From positions 3,286,001 to 3,350,000 of the forward strand of contig NZ_JAFBBW010000001.1 in the NCBI RefSeq assembly GCF_016907355.1: a DNA stretch of 64,000 nucleotides, written 5' to 3'. The DNA is from Agromyces aurantiacus (GTDB taxonomy: Bacteria > Actinomycetota > Actinomycetes > Actinomycetales > Microbacteriaceae). The position numbers and the translations under genes were made by a program. The notes under the pieces are model-generated. The model had not been told where the DNA came from. It saw nothing but the letters and a program-made list of their open reading frames with translations, and did no database searches. Below, in pieces: positions 1-64,000 of the stretch (the first letter of the stretch is position 1; each line of letters begins with the position of its first letter).

Positions 1-990
1 GCCACCGAAGGCCGACACGGGGTCGCACTCGTGCGCGCGGCGGTGCGCGTCGGCGATCGGGTCGGCGGCGCCGGATGCCGCGACGGCGATGCCGCACGGG
101 TTGGCGTGCTTGATGATCGCGACGGCCGGCGCGTCGAAGTCGTACGCGGCCCGCACCGCGGCATCCGCGTCGACGTAGTTGTTGTACGACATCTCCTTGC
201 CGTGCAGCTGCTCGGCCTGCGCGATGCCGGGGCGCCCGCCGACGGCGGAGTACCGCGCGGCCCTCTGGTGCGCGTTCTCGCCGTAGCGCAGGTCGGCGTC
301 CTTGGTCCAGGCGGCGCCGACCCACGCGGGGAACGGGGACTCCTCGGCCGGCTGGTCGGGCGCGAGGACGTTGCCGATCCACGAGGCGACCGCGATGTCG
401 TAGGTCGCGGTGTGCCGGAAGGCCTCGCGGGCGAGGTCGCGGCGCTGCGCGAGCGTGGTGCCGCCGGCGCGGACGGCCGAGACGATCTCGTCGTAGCGGT
501 CGGGCGAGACGACGACGGCGACGTTGGCGTGGTTCTTCGCCGACGCGCGCACCATCGCGGGGCCGCCGATGTCGATCTGCTCGACGACCGCGTCGCGTTC
601 GGCACCCGAGGCGACGGTCTGGACGAAGGGGTAGAGGTTCACCACGACGAGCTCGAACGGCTTGATCGCGAGCCCGGCGAGCTCGCGCTCGTGGTGCTCG
701 AGCCGGAGGTCGGCGAGGAGGCCGGAGTGCACGCCCGGGTGCAGCGTGCGGACGCGACCGTCGAGGTGCTCGGGGTAGCCGGTGACGTCGGCGACCTGCG
801 TGACGGGGAGCCCGGCGTCGGCGATGGCCTTGGACGTGCCGCCGGTTGAGACGATCTCGACACCGGCCTCGACGAGGGCGCTCGCGAGCTCGACGAGGCC
901 GGTCTTGTCGCTCACCGCGATGAGCGCGCGGCGCACGGGCACCACGTCGCGTTCGCGATACAGGCTGGGGTCGATCGCGGCTCCGCTCAT
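1..990 (-). CDS. purH: PurH, AICAR transformylase/IMP cyclohydrolase (partial, N-terminal 330 codons)
   Basis: Bifunctional enzyme for the last two steps of IMP synthesis: formylation of AICAR and ring closure. The visible N-terminal part is the MGS-like cyclohydrolase domain (STGGTSKAI and the [10 protein letters not shown] loop), followed by the start of the transformylase domain with the KHANPCG motif. The gene runs off the window edge, so roughly the last third is missing. The ATG at 990 overlaps the purN stop as ATGA, so purN and purH are translationally coupled. Confidence 0.97.
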
Positions 991-1577
991 CGGGCGAGCT
1001 CCTTCAGGTCGAGGTGCGAGTTGGCGATGTCGAGCACGGCCTGGATGAGCAGGCGCCGCTCGACGGGCTTGATGCGGTCGTGGAGGGTCGTCTCGGTGTC
1101 GTCGGGCAGCACCGGCACGCGCTCCTGCGCGATGATCGGTCCGCCGTCGACGGAGTTGTCGACCACGATGAGGCTGGCCCCGGTCTCGGTGACGCCGGCG
1201 CCGAGCGCGTCTCGCACGCCGTGCGCGCCCGGGAACTCGGGCAGGTAGGCGGGATGCGTGTTGATCAGGTGGGGGCTGAACGCGTCCACGACCGCCGGCG
1301 GGACGAGCCGCATGAGCCCCGAGAGGATGACCAGGTCGGGCTCCCAGCGTCGCACCTGCTCGATGAGCGCCTCGCCCCACTCGTCGCGGGAGCCGTAGGC
1401 GGTGAAGGGGACGGTGAAGGCCGGGATCCCGAACTCCTCGCCGAGCGCGAGACCCTCGCAGTCGCGATCGGCGCCGATGGCGACGACGCGGGCGGGGAAC
1501 TCGGCGTCCTCCGACGCCTCGAGCAGGGCGCGGAGGTTCGATCCCGTGCCCGAGATCAGCACGACGAGCTTCAGCAC
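987..1577 (-). CDS. purN: PurN, phosphoribosylglycinamide formyltransferase
   Basis: Transfers a formyl group from 10-formyl-THF to GAR in purine synthesis; about 196 aa, normal for PurN. The N-terminal [14 protein letters not shown] loop binds the substrate phosphate. The catalytic segment reads [17 protein letters not shown], giving the Asn and His pair, and the catalytic Asp follows in VDGGPII. I chose the GTG at 1577 because it begins directly at the conserved LKLVVLISG strand. It also lies 6 nt after a TACCCT -10 hexamer with no ribosome binding site, which fits leaderless translation. A longer upstream start (1616) would add only a basic, unconserved tail. First gene of purN-purH. Confidence 0.95.
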
Positions 1578-1583
1578 CTTACG

Positions 1584-1589
1584 AGGGTA
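1584..1589 (-). promoter_or_regulatory. -10 element (TACCCT) for leaderless purN-purH
   Basis: TACCCT lies exactly 6 nt before the purN GTG. This places the expected transcription start at the start codon itself. No convincing -35 is visible. Confidence 0.5.
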
Positions 1590-1651
1590 CCGGGCGCGCG
1601 GGCGAGCGGATGACACGGGGCGCGCCGCTCATCCGAGCGAACCGCCACGCG

Positions 1652-3037
1652 TCAGGGCATGCGGCTGCCGCGCACGAGTCCGTCGAGCGGCACGGTCTCG
1701 GCCGACGCGGGGTCGTCACCCGGATCGCCGTCGGGTGCGTCGACGGGGCGGGACGCACGGCTCGGCGTGGGCGCCGCGCGGGCGGGCGATGGCGCCGCAG
1801 GGCGCTCGGCCACCGGGTCGAGGGCGTGCCGGGCGCGCGACCGTGCCGCGAACGCGCCCGCCACGGCGCCGACCGTCACGCTCGCGGCGGCCGCCGCCGC
1901 GACCAGGAGCGCGTCGGGTCCGACGTCGGAGAGTCGACCCGGGCCGACCGACCCTGCGGAGCACGCCGCGAGACCACCGAGCACCGCGCCCGCGATGCCG
2001 CCGGCCGCGAGCCCGACCGAGAGCGTGACCCACCAGGGCTCGTCGCGCCGGTCGGGCGCCGAGCGGGCGACGAGGACGGCGCCGCCGAACCCCAGCAGCA
2101 CGGGCAGCGCGAGCCAGAGCACGCCGAGCGGCGCACCCTCGGCGGGCAGCGCACCGAGCAGGGGCAGCCCGGGCACGGGGCCGATGAGGGTCACGCTCGG
2201 CGACACGGTCGTACCGGCGCCGAGCGCGAATCCCGGTCCGAGCACCCACGCCGCAGCCCACACGATCGCATTCGGGAGCAGGGCGAGCTCGGCGAGCGTG
2301 ATCACGACGCCGCCGTCGACCCCGGCGGCGAGGGCCTGGGAGAGTCCGACGATGGTCGGATGCTCGATCGCGATGCGCACCGCCAGGAGCACGGCCGCGA
2401 CCGCGATCACGCCCATCGCCGATCCGAGGCCGATGCGGATGGCGGAGCGCAGGCCCGCGCGGGCCGCGAACGGCACGGCGTCGACGCCCCGGCGCACGGC
2501 GCTCGTCGTGACATCCGTCGCCCAGCCGCCGCGCGTGAAGGCGATCGCGATGCCCGCGACGACGCCGACGCCGATGACGAGCGCGGGCAGCACCGCCGCC
2601 TGCCAGAGCACGGGCCGTGCGACCGCCGAAGTGCCGACCACGGCGATCGCCCAACCGAGCAGCCCGGCCACGAGCATCGCCGACACGGCGCCGACGACGG
2701 GAGTGCCGCTCGCCGACGCGCGGCGGCCGATCCGCAGGCCGAACGCGAAGGTGAGCAAGGAGAACCCGAGGAGCGCGATCGTGACGGTGAACGGGGCGCC
2801 CGCCCCGTCGACGCCGAGCCCGGCTGCGGTCAGCTCGTCGAGCTGGATCTCGAGGTCGACGCCGTGGCCGAGGAGCCACGCGTCGGCGGCCGCGCGGAAG
2901 AAGGCGTCGAGCGGCGCCGCGAGACCGAAGCGCGTGGCCCACAGGAGCATGAGCGGCACGAGCGCGATGCCGTAGCCCACGAGCACGCACACGGCGGTCT
3001 CGAGCGCGGCGAGCAGGGCGATCGTCGTGCGTCTCAT
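1652..3037 (-). CDS. PerM-like DUF6350 integral membrane protein
   Basis: A 461-aa polytopic membrane protein with about ten hydrophobic segments and a charged, Pro/Ala-rich cytoplasmic tail (last about 70 residues). Its position just upstream of purN-purH and downstream of sucCD matches the mycobacterial sucC-sucD ... perM-purN-purH order. It is therefore probably the DUF6350/PerM family, implicated in mycobacteria in cell division and persistence. The family assignment rests on context and topology, not a motif. ATG at 3037 has a TAAGGT hexamer ending 8 nt upstream and no ribosome binding site. The gene ends about 75 nt before purN. Confidence 0.75.
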   Translation of the reverse strand: MRRTTIALLAALETAVCVLVGYGIALVPLMLLWATRFGLAAPLDAFFRAAADAWLLGHGVDLEIQLDELTAAGLGVDGAGAPFTVTIALLGFSLLTFAFGLRIGRRASASGTPVVGAVSAMLVAGLLGWAIAVVGTSAVARPVLWQAAVLPALVIGVGVVAGIAIAFTRGGWATDVTTSAVRRGVDAVPFAARAGLRSAIRIGLGSAMGVIAVAAVLLAVRIAIEHPTIVGLSQALAAGVDGGVVITLAELALLPNAIVWAAAWVLGPGFALGAGTTVSPSVTLIGPVPGLPLLGALPAEGAPLGVLWLALPVLLGFGGAVLVARSAPDRRDEPWWVTLSVGLAAGGIAGAVLGGLAACSAGSVGPGRLSDVGPDALLVAAAAAASVTVGAVAGAFAARSRARHALDPVAERPAAPSPARAAPTPSRASRPVDAPDGDPGDDPASAETVPLDGLVRGSRMP

Positions 3038-3066
3038 CGCACTCGACCTTACGCCCCGGACGGGGG

Positions 3067-4572
3067 TCAGCCGGCAGGACGTGCGGTGTCGGTGCGATGC
3101 AGGGCCTCGTCGATCTCAGCCGGGGTCGCACCGCCCGCCGCGGCCGTCGCCGGCGCCGCGGACGCGGCCGCAACGTCGGGTCCGAGGTCGGGTTCGACGT
3201 CCGGGCCGACCGCCTCGGCAGCCTCGGGCGGCACCGCCGCGCCCGGGCGGCGGAGCAGCTCGACGACGAGCACCGCGAGCAGCGCGAGGACGACGGTCCA
3301 GGCCACGGTCGACACCTGCAGCGGCCGCGATGCGAGCAGGACGAGCGCGGCGATCACGGCGATCGCGGCGTAGACGGCCACCCGGTACCGGTGCAGGCCC
3401 TCGCCGAACCGACCGGTCGTGATGCCGTGCCCCTCGGCCGCACGGCGCACCGCGCCGAACCCGGAGTCGGCCAGCCCGCGCACCGTGCGGGCCGGGCGCC
3501 AGGGGCCGGAGAGCCAGGCGATGAGCGCCACCGAGATCGAGAGCACGATGAACGCGGCGATCGTCGAGACCATGAGCTCGGTCAGCCCACCGTAGATCGA
3601 CTCGGCCGTCGCCGCCGGCATGATCGACGGACTCACGCTGCCGACGAAGAACAGCTTCCCTGTGCCGAACCCGGCGAGCGTGAGGATCATCGTGAGCGCG
3701 AGGCCGCCCGCCGTCCAGACGAGCGCCGCGCTGCGGCGCTTCGCGACGAGCACGCCCGCGGCCAACAGCAGGAGCACGATGAAGGGCAGCCACGTGCCCA
3801 CCGCCACCGCGAGGGTGTAGACGGTCTGGACGAGCGTCAGCGAGTCGGCCTTGGCGATCACGACGCTGCGCTCGATCACCGGGATGGCGGAGGCGAAGCC
3901 GATGCCCTGGTCCTCGAGCCGCTGCTTGACCTCCTCGATGATCGGCCCGAGCTGGAGGCTGAGCGTGCCGTTCGAGCCGATTGCGAGCATCGCGTCGGGG
4001 TCGCCCTGCAAGGCGGCGGTGAACTGCTTGTGGCTCGCGCGGAGCGCGGCCGTCCAGATGTCGGCGAACGCGTCGGAGGTCACGATCCGGTCCACGACCC
4101 CCGCGACGAGCGTCTGCAGGCCCTGGGCCGCCGGCGCCTCGAGGAGGCCGAGCGCGTCCTCGGCCCGCGGCGGGAGGTCGAGGCTGCGGATGCCGTCGAA
4201 CACGTCCTTCGTGAGCCCGGGGATGTCGACCTTCTCCTCGATCGCGGCGGTGACCTGGTCGGAGATGAACGCCTGCACGTCGGAGTCCTCGGCGAGCGGC
4301 GCGAACGTCGCGACGAACCGGTCGGTGTCGACGAGCTGCAGCCGCGCCCACGCGCTGATGAGCGCGACCGGAGCGAGCAGCAGGCCGACCAGCACGAGGG
4401 CGACGGCCGCGACCGTGCGCCCGCGGTGGCGCTTGGGCCGTACGGCCACGGAGGTCGCGGTGCCGGCGGCCGCGGCATCCGTCGTCTTGGCCTCGCGCAG
4501 GATCGCGTTCTCGGCCTCGAGCGCGGCGATGCGGGCGCGCAGGTCGAGCTCGGAATCGGTCTGGTCGGTCAT
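3067..4572 (-). CDS. Multi-pass membrane protein with N-terminal coiled coil, function unknown
   Basis: 501 aa. Residues about 10-28 (LRARIAALEAENAILREA) form a short heptad-like coiled coil. A basic stretch and a TM helix (about 50-72) follow, then a long extracytoplasmic domain (about 73-235) with AFISDQVTAAI-type helices. A group of further TM helices comes next, and the tail is Ala/Pro/acidic. The layout (cytoplasmic coiled coil, one TM, soluble loop, TM cluster) resembles actinobacterial proteins annotated only as hypothetical membrane proteins. ATG at 4572 has a GGGGGAG ribosome binding site. I do not recognise a function. Confidence 0.8.
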   Translation of the reverse strand: MTDQTDSELDLRARIAALEAENAILREAKTTDAAAAGTATSVAVRPKRHRGRTVAAVALVLVGLLLAPVALISAWARLQLVDTDRFVATFAPLAEDSDVQAFISDQVTAAIEEKVDIPGLTKDVFDGIRSLDLPPRAEDALGLLEAPAAQGLQTLVAGVVDRIVTSDAFADIWTAALRASHKQFTAALQGDPDAMLAIGSNGTLSLQLGPIIEEVKQRLEDQGIGFASAIPVIERSVVIAKADSLTLVQTVYTLAVAVGTWLPFIVLLLLAAGVLVAKRRSAALVWTAGGLALTMILTLAGFGTGKLFFVGSVSPSIMPAATAESIYGGLTELMVSTIAAFIVLSISVALIAWLSGPWRPARTVRGLADSGFGAVRRAAEGHGITTGRFGEGLHRYRVAVYAAIAVIAALVLLASRPLQVSTVAWTVVLALLAVLVVELLRRPGAAVPPEAAEAVGPDVEPDLGPDVAAASAAPATAAAGGATPAEIDEALHRTDTARPAG

Positions 4573-4655
4573 GCCGCTCTCCCCCGTCGTGGACGCCGTT
4601 GCTGCCGACGTTAGCGAAGCGGGGCCGTGCGGCGGGGACGATGGTCCCACGGGGA

Positions 4656-5216
4656 TCAGTGCACGAAGGCCTTGAGCAGGATCATCGCCACGCCGAAGCC
4701 GGCCGTGGCGAGGGAGCCGAGCACCTGCATGACGACACTCGCGCCGCGCCGGCGGAAGGCGATGAACCCGAGGACGGCGAGCACGGCCACGCAGACCCAC
4801 AGCGCGCTCCAGAGGGCGACGGAGTCGGGAACGGCGCGGGTGGCGCCGAGCAGGAGGATGAACGACGGGATCAGCGCGGCGATGAGCATCCCGAGCGAAC
4901 GGCGCATGGCCCGACGGAACGCCTCGCCGAGGCCGACCATTCGATGGTCGTCCATGCCGTGGGCGGCCACGGTGCCGGCGTAGAGGTGCGCAGCCCAGAA
5001 CACCAGCACCGTCGTCGTCACCGTCCAGAACGTGGACCACGAGCTGTCGCCGTGGGCACCGGCGACGACGATCATGCCCGAGACGAGGATGACGCCGTAG
5101 ACCGATTCCTCGGTGACGAAGCTCGACCGGATGACGTGCCCGGGCCCGCGCCGCGTGTCGGGCTCCGCCTCCGATGGGCCGGACCGTCGCTCCTCCCACG
5201 CAGCATGCTCGGTCAT
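4656..5216 (-). CDS. Small membrane protein, function unknown
   Basis: 186 aa. A hydrophilic acidic/basic N-terminus of about 30 residues is followed by four or five hydrophobic helices (VYGVILVSGMIVVAG, FWTVTTTVLVFWAAHLYAG, LGMLIAALIPSFILLLGA, LWSALWVCVAVLAVLGFIAF and a C-terminal helix). The block between helices 2 and 3 contains conserved-looking charged residues (HGMDDHRMVGLGEAFRRAMR). No family recognised. It is divergent from the secreted-protein gene at 5455, so the 5217-5454 gap carries both promoters. The start lacks a ribosome binding site; a weak CAGCAT hexamer ends 6 nt upstream. Confidence 0.75.
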   Translation of the reverse strand: MTEHAAWEERRSGPSEAEPDTRRGPGHVIRSSFVTEESVYGVILVSGMIVVAGAHGDSSWSTFWTVTTTVLVFWAAHLYAGTVAAHGMDDHRMVGLGEAFRRAMRRSLGMLIAALIPSFILLLGATRAVPDSVALWSALWVCVAVLAVLGFIAFRRRGASVVMQVLGSLATAGFGVAMILLKAFVH

Positions 5217-5256
5217 GGTCCCATGCTGCCACGCGCGTCGGCGACGTGCCCCGTTC

Positions 5257-5292
5257 GGGGACGTGAGGGTCGCTCATGTCTCGGAGTAACGT
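5257..5292 (+). promoter_or_regulatory. Putative operator (5257-5278) and -10 (TAACGT, 5287-5292) of the first surface-protein gene
   Basis: GGGGACGTGAGG followed by a degenerate CTCATG half-site matches, base for base in layout, the copy at 8192-8213 before the paralog. TAACGT in the shared context GGAGTAAC is the likely -10. The operator ends 8 nt before the -10 here and 27 nt before it in the second copy, about two helical turns different. Confidence 0.45.
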
Positions 5293-5299
5293 GCCGATC

Positions 5300-5454
5300 G
5301 GCGTGAGAACCACTACGGCGCGATGCACGCCCGGAGACGACCTACCCACCGTCACCGGACGCGCCGACGACGGGAACCCGATCCCGCCACGTCGCCCGCA
5401 GCGGAACGTCCGGCCCACCCGGACCGGACGAAACCTGCAACCCGGGAGGCGAAG
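5300..5454 (+). promoter_or_regulatory. Conserved 155-nt leader, duplicated at 8254-8412
   Basis: From GGCGTGAG to the start codon this segment is nearly identical in the two paralogous loci, despite being non-coding on the plus strand. It ends in a strong GGGAGG ribosome binding site 5 nt before the ATG. Conservation equals or exceeds that of parts of the coding region. It could be an RNA-level control element or simply the product of recent duplication or conversion. Confidence 0.5.
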
Positions 5455-8082
5455 ATGCCCCTGACGACAACCCGAACGCCTGAACTCTCCACACGGAGGC
5501 GACGGCGTGGGCTCGCTGCAGTGGCAGCGAGCTGTCTGGCACTGGCAACGGTGATGGTCACGAGCCCGGCGGTCGCGGCCGACGGCCCGTTCAACATCAA
5601 CGGCGTCGTCCCCGACACCAACGCCGGCATCGCCGAGATCACGGATCCGTACGGGAACGTGAAGGAGCTCGGACCGCTCAACTCGAACACCACGAAGATC
5701 GGCGTCATCCACAACGACGCCCTGCCGACCTTGGATCTGACCAATCCGAACGCCCAGGTCGACCTGCGCCGAGCCTGGCTGGGCGTCGAGCAGGACACGT
5801 CCACCCAGCACTTCTGGCTGTACTTCGCCTGGGAACGTGACAAGAACACCGGCAGCGGCTTCATCGCCTACGAGTTCATGCAGAACCCGGCGCCCGACGG
5901 ATGCGACTACGACAACGCCACCGATGCGGAGCTGATCGCCGACTGCAACCCGTGGGCCAACCGCACGGACGGCGACTTCATGATCCTCTGGGACCAGCAG
6001 GGCGGCAGTAAGGACCTGTACCTCCGAACCTGGAGCGGCACCGCGCCGAACCTGACCCTCAGCGCCCCGACGCTGCTCAACGCGACCGTGTCGCAGGCCG
6101 CGTACAGCAGCGACGGGTTCCGTGGTGAAGCCGCGGTCGACCTCACGGCGACCATCTTCGGCGGCACCAACGGATGCCTCTCGTTCGCCAACACCATCCC
6201 GAGCACGGTCACCGGCAACTCCGACACCGCGGACTACAAGGACACGATCCTGGCGCAGACGCCGCCGATCAGCAACTGCGGCAGCGTGACCATCCGCAAG
6301 GAGACGGTCCCGGATGAGGATCCGAACACGACGCTCTTCGGCTTCGACCGGACCTTCACGGACGAGGACGACGCCAACCCGCCGGACCTCACGTTCGACC
6401 TGACCGATGACGACTCCGCGACCTGGTCCGGCGTACCGTTCGGCACCGGCTACGTCGTCGACGAGAGCACCGTCCCGGCAGGCTGGGCACTCGACAGCAT
6501 CGACTGCTCCGACAGCACCGGCTACGACCCCGGCGACATCGTCACCGACGTCAGCGCCGGCACCGTGACGTTCGACCTCGCAGCAGGCCAATCGGTCGAC
6601 TGCACGTACACCAACGAGACCGGTGGCACCGTCATCATCCGCAAGGCGACCGATCCGAGCCCCGACCCGAGCGAATCCTCGTTCGGCTTCTCGACCGTGC
6701 TCGACCGGCTCAACGGTCCCGATGACCCTGCACCTTCGCTGAAGGACGGCGAGAACGCGACGTACGACGACGTGCTGCTCGGTACGGGTTACACCATCAC
6801 CGAGGACACGCTGCCGACAGGCTGGGCTCTCGAGGACATCAACTGCGATGCGAGCACGAACGTCGACCCTGACATCGACCTTGCGACGGGAACGGTGACG
6901 TTCGACATCGATGATGCGGACGACATCCTCGACTGCACGTACGGCAACCAGACCGGTGGCCAGGTGATCGTCCGCAAGGTGACGCAGCCGAGCCCGGACG
7001 GCACCGATACGTCGTTCGACTACTCGACCTCGCTGTCGACCCTCGGCGGTGACGTCGATCCGACCTTCTCGCTGAAGGACGGCGAGAGCCAGTCGTACGA
7101 CAACGTGCTGTTCGGCTCCGGCCTCACAGTCACCGAGGGCACGCTGCCCACGGGCTGGGAGCTGGTCGACGTCGACTGCTCGGCGAGCTCCGGCGTGACG
7201 CCGTCGGTCAACGGCGCCGTCGTGACCTTCACGATCGACGACGCTGACGACCTGGTGGACTGCACGTACACCAACCGGGCGTCGGGCGGCATCGTGATCG
7301 AGAAGATCACCGACAGTGGCACGGGCTCGTTCGACTTCACGTCGAACACGCTTTCGCCGTCGCCGTTCACGCTGACGACGACCGCGGCCGGTGCTGCAGG
7401 CAAGGACTCGACGACCTTCTCGGACCTCGACCCGGGCACGTACGACGTGACCGAGACGGTCCCGGACTACTGGAACCTGGTCAGCGCGACGTGCGACGAC
7501 GGTTCGACGGTGGACGCGATCGGGCTCAGCCCGGGCGAGATCGTGACGTGCACGTTCCATGACGACCGCGAGGTCGGCGCGATCGAGATCACGAAGCTGC
7601 GCAAGCACGCCGCCGACGGCCTGGGTGAGAGCCACCCGCACGCCGGGGTCGACTTCGTGATCACGGGCGGCGAGCTGCCCGCCGAGGGCGTCACCGTCAC
7701 GACCGACGAGACCGGCGTGGCCTGCGCCACCGGCCTGCTCGTGAGCGGCCTGGCAGGGCTGTACACGATCACGGAGGTCGTTCCCGACGGCTACGCCGAA
7801 ATCGGCACGCAGACCGCGAACGTCACCGAGGCAGCCGACTGCGCCAGCGCCAATGCCGGTGCGGTCAAGGAGTTCGTGAACACACCACTCACGAAGATCG
7901 TGGTGAGCGTGGACTCGCTGGTTCCGGGCGGGACGTTCTCGAGCATCGAGTGCTACCCGACGGCTGACGGACCGGATGCCGAAGAGGACGTGTCGCTGGC
8001 CGACGCGCTCGACGACTCGACCGTGACACTCAACGACCTCGAGCCCGGGGCATTCACGTGCGACTTCGTGGTCGATCCGTGA
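5455..8082 (+). CDS. Secreted multi-domain protein with prealbumin/CnaB-like repeats
   Basis: 875 aa. The ATG at 5455 is chosen for its GGGAGG ribosome binding site and because it starts a classic signal peptide (RRRRR, hydrophobic core, cleavage near AVAA-DGP at residue 42). Residues about 43-270 form an N-terminal module (WLYFAWERDKNTGSG, GDFMILWDQQGG) common to many actinobacterial secreted proteins. Four repeats follow (about 274-387, 388-499, 500-608, 608-705). The first three each have an N-strand Lys (IRK), a mid-domain Glu, two Cys and a terminal (Y)TN or (Y)GN. This fits CnaB/SpaA folds, which often make Lys-Asn isopeptide bonds. A fifth repeat spans about 707-812. No LPXTG, sorting signal or C-terminal TM is present, so it is probably released or loosely wall-bound. 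Function unknown; adhesin or matrix role inferred. Tandem paralog of the next gene. Confidence 0.85.
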   Translation: MPLTTTRTPELSTRRRRRGLAAVAASCLALATVMVTSPAVAADGPFNINGVVPDTNAGIAEITDPYGNVKELGPLNSNTTKIGVIHNDALPTLDLTNPNAQVDLRRAWLGVEQDTSTQHFWLYFAWERDKNTGSGFIAYEFMQNPAPDGCDYDNATDAELIADCNPWANRTDGDFMILWDQQGGSKDLYLRTWSGTAPNLTLSAPTLLNATVSQAAYSSDGFRGEAAVDLTATIFGGTNGCLSFANTIPSTVTGNSDTADYKDTILAQTPPISNCGSVTIRKETVPDEDPNTTLFGFDRTFTDEDDANPPDLTFDLTDDDSATWSGVPFGTGYVVDESTVPAGWALDSIDCSDSTGYDPGDIVTDVSAGTVTFDLAAGQSVDCTYTNETGGTVIIRKATDPSPDPSESSFGFSTVLDRLNGPDDPAPSLKDGENATYDDVLLGTGYTITEDTLPTGWALEDINCDASTNVDPDIDLATGTVTFDIDDADDILDCTYGNQTGGQVIVRKVTQPSPDGTDTSFDYSTSLSTLGGDVDPTFSLKDGESQSYDNVLFGSGLTVTEGTLPTGWELVDVDCSASSGVTPSVNGAVVTFTIDDADDLVDCTYTNRASGGIVIEKITDSGTGSFDFTSNTLSPSPFTLTTTAAGAAGKDSTTFSDLDPGTYDVTETVPDYWNLVSATCDDGSTVDAIGLSPGEIVTCTFHDDREVGAIEITKLRKHAADGLGESHPHAGVDFVITGGELPAEGVTVTTDETGVACATGLLVSGLAGLYTITEVVPDGYAEIGTQTANVTEAADCASANAGAVKEFVNTPLTKIVVSVDSLVPGGTFSSIECYPTADGPDAEEDVSLADALDDSTVTLNDLEPGAFTCDFVVDP
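6097..6616 (+). repeat. 520-bp block near-identical to 9052-9571
   Basis: Read base by base, this block differs from its partner (offset 2955) only at 6173 (g/c) and 6435 (a/g). The gene segments on either side are clearly diverged. The block encodes the end of the N-terminal module and the first prealbumin-like repeat. Confidence 0.9.
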
Positions 8083-8173
8083 TCGAAGGGAGCTAGATCC
8101 TTCTTCACCCACACGATGGTCCCGCCGGCTCCGGTCGGCGGGACCATCGTCACCCGGCGGCGATCGCCGGTGT

Positions 8174-8246
8174 CCTCATGTCCCCACCTCTGGGGACATG
8201 AGGATTCCTCATGCTGGTTCCGGCGGGCGCTGCACGGGAGTAACCT
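8174..8246 (+). promoter_or_regulatory. Perfect 12-bp inverted repeat plus second operator and -10 before the paralog
   Basis: 8174-8185 and 8192-8203 are perfect 12-bp inverted arms (CCTCATGTCCCC / GGGGACATGAGG, 6-nt loop). The right arm also pairs with CCTCATG at 8207-8213, so three half-sites sit side by side. TAACCT at 8241-8246 in the shared GGAGTAACC context is the likely -10. The repeat could also act as a terminator for the upstream gene, but it lacks a U-tract and the right arm recurs before the first gene, which favours an operator. Confidence 0.5.
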
Positions 8247-8412
8247 CTGGACCGGCGTGAGTAGCCACTACGGCGCGATGCACGCTCGGAGACGTCCTTA
8301 CCTACCGTCACCGGACGCGCCGACGACGAGGAACCCGATCCCGCCACGTCGCCCCGCAGCGGAACGTCCGGCCCGCCCGGACCGGACGAAACCTGCAACC
8401 CGGGAGGCGAAG

Positions 8413-10077
8413 ATGCCCCTGACAACCCGAACCCGAACGCCGGAGAGGCCCAGACGGACGCCGCGGCGTGCGGTCGCTGCTGTGGCGGCGAGCTGTTTCG
8501 CTATCGCAATGGTCATGGTGGCGGGCCCAGCGGTCGCCGCCGACGGCCCGTGGGAGATCGACGGCACCGTACCCGACACGGGCACCACCGAAATCACCGA
8601 TCTGTACGGGAACGTGAAGGAGCTCGGACCGCTCAACTCGAACACCACGAAGATCGGCGTCATCCACAACGACGCCCTCCCCACGCTTGGGGAGACGAAC
8701 CCGAACGCCCAAGTGGATCTCCGTCGGGCGTGGCTGGATGTCGCGCAGGATACGTCTACCCAGCACTTCTGGCTGTACTTCGCCTGGGAACGTGACAAGA
8801 ACACCGGCAGCGGCTTCATCGCCTACGAGTTCATGCAGAACCCGGCGCCCGACGGATGCGACTACGACAACGCGACCAACGCCGAACTGATCGCCGACTG
8901 CAACCCGTGGGCCAACCGCACGGACGGCGACTTCATGATCCTCTGGGACCAGCAGGGCGGCAGTCTGGACCTGTACCTGCGGGTCTGGGACGACAGCTCG
9001 GGCAACTTGGTGCTCGGAGCGCCGGAGCAACTCGTCGCCGCCGAGTCGGCCGCCGCGTACAGCAGCGACGGGTTCCGTGGTGAAGCCGCGGTCGACCTCA
9101 CGGCGACCATCTTCGGCGGCACCAACGCATGCCTCTCGTTCGCCAACACCATCCCGAGCACGGTCACCGGCAACTCCGACACCGCGGACTACAAGGACAC
9201 GATCCTGGCGCAGACGCCGCCGATCAGCAACTGCGGCAGCGTGACCATCCGCAAGGAGACGGTCCCGGATGAGGATCCGAACACGACGCTCTTCGGCTTC
9301 GACCGGACCTTCACGGACGAGGACGACGCCAACCCGCCGGACCTCACGTTCGACCTGACCGATGACGACTCCGCGACCTGGTCCGGCGTGCCGTTCGGCA
9401 CCGGCTACGTCGTCGACGAGAGCACCGTCCCGGCAGGCTGGGCACTCGACAGCATCGACTGCTCCGACAGCACCGGCTACGACCCCGGCGACATCGTCAC
9501 CGACGTCAGCGCCGGCACCGTGACGTTCGACCTCGCAGCAGGCCAATCGGTCGACTGCACGTACACCAACGTGCCGCAGACCGGTTCCCTGCTCATCGTG
9601 AAGGAACGCAAGCACGCGGCTGACGGAACCGGCGACCACCCGCAGGAGGGTGTCGACTTCACGGTGACGGGCGGGAACATCCCCGCAGACACCCCGTTGA
9701 CGGGGACGACGGATGCCAACGGCGAGCTCTGCCTCGACGGGCTGGTCATCTCCTCCCTCGTGGGTGACTACACCGTGACGGAGACGGTGCCTGAGGGTTA
9801 CGTGAGCACAGACAGCGAACAGGACGTCAGTATCGTGGTCGGCCCCGCCTGTGCCGACGAGGAGGACCCGGTTACGGTGAACTTCTTCAACACGCCACTG
9901 ACCGACGTCACGGTTTCCGTGAATTCGCAGGTCGATGGGGGCACCTTCTCGAGCATCTCGTGTGACGTGGACGGCTCCGACGAGGTGTCGCTCGCCGACG
10001 AGCTGGACGACCCGAGTGTGACGATCACCGACCTGCAGCCGCGGACCGTGATCTGCACCATCGTGATCGACCCGTGA
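8413..10077 (+). CDS. Secreted prealbumin/CnaB-like protein, shorter paralog
   Basis: 554 aa, paralog of the gene at 5455. ATG at 8413 follows the same GGGAGG site. A Tat-independent-looking signal peptide ends near AVAADGP. It keeps the N-terminal module, one CnaB-like repeat (IRK ... DES ... DCTYTN) and the C-terminal pair of domains (LLIVKERKHAADG onward), but lacks the three extra repeats of its neighbour. There is no sorting signal. A 520-bp block (9052-9571) is almost identical to the neighbour, pointing to gene conversion. It ends about 30 nt before a bidirectional terminator facing sucD. Confidence 0.85.
   Translation: MPLTTRTRTPERPRRTPRRAVAAVAASCFAIAMVMVAGPAVAADGPWEIDGTVPDTGTTEITDLYGNVKELGPLNSNTTKIGVIHNDALPTLGETNPNAQVDLRRAWLDVAQDTSTQHFWLYFAWERDKNTGSGFIAYEFMQNPAPDGCDYDNATNAELIADCNPWANRTDGDFMILWDQQGGSLDLYLRVWDDSSGNLVLGAPEQLVAAESAAAYSSDGFRGEAAVDLTATIFGGTNACLSFANTIPSTVTGNSDTADYKDTILAQTPPISNCGSVTIRKETVPDEDPNTTLFGFDRTFTDEDDANPPDLTFDLTDDDSATWSGVPFGTGYVVDESTVPAGWALDSIDCSDSTGYDPGDIVTDVSAGTVTFDLAAGQSVDCTYTNVPQTGSLLIVKERKHAADGTGDHPQEGVDFTVTGGNIPADTPLTGTTDANGELCLDGLVISSLVGDYTVTETVPEGYVSTDSEQDVSIVVGPACADEEDPVTVNFFNTPLTDVTVSVNSQVDGGTFSSISCDVDGSDEVSLADELDDPSVTITDLQPRTVICTIVIDP
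9052..9571 (+). repeat. Second copy of the 520-bp block
   Basis: Partner of 6097-6616; two mismatches by my reading. Confidence 0.9.
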
Positions 10078-10108
10078 TCCCAGGAGGAGGACGCACATCC
10101 TGAAACCG

Positions 10109-10143
10109 AAGGGCCCCGCCCGGCATCGCCGGACGGGGCCCTT
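10109..10143. terminator. Bidirectional terminator between the surface-protein gene and sucD
   Basis: Sixteen-base arms AAGGGCCCCGCCCGGC and GCCGGACGGGGCCCTT around an ATC loop, with one G-T pair. A-rich on the left and T-rich on the right, so it can stop both convergent transcripts. Confidence 0.8.
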
Positions 10144-10160
10144 CCCTGCGGTCCCGCCGC

Positions 10161-11069
10161 TTACGCGCCGAGCGACTCGTACACCTCGCGCAGCAGGCGC
10201 GCCGTCTCGGAGGGAGTCTTGCCGACCTTGACGCCCGCGGCCTCGAGGGCCTCCTTCTTCGCCTGCGCGGTGCCGGCCGAGCCCGACACGATGGCGCCGG
10301 CGTGGCCCATGGTCTTGCCCTCGGGCGCGGTGAAGCCCGCGACGTAGCCGACGACCGGCTTGGTCACGTTGGCCTTGATGAAGTCGGCCGCGCGCTCCTC
10401 GGCGTCGCCGCCGATCTCGCCGATCATGACGATCGCCTTGGTCTCGGGGTCGGCCTCGAACGCGGCGAGCGCGTCGATGTGCGTGGTGCCGATGATCGGG
10501 TCGCCGCCGATGCCGATGGCCGTCGAGAAGCCGAGGTCGCGCAGCTCGTACATCATCTGGTACGTCAGCGTGCCCGACTTCGAGACGAGGCCGATCGGGC
10601 CCTTGCCGGTGATGTTCGCCGGGGTGATGCCGACGAGCGACTCGCCGGGGCTGATGATGCCGGGGCAGTTCGGCCCGATGATGCGGGTCTTGCCGCCCTG
10701 CTCCTTGGCGTAGGCCCAGAACTCGGCCGAGTCCTGCACGGGCACGCCCTCGGTGATGATGACGAGGAGCGGGATCTCGGCGTCGATGGCCTCGATCACG
10801 GCGTCCTTGGTGAAGGCCGGCGGCACGAACGCGATCGACACGTCGGCGCCGGTCTGCTCGATGGCCTCCTGCACCGTCGCGAAGACCGGCAGCTCGACGT
10901 CGGAGCCGTCCTGGGCCTTGTGCAGCACGGTGGTGCCGGCCTTGCGCGCGTTCACGCCGCCGACGACCTGGGTGCCCGCCGCGAGCATGCGCGCGGTGTG
11001 CTTGGAGCCCTCGCCGCCGGTGATGCCCTGGACGATGACCTTGGAGTCCTTGTTCAGAAAGATGGTCAC
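10161..11069 (-). CDS. sucD: Succinyl-CoA synthetase alpha subunit (SucD)
   Basis: Subunit of the TCA-cycle ligase that interconverts succinyl-CoA and succinate with substrate-level phosphorylation. 302 aa, standard size. It shows the CoA-binding Rossmann start ([15 protein letters not shown]), [12 protein letters not shown], and the phospho-His region ([19 protein letters not shown]), where the His of GHAGA is the phosphorylated residue. The GTG start at 11069 has AAAGGACAG upstream. It lies 17 nt after sucC and is co-transcribed with it. Confidence 0.97.
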
Positions 11070-11086
11070 GGTTCGCTGTCCTTTGC

Positions 11087-12253
11087 TTACGCGGCGTTCG
11101 CCAGCTCGGCGGCCTTGTCGGCGCCCTGGTCCATGTTCTCGGCGAGGGTGACGAGCGGGTGCGCCGCCTCCTCGAGGATGCGGCGGCCCTCCGCCACGTT
11201 GTTGCCGTCGAGACGAACGACGAGCGGCTTGTTCGCGGACGAGCCGAGCTCGGCGAGCGCGCCGACGATGCCCTTCGCGACCTGGTCGCACGCGGTGATG
11301 CCGCCGAAGACGTTCACGAACACGGCCTTCACCTGCGGGTCGCCGAGGATGATCGAGAGGCCGTTGGCCATGACCTCGGCCGACGCGCCGCCGCCGATGT
11401 CGAGGAAGTTGGCGGGCTTCACGCCGCCGTGGTTCTCGCCCGCGTAGGCGACCACGTCGAGCGTCGACATGACCAGGCCCGCGCCGTTGCCGATGATGCC
11501 GACCTCGCCGTCGAGCTTGACGTAGTTGAGGTCGAGCTCCTTGGCCTTGGCCTCGAGCGGGTCGGTCGCGGCCTTGTCCTCGAGCAGCGCGTGGCCGGCG
11601 TGGCGGAACTCGGCGTTCTCGTCGAGCGTGACCTTGCCGTCGAGCGCGATGATCTCGCCGTCCTCCGACATGATGAGCGGGTTGACCTCGACGAGCGTCG
11701 CGTCCTCGCTCGTGTAGACGTCGTAGAGCTTGACGAAGACGTCGGCGACCTTGTCGACGAGCTCGGCCGGGAAGTTGGCGGCCTGGGCGATCTCGCGGGC
11801 CTTCGCGGGCGTGATGCCGGTGCCCGGGTCGACCTCGACGCGGGCGAGCGCCTCGGGCTTCTCGACGGCGAGCTGCTCGATCTCCATGCCGCCCTCGACG
11901 CTGGTCAGCGACAGGTACGAGCGGTTGGCACGGTCGAGGAGCACCGAGAAGTAGAACTCCTGCGCGATCTTCGCGCCCGCGGCGACCATGACGCGCTTGA
12001 CGACGTGGCCCTTGATGTCCAGGCCCAGGATGTCGCGAGCCGCGGCCTCGGCCTCGTCGGGGGTCTTCGCGACCTTGACGCCGCCGGCCTTGCCGCGGCC
12101 GCCCGTCTTGACCTGGGCCTTCACCACGACGACGCCGCCGAGCTGCTCGGCCGCGGCGCGCACGGCCTCGGGGGTGTCGGCGACGATGCCCGGGAGCACC
12201 GGCACTCCGTACTTCTCGAAGAGGTCTCTGGCCTGGTACTCGTAAAGATCCAC
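11087..12253 (-). CDS. sucC: Succinyl-CoA synthetase beta subunit (SucC)
   Basis: ATP-grasp subunit of succinyl-CoA synthetase, 388 aa. It starts with the canonical [18 protein letters not shown] and contains the nucleotide-binding [19 protein letters not shown], the metal-binding EVNPLI region and the C-terminal [18 protein letters not shown]. The GTG at 12253 is chosen because it directly precedes DLYEYQ and has a GGAAGCAG site. Two palindromic operators lie 69-100 bp upstream (12322-12353). Confidence 0.97.
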
Positions 12254-12321
12254 GCTCTGCTTCCAATCGTTCCGCGCGGGTCGCGCGCAGGGATGGGTGG
12301 GGAGAGGCCCGGCTTCGAGAG

Positions 12322-12353
12322 TCTCGACGTCAAGATACCTCGATATCGAGATA
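12322..12353 (-). promoter_or_regulatory. Two adjacent MarR-type palindromes upstream of sucCD
   Basis: 12336-12353 reads TACCTCGATATCGAGATA, an 18-bp palindrome with one mismatch around a perfect CTCGATATCGAG. 12322-12335 (TCTCGACGTCAAGA) is a second, imperfect palindrome whose centre lies 16 bp away. TCTTGATATCAAGA-like sites of this kind are typical of MarR/PecS/TamR regulators; TamR in Streptomyces is linked to TCA-cycle genes. The regulator is not in this window. Confidence 0.5.
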
Positions 12354-12466
12354 AGTCGAGCCGCGACCATGGTACCCCTCCGGCGAGGCGCGCCCGAACC
12401 GAGCGGGCGCGCCCGGAGGCCGCGGAGGCAAGCCTCACCATGCTGGCGAGGTCGCACCGCGAGTGC

Positions 12467-12472
12467 GAGACT
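12467..12472 (+). promoter_or_regulatory. -10-like element (GAGACT) for leaderless VIT1-family gene
   Basis: GAGACT, then exactly 6 nt, then the ATG. There is no ribosome binding site. The first base deviates from TANNNT, so this is weaker than the other examples. Confidence 0.35.
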
Positions 12473-12478
12473 GCCCGC

Positions 12479-13201
12479 ATGACGGACGCCACGGCCGAAC
12501 CGGTCCACCGCACCGACCCGCACGACGGCAAGGTGCACGAGAAGCTCAACTGGCTGCGCGCGGGCGTGCTCGGCGCGAACGACGGCATCGTGTCGGTCGC
12601 GGCCCTCGTGGTCGGCGTCGCCGCCGCGACGACGGATGTCGGCGCCATCCTGGTGGCCGGCGTCGCCTCGGTCGCGGCCGGCGCGATCTCGATGGGCCTC
12701 GGCGAGTACGTGTCGGTGTCGAGCCAGCGCGACACCGAGCATGCGCTGATCGCCAAGGAGACCCGCGAGCTCGAGACGATGCCCCAGCAGGAGCTCGCCG
12801 AGCTCGCGGCGATCTACCGCGGCAAGGGCCTCTCGGAGGAGACGGCCGAGCGCGTCGCCGAGGAGCTGACCGCGCACGATGCGCTCGCCGCGCACCTCGA
12901 GGCCGAGCTGCACATCTCGCAGGCCGACGTCGTGAACCCGTGGCACGCCGCGTGGGCCTCGGCGGCGTCGTTCCTGGTCGGCGCGATCCTGCCGATGCTC
13001 GCGATCCTGCTGCCGCCGCCGGAGTGGCGCATCGTCACGACCTTCGTCGCGGTGATCGTGGCGCTCGCGATCACCGGCTGGCTGTCGGCGTGGATCGGCG
13101 GCGCCCCACGGCTTCGCGCGATCGTCCGAGTCGTCGTCGGCGGCGCACTGGCCCTCGCGGTCACCTGGGTCATCGGCGCGCTGCTCGGCGGGGCGATCTA
13201 G
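12479..13201 (+). CDS. VIT1/CCC1-family transporter
   Basis: 240-aa membrane protein of the vacuolar iron transporter-like family, which moves Fe(II)/Mn(II) across membranes in plants and yeast. Bacterial members are poorly studied. The N-terminal helix carries [23 protein letters not shown] and the second [21 protein letters not shown], both hallmark family segments. Next come a hydrophilic cytoplasmic helical domain (about 82-145), rich in Glu as in metal-binding VIT domains, and then three C-terminal TM helices. Leaderless-looking start. The following DUF72 gene begins 9 nt after the stop. Confidence 0.88.
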
Positions 13202-13210
13202 CGGCGGCGC

Positions 13211-14074
13211 GTGGCCGAGGCGCGCGTCGGCATCTCGGGCTGGCTCTACCGGGGCTGGCGCGGCGCGTTCTACCCGAACGGCCTCCGGCAGGCCGACGAG
13301 CTCGCGTACGCCTCCGCGCGCATGACCTCGATCGAGGTCAACGGCTCGTTCTACTCGCTGCAGCGACCGGCCAACTGGCACCGCTGGCGCGACGGCACAC
13401 CCGACGGGTTCGTCTTCGCGGTCAAGGGGCCGCGCTTCGTCACGCACATCAAGCGCCTCCGCGACGTCGAGGCGCCGCTCGCGAACTTCTTCGCGTCGGG
13501 CGTGCTCGACCTCGACGCGAAGCTCGGGCCCGTGCTGTGGCAGCTGCCGCCCACGCTCGCGTTCGACGTCGGGCTGCTCGACGCGTTCCTGGCGCGGCTG
13601 CCGCGATCCAGGGCGGATGCCGCGGCGCTCGCGGCACGGCACGACGAGCGGATGGAGGGACGCGCGTCCTACTCCGCCGGCGCCGATCCGGACGCGCCGA
13701 TCCGGCACGCGTTCGAGGTGCGGCATCCGTCGTTCGAGGAGGTCGCCGACGACTGGGCGGCCCTGCTCGCGCGCCATGGCGCGGCCTCCGTCACGGCCGA
13801 CACCGCGGGGCGCTACCCTCGCATCGACCGCACGACGGCCGACTTCGCCTACGCGAGGCTGCACGGCGAGGAGGAGCTCTACGCCTCGGGCTACGACGAC
13901 GCGTCGCTCGACCGCTGGGCGGCGTGGACGCGTGCGCATCTCGAGGCGGGCCGCGACGCGTACCTCTACTTCGACAACGACATCAAGGTCCGGGCGCCCT
14001 ACGACGCCATGGGACTGATCGGGCGGTTGCCGCTGCCGCCCGGGCTGCCGGCCCCGGCGGCCGAGGCGGGTTGA
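13211..14074 (+). CDS. DUF72 (YecE-like) protein
   Basis: 287 aa, TIM-barrel family of unknown biochemical role. Family hallmarks are visible: [17 protein letters not shown] at the N-terminus, [28 protein letters not shown], the FEVRHPSF strand, FAYARLHG, and near the end [11 protein letters not shown] (usually YxYFNND). GTG start 9 nt after the VIT1-like gene, so probably one transcript. Its last 76 nt overlap tail-to-tail with apbE on the other strand. Confidence 0.9.
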
Positions 14075-14888
14075 GCGCGCGGCCAGCCCGGCGTCGCGAG
14101 CAGCTGCCCGTCGCGGAGGACGGCGAGCACGTCGACGTCGTGGCGCTCGGCGAGGTCGTCGAGCGCGGCCGGTCCGCCCGCGACGACGGCGGTCGCGAGC
14201 ACGTCCGCGGTCACCAGGTCGGCGGCCGCGACGCTGACCTGCAGGAACGGGCTCGGCCCGAGCCCCGGCATCGTCCAGATGTGATCGCCGCGCTCGGCGC
14301 TGCCCGAGGTGGCGACCGCGCGCCGACGCGCGCCGTCGAGGTCGATGCGGGCGAGCAGCCGCCCGCGATCCACGGGGTCGACGATACCGACCGGCCAGGC
14401 GGGCTGCGTCGAACCCGGAGCGAGTGCGGCGGCCACGAGCACGTCGCCCCCGGCGTCGATCGCCCAGCGCACGAAGCCGGCGCGGTCGAGCGCCGTGCCC
14501 GCCTCCTCGACCGCGAGCGCCTTGACCACGCCGTTCAGGTCGATCATGCCGTCGCCGCGGTGCGGCGTGAACGCGCCGTCGGTCGCGTCGCGCCAGTGCA
14601 GCGCGAGGGCGTACGCCTCGCGCACGTCCTCGCTCGCGTCCGGCAGGGCGAGCTCGCGGCGTCCGACGCGGCTGAGCTCGGACTCGGGGTCGAACAGGCT
14701 GCAGCGCGCTTCCCACCGCGCGAACACCGTCGCGACCGCTGCCACCGCGGCGTCCGCCTGCGGCCCCGTCACACCGGGCCGGACGCTGACGACCGTGCCC
14801 ATGGCCCGGAACACGCCGGGCGGGAGGGGCGCCGCGCCCGCCTCCACAGCGCCGGCCTCCACGGCGCCGGCCCGCGCCATCCGCTGCA

Positions 14889-14889
<1 letters not shown>
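13999..14889 (-). CDS. apbE: ApbE, FAD:protein FMN transferase
   Basis: 296 aa. Transfers FMN from FAD to a Thr of target flavoproteins. Visible motifs are [10 protein letters not shown] near residue 28, [10 protein letters not shown], the Mg-binding/active region [29 protein letters not shown] and a C-terminal [14 protein letters not shown], then [18 protein letters not shown]. The natural substrate is probably the FMN-binding protein encoded immediately upstream, whose stop overlaps this ATG (TGATG). No lipobox or signal is evident, so maturation would take place in the cytoplasm or with unusual topology. The 3' end overlaps the DUF72 gene. Confidence 0.92.
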
Positions 14890-15415
<526 letters not shown>

Positions 15416-15419
<4 letters not shown>

Positions 15420-16834
15420 CAGTCGAACCTCTCGTGATGGATCTGCTCGGAAGCCAGTCCCGCGGCGCGGGCCTGCTCGATCACGCCCTCGGACCAGCCG
15501 CGCGGGCCGCACACGTACAGGTCGCTGTCGGCCACGGCCGGCACGAGAGTCGCGAGGTCGAGGCCCTGCCGTTCCGCGGCATCCGTCAGCCAGCCCCGGC
15601 CTCGCCCGCCGGGCACCGTGATGAGCGTCGCCCCGCGCGTGCGGCACAGGGCCTGCACCTCGTCGAGGAGCCAGCCGTCGGCCGGGGCCGGGGTGCGCAG
15701 CACCACCGTCGCCTCGCCGGGCCGGAACGTGGCCGACTCGAGCAGCGAGCGGATCGGCGTGACGCCGATGCCCGCGGCCACGAGCGTCAGGCGCCGTCGC
15801 GTGCGCGACGCCTCGCTGAAGATGCCGTACGGGCCCTCCATGGCGACGCGGGTCCCCGGCAGCACGCCGGCCAGGTCGGTCGACCCGTCGCCGAGCGCGC
15901 GCACCGTGATGCGGAGCCGGTCGCCGCGCGGGGCGGCCGAGAGCGAGTACGGGTGCGCCTGCCACCACTGCCCCGGGGCGAGGAAGCGCCAGATGAAGAA
16001 CTGCCCGCCCGTCGCGCGGAGCCGCTCGAGGCCACGCCCCCGCATCGTGACCGAGACGACGCCGTCGGCGGGGTCGCCGACCTGCGTGACCGACTCGACC
16101 ACGAGTCCGTGGCGGAGGGTCGCCGCGATCGGCGCGACGAGCCGGAACGCGACCACCGCGGCGAGCGTCGCGACGGTCGCCGTCATCCAGTAGACGCGCT
16201 GCCAGGTGCCCTCGGCGAACAGGCCGCCGACGCTGAACTGGTGCGGCAGGGCCGCGAGCACGGCGGCGTAGGACAGCAGGTGGACCAGGTGCCACGCCTC
16301 GTAGCGGAGCTTGCGCCGCACCGCGACGAGCGAGGTCACCACGACCGCGAGGAACAGCGCGAACCCGAGGATCGCGAGCGGCAGGTCGGGCAGCGACCAG
16401 ATCGCGACGGCCTCGGCGACGAGGTCGACGCCGTCGGCGATCGCGTAGCCCGCGAGCAGCAGCACGCCGTGCGCGATGAGCAGGTAGAGCACGGGCTTGC
16501 CGATCCGCCCGTGCAGGGCCATGGCGGCGTCGTGGCCGACCGCGCGCTCGATGAGCGGCACTCGGGCCGCGAGCAGCAGCATCACGAGCACGAGGTCGGT
16601 CGCGGCGAGCCCGGCGATGATGCCGAGCGAGGTCAGGGCCGAGCCGGGGTCGCCGAACCGCGTCGCCCCGCCCTCGGCGAGGAACAGTCCGACGGCGACC
16701 GCGACGGACGCCACGGCGAGCGCCTGCAGCAGGTCGACGCGCCACAGGCGGCGGCCCGCGCTCGGGCGCTGCGATCCGCCGAAGGGCCGCATCGGCCGTT
16801 CGAGGTGCCGGGCGTCGTGAACCAGGAATGCCAT
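15416..16834 (-). CDS. Ferric-reductase-like transmembrane flavocytochrome
   Basis: 472 aa. The N-terminal half (about 35-250) has six or so TM helices with paired His residues (ALHGRIGKPVLYLLIAHGVLLLA, EAWHLVHLLSYAAVLAALPHQ) that fit two b-haems. The C-terminal half is an FAD/NAD(P)H oxidoreductase: HPYSLSAAP flavin motif, VAMEGPYGIF, LVAAGIGVTPIRSLLE pyridine-nucleotide motif and the terminal LYVCGPRGWSEGV. It would move electrons from NAD(P)H across the membrane. First gene of reductase, FMN protein, apbE. A TAGACC hexamer at about 16856-16861 is a possible -10. Confidence 0.9.
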
Positions 16835-16924
16835 GACGCCATGGTGCGCGCCGGGTCTATCGCCTCCCGATGGGGTGGCTGTGCGCGGGCTGGGAACCGC
16901 GGGCGGCGTGCTGTGGAGGGCGGG

Positions 16925-17476
16925 TCAGTCCACGCGGCCGAGCGCCAGCGCCGCGTACATGAGCGCCGCCACCGTCTCGCCGTCGCGGATGCGGCCGTCG
17001 CGCACCATCCGCATCGTCTCGCCCCACGGCACCGTTCCCACGCGACGGATGCCCTCCTCGGCCTGGTGGTGTTCGGGGCGCGCCGCCGGGGCGGACTCGC
17101 GGAGCCCGGTCGCGAGGAAGACGACCTCGCCCGCCCGGCAGACCCCGTTCAGCGCCTGCATGCGACCGATCTCGCGCCAGTGCGCGGCCTCGAGGCCGGT
17201 CTCCTCGAGCAGCTCGCGCTGCGCGGCCACGAGCGGGTCGTCGCCGTCGGCGCCGCCGGCCGGCACCTCGACCGATGCGCCGACCGTGTGGCGGTCGAGC
17301 GTGACCAGCACGACCTCGTCGTCGTCGGTGAGCGCGACCACGAAGACCGCGGTGTTGCGCAGCTCGACCACGCCGTAGACGCCGTCGCCGCCGTCGGGGC
17401 GGACGACCCGGTCTTCGACGACGCGGATCCACGGGTTCTCGTAGACGAGTCGTTGCTCGCGGATGGGCCAGGTCAC
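16925..17476 (-). CDS. NUDIX hydrolase, ADP-ribose pyrophosphatase-like
   Basis: 183 aa. Carries a NUDIX box ending AAQRELLEETGLEA, with the metal-binding REx2EExG core intact. The preceding part (EVPAGGADGDDP) is one residue shorter than the usual PAGxxExxEDP, and Asp replaces the first Glu. The N-terminal VYENPWIRVVEDRVVRPDG and SVEVPAGG resemble ADP-ribose pyrophosphatases. The GTG start overlaps the pcrA stop as GTGA, so it is translated after pcrA from one message. Substrate not certain. Confidence 0.88.
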   Translation of the reverse strand: MTWPIREQRLVYENPWIRVVEDRVVRPDGGDGVYGVVELRNTAVFVVALTDDDEVVLVTLDRHTVGASVEVPAGGADGDDPLVAAQRELLEETGLEAAHWREIGRMQALNGVCRAGEVVFLATGLRESAPAARPEHHQAEEGIRRVGTVPWGETMRMVRDGRIRDGETVAALMYAALALGRVD

Positions 17477-19992
17477 AGCTTCTCGATCGGCGCGATCTTG
17501 ATGAGGAGCTTCTTCTGTCCGGCCGAGTCGAACGCGACGTGGGCGATGCGCTTGGTGCCCTCGCCCGTGACCTGGCGCACGGTGCCCTCGCCGAAGTCGG
17601 TGTGCCGGATGCGATCGCCCGCCTCGAGCGTGAGGTCGCCGTTGTCGCGCACGGTGCCCGTGACGCGGTTGGCCCACTCGGTCTTCGGAGCGGCCGACCT
17701 CGTGACGCTGAACCGCTCGAGGTCGCGGTCGCGCGTGCCCCAGGCTCCGGCGCCTCCGCCGCCCGCGCCGCCGTAGCCGCCGCGCCGCGCGTTGAGCGCG
17801 CGCGGCTGCGTGCCGCCGCGGCTCGTGGCCATGCCCGGCGACTGCTTCCAGTCGATGAGCTCGTCGGGGATCTCCTGCAGGTACCGGCTCGGCATCGCGA
17901 CCGACACCTCGCCGAACTGCGCCCGGCTCATCGCGAGCGAGAGGTACAGCCGCTTGCGCGCACGCGTGATGCCGACGTAGAACAGGCGGCGCTCCTCAGC
18001 CGGGCCGCCCGGCTCGGACGCCGACATCTGGTGCGGCAGCAGCCCCTCCTCGATGCCGGTGAGGAACACCGCGTGGTACTCGAGGCCCTTCGCGGTGTGC
18101 AGCGTCATGAGCGAGACGGTGCCGGATGCGTCGTCGAGCTCGTCAGCCGCGGCGACGAGCGAGACCTGGGTGAGGAAGTCGACCAGCCCGGCGCCGGGGT
18201 TCTCGCGGTCGAAGTCCTTGGTCTGCGCGAGGAGCTCCTCGACGTTCTCGGCGCGCGTCTCGTCCTGCGGGTCGCGGCTGTTGCGCAGCGTCTCGACGAG
18301 GCCCGACTTGTCGAGCAGGAACGCGAGGACGTCGGACACCTTCGCGGCGCCCTCGTTCGTCCCCTCATCGAGCCCCTTCTGCGACGGCACGAGCATCGAG
18401 GCCGCGGCGTCGAGCAGGTTCGCGAGGCCCTGGATCGCCGTCGTGACCTTCGGGCCGAGGCCGAGCCCGTCGGCCGCGCGCATGCCCTGCCGGAACGAGA
18501 GGTCGTTCTGCTCGGCGAAGCTCGCGATGGCCGTCTCGGTGGCCGGGCCGATGCCGCGCTTGGGGGTGTTCAGGATGCGGCGCAGCGCGAGCTCGTCGAG
18601 CGGGTTCGCGACGGCGATGAGGTACGCCATCGCATCCTTGATCTCGGCGCGCTCGTAGAACTTGGTGCCGCCGACGACCCGGTACGGCAGGGCGGACCGG
18701 ACGAAGATCTCCTCCAGCGCGCGCGTCTGCGCATTGGTGCGGTAGAACACGGCGATGTCGCGGTACGCGACGCCCGCGCGGTGCAGCGCCTCGATCTCGT
18801 CGGCGACGAACTGGGCCTCATCGTGCGCCGAGTACCCGGTGTAGCCGGTGATCTTCTCGCCGTCGCCGTCGGCCGTCCAGAGCTTCTTCTCCTTGCGGTC
18901 GAAGTTGTTCGAGATGACGGCGTTGGCCGCGGACAGGATGTTCTGCGTCGACCGGTAGTTCTGCTCGAGCAGCACGACCTCGGCGCCCGGGAAGTCGCGC
19001 TCGAACTCGACGATGTTGCGGATGTCGGCGCCGCGGAACGCGTAGATCGACTGGTCGGAGTCGCCGACGACCGTGAGGCTCGCGCCCGGGATGCGGCCCG
19101 TCGCATCCGTCATGCCGCGGACGAGCACGCCGTGCGCGTCGAGCTCGGCGACGACATCGGGCTCGACCGGGCGGGTGAGCTCGCGGATCAGCGCGTACTG
19201 CGCGTGGTTCGTGTCCTGGTACTCGTCGACGAGGATGTGCCGGAACCGCCGCTGGTACAGCGCCGCGACCTTGGGGAACGCGCGGAACAGGTAGACCGTC
19301 TCGCTGATCAGGTCGTCGAAGTCGAGCGCACTCGCGTCGCGCAGGCGGCGCGTGTACTGGCGGAAGATCTCGAGGAACATGACCTCGTTGGGGTCGTTCG
19401 TGTTGACGTTGCGCGCGTAGGTCTCGACGTCGGAGAGCTCGTTCTTCAGCTTGGAGATCTTCGCCTGCGCACTCGCGGGCGTGAAGCCCAGCGTGTCGGC
19501 GTCGAGCTCCTTGATGATGCGCTTGAGGATGGTGCGCTGGTCGGCCGAGTCGTAGATCGTGAACGTGCTCGAGAGCCCGATCGCCTCGGCTTCGCGGCGC
19601 AGGATGCGCACGCACGCCGAGTGGAATGTGGAGATCCACATGCCGCCTGCCGCCTCGCCGAGCAGCGCCTCGACGCGCTCGCGCATCTCGGCCGCGGCCT
19701 TGTTCGTGAACGTGATCGCGAGGATCTGGCTCGGCCACGCCTCGCGACCGTCGATGAGGCTCGCGATGCGGTGCGTGAGCACGCGGGTCTTGCCCGACCC
19801 CGCACCCGCGACGATGAGCAGCGCGGGCCCGCGGTACTCGACCGCCTCGCGCTGCTGCGGGTTCAGCCCTGCCGTCAGGCGATCGGATGCCGCGGGGCCG
19901 GCGCCGTGCTCGCTGCTCGCGCGGGCATCGGCGGTGGCGACGGGCGCCTCGCGCCAGCCGGTGGGGTCGTCGGGGTCGAGGATCAGCGTCAT
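17473..19992 (-). CDS. pcrA: PcrA/UvrD-type DNA helicase
   Basis: 839-aa superfamily 1A 3'-5' helicase for repair and replication-fork processing. Motifs in order: Q motif LNPQQREAVEY, Walker A AGAGSGKT, TFTNKAAAEMRERV, DEYQDTNHAQ (Walker B), VVGDSDQSIYAFRGAD, LLEQNYRST, TAKGLEYHAVF and the C-terminal FYVGITRARKRLYLS. An extra N-terminal 40 residues are unconserved. The C-terminus has a Gly-rich linker followed by a Tudor-like domain (GDRIRHTDFGEGTV) as in PcrA. TAGACT at 20002-20007 is a likely -10, 9 nt before the ATG. Confidence 0.96.
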   Translation of the reverse strand: MTLILDPDDPTGWREAPVATADARASSEHGAGPAASDRLTAGLNPQQREAVEYRGPALLIVAGAGSGKTRVLTHRIASLIDGREAWPSQILAITFTNKAAAEMRERVEALLGEAAGGMWISTFHSACVRILRREAEAIGLSSTFTIYDSADQRTILKRIIKELDADTLGFTPASAQAKISKLKNELSDVETYARNVNTNDPNEVMFLEIFRQYTRRLRDASALDFDDLISETVYLFRAFPKVAALYQRRFRHILVDEYQDTNHAQYALIRELTRPVEPDVVAELDAHGVLVRGMTDATGRIPGASLTVVGDSDQSIYAFRGADIRNIVEFERDFPGAEVVLLEQNYRSTQNILSAANAVISNNFDRKEKKLWTADGDGEKITGYTGYSAHDEAQFVADEIEALHRAGVAYRDIAVFYRTNAQTRALEEIFVRSALPYRVVGGTKFYERAEIKDAMAYLIAVANPLDELALRRILNTPKRGIGPATETAIASFAEQNDLSFRQGMRAADGLGLGPKVTTAIQGLANLLDAAASMLVPSQKGLDEGTNEGAAKVSDVLAFLLDKSGLVETLRNSRDPQDETRAENVEELLAQTKDFDRENPGAGLVDFLTQVSLVAAADELDDASGTVSLMTLHTAKGLEYHAVFLTGIEEGLLPHQMSASEPGGPAEERRLFYVGITRARKRLYLSLAMSRAQFGEVSVAMPSRYLQEIPDELIDWKQSPGMATSRGGTQPRALNARRGGYGGAGGGGAGAWGTRDRDLERFSVTRSAAPKTEWANRVTGTVRDNGDLTLEAGDRIRHTDFGEGTVRQVTGEGTKRIAHVAFDSAGQKKLLIKIAPIEKL

Positions 19993-20075
19993 GTCCTCTC
20001 AAGTCTAGGCGCGCCATCCGACAGCGCCCCTCCCCTCCTCGCGCGCTCTCGCGCTCCCCCAGCGGCACCGGATGC

Positions 20076-20379
20076 CGAGTCCCGCCTTCGTGCGGGTGGA
20101 CCCGCAGAAACACGGGATTCGGGATGGGGTGGCGAGGGCGTCGCCCGGGCGGACGTCCCGAGTCCCGCCTTCGTGCGGGTGCACCCTCAGAAACACGGGA
20201 TTCGGGATGGGGTGGCGAGGGCGTCGCCCGGGCGGAACTCCCGAGTCCCGCCTTCGTGCCGGTGCACCGTCAGGAACACGGGATTCGGGATGGAGGTGGC
20301 GTGGCGAGGGCGTCGCCCGGGGTGCTGGTGCCGAGTCCCGCCTTGCTGCGGGTGGACCCGCACGAAGGCGGGACTCGGG
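20076..20379 (+). repeat. Array of four 48-nt palindromic repeats (REP-like), array 1
   Basis: Four units at 20076-20123, 20159-20206, 20242-20289 and 20332-20379, periods 83, 83 and 90 bp. The left arm (CGAGTCCCGCCTTCGTGCGG) is nearly constant. Right arms in units 1-3 are degenerate (ending CACGGGATTCGGG), but unit 4 is an almost perfect palindrome. The 35-42 nt spacers resemble one another (GGTGGCGAGGGCGTCGCCC). It fills the 413-bp gap between pcrA and the P450 gene, and the hairpins may also terminate the operon that ends at 20406. Confidence 0.88.
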
Positions 20380-20405
20380 AGCGAACCGCCGCGCGAAGCG
20401 CCCCG

Positions 20406-21698
20406 CTACCGACCCGGGACGCGGGAGACGGGCCCGAGGCCGACGCTCGCGTACCCCGGGATGAGCACGCCGCGCGCGACGCGACGCGATCGCACCGCGA
20501 GCGGGCGCACCGACGCCGCATCGAGCACGGCGTCGACGAGTCCGCGCACCTGCGCCATCGCGAGCGGCGCACCGAGGCAGAAGTGCGCGCCCGCCCCGAA
20601 CCAGAGCCGGCGCAGGCTCGCGGCGGGGTGGCCGACCGGGTCGAACCCCGGCGCGACGCGGTTCGCGAGGAACGTCGCGAGGATGATCCGGTCGCCGTGC
20701 CGCACGGCGACCTCGCCGATCGTCGTCTCGCGCAGCGTGCTGCGCAACATCACGGGCGACGGCGTCGTGACCCGGAGACCCTCCGAGATCGCCGCGTCGA
20801 TGGGCGTGCGGTCGGCGGCGAGCCGCTCGAGCCATCCGGTGTCGTGCAGCAGGCAGACGAGCCGCGGCAGGTACGCCACGAGGGTCTCGGTGCCCGTGAG
20901 CACGAACGCGCCCACGGCGCCGAGCGACTCCTCCTCGTCGAGCCCGAGCGTGCGCATGCGGCCCGGCACGGTCGCGGGGTCGCCCTCGTGCCACGCCCGC
21001 GCGGCGTGGACGGTGAGCTCGGACATGACCCCGCGGGCGTGCCGCACCTGCGCGGGCGTCATCCGCGGTCGCGAGAGCCGGACCGCGCCGGTGACCGTGG
21101 CGATGCGCCGGAACAGCCGGTCGTCGACGACGTCGGGCGGCAGGCCGACCAGCGTGCTGATCACCGCACTGGCGTACCGCCGCGCGGCGTCGACGAGTTC
21201 GACCGTTCCACCCGCGGCGAGCCGCTCCGTCAGCGCAGCGTAGGGCGCGGCGAGCGTGCGGTCGACGAGGTCGTCGACCGCGGCGGGTGTGAAGAGCGGC
21301 GCGAGGCGGCGCCGCAGCTCGGCGTGCTCGGCGCCCTCCATGTTGAGCAGCACGCGCGGACCGAGCACGGGCGTCCAGAGGTCGCTCGGCGCACCGGGCC
21401 CGTTCTTGGCGAACGCGCTCGGGTCCACGAGCACGCCCCGCAGCAGCGCGGCATCCGTCACCACGACGCCCAGGCGCGGCACGCGCACGACCGGGCGACG
21501 GATGGCGCAGAGCAGCGGATACGCGACCGGGTGCGCCGCGCGCATCACGCGCTCCTCCCAGCGCGTGGCGCGCGCGGCGGTGGCGGTGGGCTCGGCCGCG
21601 GTGGGCTCGGCGGCTGCGGTGGCGGGCGCGGGCGCCGCGGTGGGCGCGGCTGCCGGACCTGCGCCTGCGGGCGCGGCACCCGAACGCACGGCGATCAC
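20406..21698 (-). CDS. Cytochrome P450
   Basis: 430 aa (3 nt longer if the adjacent GTG at 21701 is used). Features: Ala/Pro-rich N-terminus of about 45 residues, I-helix FVLTGTET (about 266-272) in place of the usual AGxxT, ExxR as EGLR (306-309) and haem loop FGAGAHFCLG, with Cys374 as the thiolate ligand. A bacterial class I P450 needing separate redox partners, none of which lies nearby. GTG overlaps the stop of the ketosynthase gene (GTGA). Last gene of the seven-gene operon, so it probably oxidises the product made by the upstream enzymes. The substrate cannot be read from sequence. Confidence 0.93.
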   Translation of the reverse strand: MIAVRSGAAPAGAGPAAAPTAAPAPATAAAEPTAAEPTATAARATRWEERVMRAAHPVAYPLLCAIRRPVVRVPRLGVVVTDAALLRGVLVDPSAFAKNGPGAPSDLWTPVLGPRVLLNMEGAEHAELRRRLAPLFTPAAVDDLVDRTLAAPYAALTERLAAGGTVELVDAARRYASAVISTLVGLPPDVVDDRLFRRIATVTGAVRLSRPRMTPAQVRHARGVMSELTVHAARAWHEGDPATVPGRMRTLGLDEEESLGAVGAFVLTGTETLVAYLPRLVCLLHDTGWLERLAADRTPIDAAISEGLRVTTPSPVMLRSTLRETTIGEVAVRHGDRIILATFLANRVAPGFDPVGHPAASLRRLWFGAGAHFCLGAPLAMAQVRGLVDAVLDAASVRPLAVRSRRVARGVLIPGYASVGLGPVSRVPGR

Positions 21699-22744
21699 CA
21701 CCGAAGCACCGTGACGCCGAGGCTGATGCCGCCCGCGAGGCCGACGAGCGCGACGAGGCTGCCCGGCCCGACCCGGCCCTGCTCGACCGCGCGGTGCAGC
21801 TGGAGCGGCAGCGACACGCTCGCGAGGTTGCCGTGCGACGAGACGGTCTCCTCGGTGATCGCGGGGTCGACGCCGAGCAGGTCGACGATGCGCCGGTGCA
21901 TGGGCAGCGCCACCTGGTGCACGGCGACGAAGTCGAGCTCGTCGCGGTGCACGCCGAGCGCCGCGAGCGTGTCGCCGAAGATGCCGAGCCCGACGCGCGC
22001 GAACGCGCGCTCGAGCGCGCGCCCGTCCATGTCGAAGTAGCTGCCGCCCTGGGCGTGCGGGTTCAGCGACCCGCCGGTGGGCAGCGTGCCGATGCGCCAG
22101 TGCTCGGAGTGCGCGGCGAACCGGCTGCCGATGATGCCGACGCCCGGGTCGTCGCTCGCCTCGAGCAGCACGGCCGCGCCGCCGTCGCTCATCGTGTAGC
22201 CGGGGAACGAGCGCAGGAACTGCGCGCTCGACTCGAGCCGCCAGCGCACGGCGTGCGAGGGCTGCTCGCCGCTGACGACGAGGGCGCGGCGGGCCTGGCC
22301 CGTGGCGATGAGCGCTTCGGCGACCTGCATGCCGGCGAGCAGGCTGTTGCAGGCGTTCTTGACGTCCATGACGGGCGCGGCGACGCCGAGCTTGGCCGCG
22401 ACGATGTGCGCGGTCGCGGGTTCGATGAGGTCCTGGCTCGCGGAGGCGAACACGAGCAGGTCGACCGGGCCGGGCGACTGGGCGAGCGCGCGGCGCGCGG
22501 CGGCGACCGCGAGGTCGGAGGTCTGCCAGCCGTCGTGCCGCACGTGGACGCCGCGCACGCCGGTGAGCCGGGCGATGAGCCCCGACGGCAGCCGCAGCCC
22601 GGGGTTCTCCGCGGCGAGGCGCGCCTCGGTCTCCTCGGTGGTGCGCCGGTCGTCGGGCAGGTGGATGCCGAGGCCCGCGATGCGCGCGACGGTGATCCAG
22701 CGCGGGGCGGCGTGCCGGTGCGGTGCGGGGGTCGTGAGCGTCAT
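21695..22744 (-). CDS. KAS III (FabH/OleA-like) ketosynthase
   Basis: 349 aa thiolase-fold condensing enzyme. The catalytic triad is visible: Cys132 (KNACNSLLAG), His276 (AVHQVALPMH) and Asn306 (SSHGNLASVSLPL). It differs from housekeeping FabH in details such as the VHQVALPMHRR segment, and no fatty-acid synthesis genes flank it. A role in condensing an activated acyl group within the cluster is more likely. ATG at 22744 overlaps the glycosyltransferase stop (ATGA). OleA, which condenses two acyl chains, is a reasonable comparison; this is inference. Confidence 0.9.
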   Translation of the reverse strand: MTLTTPAPHRHAAPRWITVARIAGLGIHLPDDRRTTEETEARLAAENPGLRLPSGLIARLTGVRGVHVRHDGWQTSDLAVAAARRALAQSPGPVDLLVFASASQDLIEPATAHIVAAKLGVAAPVMDVKNACNSLLAGMQVAEALIATGQARRALVVSGEQPSHAVRWRLESSAQFLRSFPGYTMSDGGAAVLLEASDDPGVGIIGSRFAAHSEHWRIGTLPTGGSLNPHAQGGSYFDMDGRALERAFARVGLGIFGDTLAALGVHRDELDFVAVHQVALPMHRRIVDLLGVDPAITEETVSSHGNLASVSLPLQLHRAVEQGRVGPGSLVALVGLAGGISLGVTVLRW

Positions 22745-24147
22745 GTGCGGGCTCCAGTCGTCCGGCCGCGGTCGGGCCGGGGGGTGATCAGGGCGCGTTC
22801 GATGAGGTCGGCCGCGCCGACGGCGCCGTCGCTGCGGGCGCAGGCGTCGCGGAAGCGCGCGAGCGCGGCGAGGCGGTCGTCGGATGGCGCGAGCGCGCGC
22901 CGCACGGCGGCGGCGAGCCGCTCGGCGCCGGCCGGTCCGGTGCGCAGGACGCGCGCGTCGAGCTGTTCGGCGAGGTCGTGGTGCACGAGGCGCGCCGCGA
23001 CATCCGGCTGGTCGTAGTCGATCGGCACGACGACCGCGGGCCGGCCGGCGGCGAGCGCGGCCTGCGCGATGCCCGTGCCGCCGTGATGCACGATCGCGTC
23101 GTAGCGGTCGAGCCGGTCGTAGTCGACGTAGTCGACGATGCGCACGCGATCCACGCGATCGGATGCCCCGGCCGCGCGGGGATTCGCGATGTCGCTGCCG
23201 CCGAGCGAGAGGTCGAAGCGCACGGCGGGGACGAGCGCGGCGACCTCGTCGAGCATCGCGACGAGCCGGGCCTTCTCGGTCGCGAGGTGCGTGCCGAACG
23301 CGACCAGCACGCGCGGGATGCGCGCAGCGGCCCGGGGGATCGCGGACGTCGCGCCGCCCGCGTCCTCGTCCTGGGCGTCCTCGGCGTCGTCGCCGTCGGC
23401 GGCGCCCGCGCCCCACGCGCCCGGCCGGCCGGGCGGTGAGTACCGCACGGGGCCGACGAAGCGCACGGCCTCGGGCCAGCTGCGCGGCAGCTCGAGCTCG
23501 CGCAGCCCGAGCGCGAGGATCGTGTCGGGCGAGTAGGCCTGCTCGGTGCCGTCGGCGCGGAACACGCCCGTGACGCCGAGCGCCCGCAGCGGGCGGGCGT
23601 TGAGCGCGAAGACGCTCCGCTTGAAGGCGCGCACGGCCGCCCGCGCGGCGGCGTCGCGCACGCGGCCGGCGGGGCCGCCAGGCGGGAGCAGCCCGCCGCA
23701 GTACGCGGGCGTGCCGTCCATCGAGCCGATCGCGGCGGGCGAGGGCATGGCCGTGAACCAGCGCGCGCCGTGCTGCCGCGCGACGGGGCCGGCGACGGGC
23801 AGCGTGAAGTCGGCGACGACGACCGCGGGCGGGTCGTCGCGCCATCCGCGGTCGAGGTCGTCGCGGATCGCGCCGAGCACCGCGAGCGTCGCGCGGAACT
23901 GGCGGTGCAGCCGCACGGGGTGGCGGCCGATGCGCTCGGCAGGCTCGGCGATGGCCGCGACCGTCGCGTCGTCGGCGGATTCGAGCGCGTGGGCGGGCAG
24001 GCCCGCCGCCTCGATGCGGGATCGCGCCGCCGCCGTGCTCGTGACCCGCACCGGGATGCCGCGGCGCGCGAGCTCCACGCCGACGCCGAGGATCGGGTGC
24101 AGGTGGCCCGCGAACGGCGGCGCGACGAGCGCGACGTGCTGGCTCAT
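22741..24147 (-). CDS. GT1-family glycosyltransferase (MGT/UGT-like)
   Basis: 468 aa, GT-B fold. N-terminal APPFAGHLHPILGVGVEL with the conserved GHxxP. C-terminal nucleotide-sugar signature VHHGGTGIAQAALAAGRPAVVVPIDYDQP (HHGGTG at 354-359). A roughly 20-residue Asp/Glu/Ala insert (about 246-266) separates the two lobes and looks like a flexible linker. Enzymes of this type glycosylate small hydrophobic acceptors such as macrolides, carotenoids or lipids. It overlaps its neighbours by 4 nt at both ends, so it is part of the operon. Confidence 0.92.
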   Translation of the reverse strand: MSQHVALVAPPFAGHLHPILGVGVELARRGIPVRVTSTAAARSRIEAAGLPAHALESADDATVAAIAEPAERIGRHPVRLHRQFRATLAVLGAIRDDLDRGWRDDPPAVVVADFTLPVAGPVARQHGARWFTAMPSPAAIGSMDGTPAYCGGLLPPGGPAGRVRDAAARAAVRAFKRSVFALNARPLRALGVTGVFRADGTEQAYSPDTILALGLRELELPRSWPEAVRFVGPVRYSPPGRPGAWGAGAADGDDAEDAQDEDAGGATSAIPRAAARIPRVLVAFGTHLATEKARLVAMLDEVAALVPAVRFDLSLGGSDIANPRAAGASDRVDRVRIVDYVDYDRLDRYDAIVHHGGTGIAQAALAAGRPAVVVPIDYDQPDVAARLVHHDLAEQLDARVLRTGPAGAERLAAAVRRALAPSDDRLAALARFRDACARSDGAVGAADLIERALITPRPDRGRTTGART

Positions 24148-24755
24148 GCGATGCCTCCTCCGCGACGAACCGGACGGCCCGCCGCGCCGGGTGCGCCCGC
24201 ACGGAGTCGCTCGACCGCGGCGGACGCGATCGCCGCGAACTCGGGCGAGGCGAGGTAGTCGAGGTGGCCCGCATCGACCTCGTGGTCGACGAGCCCGGTG
24301 CGCCGCACCCACGCTCGCGCGAGCGCGTCGCGTCGCCCGACCACGACCTCGAGGCTCGCCGCGGGCCGTGACCGCGCGACCGGCCCGTAGGCGAGCACGT
24401 GCACGCCCGCGAGCGCTGCCGCGTCGAGCCCGAGGTTGGCGAGCAGCTCGAGCCCGCAGCTGCCCGCGAGCACGAGCGTGCGGTCGGCGCGGGCGAGCGC
24501 CTCGCCGACCGCGGCCGCGTGCCGTCGCGCGAACGAGGGCCTCCGCGAACCGGCGTAGTCGCGCGCGTTCCGCACGCTCGCGAGGGGCAGGGGCGTGGGC
24601 CGCCACGGCCCGCTCGCGGGCGCATACGGGAAGTTCACGTCGAGCCGCTCGTGGGCCGCGACCGGCAGCGCGTCGAGGAACGCCGACTGCGCGGGCGAGA
24701 GCGCCGTCGTCGACGGATCACTGCGGCCCGTGAGGAAGCCGACGAGGAGGGTCAT
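24144..24755 (-). CDS. Small alpha/beta-hydrolase-like protein, unassigned
   Basis: 203 aa. I recognise no named family. A strand-elbow pattern TLVLAGSCGLELLANL gives a candidate nucleophile Ser99 (AGSCG). A later VVVGRRDALARAWV gives Asp143, and DAGHLDYL gives His164, the order and local context of an alpha/beta-hydrolase triad. The N-terminal strand LLVGFLTGRSDPS and a Pro-rich loop replace the usual cap. Lies between two glycosyltransferases with 4-nt overlaps on both sides, so its product acts in the same pathway, perhaps as esterase, thioesterase or acyltransferase (inferred). Confidence 0.75.
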   Translation of the reverse strand: MTLLVGFLTGRSDPSTTALSPAQSAFLDALPVAAHERLDVNFPYAPASGPWRPTPLPLASVRNARDYAGSRRPSFARRHAAAVGEALARADRTLVLAGSCGLELLANLGLDAAALAGVHVLAYGPVARSRPAASLEVVVGRRDALARAWVRRTGLVDHEVDAGHLDYLASPEFAAIASAAVERLRAGAPGAAGRPVRRGGGIA

Positions 24756-25927
24756 GGCCGCACCGCCTCGAACCGGTCGTTGGCGTGCACGAGGTAGCGC
24801 CGCCCGCGCCACGTGATGCGCCGGTCGGCGAGCGCCCCCGCGAACTGCAGCGGCAGGGCCAGATCGGCCGCGAGCGAGCGCACCGGGTCGTGGCGGACGC
24901 GCCCCGTGAGGGCGCGCTGCACGCCCGCGATCACGGCCGAGCGCACGAGCACCGCGGCGAGCGCTGCGCCCACGTTCGGCCGGGTCGGCCGGGCGACCGC
25001 GACCCCGGCAGCGGTCGCGAGCAGCGCCGGGGGCAGCGCGTACGCCGCGACCAGCGCGGCGCGCCATCCGACCGGCTCGGCCCGAAGGGCGAGGGTTGCG
25101 AAGACCATCCAGCGATGCATGAGCGCGCGATACGCGAGCGCGTCGGGCACGGTGGTCGAGACGAACTGCGGCGCCTCGGTCTGGTCGATCGCGCCGCCCG
25201 CCGCGCGGACCCGCTCGGCCACGGCGAGGTCGTCCGCGAGGAGCGGCACGAGGGGCGCGAATCCGCCGAGGCGGTCGAGCGTGGCGCGGCGCATCGCCCA
25301 CGCCATGCCGTTGAGCGCCCGCGCCGGGCCCGCCGCCGAGGTGGCCAGGTAGGTCAGGATCGCCTGGTCGTTCACGAACTGCGCGACGAGCCGCGACCAG
25401 CCGCCCGGACCCGGCGCGTAGCACGGCAGACCGGTGCTGACCTCCGCGATGCGGAGGCCGTCGAGGAGCGCTGCGACCCCATCGGGCGTGAGGCGCGTGT
25501 CGTCGTCGACGACGGCGAACACCTCGGTGCGCAGCAGCGGCTCGGCGTGCGCGAGCTTCGCCATCTTCGGCCCCGCGTCGGGCGGGCAGGGCGGGCAGTC
25601 GACGACCGCGACGTCGGCGAGCGGATGTCGCGCACGCGCCGCGTCGGCGGCTCGCCGGCCCTCGGGGTCGTCCTCGTCCACCAGCCACAGCACGCGTGCG
25701 TCGGGGCACGCCTCGAGCGTCGCGGCGAGCGTGCGCTCGAGCTGCGGGTCGCCCGACCGGATCGGCTGCACGATCGTGAGCTCGGCGGTCGCGATCGGCG
25801 CACCGGTCGCCGCGCGCAGCCGCGCGCGCCGCCGTGCCACGGCGAGCGCCGCGAGACCCGCCTTCGCGCCGAGGAGCACGGCATACGTCGCGGCGGCCGC
25901 GATCGCGACGCGGTCGGCGCGGTTCAT
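24752..25927 (-). CDS. Membrane glycosyltransferase, GT2-like (ceramide-glucosyltransferase/HpnI type)
   Basis: 391 aa. One N-terminal TM helix (about 8-30), then a GT-A catalytic domain: TIVQPIRSGDPQLERTL, FAVVDDDTRL (metal-binding DDD 141-143), LLADDLAVAERV (231-233, the ED-like base) and the MHRWM acceptor-side motif (271-273). Two or three C-terminal TM helices follow. This layout matches GT21-type enzymes that glycosylate membrane lipids at the inner face. Overlaps both neighbours by 4 nt. With the GT1 enzyme it suggests that the product carries at least two sugars, or is lipid-linked. Confidence 0.88.
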   Translation of the reverse strand: MNRADRVAIAAAATYAVLLGAKAGLAALAVARRRARLRAATGAPIATAELTIVQPIRSGDPQLERTLAATLEACPDARVLWLVDEDDPEGRRAADAARARHPLADVAVVDCPPCPPDAGPKMAKLAHAEPLLRTEVFAVVDDDTRLTPDGVAALLDGLRIAEVSTGLPCYAPGPGGWSRLVAQFVNDQAILTYLATSAAGPARALNGMAWAMRRATLDRLGGFAPLVPLLADDLAVAERVRAAGGAIDQTEAPQFVSTTVPDALAYRALMHRWMVFATLALRAEPVGWRAALVAAYALPPALLATAAGVAVARPTRPNVGAALAAVLVRSAVIAGVQRALTGRVRHDPVRSLAADLALPLQFAGALADRRITWRGRRYLVHANDRFEAVRP

Positions 25928-26979
25928 CGCGCTGCCTCGCGGGCGGCGCGGGCGCCGGGGATGGCCCGGGCAGCGCGGGCGGCGGGGGCGGCGCGCGCCT
26001 CCGCCTCGGCGCGGGCGGCGGCGACCGTGCGGTCGAGCGCCTCGTCCATGCCCACCGCCGGCGGCCCGAAGAGCCCGCGTGCACGCGTGTCGTCGAACGT
26101 CTTCGACGACGCGAGCAGCCACACGGCGTACCGCGTGAGCGGCGGCTCGCCGGGCAGCCGGCCGACGCGCCACGCGGTCTCGGCGGCGGTCGCGATCGCG
26201 AGCGCGGGCGCGCGCCGGATCGTGCGGCGCGGCACGGGCAGCCCGAGCTCATGGAGCAGGCGCGCGATCGTCGGCATGATCGGCACGGGCTCGCCGTTGG
26301 TGAGGTTGACGGTGAGCCCCGCGAGGCCGGGGCGCAGCGCGGCCTCGACGAGCTGCGCGACGAGCGTGTCGATGTACACGAGGTCGCCCATCGCCGGATG
26401 CCGAGGGTCGCCGAGGAACGGCAGCCGGCCGCCGCGCACCGCCTCGAGGATGCGCGGCAGCAGCGTCGTGTCGCCGGGCCCGAACACCGCGCGTGGTCGC
26501 GCGACGACCCACTCCCCCGGATGCCGTCGCACGAGCTCCTCGCCCGCGTGCTTGGTGCGCGCGTACTCGTTCAGGAACCGCGGACCGGCCGGGCTCGACT
26601 CGGTCAGCCCGAACTGGTCGGCGGGCCGGTAGAGCACCGACGTCGACGACACGTAGACGACCCGCCGCGTGCCGCACCTCCGCGCGAGATCGAGCACGTT
26701 CGCGGTCGCGTCGACATTCTGCGCGCGGAACTGCGCGCGCGTGCCCCACTGGCTCGTGCGGGCCGCGGCGTGCACGATCACGTCGGGACGGAACGCGTCG
26801 CCGAACGGCAGCGCGACGGGCCGGGCCAGGTCGAGGCTCGCGACATCCGGATCCTCGACGCGGCGCCGCCCGACGCCCCGGACGTCGACGCCGGGATGCA
26901 CGCGGAACGCGCGCAGGAGCGCGCCGCCCACGAACCCGGTCGCGCCCGTGACGAGCACGCGCGTCCGCTCATCCGGCAT
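25924..26979 (-). CDS. Extended SDR (NAD-dependent epimerase/3-beta-HSD-like)
   Basis: 351 aa. Nucleotide-binding VTGATGFVGGALL (Gly12, 15, 18), Asp-rich strand, HAAARTSQWG, VYVSSTSVLY and catalytic Tyr139/Lys143 (NEYARTK). The C-terminal region (GDLVYIDTLVAQLVEAAL, TVNLTNGEPV) and length resemble 3-beta-hydroxysteroid dehydrogenase/isomerases, including OleD. The tail is Ala/Arg-rich. It probably reduces a keto group made by the ketosynthase (inference). ATG overlaps the ligase gene by 11 nt. Confidence 0.9.
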   Translation of the reverse strand: MPDERTRVLVTGATGFVGGALLRAFRVHPGVDVRGVGRRRVEDPDVASLDLARPVALPFGDAFRPDVIVHAAARTSQWGTRAQFRAQNVDATANVLDLARRCGTRRVVYVSSTSVLYRPADQFGLTESSPAGPRFLNEYARTKHAGEELVRRHPGEWVVARPRAVFGPGDTTLLPRILEAVRGGRLPFLGDPRHPAMGDLVYIDTLVAQLVEAALRPGLAGLTVNLTNGEPVPIMPTIARLLHELGLPVPRRTIRRAPALAIATAAETAWRVGRLPGEPPLTRYAVWLLASSKTFDDTRARGLFGPPAVGMDEALDRTVAAARAEAEARAAPAARAARAIPGARAAREAAR

Positions 26980-28396
26980 GCACGGCCCCCTCCGCCACGG
27001 CCGCCGCCTCGGGTGTCGCCTCGGCGGGGCTCGTGGACGCGCCCGCCGCCCGCCGGATCCGCACGAGCTTGTCGCCCGGCGGGGGCGGTGCCCACGCGGT
27101 GATGCGAACGTCCGGAGGCCTCGCGCCGACGGTCGCGAACAGCCCGGCGAGGGCCCGCCGCACCGCCGTGTCGAGCGCGGCGTCCGCGCGCGCGTCGCCC
27201 GTGCGCTCGAGCGCGACCTCGAGCCGGCCCGGCGTCCAGCGGATCGCCCACTCGGCGCCATCCTCCCGGCCGCCGGAATCGCCGTCGGCGACCGCGAGCG
27301 CCATCGCGCGCCGGATCGTGTCGGGGAACACGCGGACCGTGCCGCCGTCGGGGCCGAGCGCCTCGACGACCTCGTCGGCGCGGCCCTCGACCGCCTCGAT
27401 CACGCGCGACGGGTCGCCGCACGGGCAGGTGGCGGGGGCGTCCCAGTCGGCCCCCGCCGGCAGACGCAGCACGTCGTCGAGCCGGTAGCGCACCACGAGC
27501 TGCGTGCGCCGCTCGAGGTCGGTGACGATCGGCGTGAACCGGCGGTGCTCGGTATCGAGCCACTCGGGCTCGACCACCACTCCGCGCTCGTTGAGGTGCA
27601 GCCGCCCGTGCGCGCAGTCGAGGGCGAGCAGGCCTTCGGTCGCCTGGTAGACCCGGCGCGGGCGCACGCCCCACGCCCGCTCGGCCGCCTCGGCGTCGGC
27701 GGGGTCGAACACCTCGGCGACCGCGACCACGGTGCGCGGCGCGATCGCGAGCCCGCCGCGGCGCTGCGCCCGGGCGAGGTCGCCGAGCACGCTCGCGGGT
27801 GCGACGAGCACGTCGGGCCGGGCCGCGGCGACGGCGGCGAGCACGTCGGCGAACGCCGCCACCAGGTCGACGAACCGGAAGTCGAGGCGGCGGCTGGCCA
27901 CCGACTCGTACAAGGTGCTGTTCGCGCGCAGGCAGAACGCGATGCGCACGGGCGCGCGCCATGGCACGAGCAGCTGCCGGAGGCTTCGGCGGTCGAGCAG
28001 ACGGCCGAGCACCGTGCCCGCCCACCGCATCCGCTCGGACGCATCGACGAGGAACACCCCCGGGCGCCCCGACGTGCCGCTCGAGAGACCGACCGTGATG
28101 CCGCCGGGCAGCAGCCCGGAGAAGTCGCGCGTGCGCTCGGCCGTGCGCGCTGCCGCGAGGGCCGCCTCGAGGTCGATGCCGAGGGCGTTCCATCCGGCGA
28201 AGTCGGCCAGCACCGCGGCTTTGTCGACGACCGGGACGTCGGCCAGTGCGGCGTACCCGTGCGCGGACGCGGTCGCGCGCGGCATCCGCTCGCGCAGCAG
28301 TCGACGGATGGCGCGCCGCCGGTGCCGCTCGAGCCCGCGGCGGGTCGTGAACCGCACGCCCCAGCGCGAGCGCGCGAACGAGCCCACCGCGTCCAT
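26969..28396 (-). CDS. Adenylate-forming ligase, PaaK/F390-synthetase-like
   Basis: 475 aa, first gene of the operon. Features: P-loop VGLSSGTSGRPG (about 102-113), VYQATEG (249-255, equivalent to YGxTE), RYRLDDVLRLP (303 onward), a CPCG motif (324-327) and EGRADEVVE (about 337-345), all in PaaK-like order. It lacks the large C-terminal domain of typical acyl-CoA synthetases. PaaK relatives activate aryl or acyl acids as adenylates and pass them to CoA or another acceptor. ATG at 28396 has GGGGGA upstream. Substrate unknown. It probably supplies the ketosynthase downstream. Confidence 0.9.
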   Translation of the reverse strand: MDAVGSFARSRWGVRFTTRRGLERHRRRAIRRLLRERMPRATASAHGYAALADVPVVDKAAVLADFAGWNALGIDLEAALAAARTAERTRDFSGLLPGGITVGLSSGTSGRPGVFLVDASERMRWAGTVLGRLLDRRSLRQLLVPWRAPVRIAFCLRANSTLYESVASRRLDFRFVDLVAAFADVLAAVAAARPDVLVAPASVLGDLARAQRRGGLAIAPRTVVAVAEVFDPADAEAAERAWGVRPRRVYQATEGLLALDCAHGRLHLNERGVVVEPEWLDTEHRRFTPIVTDLERRTQLVVRYRLDDVLRLPAGADWDAPATCPCGDPSRVIEAVEGRADEVVEALGPDGGTVRVFPDTIRRAMALAVADGDSGGREDGAEWAIRWTPGRLEVALERTGDARADAALDTAVRRALAGLFATVGARPPDVRITAWAPPPPGDKLVRIRRAAGASTSPAEATPEAAAVAEGAVHAG

Positions 28397-28445
28397 CCGT
28401 CCCCCGTCCGCACGCCGGCGCGGGTGAACCCCCGCGTGCTGCTGA

Positions 28446-28451
28446 ATCGTA
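28446..28451 (-). promoter_or_regulatory. Probable -10 (TACGAT) of the seven-gene operon
   Basis: TACGAT on the minus strand, about 50 nt before the ligase ATG, gives a 5' UTR of roughly 40 nt. No clear -35. It lies between the ligase gene and repeat array 2. Confidence 0.45.
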
Positions 28452-28546
28452 GCGGAGCGCTTGGCCGCCACCCCGGCGGCCACGCGAGCCGCCGCTGGGC
28501 TGTCGGCCGGCGCCGCCGCGCGCCGCCCGACGGCCCCCGGCTCTCC

Positions 28547-28872
28547 CGAGTCCCGGGTTCCAGCGGGTCCACCCGCACCAAGGCGGGACTCGGCGACATC
28601 ACCACCACGCGAGACGCCACCCCGCACCATCCCCCCTCCCGAGTCCCGGGTTCCAGCGGGTCCACCCGCACCAAGGCAGGACTCGGCGACATCACCACCA
28701 CGCGAGACGCCACCCCGCACCATCCCCCTCCCGAGTCCCGGGTTCCGGCGGGTGCACCCGCACCAAGGCGGGACTCGACGACCATCACCACCACGCGAGA
28801 CCCCACCCCACACCCCATCCCCCTCCCGAGTCCCGGGTTTCAGCGAGTGCACCCGCAGAAAGGCGGGACTCG
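28547..28872 (-). repeat. Array of four 46-nt palindromic repeats, array 2 (inverted relative to array 1)
   Basis: Units at 28547-28592, 28640-28685, 28732-28777 and 28827-28872; periods 93, 92 and 95 bp. Read on the minus strand, each unit begins CGAGTCCYGCCTTNGTGCGG (the 28827 unit reads TTTCTGCGG there), as in array 1, and ends with a CCGGGACTCGGGA arm. Spacers are again near-copies of one another. It occupies the gap between the operon promoter and the glycerophosphodiesterase gene. Apart from the promoter nothing else is seen in 28397-28934. Confidence 0.88.
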
Positions 28873-28934
28873 CGACGCTGGAAGCCGCGAGCGGCGCGCG
28901 AGCGCGCGGCGCGCGAGCGCGCGGAGCCGCCCCG

Positions 28935-30014
28935 TCAGGCGCGCGCGAGCGCCCGGCGCGCCTCGACGCCGAGGTCGGGGTGGTCGAGGAACACTCCGTC
29001 GACACCGGTGCGCATGATCCGCGTGAACGCGCCGAGCCAGTCGCCCCACGCGCTGCGGGCCGCACCCCGCCGGAACGCCGGCGCGAGGAAGCGGTTCTCG
29101 GGTCGCAGCGTCCACGTGTACACCGCGAGCCCGGCCGCGTGCGCCGCATCGACGAGCTCCGAGCCGCGCAACGGCGCGCCCGGCCCGGCGAGCCCCGCGC
29201 CGCCGGCGACGTCGGTCGACGACCGGGGCCCGCCGAGCAGCCGCGCCGTGCCGACGCTCACGCCGTCGACGACACCCGAGAGCCCGAGCAGCCCCTCCTC
29301 GGTCACGAACGAGTCGTACGTACGGGCCCGCCCGCCGGTGCCCGCCGCGGCCGACACGAGGTCCCACGGCGCGCCGCGGTCCTCGATCAGCAGCACCTTC
29401 GGGCCGTCGAGGCCGCGGTCGCGCAGGCGTGCGAGCAGCGTTGGCTCGAACGACTCCGAGATGAGGCGCCCGCCGCCGCGCCCCCACCCGGCCGCCGAGA
29501 GCTCGGCCGCGAACAGCTCGTCGAGCGGCAGGCCGAGCCCTTCGAAGTAGGTCGCGTGCTTGAACTCGGCGACGAGGCGGATGGCGCGGCCCGTCTCGTC
29601 GGCCGCGTCGTCCAGCAGCGCAAGCAGGTCGCGCAGCCGGATCACCGGCTCGCGCCCGTCGAAGGTCGCACTGTGCTGCCGGATCGCGCCGAGCCGCTCG
29701 GTCGCGCGGAGCGTGGAGAGCTCGGCCCACGTGAAGTCCTCGGTGAACCAGCCCGTGAGCGGCCGTCCGTCGATCTCGCGCGTCGTGCGGCGCGACGCGA
29801 ACTCGGCGCGGGACGCGACATCCGTCGTGCCGGAGATCTCGTTCTCGTGCCGCAGCACGAGCACGCCGTCGCGCGTGGCGACGAGGTCGGGCTCGACCGC
29901 GTCGGCGCCGAGCGCGAACGCGAGCCGGTACGACGCCTCCGTGTGCTCGGGACGGTACCCGGGCGCACCGCGGTGCCCGATGACGAGGGGACGCTCGACG
30001 GGGCCAGGCACCAT
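28935..30014 (-). CDS. Glycerophosphodiester phosphodiesterase
   Basis: 359 aa, TIM-barrel GDPD enzyme hydrolysing glycerophosphodiesters from phospholipid turnover. Catalytic residues visible: IGHRGAPGYRPEHT (His14, Arg15, Glu23), AVEPDLVATRDGVLVLRHE (Glu41, Asp43, His56), LVAEFKHA, and the terminal GVDGVFLDHPDLG. No signal peptide, so probably cytoplasmic. ATG at 30014 lies 6 nt after TACGCT and has no ribosome binding site, suggesting a leaderless message. Confidence 0.94.
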   Translation of the reverse strand: MVPGPVERPLVIGHRGAPGYRPEHTEASYRLAFALGADAVEPDLVATRDGVLVLRHENEISGTTDVASRAEFASRRTTREIDGRPLTGWFTEDFTWAELSTLRATERLGAIRQHSATFDGREPVIRLRDLLALLDDAADETGRAIRLVAEFKHATYFEGLGLPLDELFAAELSAAGWGRGGGRLISESFEPTLLARLRDRGLDGPKVLLIEDRGAPWDLVSAAAGTGGRARTYDSFVTEEGLLGLSGVVDGVSVGTARLLGGPRSSTDVAGGAGLAGPGAPLRGSELVDAAHAAGLAVYTWTLRPENRFLAPAFRRGAARSAWGDWLGAFTRIMRTGVDGVFLDHPDLGVEARRALARA

Positions 30015-30020
30015 GCGCCC

Positions 30021-30026
30021 AGCGTA
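30021..30026 (-). promoter_or_regulatory. -10 element (TACGCT) for leaderless GDPD gene
   Basis: TACGCT, 6 nt, ATG. Confidence 0.5.
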
Positions 30027-30192
30027 TCGAGGGGCGGTGCGCCGGGGCCCGCGGCGGCCGGGCTCACAGGAATGCGCGGCGGATTCTCGGCGTTGAAACG
30101 GAGGAACCCGGTAGGTTTGGAGGACGCGCCCGACCCCGGGCGCTCGATTCCCCTCCACCCGACGGAAAGCCGAAAGCAGAGGAACCACAGCA

Positions 30193-30999
30193 ATGGCTCT
30201 CAACAACCCCGCCTTCTCACGTAATGAGGCGTTCTCCAACCAGGGGGCGGTGGCTGTCGCGCAGGACATGTCCGCCCAGCAGTTGCAGGACATGTACAAC
30301 CAGCCCGCCACGCTCCCCGACCGCGAGGTCATGACGATCGAGGACTCGATCGCGAAGTCCGCCGCGACGTTCGGCGTGCTCCTCGTCGGCGCCGCGATCG
30401 GCTGGCTGACGGTCCAGTCCGTCCCGTTCCTCTGGATCGGCGCCGGCCTGGTCGGCTTCGTGCTCGCGCTCGTCAACATCTTCAAGCGCGAGCCGTCGCC
30501 CGCGCTCATCCTCGCCTACGCCGGCGCCCAGGGCATCTTCCTCGGCGGGATCTCGGCGTGGTACGAGCTGTCGTACGGCGGCGGCATCGTCGCGCAGGCC
30601 GTGATCGCGACGCTCGTGGTCGTGGGCGTGACGCTCGCGCTGTTCGCGTCGGGCAAGATCCGCGCATCGAAGCGCGCCACCAAGGTCTTCCTCGTCGCGA
30701 TGATCGGGTACCTCGTGTTCTCGCTCGTGAACATGGGTCTCGTGTTCTTCGGCGCGATCGACAACCCGTGGGGCGTCCGCGGGTTCGAGATCATGGGCAT
30801 CCCGCTCGGCGTGATCATCGGCGTCCTCGTGGTCATCATGGGCGCGTACTCGCTCGTGCTCGACTTCGACTTCATCCAGCAGGGCGTGCGCAACCGCGCG
30901 CCGCGCAAGTACGGCTGGACCGGCGCCTTCGGCGTGATGGTCACCGTCATCTGGCTGTACCTCGAGATCCTGCGCATCCTCGCGATCGCACGCGACTAG
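30193..30999 (+). CDS. Bax inhibitor-1/YccA family membrane protein
   Basis: 268 aa. A hydrophilic N-terminus of about 50 residues (MALNNPAFSRNEAF...) typical of the actinobacterial subfamily is followed by seven TM helices. The last region contains YSLVLDFDFIQQGVRNRAPRKYGWTGAFGVMVTVIWLYLEILRIL, with the paired Asp residues that in BsYetJ form the pH-sensitive calcium gate (the family role is inferred to be ion leak). ATG has AGAGGAA upstream; TAGGTT near 30111 is a possible -10. Followed by a strong terminator. Confidence 0.94.
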   Translation: MALNNPAFSRNEAFSNQGAVAVAQDMSAQQLQDMYNQPATLPDREVMTIEDSIAKSAATFGVLLVGAAIGWLTVQSVPFLWIGAGLVGFVLALVNIFKREPSPALILAYAGAQGIFLGGISAWYELSYGGGIVAQAVIATLVVVGVTLALFASGKIRASKRATKVFLVAMIGYLVFSLVNMGLVFFGAIDNPWGVRGFEIMGIPLGVIIGVLVVIMGAYSLVLDFDFIQQGVRNRAPRKYGWTGAFGVMVTVIWLYLEILRILAIARD

Positions 31000-31020
31000 C
31001 CTCGCGACGCTCGACGCGGC

Positions 31021-31052
31021 GAACGGGCCGTCCCCTCGGGGGCGGCCCGTTC
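31021..31052. terminator. Terminator after the BI-1 gene, convergent with the ECF operon
   Basis: GAACGGGCCGTCCCC and GGGGGCGGCCCGTTC pair around a 2-nt loop with one G-T pair. It serves both strands. Confidence 0.75.
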
Positions 31053-31074
31053 CGCGTCTGCCGGCAGTCGGGTC

Positions 31075-32385
31075 TCAGCGGCCGCCGGGGCGCGACGCGC
31101 GGGCGAGCAGCACCGCGCGCTCGCGCTCGTTGGCCGTGAGACGCGCCGCCTCCGCGAACGCCGCGCGCGCGTCATCCGCTCGCCCGACCCGCTCGAGCAG
31201 CTCGGCGCGCACGCCGTGCAGCGGGTGGTAGCGCGCGAGCCGCCCGTCGGCGGCGAGCTCGTCGACCAGCGCGAGGCCCGCCTCGGGGCCGTCGGCCATC
31301 GACACGGCGACGGCCCGGTTCAGCTCGACCACGGGCGAGGGCGCCGCGCGGCCGAGCGCCTCGTAGAGCGCGACGATGCTCGCCCAGTCGGTGTCGTCGA
31401 CGGATGCCGCGACGTCGTGCTGCTCGGCGATCGCCGCCTGCAGCGCATACGCGCCTCGGCCGCGGCCGAGCGCGTCGGCGCGCGCGAGCGCCGCGCGGCC
31501 CCGTGTGATCGCCGATCGGTCCCATCGGCGCCGGTCCTGGTCGGCCAGCAGCACCGGGTCGCCCGCGGCGTCGACCCGCGCGGGGAATCGCGCCGCGGTG
31601 AGCTCCATGAGCGCGACGAGCCCGTGCACCTCGGGCTCGCGCGGCACGAGCGCCGCGAGCACGCGCGCGAGCCGGAGCGCCTCGCGGCTGAGCTCGGGGC
31701 GCATGAGGTCGGGTCCGGCGGAGGCGGAATGCCCCTCGTTGAAGATCAGGTAGAGCACCCCGAGCACGGTGCCGAGCCGCTCGGGGAACTCCGAGCGCGG
31801 CGGCACCTCGAAGGGCACGCCGGCCGCGCCGAGGGTCTTCTTCGCGCGCACGATGCGCTGCTGGACGGTCGCGACCGGGGTGAGGAACGCGCGCGCGATC
31901 TCCTCGGTCGTGAGGCCCCCGACAACGCGCAGCGTCAGCGCCACGCGCGCCTCGCGCGAGAGCACCGGGTGGCACGACACGAACACGAGCCGGAGCACGT
32001 CGTCGTCGATCGCGTCGGGGTCGTACGGCAGCCCGCCCGCGGCATCCGTCGCCTCGGCCTGCTCGCGTTCGAGGTCGTGCGCGATCGCGGCGAGCCGGTC
32101 GTCGTAGCGCTCGCGGCGGCGCCATCCGTCGATCGCCCGGCGCTTGGCGACCGCGGTCAGCCAGGCGCCGGGGTTCGACGGGATGCCGGAGGCCGGCCAT
32201 TGCGCGAGGGCCTCGGCGAGCGCGTCCTGCGCGAGGTCCTCGGCGAGCGCGAAGTCGCCGACCGTGCGCGTGAGCGTCGCGACGATGCGGGCGGACTCGA
32301 TGCGCCACACGGCGGCGACGGCGCGCCGGGCGGACTCGGGATCGGCCGGGCGCGCCGCTGCGCCATCCGTCACGTCGTCGCTCAC
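31075..32385 (-). CDS. ECF42-type RNA polymerase sigma factor
   Basis: 436 aa, much longer than a plain ECF factor. Sigma2 (FALAEDLAQDALAEALAQWP) and sigma4 (LTLRVVGGLTTEEIARAFLTPVATVQQRIVRAK) occupy the first 185 residues. The remaining 250 form a helical, TPR-like extension with DTDWASIVALYEALGRAAPSPVVELNRAVA, the hallmark of ECF42. ECF42 genes are characteristically linked to YCII/DGPF genes, exactly as here: the YCII gene lies 33 nt upstream and is transcribed with it. No anti-sigma gene is present; in this group the C-terminal extension is thought to control activity. GTG start. Confidence 0.92.
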   Translation of the reverse strand: MSDDVTDGAAARPADPESARRAVAAVWRIESARIVATLTRTVGDFALAEDLAQDALAEALAQWPASGIPSNPGAWLTAVAKRRAIDGWRRRERYDDRLAAIAHDLEREQAEATDAAGGLPYDPDAIDDDVLRLVFVSCHPVLSREARVALTLRVVGGLTTEEIARAFLTPVATVQQRIVRAKKTLGAAGVPFEVPPRSEFPERLGTVLGVLYLIFNEGHSASAGPDLMRPELSREALRLARVLAALVPREPEVHGLVALMELTAARFPARVDAAGDPVLLADQDRRRWDRSAITRGRAALARADALGRGRGAYALQAAIAEQHDVAASVDDTDWASIVALYEALGRAAPSPVVELNRAVAVSMADGPEAGLALVDELAADGRLARYHPLHGVRAELLERVGRADDARAAFAEAARLTANERERAVLLARASRPGGR

Positions 32386-32418
32386 GCGCGGGTGCGGCCC
32401 ATCATGCCGCAGCGCCCG

Positions 32419-32850
32419 TCATGCCTTGGCGGCCCGCTGCGCCTGCTCCTCGCGCCATCCGGCCTCCTTCTGGATCCACTCGTTGTCCTGCGGGAAGTCC
32501 TCGATCTCGGTGACGCGGCGCACCTCGAGCTTGGAGCCCGGGCCGAGGGGGCAGCGCTTGGCCCACTCGGCGGCCTCCTCCTTCGACGCGACCTCGAGGA
32601 TCCAGAAGCCGTTGAAGAGCTCCTTGGTCTCGCCGTAGGGCCCGTCGGTGACGAGCGGCGGCTCGGCCGAGAAGTCGACGACGAATCCGTCGCTCGCGTC
32701 GGTGAGGCCCTCGCCGGCAAGCAGCACGCCGGCCTTCATCATCTCCTCGTTGTAGCGGCCCATCGCCTCGATGACCTGCTCGAACGGCATGTCCTGGTAG
32801 GCCGCGACGGCCTCGTCGCTGGCCCGCATGATCAGCATGTACTTCGCCAT
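32419..32850 (-). CDS. YCII-related (DGPF-type) protein
   Basis: 143 aa. Starts MAKYMLIMRASDEA and contains VTDGPYGETKELFNGFWILEV, the DGPF signature with Phe replaced by Tyr, followed by a typical KEEAAEWAKRCPL helix. YCII proteins are ferredoxin-like dimers of unclear catalytic role, and this subfamily is the usual target and partner of ECF42 sigma factors. ATG at 32850 has a GAGGAG site 8 nt upstream; a longer start would add an unconserved basic tail. Preceded by a TGTCGA-N17-CGAC promoter. Confidence 0.93.
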   Translation of the reverse strand: MAKYMLIMRASDEAVAAYQDMPFEQVIEAMGRYNEEMMKAGVLLAGEGLTDASDGFVVDFSAEPPLVTDGPYGETKELFNGFWILEVASKEEAAEWAKRCPLGPGSKLEVRRVTEIEDFPQDNEWIQKEAGWREEQAQRAAKA

Positions 32851-32902
32851 GGTGGTTCGCTCCTCGCGTTCGGGGTCGCCCTTCGACCCTCTCACTGATC
32901 AC

Positions 32903-32929
32903 GTCGAACGGGAAGCGGCCCGATCGACA
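32903..32929 (-). promoter_or_regulatory. ECF42-type promoter, TGTCGA-N17-CGAC
   Basis: On the minus strand TGTCGA (32924-32929) and CGAC (32903-32906) are 17 nt apart. From memory of the ECF42 literature the target is TGTCGA in the -35 and CG(A/T)C in the -10. The predicted start leaves a 5' UTR of about 45 nt before the YCII ATG, so the operon is probably autoregulated. Confidence 0.6.
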
Positions 32930-32942
32930 CGCCGGTCCGTTT

Positions 32943-33012
32943 CTGCGGATATCCGATCCGGCGCGCCGGGATCCGGCCCAGCTTCGCCGCGTGCCGGATC
33001 GTATATCCGCAG
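32943..33012. repeat. 20-bp inverted repeat with 30-nt loop
   Basis: Arms 32943-32962 (CTGCGGATATCCGATCCGGC) and 32993-33012 are complementary with one mismatch. Lies between the ECF42 promoter and a 16-bp tandem repeat. It could be an operator, a recombination remnant or a terminator for the plus strand. Confidence 0.75.
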
Positions 33013-33020
33013 GTCTGAAC

Positions 33021-33100
33021 GAGCGTATGGCGCGACGAGCGTATGGCGCGACGAGCGGATGGCGCGGCGAGCGGATGGCGCGGCGAGCGGATGGCGCGGC
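33021..33100 (+). repeat. Five tandem copies of a 16-bp repeat
   Basis: Units 33021, 33037, 33053, 33069 and 33085. The first two read GAGCGTATGGCGCGAC, the last three GAGCGGATGGCGCGGC. It ends 14 nt before the lactate dehydrogenase stop codon, outside any convincing gene. Confidence 0.9.
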
Positions 33101-33114
33101 GCCGGCGCCGCCGC

Positions 33115-34059
33115 TCAGATCCCGAGCGTCGCGCCCGCGGCGCGGATCGCGTCGGCCGAGGCGGCGAGCAGCGCCTCCTCGTCGGCGGACATCGGCGTCT
33201 CGACGACCGCGGCCGCGCCGTCACCGCCGACGACGCTCGGCAGCGAGAGCGCGACCCCCTCGATGCCGCGCACGCCCGAGAGCACGGTGCTGACCGGCAG
33301 TACGGCGCGCTCGTCGCGCAGCACGGCTTCGACGATGCGCGCGCCCGTGAGCCCGATCGCGTAGTTCGTCGCGCCCTTGCCGCGGATCACGGTGTAGGCC
33401 GCGTTGCGCACCTCGTGCGCGATCGCGTCGAGCTCGCCGCGCGCGAAGGGCTCGCCGCCGCGCCAGTCGAGGATCGGCACCGGCCCGATGCGCGCGTTGG
33501 ACCAGAGCGGGAACTCGGTGTCGCCGTGCTCACCCACGATGTCGGCGTGCACGCTCGCGGTCGTGACGCCGGCGCGCTCGGCGAGCAGCCACCGAAGACG
33601 CGACGTGTCGAGCACGGTGCCCGAGCCGAACACCCGCTCGGGCGGCAGCCCGCTGATGCGCTGCGCCGCGAGCGTGAGCACGTCGACGGGGTTGGTCACG
33701 AGCACGTAGATCGCGTCGGGCGCGCGCTCGAGGAGGCCCGGCAACAGCCGCTCGAGGATGCCGACGTTCGTTCCGGCGAGCTCCATGCGGCTCTGACCGG
33801 GCTGCTGCTTCGCCCCGGCGGTGATCACGACGACGTGCGAGCCCGTGACCACATCGAGGTCGGCGCCGCCGCTCACACTCGAGCGCGTGAACTGCGTGCC
33901 GTGCGCGAGGTCGAGCACCTCGGCGTCGACCTTCTCGCGCGCGATGTCGTAGAGCGCGACCTGCGACGCCGACTCCCGGATGAGCGCGGCGTACGCGAGG
34001 CTCGTGCCGACGCTCCCCGCTCCGATGATCGACAGCTTCGAGTTCTCGACGACGCCCAT
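33115..34059 (-). CDS. ldh: L-lactate dehydrogenase
   Basis: 314 aa NAD-dependent dehydrogenase interconverting pyruvate and lactate. Visible features: Rossmann [14 protein letters not shown], the specificity loop [10 protein letters not shown] with Gln85 at the position that selects pyruvate (malate dehydrogenases have Arg), Arg91, [20 protein letters not shown] with the substrate-binding Arg, and [10 protein letters not shown] with catalytic His178. ATG at 34059 lies 6 nt after CAGGAT without a ribosome binding site, so probably leaderless. Confidence 0.95.
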
Positions 34060-34065
34060 GCGGCC

Positions 34066-34071
34066 ATCCTG
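34066..34071 (-). promoter_or_regulatory. -10-like element (CAGGAT) for leaderless ldh
   Basis: CAGGAT, 6 nt, ATG. Weaker match than TANNNT. Confidence 0.35.
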
Positions 34072-34095
34072 CCAGCCCTCGTCCGTCGCCGCCCG

Positions 34096-35178
34096 TCAGC
34101 GGACGGGTTCGGCGGGCCGAGCGGGGGTCGGCGCGCGCCGCGCCCGCAGTGCCCCGACCGCCCGCAGCAGCCCGTCGCGGACCGGCTGGGCGCGATCGGC
34201 GAGCGCGATCCGCATCACCAGGCCGGATGTCCCGGCGAGCCGCTTCGTCGGGCGCACGCGTTCCGCGTCGTACCGGGCCAGCGCCTCGTCGACCGGCAGC
34301 GCGTCGAGGAGTCCGGCGAGGGTGACGGCGTCGACGATCGCCTCGCAGCCGCCCCGGCCGAGGTTGGGCGTCATGGCGTGCGCGGCGTCGCCGACGAGCA
34401 CGGTGCGGCCGCGCACGTAGCTGCGCAACCGGGGGCCCGTGATGATGCGCTGTGCGAGCGTGCGGTCGGGGTCGGCCTCGTCCAGGACGCGGGCGATCGA
34501 TGGCAGGATGTCGCGCGATCCGGTTCGCGCCTCGTCGAGCGCAGCCCGGACGTCGACCTCCCGCGGGCCCAGGTTGGAGCGGAACGAGGTGTACCAGTTC
34601 GTGCCGTCGCGGTGGGGTCCGATCCCGTACAGCCGACCTCGGCCCCAGTACTCCCCCCACTCCTCGCTCGGCGTCTCGTGCGGCAGCACGCCGCGGACGG
34701 CGAGGTAGGGCGTGGTGACGGCCGCGGCCGCGTCGCCCCACGCGGCACGTCGCACCGCGCTGTGCACGCCGTCGGCACCCACGACGACGTCGGCGGAGAA
34801 CGCCGGGTCGTCGGGGTCGAATCGCTCGACGTGGCGGACGACGCGTTCGACGGAGTCGGGGACGGCCGCGTCGAGCGCGCCGAGCAGGTCGCGCCGGCCG
34901 GCGAGCACCGACGTCGGCACCTCGGAGACCACGCGGTCGCGCCCGTCAGCGCGCGCGATCGGGAAGCGGTCGATCGAGGGGCTGACGGCCGCGAGCCCCT
35001 CGAAGGCGCCCAGTCGCCGGAGCGCCGCCTCGGCGGTGGGCCAGATGGCGAGGCTCGTGCCCGTGACGGGCAGTCCGGGCCGGCGCTCGATGAGCGTGAC
35101 GTGCCGACCGGCGGGCTCGAGGGCCGCGGCGAGCGCGAGCCCGGCGATGCCGCCGCCCACGATGGTGATCCGTTGCAT
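34096..35178 (-). CDS. FAD-dependent monooxygenase (PHBH-like)
   Basis: 360 aa, group A flavin monooxygenase. FAD-binding ITIVGGGIAGLALAAAL and Glu of LIERRP, the mid-domain ADVVVGADGVHSAVR (DG motif), and VLVGDAAHAMTPNLGRGGCEAIVDAVTLA (GD motif). It likely hydroxylates an aromatic compound or detoxifies an antibiotic; the substrate is not readable. Divergent from a TetR gene. Two ACTAC-N4-GTAGT palindromes occupy the 69-nt intergenic gap, so the TetR very likely represses it. ATG at 35178 is preferred because it directly starts the GxGxxG strand. Confidence 0.92.
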   Translation of the reverse strand: MQRITIVGGGIAGLALAAALEPAGRHVTLIERRPGLPVTGTSLAIWPTAEAALRRLGAFEGLAAVSPSIDRFPIARADGRDRVVSEVPTSVLAGRRDLLGALDAAVPDSVERVVRHVERFDPDDPAFSADVVVGADGVHSAVRRAAWGDAAAAVTTPYLAVRGVLPHETPSEEWGEYWGRGRLYGIGPHRDGTNWYTSFRSNLGPREVDVRAALDEARTGSRDILPSIARVLDEADPDRTLAQRIITGPRLRSYVRGRTVLVGDAAHAMTPNLGRGGCEAIVDAVTLAGLLDALPVDEALARYDAERVRPTKRLAGTSGLVMRIALADRAQPVRDGLLRAVGALRARRAPTPARPAEPVR

Positions 35179-35190
35179 GGTGCCGATGCT

Positions 35191-35241
35191 ATTACATTTG
35201 TAGTGATCGGACAACTACTTCTGTAGTTAGATTGCTAGGCT
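35191..35241. promoter_or_regulatory. Two TetR operators and TetR -10
   Basis: 35191-35204 (ATTAC-ATTT-GTAGT) and 35213-35228 (AACTAC-TTCT-GTAGTT) share ACTAC-N4-GTAGT, with centres about 23 bp apart. TAGGCT at 35236-35241 lies 6 nt before the tetR ATG. Site 2 covers where its -35 must lie. Confidence 0.75.
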
Positions 35242-35247
35242 CGACGC

Positions 35248-35784
35248 ATGCCCGACCGACGCACCACCCTCGCTGACACCGCGCTCGCGCTCGTCGCCGA
35301 GCACGGCGTGAAGGCGCTCACGCACCGCGCCGTGGATGCCGCCGCGGCGGTGCCGCCCGGCACGACCTCCAATCACTTCCGCACCCGCCGCGCGCTCCTC
35401 GATGCCGTCGCCGACCGCCTCGAGGCGCGCGATCTCGCCCTCTGGGAGGCCGACGCCGACGCGGCGCCCCCGGGGACGCCCGACGAACTCGCGGAGCGGC
35501 TCGCCCGCTATCTCGAGATCTTCGCGACCTCCCAGGCCGAGCTCACTCGCGCGCGGTTCGCGTTCTCGATCGCCGAACCCGAGGCGGTCGTCGCTGGGCA
35601 CGGGCGGTTCATGGTCGTCGCCGAGCGGATGGTGGAGGCCGCCGGCGTCGACGATGCGCCCGCCCGCGCCCGCTGGCTCGCCGACTACTGCGACGGCATG
35701 CTCCTCCACCAGGTCACCGCGCGACGAGGCGAGCCCGTGGACGAGGCATCGCACCGCGCCGCCCTCCGCCGCCTGCTCGACTGA
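35248..35784 (+). CDS. TetR-family repressor
   Basis: 178 aa. N-terminal helix-turn-helix: ALALVAEHGVKALTHRAVDAAAAVPPGTTSNHFRTRRALLDAVADRL, with TSNHFRTR as recognition helix. The C-terminal ligand domain is short and of the type in which GM.LH (DGMLLHQVTAR) ends the core. Divergent from the monooxygenase across twin palindromes, so it most likely represses both genes until an aromatic ligand binds (inferred). Leaderless: TAGGCT, 6 nt, ATG. Confidence 0.93.
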   Translation: MPDRRTTLADTALALVAEHGVKALTHRAVDAAAAVPPGTTSNHFRTRRALLDAVADRLEARDLALWEADADAAPPGTPDELAERLARYLEIFATSQAELTRARFAFSIAEPEAVVAGHGRFMVVAERMVEAAGVDDAPARARWLADYCDGMLLHQVTARRGEPVDEASHRAALRRLLD

Positions 35785-35840
35785 GCAGGACTGGAACTCG
35801 CCGGCCCCCGCCCGGCGTGCGTCACCGGCGAGCCGGCGCC

Positions 35841-35869
35841 TTGACCATCGCGGCTACTGCCATTAGCCT
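35841..35869 (+). promoter_or_regulatory. Strong promoter TTGACC-N17-TAGCCT for the second tetR operon
   Basis: -35 at 35841-35846, -10 at 35864-35869, spacer exactly 17. An inverted repeat GGCTA-N7-TAGCC (35852-35868) sits in the spacer and -10, a likely TetR operator. A further CTCGG-N3-CCGAG palindrome lies at 35898-35910 just before the ATG. Confidence 0.7.
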
Positions 35870-35910
35870 TTCAGCTATGCACAACACCCTCCTCTGGCTC
35901 GGAGTCCGAG

Positions 35911-36531
35911 ATGCCTAGGGCCGGCCTGTCCCGCGACGAGGTCGTGCGGCTCGCCCTCCGACTGGTCGACGAGGGCGGGCCGCAGGGCTTCGACGAGCTC
36001 ACCCTCGCCCGCGTCGCCTCGGCGGCGGGCGTCGCGACCCCCAGCCTCTACAAGCACGTGCCCTCCATCGCCGCCCTGCGGCGGGACGTCGCGATCGTGT
36101 GCACGCGCGGGTTCGCCGACGCGCTCACGTCCGCGAGCATCGGTCGGTCCGAGGCCGACGCGCTGCGTTCCATCGCGGTCGCCATGCGCGAGTTCGCCCT
36201 CGCGAACCCCGGCCGGTACGCCGCCGTGCAGGGCGCTCCCGATCCCGACGATCCTGACGACCTCGAGCTGCGTGCCGAGGCCGAGCGCGCGGTCGCGATC
36301 ATCGCGGCCGTACTGCGCGGATTCGGCCTCTCGGAGCCGCGCGCCATCGATGCGGTGCGCGCCGCACGGTCGGCGCTGCACGGCTTCGTCTCGATCGAGC
36401 TCGCGGGCGGCTTCCGGCTCCCCGACGACCTCGATCGCAGCTACGACACGCTCATCGAACTGCTCATCCAGGGCTTCCGCGGCCTCTCCGCCACGCCCGC
36501 GCCTCCCGCATCGTCCACCCCCGCGCACTGA
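35911..36531 (+). CDS. TetR/AcrR-family regulator with WHG-type C-terminal domain
   Basis: 206 aa. HTH: VVRLALRLVDEGGPQGFDELTLARVASAAGVATPSLYKHVPSIAALRRDVAI. The ligand domain has the pattern of the WHG group (AVRAARSALHGFVSIELAGGFRLPDDLDRSYDTLIELLIQG). ATG at 35911 has GGAG 6 nt upstream. Followed after 14 nt by a membrane-protein gene, probably its target. Its own promoter contains an inverted repeat that may be its operator. Confidence 0.9.
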   Translation: MPRAGLSRDEVVRLALRLVDEGGPQGFDELTLARVASAAGVATPSLYKHVPSIAALRRDVAIVCTRGFADALTSASIGRSEADALRSIAVAMREFALANPGRYAAVQGAPDPDDPDDLELRAEAERAVAIIAAVLRGFGLSEPRAIDAVRAARSALHGFVSIELAGGFRLPDDLDRSYDTLIELLIQGFRGLSATPAPPASSTPAH

Positions 36532-36545
36532 GAGGACCTCCCGCC

Positions 36546-37292
36546 ATGACGACCACCGGACCCACCACGGCACCCCGCGCCGACGCCGACCACGGCATCC
36601 GCACCGACGACGAGGCCCCCGCCGCGCGCATCCCGTCCACGACCATGGCACGCTGGACCGCGACGGCCTTCGCCGCGGCCGGGGTGCTCTGGATGCTCTT
36701 CCCGCTGCTGCGCCCGTGGGCCGACAAGGCCCTGCCGGTTCCGCCCGACCTCGCCGCGGCCTGGGCCTCCGACGCGTGGGTGGTCGCGCACCTCTGCGGC
36801 ATCGCCGCCCTCGGCCTGCTCGCGCCCGCGTTGCTCGGCCTGCGCAGCGTCCTCGCCGCCCGGCCGGGAGGCCGCGGATCGGCCCCGGCCGGCTGGGCCA
36901 CCGGGTTCGCGTGGGTCGGCGCGGCAGGTGCCTCGCTGTACTACGGGGCCGAGATCTTCGGCATCCGCACCGTCGCCGAGGCGGCCCTGCGCCGTGGCGA
37001 CGCGAGCCTGCTCGACGAGGTGCTGGTGCTGCGCGAGCAGCCCGTCGCCGTCGTGCTGTTCGGCGTCGGGCTGCTGCTGGTCGGCGCGGCCGGCGTGCTC
37101 GCTGCCGTCGCGCTGCTCCGTGCCCGCGTCCCGTGGGCGTGGGCGGGTCTCGTCTTCGCCGCGGGACTCGCCCTGGTGCTGCCGCAGTTCTTCGGTGGCC
37201 CCGAGCTGCGCATCGCGCACGGCATCCTGTTCGGGCTCGGATGCCTCGTCGTCGCCGTCGCGGTCGGCCGCCTGGGAACCCGGGCCCGCTGA
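36546..37292 (+). CDS. Membrane protein in TetR operon, function unknown
   Basis: 248 aa. A hydrophilic N-terminus of about 33 residues, then about six TM helices (WTATAFAAAGVLWMLFPLL, VVAHLCGIAALGLLAPALLGL, ATGFAWVGAAGASLYYGAEIFGI, VAVVLFGVGLLLVGAAGVLAAVALL, AWAGLVFAAGLALVLPQFF, GILFGLGCLVVAVAVG). It resembles small actinobacterial multi-pass proteins without known role. Co-transcribed with the tetR before it, so its expression is probably ligand-controlled. Convergent with guaA across a perfect terminator. Confidence 0.8.
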   Translation: MTTTGPTTAPRADADHGIRTDDEAPAARIPSTTMARWTATAFAAAGVLWMLFPLLRPWADKALPVPPDLAAAWASDAWVVAHLCGIAALGLLAPALLGLRSVLAARPGGRGSAPAGWATGFAWVGAAGASLYYGAEIFGIRTVAEAALRRGDASLLDEVLVLREQPVAVVLFGVGLLLVGAAGVLAAVALLRARVPWAWAGLVFAAGLALVLPQFFGGPELRIAHGILFGLGCLVVAVAVGRLGTRAR

Positions 37293-37327
37293 CCGAACGC
37301 CCGCGAGGGCGGCGACGCGACGAGGAA

Positions 37328-37353
37328 GGGCGCGGATCCCACGATCCGCGCCC
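37328..37353. terminator. Bidirectional terminator before guaA 3' end
   Basis: Perfect 11-bp arms GGGCGCGGATC / GATCCGCGCCC around CCAC. Confidence 0.75.
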
Positions 37354-37376
37354 GTCCTCACGTCACCGCGGCGACG

Positions 37377-38950
<1,574 letters not shown>

Positions 38951-38954
<4 letters not shown>

Positions 38955-39439
38955 TGGGCGGCCTCCACGGACTCGGACTCGGACTCGGGGGGTGCGGACG
39001 CGGCATCCGCTTCACGCTTCGCCAGGTACGCGCGCACCTCGCGCCCGATGCGGGCCTCGAGGATGAAGGAGAGGAACGGCACGATGCCGCCCGACGCCAG
39101 CAGGAGCAGGCGCCAGAACGGCCAGCGCATGAGGCTCCAGAGGCGGAAGTTGCTGAACAGGTACACGACGTAGAACCAGCCGTGCGCGATCAGGATGCCC
39201 GTCGAGAGGTTCACGCCGGTGCCGGTCGACTCGACCCCCTCGGGCGTCTCGACGACGGGCTCGAACGCGAGCAGGCCGTTGGCGCCGAAGGCGAACAGCT
39301 CGAGGTGCCACACGTACTTCAGCAGCATCTCGGTGCACAGCAGCAGCAGCATGACGCCCGTGATGACCGAGCAGACCATGTAGAACTTCAGGGCCCCGCG
39401 GATGCGCGGGAAATCAGCCGGTTTGGGCTCGAGGGGCAT
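38951..39439 (-). CDS. DUF3817 membrane protein
   Basis: 162 aa. Three TM segments: [50 protein letters not shown] and [18 protein letters not shown], with the conserved HGW...YVVYL and [12 protein letters not shown] motifs of DUF3817. An acidic Ser/Glu-rich C-terminus follows. The family is often next to guaA in Actinobacteria, as here, with a 4-nt overlap. Leaderless: TAGACT (39447-39452), 7 nt, ATG. Function unknown. Confidence 0.9.
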
Positions 39440-39446
39440 GGCGTCC

Positions 39447-39452
39447 AGTCTA
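39447..39452 (-). promoter_or_regulatory. -10 element (TAGACT) for leaderless DUF3817-guaA operon
   Basis: TAGACT, 7 nt, ATG. Confidence 0.5.
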
Positions 39453-39502
39453 CGTGGCGGGCGGCTGGGCGATGTCCGAGACGGATGGCGCGAGCCGCCG
39501 CG

Positions 39503-40465
39503 TCACGCCCCGACGAGTTCGCGCGGCACGACGAAGACGTCGACGAGCGCGCCGCCACGCCAGAGCGTCATCTCGACCTCGCGGTCGATCGCGTCCTCGA
39601 CCATCAGCCGCTGGATCGAGGTCGCCGTGACGATGCCCGTGCCGTCGAGGCTGACCGCGATGTCGCCCGGCCGGATGTTCGCCGCCTCGGCGGGGCTTCC
39701 GGGTACGACCGCCGTCACCTGGAGGCCGGTGGTCGATCCGATGCGCGCCGCGAGCTCGGGGGCGAGCCGCACCTGCGCGCCGGCGATGCCGAGCCACGCG
39801 CGCCGGACCCGTCCGTGGACCACGAGCGCGTCGATGATCGCCCGGGTGGCGGGGTTGATGGGCACCGCGAGCCCGAGTCCGACCCCCGCGACCGCGGTGT
39901 TCACGCCGACCATGCGACCGCGGCCGTCGGCGAGCGCGCCGCCGCTGTTGCCGGGGTTCAGCGCGGCATCCGTCTGGATCACCTCGTCGACGACGCGCCC
40001 GGCCGACGTCGGCAGCGACCGCCCGAGGTTCGAGACGATGCCGGCCGTCACGCTGCCCGCCAGGCCGAGCGGAGTGCCGAGCGCGACCACGAGCTGGCCG
40101 ACCCGCAACTCGCGGGCGTCGCCGAGCGGCACGGGCGCCGGGACCGGACCGCGGGCGCTCAGCACCGCGAGGTCGGAGAGCGGATCGCGGCCCACGACCT
40201 CGGCCTCGACCGACGTGCCGTCGCCGAACGCGGCCTCTGCGCGATCGGCGCCCGCGACCACGTGCGCGCTCGTGAGCAGCACCCCGTCGGCCGAGATCAC
40301 GCTCGCGCTGCCCGTGCCCTGCCCGCGGCGGGATCGCACGGCCAGGCTCGCCATGCTCGGGAGCAGGTCGTGCGCGACGCGCGTGACCACCCGGGAGTAC
40401 GCGTCCAGCGGGTCGTCGACGAGGTCGTCGGCGCTCACGTCGTCGGTGCGGTCGTCGTCGTTCAC
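39503..40465 (-). CDS. HtrA-like serine protease with PDZ domain, no signal peptide
   Basis: 320 aa, trypsin-like S1C protease. Triad: His in LLTSAHVVAG, Asp in DPLSDLAVLSA, Ser in NPGNSGGALADG. One PDZ domain at the C-terminus (TGLQVTAVVPGSPAEAANIRPGDIAVSLDG). Unlike most DegP/HtrA proteins it has no TM helix or signal peptide: the N-terminus is acidic (VNDDDRTDDVSADDLVDD), so it is predicted cytoplasmic. GTG at 40465 is used; an upstream start would not add a signal sequence that I can see. Adjacent to SURF1 on the same strand (77-nt gap), but no clear functional link. Confidence 0.9.
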   Translation of the reverse strand: MNDDDRTDDVSADDLVDDPLDAYSRVVTRVAHDLLPSMASLAVRSRRGQGTGSASVISADGVLLTSAHVVAGADRAEAAFGDGTSVEAEVVGRDPLSDLAVLSARGPVPAPVPLGDARELRVGQLVVALGTPLGLAGSVTAGIVSNLGRSLPTSAGRVVDEVIQTDAALNPGNSGGALADGRGRMVGVNTAVAGVGLGLAVPINPATRAIIDALVVHGRVRRAWLGIAGAQVRLAPELAARIGSTTGLQVTAVVPGSPAEAANIRPGDIAVSLDGTGIVTATSIQRLMVEDAIDREVEMTLWRGGALVDVFVVPRELVGA

Positions 40466-40542
40466 ACCGGCATCCTCACCCCGCGGACGAGGGCCGGGGG
40501 CGGAGTTCGCCGCGGGCGGAACGAGGCGGGCGGTACGGCGCC

Positions 40543-41364
40543 TCAGCCGCGCGACGGTTCGCCGCCGCCGGCCGGGGCCGCCCCGGCCGTCGCGCGCTCG
40601 GCCGCGAGCTCGGCCTCCTCGCGCTCGCGCTGCACCGCGTCCTTGACGAGCCTGTACCAGACGTACACGGCGAACCCGGCGAAGACGACCCACTCGATCG
40701 CGTAGAACACGTTCAGCCAGTTCAGCTGCGCCTCCTGCTCGGGCGGCGGAGAGGCGATCGCCTCGAGCCCCGCGACGGGATCGGCCGCCGTGACGTAGCC
40801 GAAGTACACGGGACGATCGTCGTAGTCGGCCCAGACGTTGACGAGGTGGGCCACCGCGACCGTCGTCATCGCGTTCGGGTCGCCGTCCTCGTCGGGCACC
40901 ACGGGCGCCTCGCTCGGCAGGAATCGGCCGACGACCTCGACCTCTCCACCGCTGCGGGCGCCGGCATCGACCTCGGCGAGCGCGTCGCGGGCCGTGCGCT
41001 CGTCGGGCGTCCAGCCGAGCGCGACGGGCAGGCCGCCGCGCGCGGCATCCGTCACCTCGAGGTGGGCGACCACCCACCATCCGGTGACGCCGTCGTTCAG
41101 TCGGCCCTGCACGAGCACGGTGTCGCCGGGCACGAACGTGCCGCGCACCGCGACGCGCTGCCCGGTCGCGGCCTGCTCGGTCGGTCCGTCGGGCTGCGCG
41201 ACGTCGGCCAGGGGACGGACCTGCTCGGTGGGCCGCTCGACGACGGTGGCCTCCTCGACGGCGCGGCCGACCTGCCACTGCGCGAGGACGGCGAACCCCG
41301 CCGCGACCCCGAGGGCGGCGAGCAGGGCGAGCACCCACCGCGGGCGCAGCATCATCCGGAGCAT
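40543..41364 (-). CDS. SURF1 family cytochrome oxidase assembly protein
   Basis: 273 aa. Two TM helices, near the N-terminus (WVLALLAALGVAAGFAVLAQWQVGR) and near the C-terminus (NWLNVFYAIEWVVFAGFAVYVWYRLVKD), enclose a periplasmic domain with VAVRGTF.PGDTVLVQGR, GWWVVAHLEV and LPVALGWTPD, the SURF1 pattern. It helps haem insertion and assembly of cytochrome c oxidase. TAGAAT at 41374-41379 is a likely -10, 9 nt from the ATG. The acidic/basic C-terminal tail is not conserved. Confidence 0.93.
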   Translation of the reverse strand: MLRMMLRPRWVLALLAALGVAAGFAVLAQWQVGRAVEEATVVERPTEQVRPLADVAQPDGPTEQAATGQRVAVRGTFVPGDTVLVQGRLNDGVTGWWVVAHLEVTDAARGGLPVALGWTPDERTARDALAEVDAGARSGGEVEVVGRFLPSEAPVVPDEDGDPNAMTTVAVAHLVNVWADYDDRPVYFGYVTAADPVAGLEAIASPPPEQEAQLNWLNVFYAIEWVVFAGFAVYVWYRLVKDAVQREREEAELAAERATAGAAPAGGGEPSRG

Positions 41365-41417
41365 GTCGCCCAGATTCTATCCGCGCGGGATGCGGGCTCC
41401 CTGCGAGCGACCGACGC

Positions 41418-43148
41418 TCAGTCGACCTGCACGATGTCGGGCGCCTCCAGCCGCACGCGGTCGGCGGACTCGTCGTCGGGCTGCTCCTGCGACGCGCGCT
41501 CGGCCGCGACCCGCTGCAGGTACCGCTCGACCTCGAGCGCCTCGCGATCGGCATCCCAGCCGAGCACGCCGGCCATGAGCCTCGCCGCGACCGGGGCCGC
41601 CGAGACGCCGCGGTCCCACGCCTCGATCGAGATGCGGGTGCGCCTCGCGAGCACGTCGTCGAGGTGCAGCGCGCCCTCGTGCGACGCCGCGTAGACGACC
41701 TCGGCGCCGAGGTAGTCGTCGGCGCCGGGCAGCGGCTCGCCGAGCTCGGGGTTCTCGCGGATCAGGTCGAGCAGTTCGTCGGTCATCGTGCCGTAGCGGT
41801 TCAGGAGGTGCTCGATGCGCACCTTGTGCACGCCGAACGCGCGCGCGATCTTGCCGCGCTTGTTCCACGCCGCCTGGTAGCCCTCCGCACCGAGCAGGGG
41901 GATGTCCTGCGTGGTCGAGGGCGGCACCCGACCGTCGAGCGCGTCGGCCGCGGCGTCGATCGCATCCTTCGCCATGACGCGGTAGGTCGTCCACTTCCCA
42001 CCCGCGACCACGACGAGGCCGGGCACGGTGTGCGCGACGACGTGCTCGCGCGAGAGCTTCGAGGTCGACTCGCTCTCGCCCGCGAGCAGCGGCCGGAGCC
42101 CGGCGAAGACGCCCTCGACGTCCTCCCGGGTGAGCGGGATCGCCATCACGGCGTTGACGTGCTCGAGCAGGTAGTCGATGTCGGCCGCGGTCGCGGCGGG
42201 GTGCGCCTTGTCCAGGTTCCAGTCGGTGTCGGTCGTGCCGATGAGCCAGTGCCGGCCCCACGGGATCACGAACAGCACGCTCTTCTCGGTGCGGAAGATC
42301 ATGCCCATGGCCGACTGGATGCGGTCGCGCGGCACGACGAGGTGGATGCCCTTCGACGCGCGCACCTTGAACGTGCCGCGCTCGCCGACCATGCGCTGCG
42401 TGTCGTCCGTCCACACGCCTGTCGCGTTCACGACCTGCTTCGCGCGCACCTCGAAGTGCTCGTCGGTCTGCAGGTCGTGCGCCTTCACGCCGACGACGCG
42501 CTCGCCGACCTTGACGAACCCCTCGACCTTGACCCGGCTCGCGACGTGCGCGCCGTAGAACGACGCCGTGCGGGCGAGGGATGCCACGTACCGGGCGTCG
42601 TCGACCTGCGCGTCGTAGTAGGTGAGGCCACCGACGAGCGCATCCTGCGACAGCGACGGGATCGCCCGGTGGACCTGCCGCTTCGACAGGTGGCGGTGGT
42701 GCGGCACGCCCGGAGGGCGCCCGCCCGTGTAGCTGAAGATGTCGTAGAGCAGCATGCCCGCGCCGATGTAGACCCGCTCGAACACGCGCTTCTTCAGCGG
42801 GTAGAGGAACCGCACGGGCTTCACGAGGTGCGGCGCGATGCGCTGCAGCAGCAGGCCGCGTTCGATGAGGGCCTCACGGACGAGCCGGAAGTCGAGCTGC
42901 TCGAGGTATCGGATGCCGCCGTGCACGAGCTTCGACGACCGGCTCGACGTGCCCGACGCCCAGTCGCGCGCCTCGAGCAGTCCGGTCGAGAGCCCCCGGG
43001 TCACGGCGTCGAGCGCCGCACCCGTGCCGACGATCCCGCCGCCGACGACCAGGATGTCGAGCTCCTTCTCCTTGAGCCGGGCGATCGCCGCCGTCCGCTC
43101 CTCGGGTCCGAGCTTGGTCGAACGCGTCACCGACTTCAGTCTCGCCAT
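41418..43148 (-). CDS. glpD: Glycerol-3-phosphate dehydrogenase (GlpD)
   Basis: 576 aa FAD enzyme oxidising glycerol-3-phosphate to dihydroxyacetone phosphate and feeding quinones. FAD site DILVVGGGIVGTGAALDAVTRG, GTSSRSSKLVHGGIRYLEQ, TYYDAQVDDARYV, WGRHWLIGTTDTDW, AGGKWTTYRVMAKD. The C-terminal domain is also typical. ATG at 43148 has GGGGAG upstream; the start is set by the conserved KLGPEERTAAIARLKEKE. May share a pathway with the GDPD at 28935, which yields G3P. Confidence 0.97.
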   Translation of the reverse strand: MARLKSVTRSTKLGPEERTAAIARLKEKELDILVVGGGIVGTGAALDAVTRGLSTGLLEARDWASGTSSRSSKLVHGGIRYLEQLDFRLVREALIERGLLLQRIAPHLVKPVRFLYPLKKRVFERVYIGAGMLLYDIFSYTGGRPPGVPHHRHLSKRQVHRAIPSLSQDALVGGLTYYDAQVDDARYVASLARTASFYGAHVASRVKVEGFVKVGERVVGVKAHDLQTDEHFEVRAKQVVNATGVWTDDTQRMVGERGTFKVRASKGIHLVVPRDRIQSAMGMIFRTEKSVLFVIPWGRHWLIGTTDTDWNLDKAHPAATAADIDYLLEHVNAVMAIPLTREDVEGVFAGLRPLLAGESESTSKLSREHVVAHTVPGLVVVAGGKWTTYRVMAKDAIDAAADALDGRVPPSTTQDIPLLGAEGYQAAWNKRGKIARAFGVHKVRIEHLLNRYGTMTDELLDLIRENPELGEPLPGADDYLGAEVVYAASHEGALHLDDVLARRTRISIEAWDRGVSAAPVAARLMAGVLGWDADREALEVERYLQRVAAERASQEQPDDESADRVRLEAPDIVQVD

Positions 43149-43255
43149 CGTCGCTCCCCATCCCCGGGCGGACCGCAGCGGAACCGCCCGTCGGGTCAAC
43201 GCTACCCGAGCGGCACGCACCGGCACCATGGAACCCGCTGGGGGTCGACCGAGGA

Positions 43256-44380
43256 TCAGGTGGACTGGTACGGCGCGACGACGACCTCGACGCGCTGGAA
43301 CTCCTTGAGGTCGGAGTAGCCCGTGGTCGCCATCGACTTGCGCAGTGCCCCCACGAGGTTGGCGGTTCCGTCGGCGGCGGGTGCCGGGCCGTAGAAGATC
43401 TCCTCGAGCGGCGCGACCTGGCCGACCTGCACGCGCTCGCCGCGCGGCAGCTTGGCGTGATGCGACTCGGCGCCCCAGTGCCATCCGCCGCCCGGCGCGT
43501 CGGTCGCGCGCGCGAGCGCCGCGCCGAGCATGACCGCGTCGGCGCCGCACGCGATCGCCTTGACGATGTCGCCCGACTTGCCGACGCCGCCGTCGGCGAT
43601 GACGTGCACGTACCGGCCGCCCGACTCGTCGAGGTAGTCGCGGCGCGCGCCCGCGACATCCGCCACGGCCGTCGCCATGGGCGCGTGGATGCCGAGCGTG
43701 GCGCGCGTGGTCGACGCGGCGCCCCCGCCGAAGCCGACGAGCACGCCCGCCGCGCCCGTGCGCATGAGGTGGAGGGCGGCCGTGTAGGTGGCCGCGCCGC
43801 CGACGATCACGGGCACGTCGAGCTCGTAGATGAACTTCTTGAGGTTCAGCGGCTCCTGGTTCTTCGAGACGTGCTCGGCCGACACGGTGGTGCCGCGGAT
43901 CACGAACAGGTCGACGCCGGCCGCGACGACGGTCTCATAGAGCTCCTGCGTGCGCTGCGGCGAGAGCGCGCCCGCGACCGTGACGCCCGCCGCGCGGATC
44001 TCGGCGAGGCGCGCCGTCACGAGGTCGGGCTTGATCGGCTCGGCGTAGAGCTCCTGCATGCGCGCGGTCGCGCGGTCGTCGGCGAGGTTGCGGATCTCGG
44101 CGAGCACGGGCTCGGGATCCTCGTACCGGGTCCAGAGGCCCTCGAGGTCGAGCACGCCGAGGCCCCCGAGCTGGCCCATCATGATCGCCGTGCGCGGCGA
44201 GACCACCGAGTCCATCGGGGCGGCGAGGAACGGGATGTCGAACTGGTACGCGTCGATGCCCCACGACACCGAGACATCCTCGGGGTCGCGCGTGCGCCGG
44301 CTCGGCACGATCGCGATGTCGTCGAACGCGTAGACGCGGCGGCCCCGCTTGGAACGGCCGATCTCGATCTCCTGGGTCAC
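43256..44380 (-). CDS. guaB3: GuaB3-family IMP dehydrogenase-related protein
   Basis: 374 aa. TIM-barrel like IMPDH (YAFDDIAIVPSRRTRD, LAAPMDSVVSPRTA, VHVIADGGVGKSGDIVKAIACGADAVMLGAALA) but without CBS domains. The segment that in GuaB (47448) reads GPGSICTTR is here GGGAASTTR, so the catalytic Cys is missing. Actinobacterial GuaB3 is usually regarded as lacking IMPDH activity; related cyanobacterial proteins are reported active, so function is open. Leaderless: TAGGGT (44387-44392), 6 nt, GTG. Confidence 0.93.
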   Translation of the reverse strand: MTQEIEIGRSKRGRRVYAFDDIAIVPSRRTRDPEDVSVSWGIDAYQFDIPFLAAPMDSVVSPRTAIMMGQLGGLGVLDLEGLWTRYEDPEPVLAEIRNLADDRATARMQELYAEPIKPDLVTARLAEIRAAGVTVAGALSPQRTQELYETVVAAGVDLFVIRGTTVSAEHVSKNQEPLNLKKFIYELDVPVIVGGAATYTAALHLMRTGAAGVLVGFGGGAASTTRATLGIHAPMATAVADVAGARRDYLDESGGRYVHVIADGGVGKSGDIVKAIACGADAVMLGAALARATDAPGGGWHWGAESHHAKLPRGERVQVGQVAPLEEIFYGPAPAADGTANLVGALRKSMATTGYSDLKEFQRVEVVVAPYQST

Positions 44381-44389
44381 CCGTCAACC

Positions 44390-46090
<1,701 letters not shown>

Positions 46091-46229
46091 GGGTGTGCGA
46101 TCCGTTCCGTTCGCGGCGTCGGCCGCGGCGCCCGATGGGCAGCCGACCAGACTACACAGCCGGATGCCGCGCCGCGAGGCCCCGCGACATCCGACCCCCG
46201 GACGGGTGTCGCCGCGGCCGCTCGTGGGG

Positions 46230-46235
46230 CAGGCT
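46230..46235 (+). promoter_or_regulatory. -10-like element (CAGGCT) for leaderless aminotransferase gene
   Basis: CAGGCT, 6 nt, ATG. The intervening GGAGGC could alternatively serve as a very close ribosome binding site. Confidence 0.35.
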
Positions 46236-46241
46236 GGAGGC

Positions 46242-47414
46242 ATGCACCGCGTCGCCGCCGACCCGATCGACCTGCTCCGCACCCGAACGAGCGCCAAGTG
46301 GCGCCGCTACGAGCCCGACGTGCTGCCGCTGCCCGTCGCCGAGATGGACTACCCACTCGCCGAGCCGATCGCCGAGGCGCTGCACGCGGCGATCCGGCGC
46401 TCCGACACGGGCTACAACTCGGGCAGCCTCCCGGTCGCCGAGGCGTTCGCCGGGTTCGCCGCCGCGCGCCTGGGGTGGGAGCCCGATCCGGCCCGGGTCA
46501 CCTGCACCGCCGACGTGAGCATGGGCATCGTCGAGGTGCTCCGCCGGGTCGTCCGGCCGGGCGAGGGCGTCGTCATCGACCCGCCGATCTACCCGCCGTT
46601 CTTCGATCTCGTCACCGAGGCCGGCGGCGTCGTCGTCGAGGTGCCGCTCGCGGGCGGCATCGACGAGGGCTGGTCGCTCGACCTGCCCGGCATCGAGGCC
46701 GCGTTCGCCGGCGGGGCGCGCGCCATGGTGCTCTGCAACCCGCACAACCCGGTCGGGCTGGTGCACGCGCGCGAGCATCTCGCGGCGCTGGCCGAGCTCG
46801 CCGAGCGGTACGGCGTCACGATCGTGTCCGACGAGGTGCACGGCCCGCTCTCGCAGCCCGAGTCGCCGTACGTGCCGTTCCTGACCGTGTCCGACGCCGC
46901 GCGCGAGCACGGCGTGACCGTCACGGCGGCCACCAAGGCGTTCAACCTCGCGGGGCTCAAGGCCGCCATGATCCTCACCGCGAGCGAGCGCGGCGACGCC
47001 GTTCGGGCGTCGTTCCCGTACGAGGTCGAGTGGCGGATGGGACAGTTCGGCTCGATCGCGTCCGTCGCCGCGTTCCGCCACGGCGCCTACTGGCTCGACG
47101 GCGTGCTCGCCTCGATCGACGACAACCGCAGGCTGCTCGTCGACCTGCTGGCCGACCTGCTGCCGGGCGTGCGGTACCGGATGCCGCAGGCGAGCTACCT
47201 GGCCTGGCTCGACCTCTCCGCGCTCGGCTGGGGCGACGACCCCGCCGAGCGCGCCCTCCGCGAGGCTCGCGTCGCGCTCGCGCCGGGTCCCGGCTTCGGC
47301 CGCGAGGCCGGACGCGGGCACGCGCGGCTGAACCTCGCCTGCTCGCCCGAGGTGCTCTCGGAGGCGATCACGCGCATCGCGGACGCCCGCGAGCGCCCGA
47401 CGGTGGTCGAGTAG
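46242..47414 (+). CDS. MalY/PatB-type PLP-dependent C-S lyase or aminotransferase
   Basis: 390 aa, fold type I PLP enzyme. LPVAEMDYPLAEPIAEAL, TGYNS (in place of GYxY), CNPHNPVG, VSDEVHGPLS, and the PLP lysine in TAATKAFNLAGLKAAM; the C-terminal RLNLACSPEVL. Pattern MDYP...NPHNPVG...DEVHGPL...ATKAFN is that of cystathionine beta-lyase PatB/MalY rather than classical aminotransferases. Isolated on the plus strand between the ABC-F and guaB genes. Substrate not certain. Confidence 0.9.
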   Translation: MHRVAADPIDLLRTRTSAKWRRYEPDVLPLPVAEMDYPLAEPIAEALHAAIRRSDTGYNSGSLPVAEAFAGFAAARLGWEPDPARVTCTADVSMGIVEVLRRVVRPGEGVVIDPPIYPPFFDLVTEAGGVVVEVPLAGGIDEGWSLDLPGIEAAFAGGARAMVLCNPHNPVGLVHAREHLAALAELAERYGVTIVSDEVHGPLSQPESPYVPFLTVSDAAREHGVTVTAATKAFNLAGLKAAMILTASERGDAVRASFPYEVEWRMGQFGSIASVAAFRHGAYWLDGVLASIDDNRRLLVDLLADLLPGVRYRMPQASYLAWLDLSALGWGDDPAERALREARVALAPGPGFGREAGRGHARLNLACSPEVLSEAITRIADARERPTVVE

Positions 47415-47416
47415 CA

Positions 47417-47431
47417 CCGGCCGCAGGCCGG
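47417..47431. terminator. Short hairpin between convergent aminotransferase gene and guaB
   Basis: CCGGCC-GCA-GGCCGG directly after the TAG stop. Weak and without a U-tract. Confidence 0.4.
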
Positions 47432-47447
47432 CGCGCATCGAGACCGG

Positions 47448-49166
<1,719 letters not shown>

Positions 49167-49195
49167 TCACCCCAGGTCGGCTCTTTGGAGGTGCA

Positions 49196-50527
49196 GTGGA
49201 ACCCACGCGAACAGTCCCCACACGATCTCGCGGGAGGTGGCTCCTCCTCTTCGGACTCCTCGTCTCCGCACTCACTCTGTCCGGCATCGCAGCGTCCCCT
49301 GCGTTGGCGGACGAAGGGGGTACGGCGACGCCGAGCCCGACGGCGGAGGAGTACGAGTACTTCTTCAGCGGCAACGTCAAGTACAACGACGAGCCGCTCG
49401 AGGGCGTCGAGATCTCGGTCGAGGGCAACGGATTCGAAGCGTCCACCGAGACCGACGCCGATGGGCGTTGGACGATCGGCGTGCCCGAGAAGGCGACGTA
49501 CGAGGTCACCCTCAATGAGGACACCCTCCCCGAGGGCGTCGTCGTGGCCGAGGGCAAGAACACGGTCGAGGCCGAGTTCGGGCTGACGAGCCGCAAGGCC
49601 GTCAACTTCTTCCTCGGCGAGGGCCAACGGGTCACGACCGACATCGGCGCCCAGGTGCTGATCCGGGTGGTCAACGGCCTGAACTTCGGCCTGCTGCTCG
49701 CGCTCGCCGCGATCGGCCTGTCGCTCATCTTCGGCACCACCGGGCTCTCCAACTTCGCCCACGCCGAGATGATCACGTTCGGCGCGTTGATGATGCTGAC
49801 CTTCGGTGTCGATCTCGCGTTGCCCGTCTGGCTCGCGCTGATCATCGCGCTGGTGCTGTCCGCCGCATTCGGCTGGACGCTCGACGCGGCGATCTGGAAA
49901 CCGCTGCGGCGACGCGGGGTGGCGCTCATCCCGCTGATGATCGTCAGCATCGGTCTCTCGCTCGCGGTCCGGTACACGTACCAGTTCTTCTACGGCGGTG
50001 CGACGCGCCAGTTGCCCGGAGCCACGCTCCCCTCCGACATCCGCATCGGGCCGATCGCGCTCTCGTGGATCGACATCGTGAGCATGGCGACGGCCATCGT
50101 GGTGCTGCTCGCGGTCGCGTACTTCCTGCTGCGCACCCGCATCGGCAAGGCCACGCGCGCGGTCTCCGACAACGCGCCGCTCGCCGCGGCCAGCGGCATC
50201 GACGTCGACCGCGTCATCCGCATCGTCTGGGTGCTCGGCGGCGCGCTCGCGGGCCTCTCGGGCATCCTCTGGGCGTACTTCCGTCCCGGCGTCAGCTGGG
50301 ACATGGGCTTCCAGATCCTGCTGCTCGTCTTCGCGGCCGTCACGCTGGGCGGTCTCGGCACCGCGTTCGGCGCACTCGTCGGCTCGCTCATCGTGGGCCT
50401 GTTCGTCGAGCTGTCCACCCTGTGGCTGCCGAGCGACATGAAGTACGTCGGCGCGCTCGTCGTGCTGATCCTCGTGCTGCTGTTCCGACCGCAGGGCATC
50501 CTGGGTCGCCGAGAGAGAATCGGTTAA
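49196..50527 (+). CDS. livH: Branched-chain amino-acid ABC permease LivH with secreted N-terminal domain
   Basis: 443 aa, about 150 longer than ordinary LivH. Residues 1-39 form a cleavable-looking signal peptide (SPALADE). About 52-130 is a beta-sandwich of the carboxypeptidase-regulatory/CnaB kind (FSGNVKYNDEPLEGVEISVEG, ETDADGRWTIGVPE). From about 152 the normal permease begins (LNFGLLLALAAIGLSLIFGTTGLSNFAHAEM) and ends LLFRPQGILG. The reading frame is continuous, so this is a true fusion. GTG at 49196 has GGAGG 4 nt upstream. First gene of livHMGF. Confidence 0.92.
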   Translation: MEPTRTVPTRSRGRWLLLFGLLVSALTLSGIAASPALADEGGTATPSPTAEEYEYFFSGNVKYNDEPLEGVEISVEGNGFEASTETDADGRWTIGVPEKATYEVTLNEDTLPEGVVVAEGKNTVEAEFGLTSRKAVNFFLGEGQRVTTDIGAQVLIRVVNGLNFGLLLALAAIGLSLIFGTTGLSNFAHAEMITFGALMMLTFGVDLALPVWLALIIALVLSAAFGWTLDAAIWKPLRRRGVALIPLMIVSIGLSLAVRYTYQFFYGGATRQLPGATLPSDIRIGPIALSWIDIVSMATAIVVLLAVAYFLLRTRIGKATRAVSDNAPLAAASGIDVDRVIRIVWVLGGALAGLSGILWAYFRPGVSWDMGFQILLLVFAAVTLGGLGTAFGALVGSLIVGLFVELSTLWLPSDMKYVGALVVLILVLLFRPQGILGRRERIG

Positions 50528-50539
50528 GGAGCGAACATC

Positions 50540-51523
50540 ATGATCGATTTCCTCGCAATCCTGGGCAACGCGGCGCAGCAGATCATCAGCCCGACGACGG
50601 CGGCGTACGCGCTCGCCGCGCTCGGCCTGGCGATCCACTTCGGGTACACCGGCCTGCTGAACTTCGGCCAGGCGGGCTTCATGGCCATCGGCGCCTACGG
50701 GTACGCCATCTCGACGCTGTCGTTCGGCTTCCCGGTCTGGGCCGCGGTGCTCGTCGGCATCGGCGCGTCGATCGTCTTCGCGCTGATCCTCGGCATCCCG
50801 ACGCTCCGGCTCCGGGCCGACTACCTCGCCATCGTGACCATCGCGGCGGCCGAGATCGTCCGGCTCGTGTTCACCACGAACACCTTCGAGGACGTGACGG
50901 GGTCGGCGAGCGGCCTGCAGGGCTACAAGGGCGGCTTCGCCGCACTGAACCCGATCCCCGACGGCACCTACGGGTTCGGCCCGTGGGTCTACAACGCCTA
51001 CGACTGGTGGATCCGGATCGTCGGGTGGACCCTCGTGATCCTCGCGGCGCTCGTCACGTGGCTGCTCATGCGCAGCCCGTGGGGTCGCGTCATCAAGGGC
51101 ATCCGCGAAGACGAGGACGCCGTGCGCGCGCTCGGCAAGAACGTCTACTCGTACAAGATGCAGAGCCTCATCCTCGGTGGCGTCTACGGCACCCTCGCCG
51201 GCATGGTCTTCATCATGCCGCGCGCGGTCGTGCCGGCGAACTACCAGACGTCGCTGACCTTCTTCATCTACGCGATCCTGCTGCTCGGCGGCGCCGCGAC
51301 GATCTTCGGGCCCATCGTCGGCTCGATGATCTTCTGGGTGCTCATCTCGTTCTTCTCGGGCTTCGTCGCCCGCGGGGTCGAGGCCGGCTGGTTCCCGTTC
51401 ATGACCCAGGTGCAGGCGGGCCAGCTCACGTTCATCCTCGTGGGCGTCGGCATCATGCTGCTCGTGGTCTTCAGGCCGCAGGGCATCTTCGGCAACAAGA
51501 AGGAGTTGGCCTTTGTCCGATAA
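50540..51523 (+). CDS. livM: Branched-chain amino-acid ABC permease LivM
   Basis: 327 aa, about eight TM helices. HFGYTGLLNFGQAGFMAIGAYGYAIS and the cytoplasmic EAA-like loop VIKGIREDEDAVRALGKNVYSYK contact the ATPases, and VLLLGGAATIFGPIVGSMIF is characteristic of the family. ATG at 50540 follows AAGGAGCG. The stop overlaps the livG start by 11 nt. Confidence 0.96.
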   Translation: MIDFLAILGNAAQQIISPTTAAYALAALGLAIHFGYTGLLNFGQAGFMAIGAYGYAISTLSFGFPVWAAVLVGIGASIVFALILGIPTLRLRADYLAIVTIAAAEIVRLVFTTNTFEDVTGSASGLQGYKGGFAALNPIPDGTYGFGPWVYNAYDWWIRIVGWTLVILAALVTWLLMRSPWGRVIKGIREDEDAVRALGKNVYSYKMQSLILGGVYGTLAGMVFIMPRAVVPANYQTSLTFFIYAILLLGGAATIFGPIVGSMIFWVLISFFSGFVARGVEAGWFPFMTQVQAGQLTFILVGVGIMLLVVFRPQGIFGNKKELAFVR

Positions 51524-52413
51524 CGTCACTCCCGCGACGAAGCCGGTGAAGACCACCGGCCTCCACGTCGGCGACGCCGTTCCGGGCGTCAAGAAGGTCG
51601 ACCCGATCCTCGTCGCCGACGGCGTCAAGCGCACGTTCGGCGGCCTCACGGCCGTCGACGTCGCCCACGTCGAGATCCCGCGCGGCGCCATCACGGCCCT
51701 CATCGGCCCGAACGGCGCCGGCAAGACCACGTTCTTCAACCTGCTCACGGGCTTCGACAAGCCCGACGAGGGCACGTGGGAGTTCGACGGTCGCTCGCTC
51801 GCGCACGTGCCGGCCTACCGGGTCGCGCGCATGGGACTCATCCGCACCTTCCAGCTGACCAAGGCGCTGGGCCTGCTCACCGTGCTCGACAACATGAAGC
51901 TCGGTGCGACGGGCCAGTCGGGCGAGAACCTGTTCCGCTCGGTGCTGCCGTTCCTCTGGCGCAAGCAGGAGGACGAGATCGAGGCCAAGGCGAAGGACCT
52001 GCTCACGCGCTTCAAGCTCGACGCCAAGCAGGACGACTACGCGGCGAGCCTCTCCGGCGGCCAGCGCAAGCTGCTCGAGATGGCGCGGGCGCTCATGAGC
52101 GACCCGACCCTCGTGATGCTCGACGAGCCCATGGCGGGCGTGAACCCGGCGCTCACCCAGTCGCTGCTCGACCACATCCTCGACCTGAAGGCCCAGGGCA
52201 TGACGGTCCTCTTCGTCGAGCACGACATGCACATGGTGCGCCACATCGCCGACTGGGTGGTCGTGATGGCGGAGGGCAAGATCGTGGCCGAGGGCGACCC
52301 GCACACGGTCATGCAGGACCAGGCCGTGATCGACGCCTACCTCGGGGCCCACCACGACACCGATCTCGGCGCGACCGACACCGGCCACGTCGAAGCCATG
52401 AAGGAGCTCATCG

Positions 52414-52427
<14 letters not shown>
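51513..52427 (+). CDS. livG: Branched-chain amino-acid ABC ATPase LivG
   Basis: 304 aa. Walker A GPNGAGKTT, Q loop LIRTFQL, signature LSGGQRKLLEMARALM, Walker B LVMLDEPMAGVNP, switch His VEHDMH. A TTG start at 51513 is inferred: AAGGAG lies 7 nt upstream, and no ATG or GTG is available before the conserved core without going deep into livM. An N-terminal extension of about 35 residues precedes the usual LivG start. Overlaps livF by 14 nt. Confidence 0.95.
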
Positions 52428-53196
<769 letters not shown>

Positions 53197-53208
53197 CACG
53201 CACGACGC

Positions 53209-53242
53209 GAAGGGGTGGGATGCCGCGGCATCCCACCCCTTC
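53209..53242 (+). terminator. Terminator of livHMGF
   Basis: Perfect palindrome of two 17-base arms (GAAGGGGTGGGATGCCG and its complement), 13 nt after the livF stop. Confidence 0.85.
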
Positions 53243-53639
53243 ATCGTGCCCGCCGCGAACGCGCGGAACCCGGGGGCCGCGTCGGCCGCGGTACGTTCGT
53301 CTGCGGTCCTTCCAGACTGCGCCGGGGCGCGCGATCGGGTAGGAGCGGGCGCACGCCTGCGCAGTGGGGGGCGGGGCCCCGGGCCGGCGTGAGGCCGGGA
53401 CGCCTGCGCAGGGGCGCGCGGCGGGATGGCGGGGATGCACCGCCGTCGCCCGCTGCGGCGCCTCGAGGGTGCGTCGATCGATCCGCCTGCCCGGACGGTC
53501 GAGTCCGGCGAAGTGGGGCGCACCCGGCTGACCTGCGACCGGTGACGGGCATCCGGGCGTCGTGAGGCTCCCCTCCGCGACCGGACGACGAGGGACCCAC
53601 GAGCGGACGCGTGGGGCGTGCCGCCCCGCGCACGCGAAA
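53243..53639. other. 397-bp gap without a convincing gene
   Basis: Between the livF and livJ terminators. Short open frames on both strands have no ribosome binding site, domain or typical amino-acid profile. A 12-bp direct repeat ACGCCTGCGCAG occurs at 53353 and 53400. I see nothing else. Confidence 0.6.
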
Positions 53640-53663
53640 GGGCCCCGGCCGAAGCCGGGGCCC
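53640..53663 (-). terminator. Terminator of livJ
   Basis: GGGCCCCGGC-CGAA-GCCGGGGCCC, perfect 10-bp stem with a stable tetraloop, just after the livJ stop on the minus strand. Confidence 0.85.
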
Positions 53664-53680
53664 ATCCTGCGCGTCAGCGA

Positions 53681-54970
53681 CTAGTTGATGCGCTCGTAGG
53701 TGTTGTCGTCGCCGTACTCGTAGATGCCGATGGTGGCCTCGGTCGGGTCGCCGTTCTCGTCGAGCGTGATGGGGCCCGACGCACCGTCGTAGTCGACCTG
53801 CTTGCCCTCGGCGAGGAGCGCGGCGGCGTCGGCGAAGGTCGTGACCTTCTCGCCGTCGCCCGATCCACCGGAGACCTGCTGGAGGTACGCGCCGATGTCG
53901 GTGCCCTCGGTGCTGTTGGCCGCGTAGGCCGCCATCGCGATGAGCATCAGGGCGTCGTACGACTCGGGGCCGTAGCTGAAGTCGGCGAGCGTGTCGTCGA
54001 CCCCGAGCAGGCGCTCGCGGAAGTCGTCGGCGAGCTTCGGCCCGGGCAGCGTGCCCTTGGCGCCGGCGATGAGGCCGGGCGCGAAGTCGGCGCTGTAGTC
54101 GGCCAGGTTGCCGTCGACGAAGTAGAGCTGGTCGCCGGGGTAGCCCGAGCCGACGAGCGCCGGAACGACGACCTTCGCCTCGTCGAACGTGATGACCGCG
54201 ACCGCGTCGGGGTTCGCCGCGTTGATCGCCGCCAGCTGCGAGTCGAAGTTCGAGTCGCCGGTGTTGAAGAGCTCCTGCGCGACGACCTCGCCGCCGGCCT
54301 CCTCGAACGCCTTCGTCGTGAACTCCGCCAGACCGGTGCCGTACGGGTCGTTCAGCACCAGCAGGCCGAGCGTGGAGGCGCCGTCCTCGGCGATGAGGTT
54401 GCCGAGCACCTCGCCCTGGAGCTTGTCGGACGGAGCCGTGCGGAAGTACAGGCCGTTGTCGTCGTAGTCCGTGAAGTCGGGCGACGTGTTCGCCGGCGAG
54501 AACTGGACCACGCCCGCGGCGGTGATCTGGTCGATGACCGTGAACGACACGCCCGAGGACGCGGCGCCGATGATGGCCGAGACGTCCTGCGAGAGGAGGT
54601 CGGTCACCGAGACGGTCGCGATGTCGGTCGTGGTGTCGCCGGAGTCGCGGTAGACGACCTCGACCTGGATGCCGGCGTCGGCCTCGTTGATCTCCTGCGC
54701 GGCGAGTGCCACGCCGGCCTCCTCGGGCGGGCCGAGGAAGGCGAGCGTGCCGCTCTGCGGCAGGATGGTGCCGACCTTCAGGGTGAGGTCGCGCTCACCG
54801 GCCTCGATGGGCTGGGCGTCGCCGGTGTCGGCGGGCTCCTCCGACTCGGCCGGGGCATTCCCGCCCGTGCTGCACGCGGTGAGGAGGAGGGCGGACACGC
54901 CGGCGATGGCGATGCCCGTCCAGGCCGCGCGAGCCGAGCGCGAGGCGGTTGCCTTCGCGAATACGCTCAT
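53681..54970 (-). CDS. livJ: Branched-chain amino-acid ABC substrate-binding lipoprotein
   Basis: 429 aa. Lipoprotein signal with lipobox LTAC (Cys33), then an acidic linker, then a Peripla_BP_6 domain: LTLKVGTILPQSGTLAFLGPPEEAGVALAAQEIN, VSAIIGAASSGVSFTVIDQITAAGVVQFSPANTSPDFTD, FRTAPSDKLQGEVLGNLI. It is convergent with livHMGF on the opposite strand and surely the binding protein of that transporter. ATG at 54970 has AAGGAG; strong promoter at 55033-55061. Confidence 0.95.
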   Translation of the reverse strand: MSVFAKATASRSARAAWTGIAIAGVSALLLTACSTGGNAPAESEEPADTGDAQPIEAGERDLTLKVGTILPQSGTLAFLGPPEEAGVALAAQEINEADAGIQVEVVYRDSGDTTTDIATVSVTDLLSQDVSAIIGAASSGVSFTVIDQITAAGVVQFSPANTSPDFTDYDDNGLYFRTAPSDKLQGEVLGNLIAEDGASTLGLLVLNDPYGTGLAEFTTKAFEEAGGEVVAQELFNTGDSNFDSQLAAINAANPDAVAVITFDEAKVVVPALVGSGYPGDQLYFVDGNLADYSADFAPGLIAGAKGTLPGPKLADDFRERLLGVDDTLADFSYGPESYDALMLIAMAAYAANSTEGTDIGAYLQQVSGGSGDGEKVTTFADAAALLAEGKQVDYDGASGPITLDENGDPTEATIGIYEYGDDNTYERIN

Positions 54971-55032
54971 GTTGCTCCTTGGGACTGAAGGATCGGTACA
55001 CAGATGCAGCGTCGTGCGACGCCGGTGTTTTG

Positions 55033-55061
55033 ACAGTATTCGGCGGGTCCGACCGAGACAA
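55033..55061 (-). promoter_or_regulatory. livJ promoter, TTGTCT-N17-TACTGT
   Basis: -35 on the minus strand at 55056-55061, -10 at 55033-55038, spacer exactly 17. Predicted 5' UTR about 55 nt. The rest of 54971-55278 shows nothing else I can support. Confidence 0.75.
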
Positions 55062-55278
55062 GGGATCCCGGTCACAACCCGGTAACGCCGCCCCAATCGT
55101 TACCTCGGTGACACATCCTGCCCGTCGAACGCACGAAATCCGCGCCTCGCGCAGGATCCGCGCACGCTTCGCGCGTGCGTGGGTGCATGGCGGGTCGGCT
55201 GCGCAAGACCCCCGTAGAGGGGTCTCGCGACGTGGGTGGCCCGCTGCCGCGAGCGTCACGGCCGCCGTTCGAGCCGGC

Positions 55279-56232
55279 TCAGAGCGCCGCGAGCGCCGCC
55301 CGGCGGCTCGCCCGCGCACCGCGCACGAGGTCGACGGTGAGCACGGCGAGGGCGAGCCACACGAGTCCGAACCCGAGCCAGCGCTCGGGCGGCATCGGCT
55401 CGTGCAGGACCAGGACGCCCACGAGGAACTGGATGAAGGGCGCGAAGTACTGGATGAATCCCATGTAGATGAGCGGCAGCCTGCGGGCGGCCGCCGCGAA
55501 CAGCAGCAGGGGAACCGCCGTGACGGCGCCCGCGGACAGCAGCAGCACGGTGTGCCACGTGCCCAGGGTGCCCATGGTCAGCCCCGTCGTCGTGGCGACG
55601 ACGACCAGCAGCACGGCGGCGGGCGGGGCCAGCCACGCGGTCTCGAGCGTCAGGCCCGAGACGGCGTCGACCCGGTGGCCCACGCGCTTCTTGATCAGGC
55701 CGTAGAACCCGAAGCTGAACGCGAGCACGAGCGCGATCCACGGCAGTTGGCCGTAGCCGACGGCGAGCACGACGACGGCGACGATGGAGATGCCGACGGC
55801 CGTCCACTGCACGGCGTTCAGGCGCTCGCGCAGCACGAGCACGCCGAGGAAGACCGTGACGATCGGGTTGATGAAGTAGCCGAGGGCGGCCTCGACCACC
55901 TGGTCGGACAGCGTCGCGTAGACGTAGGTGAACCAGTTGACGAAGATGAGCGCTCCGGCCGCGCCCATGGTGAGGACGACCCGCCGGTCGCGCAGCAGCA
56001 CCGCGAACGGGCGCCACGTGCGCGTGATCGCGATGAGCAGCGCGCAGAACACGAGCGAGAGGAGGATGCGCCAGGCGACGATCTCGAGGGGTGTCGTCGG
56101 CGCGAGCGCGATGAAGTAGATGGGCAGGAAGCCCCAGAGCCCGTAGGCCGAGACCGCGAAGACGAGTCCGAGCCGGTTCACCCCCGCCTTCGGGGCGCGG
56201 GACGGCGCGGCGGCGGGAGGAGGGGATGGCAC
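55279..56232 (-). CDS. rarD: EamA-family transporter, RarD type
   Basis: 317 aa with ten TM helices in two EamA halves. N-terminal GLVFAVSAYGLWGFLPIYFIAL, TPLEIVAWRILLSLVFC, NWFTYVYATLSDQVVEAALGYFINPIVTVFLGVLVLRERL, and C-terminal LIYMGFIQYFAPFIQFLVGVLVLHEPM are characteristic of RarD. Substrate unknown. GTG at 56232 lies 6 nt after TAGGCT with no ribosome binding site, so leaderless. Confidence 0.93.
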   Translation of the reverse strand: MPSPPPAAAPSRAPKAGVNRLGLVFAVSAYGLWGFLPIYFIALAPTTPLEIVAWRILLSLVFCALLIAITRTWRPFAVLLRDRRVVLTMGAAGALIFVNWFTYVYATLSDQVVEAALGYFINPIVTVFLGVLVLRERLNAVQWTAVGISIVAVVVLAVGYGQLPWIALVLAFSFGFYGLIKKRVGHRVDAVSGLTLETAWLAPPAAVLLVVVATTTGLTMGTLGTWHTVLLLSAGAVTAVPLLLFAAAARRLPLIYMGFIQYFAPFIQFLVGVLVLHEPMPPERWLGFGLVWLALAVLTVDLVRGARASRRAALAAL

Positions 56233-56238
56233 CGGATC

Positions 56239-56244
56239 AGCCTA
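56239..56244 (-). promoter_or_regulatory. -10 element (TAGGCT) for leaderless rarD
   Basis: TAGGCT, 6 nt, GTG. Confidence 0.5.
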
Positions 56245-56343
56245 CGCGCGACCGCGGACTCCGCGTCGCCGCATCCGTGCCCTCGCCGCCGCGGTCCCGC
56301 TGCGGCCCGCGCGCAGGACGCCCGACCGGCCGGACATGACGAC

Positions 56344-56375
56344 GCGGCCCGGATGCCGAATGGCATCCGGGCCGC
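56344..56375 (-). terminator. groES terminator
   Basis: Perfect 14-bp arms GCGGCCCGGATGCC / GGCATCCGGGCCGC with a 4-nt loop, 17 nt after the groES stop. Confidence 0.85.
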
Positions 56376-56392
56376 GGAACGTGTCGAGTCGG

Positions 56393-56689
56393 CTAGCGGA
56401 CGACGACCGCGAGCACGTCGCGGGCCGACAGCACGAGGAACTCCTCGCCGCCGAACTTCACCTCGGTGCCGCCGTACTTCGAGTACAGGACGCGGTCGCC
56501 GACGGCCACGTCGAGCGGAACGCGGTTGCCGTTGTCGTCGATGCGGCCCGGGCCGACCGCCACGACCTCGCCCTCCTGGGGCTTCTCCTTGGCGGTGTCG
56601 GGGATGACCAGGCCGGATGCGGTGGTCTGCTCGGCCTCGACCTGCTTGATGACGATGCGATCCTCGAGCGGCTTGATGGAAACCGACAC
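56393..56689 (-). CDS. groES: Co-chaperonin GroES
   Basis: 98 aa, heptameric lid of the GroEL chaperonin. [45 protein letters not shown] and [28 protein letters not shown] cover the whole family. No groEL follows; it stands alone with its own terminator, as is common in Actinobacteria with several groEL loci. GTG start with AGAGGT. Controlled by two CIRCE elements. Confidence 0.98.
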
Positions 56690-56718
56690 GGTTGACCTCT
56701 TTCTTGACGAAGACTGGG

Positions 56719-56745
56719 TTAGCAGCCTCTGAGTGAGAGTGCTAA
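56719..56745 (-). promoter_or_regulatory. CIRCE element 1 (HrcA operator)
   Basis: Arms TTAGCAGCC and GAGTGCTAA with a 9-nt spacer; one arm has two deviations from TTAGCACTC. It covers the predicted transcription start. Confidence 0.85.
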
Positions 56746-56749
56746 CCCG

Positions 56750-56778
56750 AGTCTAGGGCGGTTCTGGCACTCGTGCAA
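56750..56778 (-). promoter_or_regulatory. groES promoter, TTGCAC-N17-TAGACT
   Basis: -35 at 56773-56778 lies inside CIRCE 2; -10 at 56750-56755 lies just upstream of CIRCE 1; spacer exactly 17. Confidence 0.8.
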
Positions 56779-56790
56779 CGTGAGTGCCAG
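56764..56790 (-). promoter_or_regulatory. CIRCE element 2 (HrcA operator)
   Basis: Perfect 9-bp arms CTGGCACTC / GAGTGCCAG with the CIRCE 9-nt spacer, overlapping the -35. Confidence 0.8.
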
Positions 56791-56805
56791 CGGATGTCGC
56801 GGTGC

Positions 56806-56811
56806 TAGCGT
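56806..56811 (+). promoter_or_regulatory. -10 element (TAGCGT) for leaderless THUMP-like gene
   Basis: TAGCGT, 6 nt, GTG. Lies 15 bp from CIRCE 2 on the opposite strand, so HrcA binding could affect it. Confidence 0.5.
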
Positions 56812-56817
56812 GGCGGC

Positions 56818-58005
56818 GTGGAACGCGACGAGCTGGTGCGGCTGCTCTCCCCCGAGGGGCTCGATCTGCTCGACTCGCTCCCGGCCTGGTCGAGCAGCGC
56901 CGATGTCGTGCGCACGGTCGCCGACCTGCGCAAGCAGGGGCACTCCCCCGGCCTGGTCGCCGCGGTGCTGAGCCAGTCGAAGCTCCGGGCGAAGGCGCGT
57001 GCCAAGTTCGGCGAGTTCGCCGACCGGATGCTCTTCACGGAAGCCGGCCTCGAGCAGGCGACGCGGCTCCGCGTCGCCGCCCTCCACGCGGGACGGTTCG
57101 CCCGCGCAGGACTCCGCCACGTCGCCGACCTCGGCTGCGGGATCGGCGGCGACGCGCTCGCCTTCGCCGCGGTCGACCTCGAGGTCACCGCCGCCGAGGC
57201 CGACGAGGTCACGGCGGCCATCGCCGCGTTCAACCTCACGCCCTTCCCCCACGTCCACGTGGTGCACGCGCGCGCCGAGGAGGTGCCCCTGGCCGGCATC
57301 GACGCTGCGTGGCTGGACCCCGCACGGCGCACGACGACGGGCGGTACCACGACACGGCTCTCCGACGCCGCGGACTACTCGCCGTCGCTCGAGTTCGCGT
57401 TCGGCCTCGCCGATCGCCTGCCGATCGGCGTCAAGCTGGGCCCGGGGACCGACCGCGACGTGATCCCGCCGGGCACCGAGGCGCAGTGGGTCTCGGTCGA
57501 CGGCGATGTCGTCGAGCTGGCGGTGTGGACCGGCGCCCTCGCGCGGCCCGGCGTCGGCCGCGCGGCGCTGGTCATCCGGGGCGACGGCGCGCACGAGCTC
57601 GTGGCGCCCGGCGACAGCGAGGATGCGCCGGTCGGGCCGCTCGGGGACTACCTGTACGAGCCCGACGGGGCCGTGATCCGGGCGCGCCTCATCGGCGACC
57701 TCGCCCGCGCGAACGGCGCCTGGATGCTCAGTCAGGGCATCGCCTACCTCACCGGCGACCGCGAGGTCGACAGCCCCTTCGCGCGCGGGTTCCGGGTGCT
57801 CGAACGGCTCCCCGCCGACGAGCGCCACCTCCGGCAGGCGTTGCAGGCCCGTGGCGTCGGCACGCTCGAGATCAAGAAGCGCGGCGTCGACGTCGACCCC
57901 GCCGCACTGCGGACGCGGTTGAAGCTCCGCGGCGACGACGCGGCGACCATCGTGCTGACGCGCGAGGAGGGCCGGCACGTCGCCCTCCTGGTCGAGCGGC
58001 TCTGA
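56818..58005 (+). CDS. Class I SAM-dependent methyltransferase with THUMP-like C-terminal domain
   Basis: 395 aa. A helical N-terminal domain of about 95 residues is followed by SAM motif I VADLGCGIGGDALAFA (about 102-117), acidic strand end AAEADE, and AAWLDPARRT where DPAR takes the place of the NPPY catalytic motif. The C-terminal part (ERLPADERHLRQALQARGVGTLEIKKRGVDVDPAALRTRLKLRG) is the THUMP-like domain. Probably an RNA methyltransferase; the exact target is unknown. GTG start, leaderless. Confidence 0.92.
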   Translation: MERDELVRLLSPEGLDLLDSLPAWSSSADVVRTVADLRKQGHSPGLVAAVLSQSKLRAKARAKFGEFADRMLFTEAGLEQATRLRVAALHAGRFARAGLRHVADLGCGIGGDALAFAAVDLEVTAAEADEVTAAIAAFNLTPFPHVHVVHARAEEVPLAGIDAAWLDPARRTTTGGTTTRLSDAADYSPSLEFAFGLADRLPIGVKLGPGTDRDVIPPGTEAQWVSVDGDVVELAVWTGALARPGVGRAALVIRGDGAHELVAPGDSEDAPVGPLGDYLYEPDGAVIRARLIGDLARANGAWMLSQGIAYLTGDREVDSPFARGFRVLERLPADERHLRQALQARGVGTLEIKKRGVDVDPAALRTRLKLRGDDAATIVLTREEGRHVALLVERL

Positions 58006-58042
58006 GCCGGCCGCCTCGAGCGCGGAGCCGGCACCGAGCCCG

Positions 58043-58576
58043 TCAGCGCGGGAGCGCCCCGAACACGATCGCGTAGTAGCCGATCCACACGCACGAGAAC
58101 ACCAGGCCGGCGATGCCGGCGCCGATGCCCACGAACGCGGGGATGCGGCCGTGCTCCTCGCGGCGCACGCCGAGCACTCCGAACACGATCGCCGCGACGG
58201 ACACCGGGAGCATCCATCCGACGAACAGCGACGCGGCCGCGCCGATCACGCCGAGGGCGGCGGCGACGTAGCTGTAGACGCGCCGGCGCTCCTCCTCCTC
58301 GACCTCGTACTCGGGCACCTCGGGCTCGGGTCGGCGCACCGCGAGCAGCTGGCCCGTCGGCAGGGCGTGCAGCTCGCCCGTGTCGAACGGGCGGTCGAAC
58401 TCCCGCGGCGCCCCCGCGGAGGGCCGCTCGGGTTCGCCCTGCGCAGGCGCCGCCGGATGCGGCTCGATCGCCGTGTGCGGGCCGACCGGCGTCGGCGCGG
58501 TGTGCGTGGGCACCGCATGCGGCGGCGCGGCGGCGGGCGCGACGGTCCGCTCGGGCGGGATGCGCTCGTCGGTCAT
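58043..58576 (-). CDS. DUF4190-like membrane protein
   Basis: 177 aa. The first 105 residues are Pro/Ala/His-rich then acidic (EYEVEEEERRR), followed by two or three TM helices (YVAAALGVIGAAASLFVGWMLPVSVAAIVFGVLGVRREEHGR, GIGAGIAGLVFSCVWIGYYAI). The pattern hydrophobic, short RREE loop, hydrophobic matches DUF4190. Third of three related genes in a row. Function unknown. Confidence 0.75.
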   Translation of the reverse strand: MTDERIPPERTVAPAAAPPHAVPTHTAPTPVGPHTAIEPHPAAPAQGEPERPSAGAPREFDRPFDTGELHALPTGQLLAVRRPEPEVPEYEVEEEERRRVYSYVAAALGVIGAAASLFVGWMLPVSVAAIVFGVLGVRREEHGRIPAFVGIGAGIAGLVFSCVWIGYYAIVFGALPR

Positions 58577-58592
58577 GCGGACTCGGGCCGGG

Positions 58593-59405
58593 TCAGTAGG
58601 AGTAGCCGCTGTAGGCGTCGCCGATCGCGAACAGCACGCCCCACAGGATGAAGGAGAGCAGCGCGAGTCCGAGGCCGATGAATCCGAGCACGATGCCGGT
58701 CAGCCACATGCCCTTGGCGGCCGGCTCGCGCTTGCGGCCGATGAAGCCGAGGATGACGGCGGCCGCGGGCACGAACAAGCCGAGCACGCCGCCGACGAAT
58801 GGCAGGAACAGGATCGGCGAGCCGACGATGCCGATGATGCCCGCGATGAGCGAGATCAGGCTGTAGACCGACGTCGGCCTGGCCGCCTGCGGGGCGTACG
58901 GTCCGGTGGCGCCGTACGGTGCCGGGGCGGCGGGCGGCACGGAGCCGTACGCCGGCGGCGGGACGGGCGGCGCACCGTACTCGGACGGCGCCCCGTAGGC
59001 GGACGGCGCCCCGTACGCCGCGGGAGCCGCCCCGTACGCGGGCGGAGCGGCATCGGTCGGGGCGCCGTACGGCGACGACGGCGTTCCCGCCGTGTAGGAC
59101 GGCGGTGCGGGCGGTACCGGCGGCCCCGACGGCGCGGGAGGGACCGGCGGCACGGGCGGGGCGGGCGGCGCGGGCGGCTCCGGCGCCTCGAGCGGGTGCA
59201 CCGGCTCGGGTGCCTCGGGCCCCGGCTCGGCCGGGATGGTCGGCTCGATCGGCTCGGCCGGGATGGTCGGCTCGATCGGCTCGGCCGGGATGGTCGGCTC
59301 GATCGGCTCCGCGGGCACGGGGGGCTCGACGGGCTCCGCCGGGATCGACGGTTCGGACGGCGCGACCGGCTCGACCGGCTCGTCGGGATTCCTGGGATCG
59401 CTCAT
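58593..59405 (-). CDS. DUF4190 membrane protein with long Pro-rich repeat tail
   Basis: 270 aa. N-terminal 170 residues are low-complexity: tandem PAEPIEPTI repeats, then Pro-rich, then Tyr-Gly-Ala-Pro repeats (AYGAPS). The C-terminal domain (SLISLIAGIIGIVGSP.LFLPFVGGVLGLFVPAAAVILGFIGRKRE...GMWLTGIVLGFIGLGLALLSFILW) is DUF4190. The long disordered part faces the cytoplasm in most such proteins (inferred). Encoded by a 27-bp DNA tandem repeat in part. Function unknown. Confidence 0.85.
   Translation of the reverse strand: MSDPRNPDEPVEPVAPSEPSIPAEPVEPPVPAEPIEPTIPAEPIEPTIPAEPIEPTIPAEPGPEAPEPVHPLEAPEPPAPPAPPVPPVPPAPSGPPVPPAPPSYTAGTPSSPYGAPTDAAPPAYGAAPAAYGAPSAYGAPSEYGAPPVPPPAYGSVPPAAPAPYGATGPYAPQAARPTSVYSLISLIAGIIGIVGSPILFLPFVGGVLGLFVPAAAVILGFIGRKREPAAKGMWLTGIVLGFIGLGLALLSFILWGVLFAIGDAYSGYSY
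59224..59304. repeat. Three exact copies of a 27-bp coding repeat
   Basis: Units at 59224, 59251 and 59278 with a degenerate fourth at 59305; each encodes one nine-residue IPAEPIEPT unit of the DUF4190 protein. Copy number is likely to vary between strains. Confidence 0.9.
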
Positions 59406-59433
59406 GTCGAGCCCCTTCCGTGCTGCGGGTGGA

Positions 59434-59805
59434 TCAGTAGGTGGTGATGTTGCCGCTGCTGACCGCGGCGCCGAGGATCGCGAACCACGCGATCACGGCG
59501 ATGATGCCGACGACGAGGCCGATGTAGCCGATGATCAGGCCGGCGATCGCGAGGCCGCGGCCCTGCTCGCCGGTCTTCTTGATCTGGCTCAGGGCGATGT
59601 GGCCGGTGATGATGCCGACGATCGAGATGAAGAACGACGAGACGAGCGAGACGATCGCCAGCACGTTGGTCTTCTGCGACGCCGGAGCGCCGTAGGCGGG
59701 CGCCGACGCGTTGTACGCGGGAGCGGTGCCGTAGGACGGCGCGGGCTGGGCGGGCGGAGCCGGAGGAACGTTCGGGACGTTCGGGTCGGCGTTGGGGTCG
59801 GTCAT
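59434..59805 (-). CDS. DUF4190 membrane protein, short
   Basis: 123 aa. A 45-residue Pro/Tyr/Ala-rich N-terminus, then NVLAIVSLVSSFFISIVGIITGHIALSQIKKTGEQGRGLAIAGLIIGYIGLVVGIIAVIAWF, a textbook DUF4190 domain with two TM hairpins and GHIALSQIKKTGE loop. It precedes a longer relative by 28 nt and is probably co-transcribed. Function unknown. Confidence 0.9.
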   Translation of the reverse strand: MTDPNADPNVPNVPPAPPAQPAPSYGTAPAYNASAPAYGAPASQKTNVLAIVSLVSSFFISIVGIITGHIALSQIKKTGEQGRGLAIAGLIIGYIGLVVGIIAVIAWFAILGAAVSSGNITTY

Positions 59806-59895
59806 GTGAACTGCTCTCCCTCAGGTGTGTGCATGGACTGGGCCATGCTGGCAGCGCCGCGGTGCGGTGTCAACGACCTGCGGCGCGGGTCGCGG

Positions 59896-59911
59896 CCCCG
59901 CGTTCGCGGGG
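59896..59911 (-). terminator. Terminator of the tsaB-rimI-tsaD operon
   Basis: CCCCGCG-TT-CGCGGGG about 90 nt beyond the tsaD stop. Confidence 0.5.
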
Positions 59912-59998
59912 TTTCTCGCGTCACCATAGCGCCCGTCGACGACGCCCGGCAGGGGCGGAAGTCCCCATGTCTCCCGACGTCGCGCCGCGACGGCCCGC

Positions 59999-61048
59999 TC
60001 AGGTCTGGATGTCGGTGACCGGGAGGGTCGAGTCGGCGCCGAAGTCGAGTCCCGAGGGTTCATGCCCGGCCATGATGAGCCGGGCGCCGAGCGCCGCGAT
60101 CATGGCGCCGTTGTCGGTGCAGAGCGAGAGCGGCGGGATGCGCAGCGCGACGCCCGCGTCATCCGCCCGCTGCTGGGCCACCTCGCGCAGCCGCCGGTTG
60201 GCGACGACGCCGCCGCCGAGCAGGAGCCTGGGCACGCCGAGGTCGGTGCACGCGGCGATCGCCTTCGACACGAGCACGTCGACGACCGCCTCGCGGAAGC
60301 TCGCGGCGACGTCGGCGAGGGGCACCGGCTCGCCCGACGCCTCGCGCTGCTCCATCCACCGCGCGACCGCGGTCTTGAGCCCCGAGAACGAGAAGTCGTA
60401 GCGGTGGCGATCGAGGTCCTTCGGCCGGGTCAGCCCCCGCGGGAAGCGGATGGCGTCGGGGTCGCCGCCCACGGCGGCGCGGTCGATCTCGGGACCGCCG
60501 GGGTAGGGCAGCCCGAGCAGGCGCGCGACCTTGTCGAACGCCTCGCCCGCGGCGTCGTCGATGGTCTCGCCGAGCAGCTCGACGTCGGAGTCGAGGTCGC
60601 GCACGAGCAGCAGCGACGTGTGCCCGCCCGAGACGAGCAGCGCGACGCTCGGGGTCTGGAGCGGCCGGTCGCCGAGGAGGTCGGCGCCGACGTGGCCGAC
60701 GAGGTGGTTCACGGCGTAGATCGGCTTCTCGAGCGAGAGCGCGAGCGCCTTGGCCGCGCCCACGCCGACCATGAGCGCGCCCGCGAGTCCCGGGCCGCTG
60801 GTCACGGCGACCGCGTCGAGCTCGTCGAGCCCGACCGACGCCTCGTCGAGCGCCGCCCGGATCGTCGGCCCGAGCGCCTCGAGGTGTGCGCGCGCCGCCA
60901 CCTCGGGCACGACGCCGCCGTAGCGGGCGTGTTCCTCCATCGACGAGGCGATGGCGTTGGCGAGCAGCTCGGTGCCGCGCACGATGCCGACGCCGGTCTC
61001 GTCGCACGAGGTCTCGATGCCGAGCACGAGCGGGGCGTCGCGGTTCAC
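59999..61048 (-). CDS. tsaD: TsaD, t6A threonylcarbamoyltransferase subunit
   Basis: 349 aa, installs the threonylcarbamoyl group on A37 of ANN-decoding tRNAs with TsaB and Tsa[16 protein letters not shown], the metal-binding [12 protein letters not shown] (H-x3-H type region), [20 protein letters not shown] (nucleotide), and the C-terminal [15 protein letters not shown] all match. GTG at 61048 overlaps the rimI stop (GTGA). Essential enzyme in most bacteria. Confidence 0.97.
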
Positions 61049-61581
61049 GGCGTTCCTCCTGCGGGGTCTGCGGGCGCGGGCGCGCCGACGGCGCCGGATG
61101 CCGCGGGGCGGGCGAGCGCGGGCGGCACCGCGAGCCGCATGGCGATCGCGTCGACCCCGTCGGGCTGGTAGTAGCCGCGGCGCACGCCGATCTGCTCGAA
61201 GCCGAGGGACTCGTAGAGCGTTCGCGCGACCGGGTTGTCGGCGCGCACCTCGAGGAACAGCTCGGTCGCCCCGCGACGACGCGCCTCGTCGATGAGGGCG
61301 TGCATGAGGGCGCGCCCGATCCCGCGGCCCCGCGCGGCGGCGTCGACCGCGATGGTCTGGATGTCGCCCTGCCCCGAGCCGCGCGGCGCCAGCAGCCCGG
61401 CGTAGGCGAGCGGCCGGTCGGGCCGCTCGTCGTCGATGACCACGAGGTAGTACGTGTGCGCGCCCTCGAGCTCGGAGCGCATGGCGTGCTCGGGCCAGGC
61501 GTCGGTGGCGAACGTGGTGCGCTCGATCGCCATGATCGCGTCGAGGTCGCCGGGGCGCGCACGTCGCAGCATGAGGCTCAC
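61045..61581 (-). CDS. rimI: RimI, ribosomal-protein S18-alanine N-acetyltransferase
   Basis: 178 aa GNAT protein. [65 protein letters not shown], containing the acetyl-CoA loop RGRGIG and the typical RimI VRxxNxxAxxLY motif. The C-terminal 25 residues are Ala/Pro-rich and unconserved. Starts with GTG overlapping tsaB (GTGA), in the usual tsaB-rimI-tsaD order. Confidence 0.93.
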
Positions 61582-62198
61582 GGCGTCACCCGCTTGGCGG
61601 CCGAGAGCGTGACGTCGGGCGCGCGCAGGTAGAGCGGCTCGTCGCCCGCGACCGGCAGGCGCCCGGACGCCCAGGCGAGTTCCGCGAGCAGGCCGAGCGA
61701 ACCGGCCGAGACGGTGTCGGCGTCGAGGCGGATGCCGCGGGGCTCGGGCACCGCGTCACGCGGCTCGAGGCGCGGGGCGGCGGAACGGACGGGCAGGCCG
61801 TCGGCGTCGATCCCGTCGTAGTCGGTCACGGCGGACTCGCGGCGACGGGCGTCGGTGACGACCTGCAGCGGACCGCTGCCGGAGGCCGAGTACCACGCGA
61901 GTGCGATCGCGTCGTGGCTGACGACGGGCACGACCGGCCGCCCGATGCCGAGCGCGAACGCGCGCGCGGCGGCGATCCCGACGCGGAGGCCCGTGAAGGG
62001 CCCCGGGCCCATGCCGGCGGCCACGGCCGAGAGATCGGCCGGGCGAACGCCTGAGCGCGCGAGCACCTCGCGGATGCCGCCGCCGATCGCCTCGGCGTGA
62101 CGCATCGTGTCGCGCGTGCCCGTCTCGGCGAGGATGCCGCCGTCGCGGTCGACCACGGCGACGGACGTGCCGGTCGAGGTGTCGATCGCGAGGAGCAT
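61578..62198 (-). CDS. tsaB: TsaB, t6A biosynthesis dimerisation protein
   Basis: 206 aa ASKHA-fold protein that scaffolds Tsa[74 protein letters not shown] is the characteristic TsaB segment. Leaderless start: TAGGCT (62205-62210), 6 nt, ATG. First gene of tsaB-rimI-tsaD. Confidence 0.96.
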
Positions 62199-62204
62199 GT
62201 CCCA

Positions 62205-62210
62205 AGCCTA
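62205..62210 (-). promoter_or_regulatory. -10 element (TAGGCT) for leaderless tsaB
   Basis: TAGGCT, 6 nt, ATG. Confidence 0.5.
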
Positions 62211-62232
62211 CGGGGGCTCGCGCACGCGCGGG

Positions 62233-62763
62233 TCAGGCGTCGATCGCGGAGGCCGCGGCGTACGGGGTGTCCGCCCAGCGCGGACCGTGCCCGAGGATCT
62301 CGACGGTCCGGGGCTCGTCGGCGTCGAGCTCGTCGGCCTCCGGTTCCCCGGCGCCCGACCCGTCGGCGCGCGCCTCGTCGCCGCGCCGACGGGCGATCAC
62401 GACCTCGAGCCAGGACTCGGCGACGCCGTCGAGCAGGCCGGCGCCCCATTCCACGACGACGACCGCGTGCGCGAAGTCGAGGTCGAGGTCCTCGAGCTCG
62501 GCAGCGCCCGAGAGCCGGTAGGCGTCGACGTGCACGAGCGGCGCACCGCCGACGAGGCTGGGGTGGGTGCGCGCGAGCACGAACGTCGGGCTCTGCACGG
62601 GCCCGCGGACGCCGAGGCCCTCGCCGATCCCGCGCGTGAGCGTGGTCTTGCCGGCGCCGAGCGGCCCGGTGAGCACGACGAGGTCGCCGGCGCGCAGCCA
62701 GGTGGCCAGCTCGCGCCCGAGGTCCTCCATCGCCGCCGCGTCGGGCACGCTCCGGCGCGTCAC
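62233..62763 (-). CDS. tsaE: TsaE, t6A biosynthesis ATPase
   Basis: 176 aa. Walker A VLTGPLGAGKTTLTRGIGEGLG (about 31-52), the VQSPTFVLARTH switch, LVHVDAYRLSG and VVVVEWGAGLLDG, all typical of TsaE. An acidic Ala/Glu/Asp-rich insertion (about 130-160) is unusual but at a loop position. GTG at 62763 overlaps the alr stop (GTGA). Drives turnover of the TsaD-TsaB complex. Confidence 0.96.
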   Translation of the reverse strand: MTRRSVPDAAAMEDLGRELATWLRAGDLVVLTGPLGAGKTTLTRGIGEGLGVRGPVQSPTFVLARTHPSLVGGAPLVHVDAYRLSGAAELEDLDLDFAHAVVVVEWGAGLLDGVAESWLEVVIARRRGDEARADGSGAGEPEADELDADEPRTVEILGHGPRWADTPYAAASAIDA

Positions 62764-63899
62764 GACGGCTCCAGGTGGGTCCGCGGCACGCGCGGGCCGA
62801 TGCGGGTGACGATCTCGTACGCGATCGAGTCGGCTGCGTCGCCCCAGTCGTCGGCCGAGGGCGCGCCGGTCCCGGGGTCGCCGAAGAGCACGACCTCGTC
62901 GCCGACGGCCACGTCCTCGTCGCCCACGTCGACGAGGAACTGGTCCATGGCGATCCGGCCGACGACGGGATGGCGCCGCCCGCCGATCGCGACCTCGCCC
63001 CGCCCGGAGGCCTGACGGGGCACGCCGTCGGCGTACCCGAGGGGCACGAGCGCGAGCGTGGTCGACCGCGAGGCGCGCCACGTGTAGCCGTAGGACGCGC
63101 CGGTGCCCTCCTCGACCCGGCGCACCGCCGCGATCCGGCCGCGGAGCGTCATCACGGGCCGCAGGCCCAGTTCGGCCGCGGTCGTGCCGTCGCCGTAGGG
63201 CGGAACGCCGTACAGGCCGATGCCGATCCGCACCATGTCGAGCCGCGCCTCGGGGAACCGGATGGCGGCCGCCGTCGAGGCGAGGTGCCGCACCTCGGGT
63301 GCGAGGCCGGCGGCCTCCGCCGACTCGACGCCGCGCAGGAACGCCTCGAGTTGGGCGGCGTCCTCGGCGGGCGACGCGTTGGCGAGGTGGCTGAAGAGGC
63401 CTCGCACGCGCACGCGTCCGGCGCGTTCGAGCTCGACCGCGCGCTCGATCGCCGGCGCCCAGTCGGTCGCCGCGATGCCGTTCCGGCTGAGCCCCGTGTC
63501 GAGCTTCAGGTGCACGTTCGCCGGTCGATCGGCGATCGTCGCCGCCTCGGCCGCGGCCTCGAGCTGGGCGAGCGAGGAGACGCCGAGGTCGATGTCGCGC
63601 GCCACCGCGGGCGCGAACCGCGCGGCGGGGTCGTGCAGCCAGGCGAGCATGGGCGCGTCGATGCCCGCCCCGCGCAGCGCGATCGCCTCGTCGAGGTCGG
63701 CGACACCGAGCCAGTCGGCACCGCCCTCGAGCGCGGCGCGCGCGACCGCCGCGGCGCCGTGGCCGTAGCCGTCGGCCTTCACCACCGCCATGATGCGGGC
63801 GGGGGCGACGGTCGCGGCGAGGTGGCGCACGTTGTGGCGCACGGCGCCGAGGTCGACGACCGCCTCGCGGAAGGGAGCGAGCACGTGCCGGGGGTTCAC
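62760..63899 (-). CDS. alr: Alanine racemase
   Basis: 379 aa PLP enzyme making D-alanine for peptidoglycan. PLP lysine K41 in MAVVKADGYGHGA, LDTGLSRNGI, RIGIGLYGV, and the catalytic Tyr in GASYGYTWRA; the C-terminal beta domain ends GPRVPRTH. GTG start overlaps the stop of the partial gene upstream. Coupled to tsaE, a common actinobacterial arrangement. Confidence 0.97.
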   Translation of the reverse strand: MNPRHVLAPFREAVVDLGAVRHNVRHLAATVAPARIMAVVKADGYGHGAAAVARAALEGGADWLGVADLDEAIALRGAGIDAPMLAWLHDPAARFAPAVARDIDLGVSSLAQLEAAAEAATIADRPANVHLKLDTGLSRNGIAATDWAPAIERAVELERAGRVRVRGLFSHLANASPAEDAAQLEAFLRGVESAEAAGLAPEVRHLASTAAAIRFPEARLDMVRIGIGLYGVPPYGDGTTAAELGLRPVMTLRGRIAAVRRVEEGTGASYGYTWRASRSTTLALVPLGYADGVPRQASGRGEVAIGGRRHPVVGRIAMDQFLVDVGDEDVAVGDEVVLFGDPGTGAPSADDWGDAADSIAYEIVTRIGPRVPRTHLEPS

Positions 63900-64000
63900 A
63901 GGTCCTCCTGGTCGGGACGGTCGGACGGGTGGGAGCCGGGGCGGAGCGGGGCGGCCCGGCCATCGCCGTCGAGCAGGTCGCGCGCCGACGCCGCGGGGCC
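63896..64000 (-). CDS. C-terminal end of an unidentified gene (partial)
   Basis: 34 codons and a TGA stop that overlaps the alr GTG. The tail (ASARDLLDGDGRAAPLRPG) is too short to identify. By gene order in related bacteria, NAD(P)H-hydrate repair or ACP-synthase genes are candidates, but this is a guess. Confidence 0.5.
   Translation of the reverse strand, partial: GPAASARDLLDGDGRAAPLRPGSHPSDRPDQEDL

Follow-up and report, generated by a model that had tools for sequence, protein, structure and literature searches.

The locus at 20406-28396 of the window, by which we mean the whole 64-kb stretch of Agromyces DNA analysed, raises the question of what seven tightly packed genes for a ligase, an SDR, two glycosyltransferases, a hydrolase, a ketosynthase and a P450 might make together. 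All seven open reading frames were found, intact and without internal stops, on the minus strand, with GC3 values of 0.91-0.99, and every junction overlapped, as a preliminary description of the locus had it. In gene order the overlaps were 11, 4, 4, 4, 4 and 7 nt, which keeps the single 11-nt overlap of that description and corrects the rest to 4 nt at four junctions and 7 nt at the last (KAS/P450), a value that holds only if the GTG start assigned to the P450 is correct. The genes were:

26969..28396, minus strand: adenylate-forming ligase (LIG) of the PaaK/F390-synthetase superfamily, TIGR02304, 475 aa
25924..26979, minus strand: extended SDR, OleD-like (2-alkyl-3-oxoalkanoate reductase type), 351 aa
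24752..25927, minus strand: GT2/GT21-like glycosyltransferase, HpnI-like, 391 aa
24144..24755, minus strand: small alpha/beta hydrolase (HYD), Ser99-Asp143-His164, 203 aa
22741..24147, minus strand: GT1 glycosyltransferase, macrolide-GT/EryCIII-like, 468 aa
21695..22744, minus strand: OleA-type thiolase (KAS), annotated KAS III, 349 aa
20406..21701, minus strand: cytochrome P450, 431 aa counted from the GTG, start uncertain

Similarity of the P450 to the other Agromyces loci began at residue 45-48 in three of four and at residue 17 in the remaining one, which may mean that translation really begins downstream of the GTG. Expression from one promoter, proposed earlier, gained no support: a promoter and terminator scan returned no site (sigma-70-like sites, 0 against 0.1 expected), such a scan being weak on GC-rich actinobacterial DNA. 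Rfam and tRNA searches of the 64-kb window gave no match.

The gene set was common to five Agromyces species. The operon was present in 5/60 Agromyces genomes (window genome counted), in identical gene order in all five (one contig starts inside GT2), and lay between a GDPD gene on one side and pcrA/uvrD on the other; this is conservation beyond chance. The order LIG-SDR-GT2-HYD-GT1 was seen in the window and in L053, L060 and L061, and in comparisons with L053, L061 and L062 every gene had more changes at third codon positions than at first and second ones (LIG and SDR do not lie on L062). One of the five copies, in genome G060, had its GT1 match split over two reading frames, so it may be broken or mis-sequenced. 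A candidate degraded sixth copy (G006; partial match at E 5.4e-4, two TGA) was not counted because the rest of the operon was missing from the surrounding 19 kb, where a 29% SDR match was all that turned up. Plasmid carriage was rejected on a search of PLSDB with GT2, which yielded just one Fusobacterium match (29% over 61% of the query).

In the ketosynthase, previously called a KAS III, the triad C132/H276/N306 was intact as described, and Glu108, followed by Pro, aligned with the Glu-Pro of OleA (PDB 3fk5) at the Glu117 position. In a 59-row alignment that includes duplicates, this position was occupied by Glu in the window KAS, in all other Agromyces-operon rows, in L051 and L052 from other clusters, and in five OleA-like rows; 12 FabH-like rows had Thr there, and the KAS2 rows belonging to a widespread operon described below had Ile, Leu or Met. 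In a tree from which 8 of the 59 rows were left out because they repeated a gene already read or a strain already recorded, the window KAS grouped with those of L051 and L052 (support 100/99) and outside a group of 27 KAS2 rows (97/90), and the five OleA-like rows joined the window group, a placement flagged as a possible long-branch effect. Scores fell below cut-off both for NF006720 (PRK09258), a model that presumably covers OleA (153.5 bits, cut-off 285), and for the fabH model (122.7 bits, cut-off 292.1); among the 120 KAS homologues listed, four were named acyl-CoA:acyl-CoA alkyltransferase (JGI), the other names being 3-oxoacyl- or ketoacyl-ACP synthase. According to PMC7064751, the OleA of X. 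campestris depends on this Glu as an essential residue, and all but two of the OleA proteins aligned there have it with a Pro behind it; the same residue is given for PpyS-type pyrone synthases in PMC4578411. By its Glu-Pro signature the enzyme is thus of OleA type, which sharpens the earlier assignment and makes a two-chain lipid product more likely than an aryl glycoside. A housekeeping FabH-type KAS was ruled out by Glu in place of the FabH Thr. The window genome has a separate FabH-like gene, L002.

Its partners were identified with varying precision. LIG exceeded the cut-off of TIGR02304 (281.9 against 251.9 bits), carried the P-loop SSGTSG, the YQATEG motif and an invariant Lys443, and as a profile matched PaaK-type ligases in the PDB (4r1l, E 1.4e-12); as a single sequence it had no PDB match. 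It gave no match to the OleC model, in line with the earlier view that this ligase is of a different type from that of the Ole pathway. The family is large, with 1815 homologues at E<=0.001 among 7994 scored. For the SDR (Y139/K143 intact) the best NCBIfam model was OleD NF042422 (7e-47; 160 bits against a cut-off of 580). GT2, with DDD 141-143 intact, matched PF13506 (E 6.7e-27) and the HpnI model (3.5e-30; 105 bits against 310), and enzymes of this GT21/HpnI-like kind glycosylate lipids. GT1, with HHGGTG at 354, matched PF06722 (E 4.4e-8) and the MGT model (5.7e-19; 68 bits against 260). For KAS, SDR, GT2 and GT1 alike, the nearest named NCBIfam model has a cut-off far above the score reached. 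The P450 matched PF00067 (E 3.2e-9), with TGTET and EGLR motifs and a heme-binding Cys at 375; the preliminary description had placed this Cys at 374.

HYD, judged by its sequence, is a conserved Ser-Asp-His alpha/beta hydrolase (Ser99/Asp143/His164, with Ser99 and the whole triad invariant). It matched no Pfam or NCBIfam family, its profile matched nothing in the PDB, and apart from generic lipases, thioesterases and esterases no family emerged from structure comparison, the Foldseek matches being weak (best E 5.2e-4, query TM 0.42). OleB, in which the nucleophile is Asp, was ruled out as an identity for HYD by the Ser nucleophile. The suggested likeness to the OleABCD olefin or OleACD beta-lactone pathway therefore holds for the OleA-type KAS with its Glu-Pro and the OleD-like SDR, and not for the hydrolase; unlike those pathways, the operon has no OleC model match and no OleB, and adds two glycosyltransferases, a P450 and a Ser hydrolase. 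We take the resemblance of HYD, GT1 and GT2 to rhamnolipid RhlA-RhlB-RhlC (hydrolase fold, GT1, GT2) to be one of enzyme class only.

Compared with other loci, the Agromyces operon combines two wider cluster types as judged from gene content. Five of its genes (LIG, SDR, GT2, HYD, GT1) match a widespread operon, KAS2-MBL-(LIG)-SDR-GT2-HYD-GT1, found at 27 non-Agromyces loci plus L096, in Acidobacteriota, Verrucomicrobiota, Gemmatimonadota, Pseudomonadota and another actinomycete. It had been asked whether the genes would be scattered elsewhere; by these matches the core is instead kept together across five phyla. SDR-GT2-HYD-GT1 ran in the same order in both operons and, where visible, LIG lay in front of SDR in 15 of 26 non-Agromyces loci and was absent from the other 11. 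The widespread operon has a CorB-like KAS2 and a metallo-hydrolase, both lacking from the Agromyces operon (no metallo-beta-lactamase-fold hydrolase matched at E<=1e-5 in the 64-kb window), whereas the Agromyces operon has an OleA-type KAS and a P450 at the opposite end. In all three cases tested, KAS2 was nearest in the PDB to 4v2p, which we take to be MxnB, and to CorB (4yuc); these are the nearest solved relatives of KAS2 and not of the window KAS type. Three enterobacterial versions carried a PAP2 protein, a fatty acid hydroxylase and desaturases, which point to a lipid; 8.2 kb of the Citrobacter locus had no match in E. coli in megablast mode.

The OleA-type KAS-P450 pair recurred in two other cluster types of Microbacteriaceae. 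The first, KAS-GT2b-P450-ligase-SDRb with an acyl-CoA-ligase-type enzyme and an OleD-like SDR (L051, L052 and 16 of the 23 loci L124-L146), has P450s 63% (L051) and 54% (L052) identical to that of the window. The second, LIG-SDR-KAS-P450 (L124-L128 and L144; L142 without a visible SDR), keeps the window's order of ligase, reductase, OleA-type KAS and P450, with KAS 65-70% identical to the window KAS (50% in L142); GT2, HYD and GT1 were not found in the stretches read of these clusters. Trees that left out pieces below 60% of length grouped the Agromyces LIG with the LIG of this second type (95/87) and placed the window-type SDR and the SDRb of L051-type clusters in separate clades (100/99); the joining of Agromyces and Herbiconiux-type SDRs was unsupported (83/44). 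The first type resembles a cluster of A. atraurantiacus for which PMC7064751 lists OleA, glycosyltransferase, OleC, P450 and OleD domains and predicts a hydroxylated, glycosylated beta-lactone; that cluster was compared by its published domains, the sequences compared being those of look-alikes such as L051 and L052. Both share with the window an OleA-type KAS adjoining a P450 and the same predicted condensation, reduction, hydroxylation and glycosylation. They differ in that the window has an F390-synthetase-type ligase, another SDR, a GT21-like GT2, HYD and GT1 in place of the acyl-CoA-ligase-type enzyme, SDRb and an mftF-like GT2, and none of the L051 ligase, SDRb or GT2b was the best match of any window stretch at E<=1e-5.

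Comparison establishes the gene identities, the integrity of the catalytic residues, the OleA signature, operon conservation and the two-cluster make-up. We lean towards reading the locus as a lipid-glycoside operon with head-to-head acyl condensation as its central step. In this scheme the OleA-type thiolase would join two fatty acyl-CoAs into a 2-alkyl-3-oxo acid, which the OleD-like SDR would reduce to a 2-alkyl-3-hydroxy acid. LIG, taking the place held in sister clusters by the acyl-CoA-ligase-type (probably OleC-like) enzyme, would adenylate the carboxylate towards a beta-lactone or ester, the P450 would hydroxylate an acyl chain, sugars would be attached by both the GT21-like and the GT1 transferase, and the Ser hydrolase may be an acyltransferase, esterase or editing enzyme. 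The earlier logic of activation, condensation, reduction, glycosylation and oxidation looks sound. The most likely product would be a lipid with two chains, of the 2-alkyl-3-hydroxy-acid type (whether acid, ester or beta-lactone), that carries an oxidation and sugars; we infer all of the substrates, the sequence in which the steps run, which sugars are added and this final product. Counted against the lipid-glycoside reading were the low model scores of KAS, SDR, GT2 and GT1, the 74 bits (cut-off 900) that the sister-cluster ligase called OleC-like reached on the OleC model, the LIG-SDR-KAS-P450 clusters without glycosyltransferases, the 11/26 widespread-operon loci without LIG, the Glu shared with PpyS, the long-branch flag and the two-frame GT1 of G060.

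Among rival readings, it is possible, if tentative, that the product is a membrane or cell-envelope glycolipid, in which one or two sugars are joined to a mycolate-like 2-alkyl-3-hydroxy acid by esterification or glycosylation, with HYD as the acyltransferase. The GT21/HpnI-like GT2, the small, lipase-like HYD with its invariant triad and the lipid-tailoring genes of the three enterobacterial versions agree with this; the acyltransferase role is read from a fold that esterases and thioesterases share.

We are more doubtful that LIG represents a novel type of beta-lactone synthetase, in a pathway ending in a beta-lactone that bears sugar, is secreted and acts as an inhibitor. PaaK-type enzymes usually form CoA thioesters, TIGR02304 ligases gave no OleC model match, and the neighbouring Ser hydrolase would risk inactivation. 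In its favour, LIG lies beside the same KAS-P450 pair whose companion in other clusters is an acyl-CoA-ligase-type enzyme, and the window genome has no OleC above cut-off (best 71 bits against 900), a cut-off that proves little, as none of 14 control genomes reached it (12 had weak matches) and the sister-cluster ligase itself scored only 74 bits, below generic acyl-CoA ligase models. The argument that LIG stands where OleC stands is therefore weaker than it sounds; it draws on the reading of a similar cluster in PMC7064751, where the predicted hydroxylated, glycosylated beta-lactone also speaks for this outcome.

It is improbable that the KAS acts like PpyS, or releases a ketone, before reduction and glycosylation: the shared Glu and the nearness of KAS2 to 4v2p and CorB, which makes a pyrone from two chains (PMC4578411), would allow it, but the PpyS likeness draws on the published Glu, the window KAS having been aligned to OleA 3fk5, and the usual partner is an OleD-like reductase, which fits reduction of a beta-keto acid. 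Least probable is an aryl or short-chain glycoside, with PaaK-like LIG activating an aryl acid, KAS extending it and the GTs glycosylating it, as phenylacetate-CoA ligases among the nearest solved ligases might suggest, because the KAS has the two-chain Glu and not the FabH residue, GT2 is of GT21 type and relatives carry fatty-chain tailoring genes.

The earlier remark that no characterised pathway has this exact set agrees with the open-licence PMC literature, in which we found no described pathway with these genes; the nearest case is the predicted glycosylated beta-lactone of PMC7064751 cited above. A fatty-acid gene cluster of D. psychrophila includes an F390-synthetase-annotated ligase, with no glycosyltransferase named in that passage (PMC2649909), and the relevant parts of PMC5467263 and PMC9823363 merely list a gene of that name.

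With the lipid-glycoside reading, what was only an inventory of ligase, SDR, GTs, KAS and P450 becomes a testable pathway of head-to-head condensation followed by glycosylation, for an operon core conserved across five phyla and with no described product found in the open-licence PMC literature. It suggests a role for the large TIGR02304-type ligase family and for a HYD family without a Pfam entry. If right, this reading predicts that sugar-bearing lipids or beta-lactones with two chains form a class made by soil actinomycetes, Verrucomicrobia, Acidobacteria and Proteobacteria. Speculatively, and with little confidence, TIGR02304 enzymes may be an unrecognised second family doing the job of OleC on 2-alkyl-3-hydroxy acids; in five phyla they would then belong to a conserved pathway whose products are two-chain lipids or beta-lactones, diglycosylated in either case, and in which OleA-type and CorB-like ketosynthases have replaced each other.

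The preliminary description had read seven overlapping minus-strand genes as one biosynthetic operon, and both their presence and their overlaps held in the window sequence (G000:C1:3286001-3350000), which belongs to a single-contig genome of 3.88 Mb. The nearest named relatives of the operon hydrolase are Agromyces proteins, in keeping with the genus of the genome. The operon was arranged with its neighbors as follows:

17473-19992: pcrA/uvrD, downstream of the operon
20406-28396, minus strand: the operon, encoding a TIGR02304 ligase (LIG), OleD-like SDR, GT21-like glycosyltransferase (GT2), serine hydrolase, second glycosyltransferase (GT1), OleA-type ketosynthase (KAS) and P450
Upstream of the operon: a GDPD gene and a BaxI gene

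Of 60 Agromyces genomes, six gave hydrolase matches; the one in G006 was a fragment and was excluded, leaving 5 of 60 including the window genome. Four of these five (G000, G017, G055 and G060) carried all seven genes with identical order; the G074 contig started inside GT2, its five visible genes agreed in order, and LIG lay beside GDPD on a separate contig (L152). In G060, GT1 (L060 8294-9597) matched in two reading frames meeting at 8734, so that the gene is either broken or mis-sequenced. Of 394 genomes surveyed in the class, five passed the TIGR02304 cut-off, including two Agromyces; one of 14 control genomes also passed it. The operon is real and conserved, and is more widely spread than the preliminary description could have known.

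The ligase end adjoined GDPD in all five operon-bearing Agromyces, and the distance from the P450 end to the UvrD start was within ~0.4 kb in G000, G017 and G074, ~2.3 kb in G055 and ~4 kb in G060. GDPD matches occurred in 57 of 60 Agromyces genomes. Among 30 GDPD loci read (L147-L176), GDPD was adjoined by the LIG end of the operon in four and by UvrD in 12 (74-189 bases between matches), with other DNA or the stretch end following it in the remainder; of these, four had UvrD 0.8-1.4 kb away and ten had neither within the stretch read. Agromyces genomes vary at the GDPD-pcrA/uvrD junction. On both flanks of the operon (window 20075-20413 and 28543-28915) lay arrays of a palindromic repeat (~48 nt, spaced 83-95 nt). 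Allowing ≤3 mismatches, a half-repeat pattern gave 77 forward and 78 reverse matches genome-wide, counts in which one palindrome may score on both strands, against zero for the reversed control; the matches listed fell in ~22 places. Since closely paired arrays also occurred elsewhere in the genome, their flanking of the operon may be coincidence.

Scanning species-genome contigs with a hydrolase alignment yielded 29 loci, two from Agromyces and 27 from elsewhere; as these were selected by the hydrolase and one nine-residue pattern, they say nothing on how often the other operon genes lack it. GT2 and SDR preceded the hydrolase in all 26 non-Agromyces loci with DNA there (L025 was cut), and GT1 followed it in 25 of 25 (L032 and L045 were cut). 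A CorB-like ketosynthase (KAS2) and a metallo-hydrolase (MBL) were encoded in 24 of 25 non-Agromyces loci (L025 and L045 were cut), with L047 the sole one of the 25 in which neither was seen. LIG was found in 15 of 26, and was absent from all ten Lysobacterales loci and from L050; in L027, L033 and L040 other genes separated it from SDR. In L050, KAS2 and MBL sat between hydrolase and GT1, and the SDR and GT1 matches were split over several frames, a sign of possible damage to this copy. Acidobacteriota and Gemmatimonadota were represented by one metagenome-assembled contig apiece, and an actinomycete locus (L096, G117) had the order KAS2-MBL-LIG-SDR-GT2-hydrolase-GT1. All five enterobacterial loci (L027, L033, L036, L040 and L041) had a second SDR, and three (L027, L033 and L040) also carried PAP2, fatty acid hydroxylase and desaturase genes. 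Two Microbacteriaceae genomes, G443 (L094) and G237 (L095), held a reduced cluster of SDR-MBL-LIG-KAS2 alone, with no glycosyltransferase or hydrolase match in it.

Pairwise alignment placed Glu108-Pro of the window KAS against the Glu-Pro of OleA (3fk5). In a 59-row alignment from the fetched loci, duplicates counted, Glu occupied this position in the KAS of all Agromyces operons and of two sister clusters (L051 and L052), and also in five OleA-like proteins from the same order; the 12 FabH-like rows had Thr, and KAS2 rows of the widespread operon Ile, Leu or Met. PMC7064751 describes this Glu as essential to condensation in Xanthomonas campestris OleA and lacking from just two of its OleA proteins, and PMC4578411 describes it as required in PpyS, with Val there in MxnB and CorB. 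In a 51-row tree the five Agromyces KAS formed one group (100/95, branch supports), joined by those of L051 and L052 (100/99), and 27 KAS2 rows formed a separate group (97/90); the joining of five OleA-like rows to the window KAS group was flagged by the tree tool as a possible long-branch effect. All three KAS2 proteins tested (L026, L024 and L038) had PDB entry 4v2p as nearest match, then CorB, at 1.5e-50 or better.

Among 299 Microbacteriaceae genomes, 25 had a close KAS (E ≤ 1e-60), counting the window genome and G022; 23 further loci (L124-L146) were examined. KAS adjoined an mftF-like GT2b and P450 in 16, followed by an acyl-CoA-ligase-type enzyme in 15 (L133 was cut) and next by a different reductase (SDRb) in 12, with none seen in L141, L145 and L146. 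Six loci (L124-L128 and L144) read LIG-SDR-KAS-P450, and L142 read LIG-KAS-P450, SDR not being found. KAS identity to the window was 65-70% in the six, 50% in L142 and 46-65% in the GT2b-type loci. Ligases of LIG-type clusters grouped with the Agromyces ligase (95/87), and SDRs of Agromyces, Herbiconiux-type, widespread and enterobacterial clusters formed one group separate from SDRb (100/99), within which Agromyces and Herbiconiux joined without support (83/44); the enterobacterial second SDR was placed elsewhere. The same KAS-P450 pair therefore occurs with either ligase-SDR pair. In the OleA-type cluster of G022 (L051 10630-12588), GT2 and P450 read as a single 652-aa ORF; in L136 and L138, both others checked, their matches were in different frames.

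The best-supported pathway would begin with OleA-type condensation, followed by OleD-type reduction, activation of the reduced product by LIG, hydroxylation by P450 and two glycosylations, in an order that we infer. LIG is given a role on the OleA/OleD product mainly because of this exchange of ligase-SDR partners around a constant KAS-P450 pair, an argument limited by the sister-cluster ligase, whose OleC-like label follows PMC7064751 and whose own OleC model score (74 bits) was below those of generic acyl-CoA ligase models. We found no described product for the operon in open-licence PMC literature. For an A. atraurantiacus cluster, section 11 of PMC7064751 proposes a similar path, with a glycosylated beta-lactone as predicted product; in contrast, the window operon has another ligase, reductase clade and transferases, and an extra hydrolase. 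The window operon combines two cluster types, and is a fresh variation on OleA-initiated pathways that does not form a category of its own.
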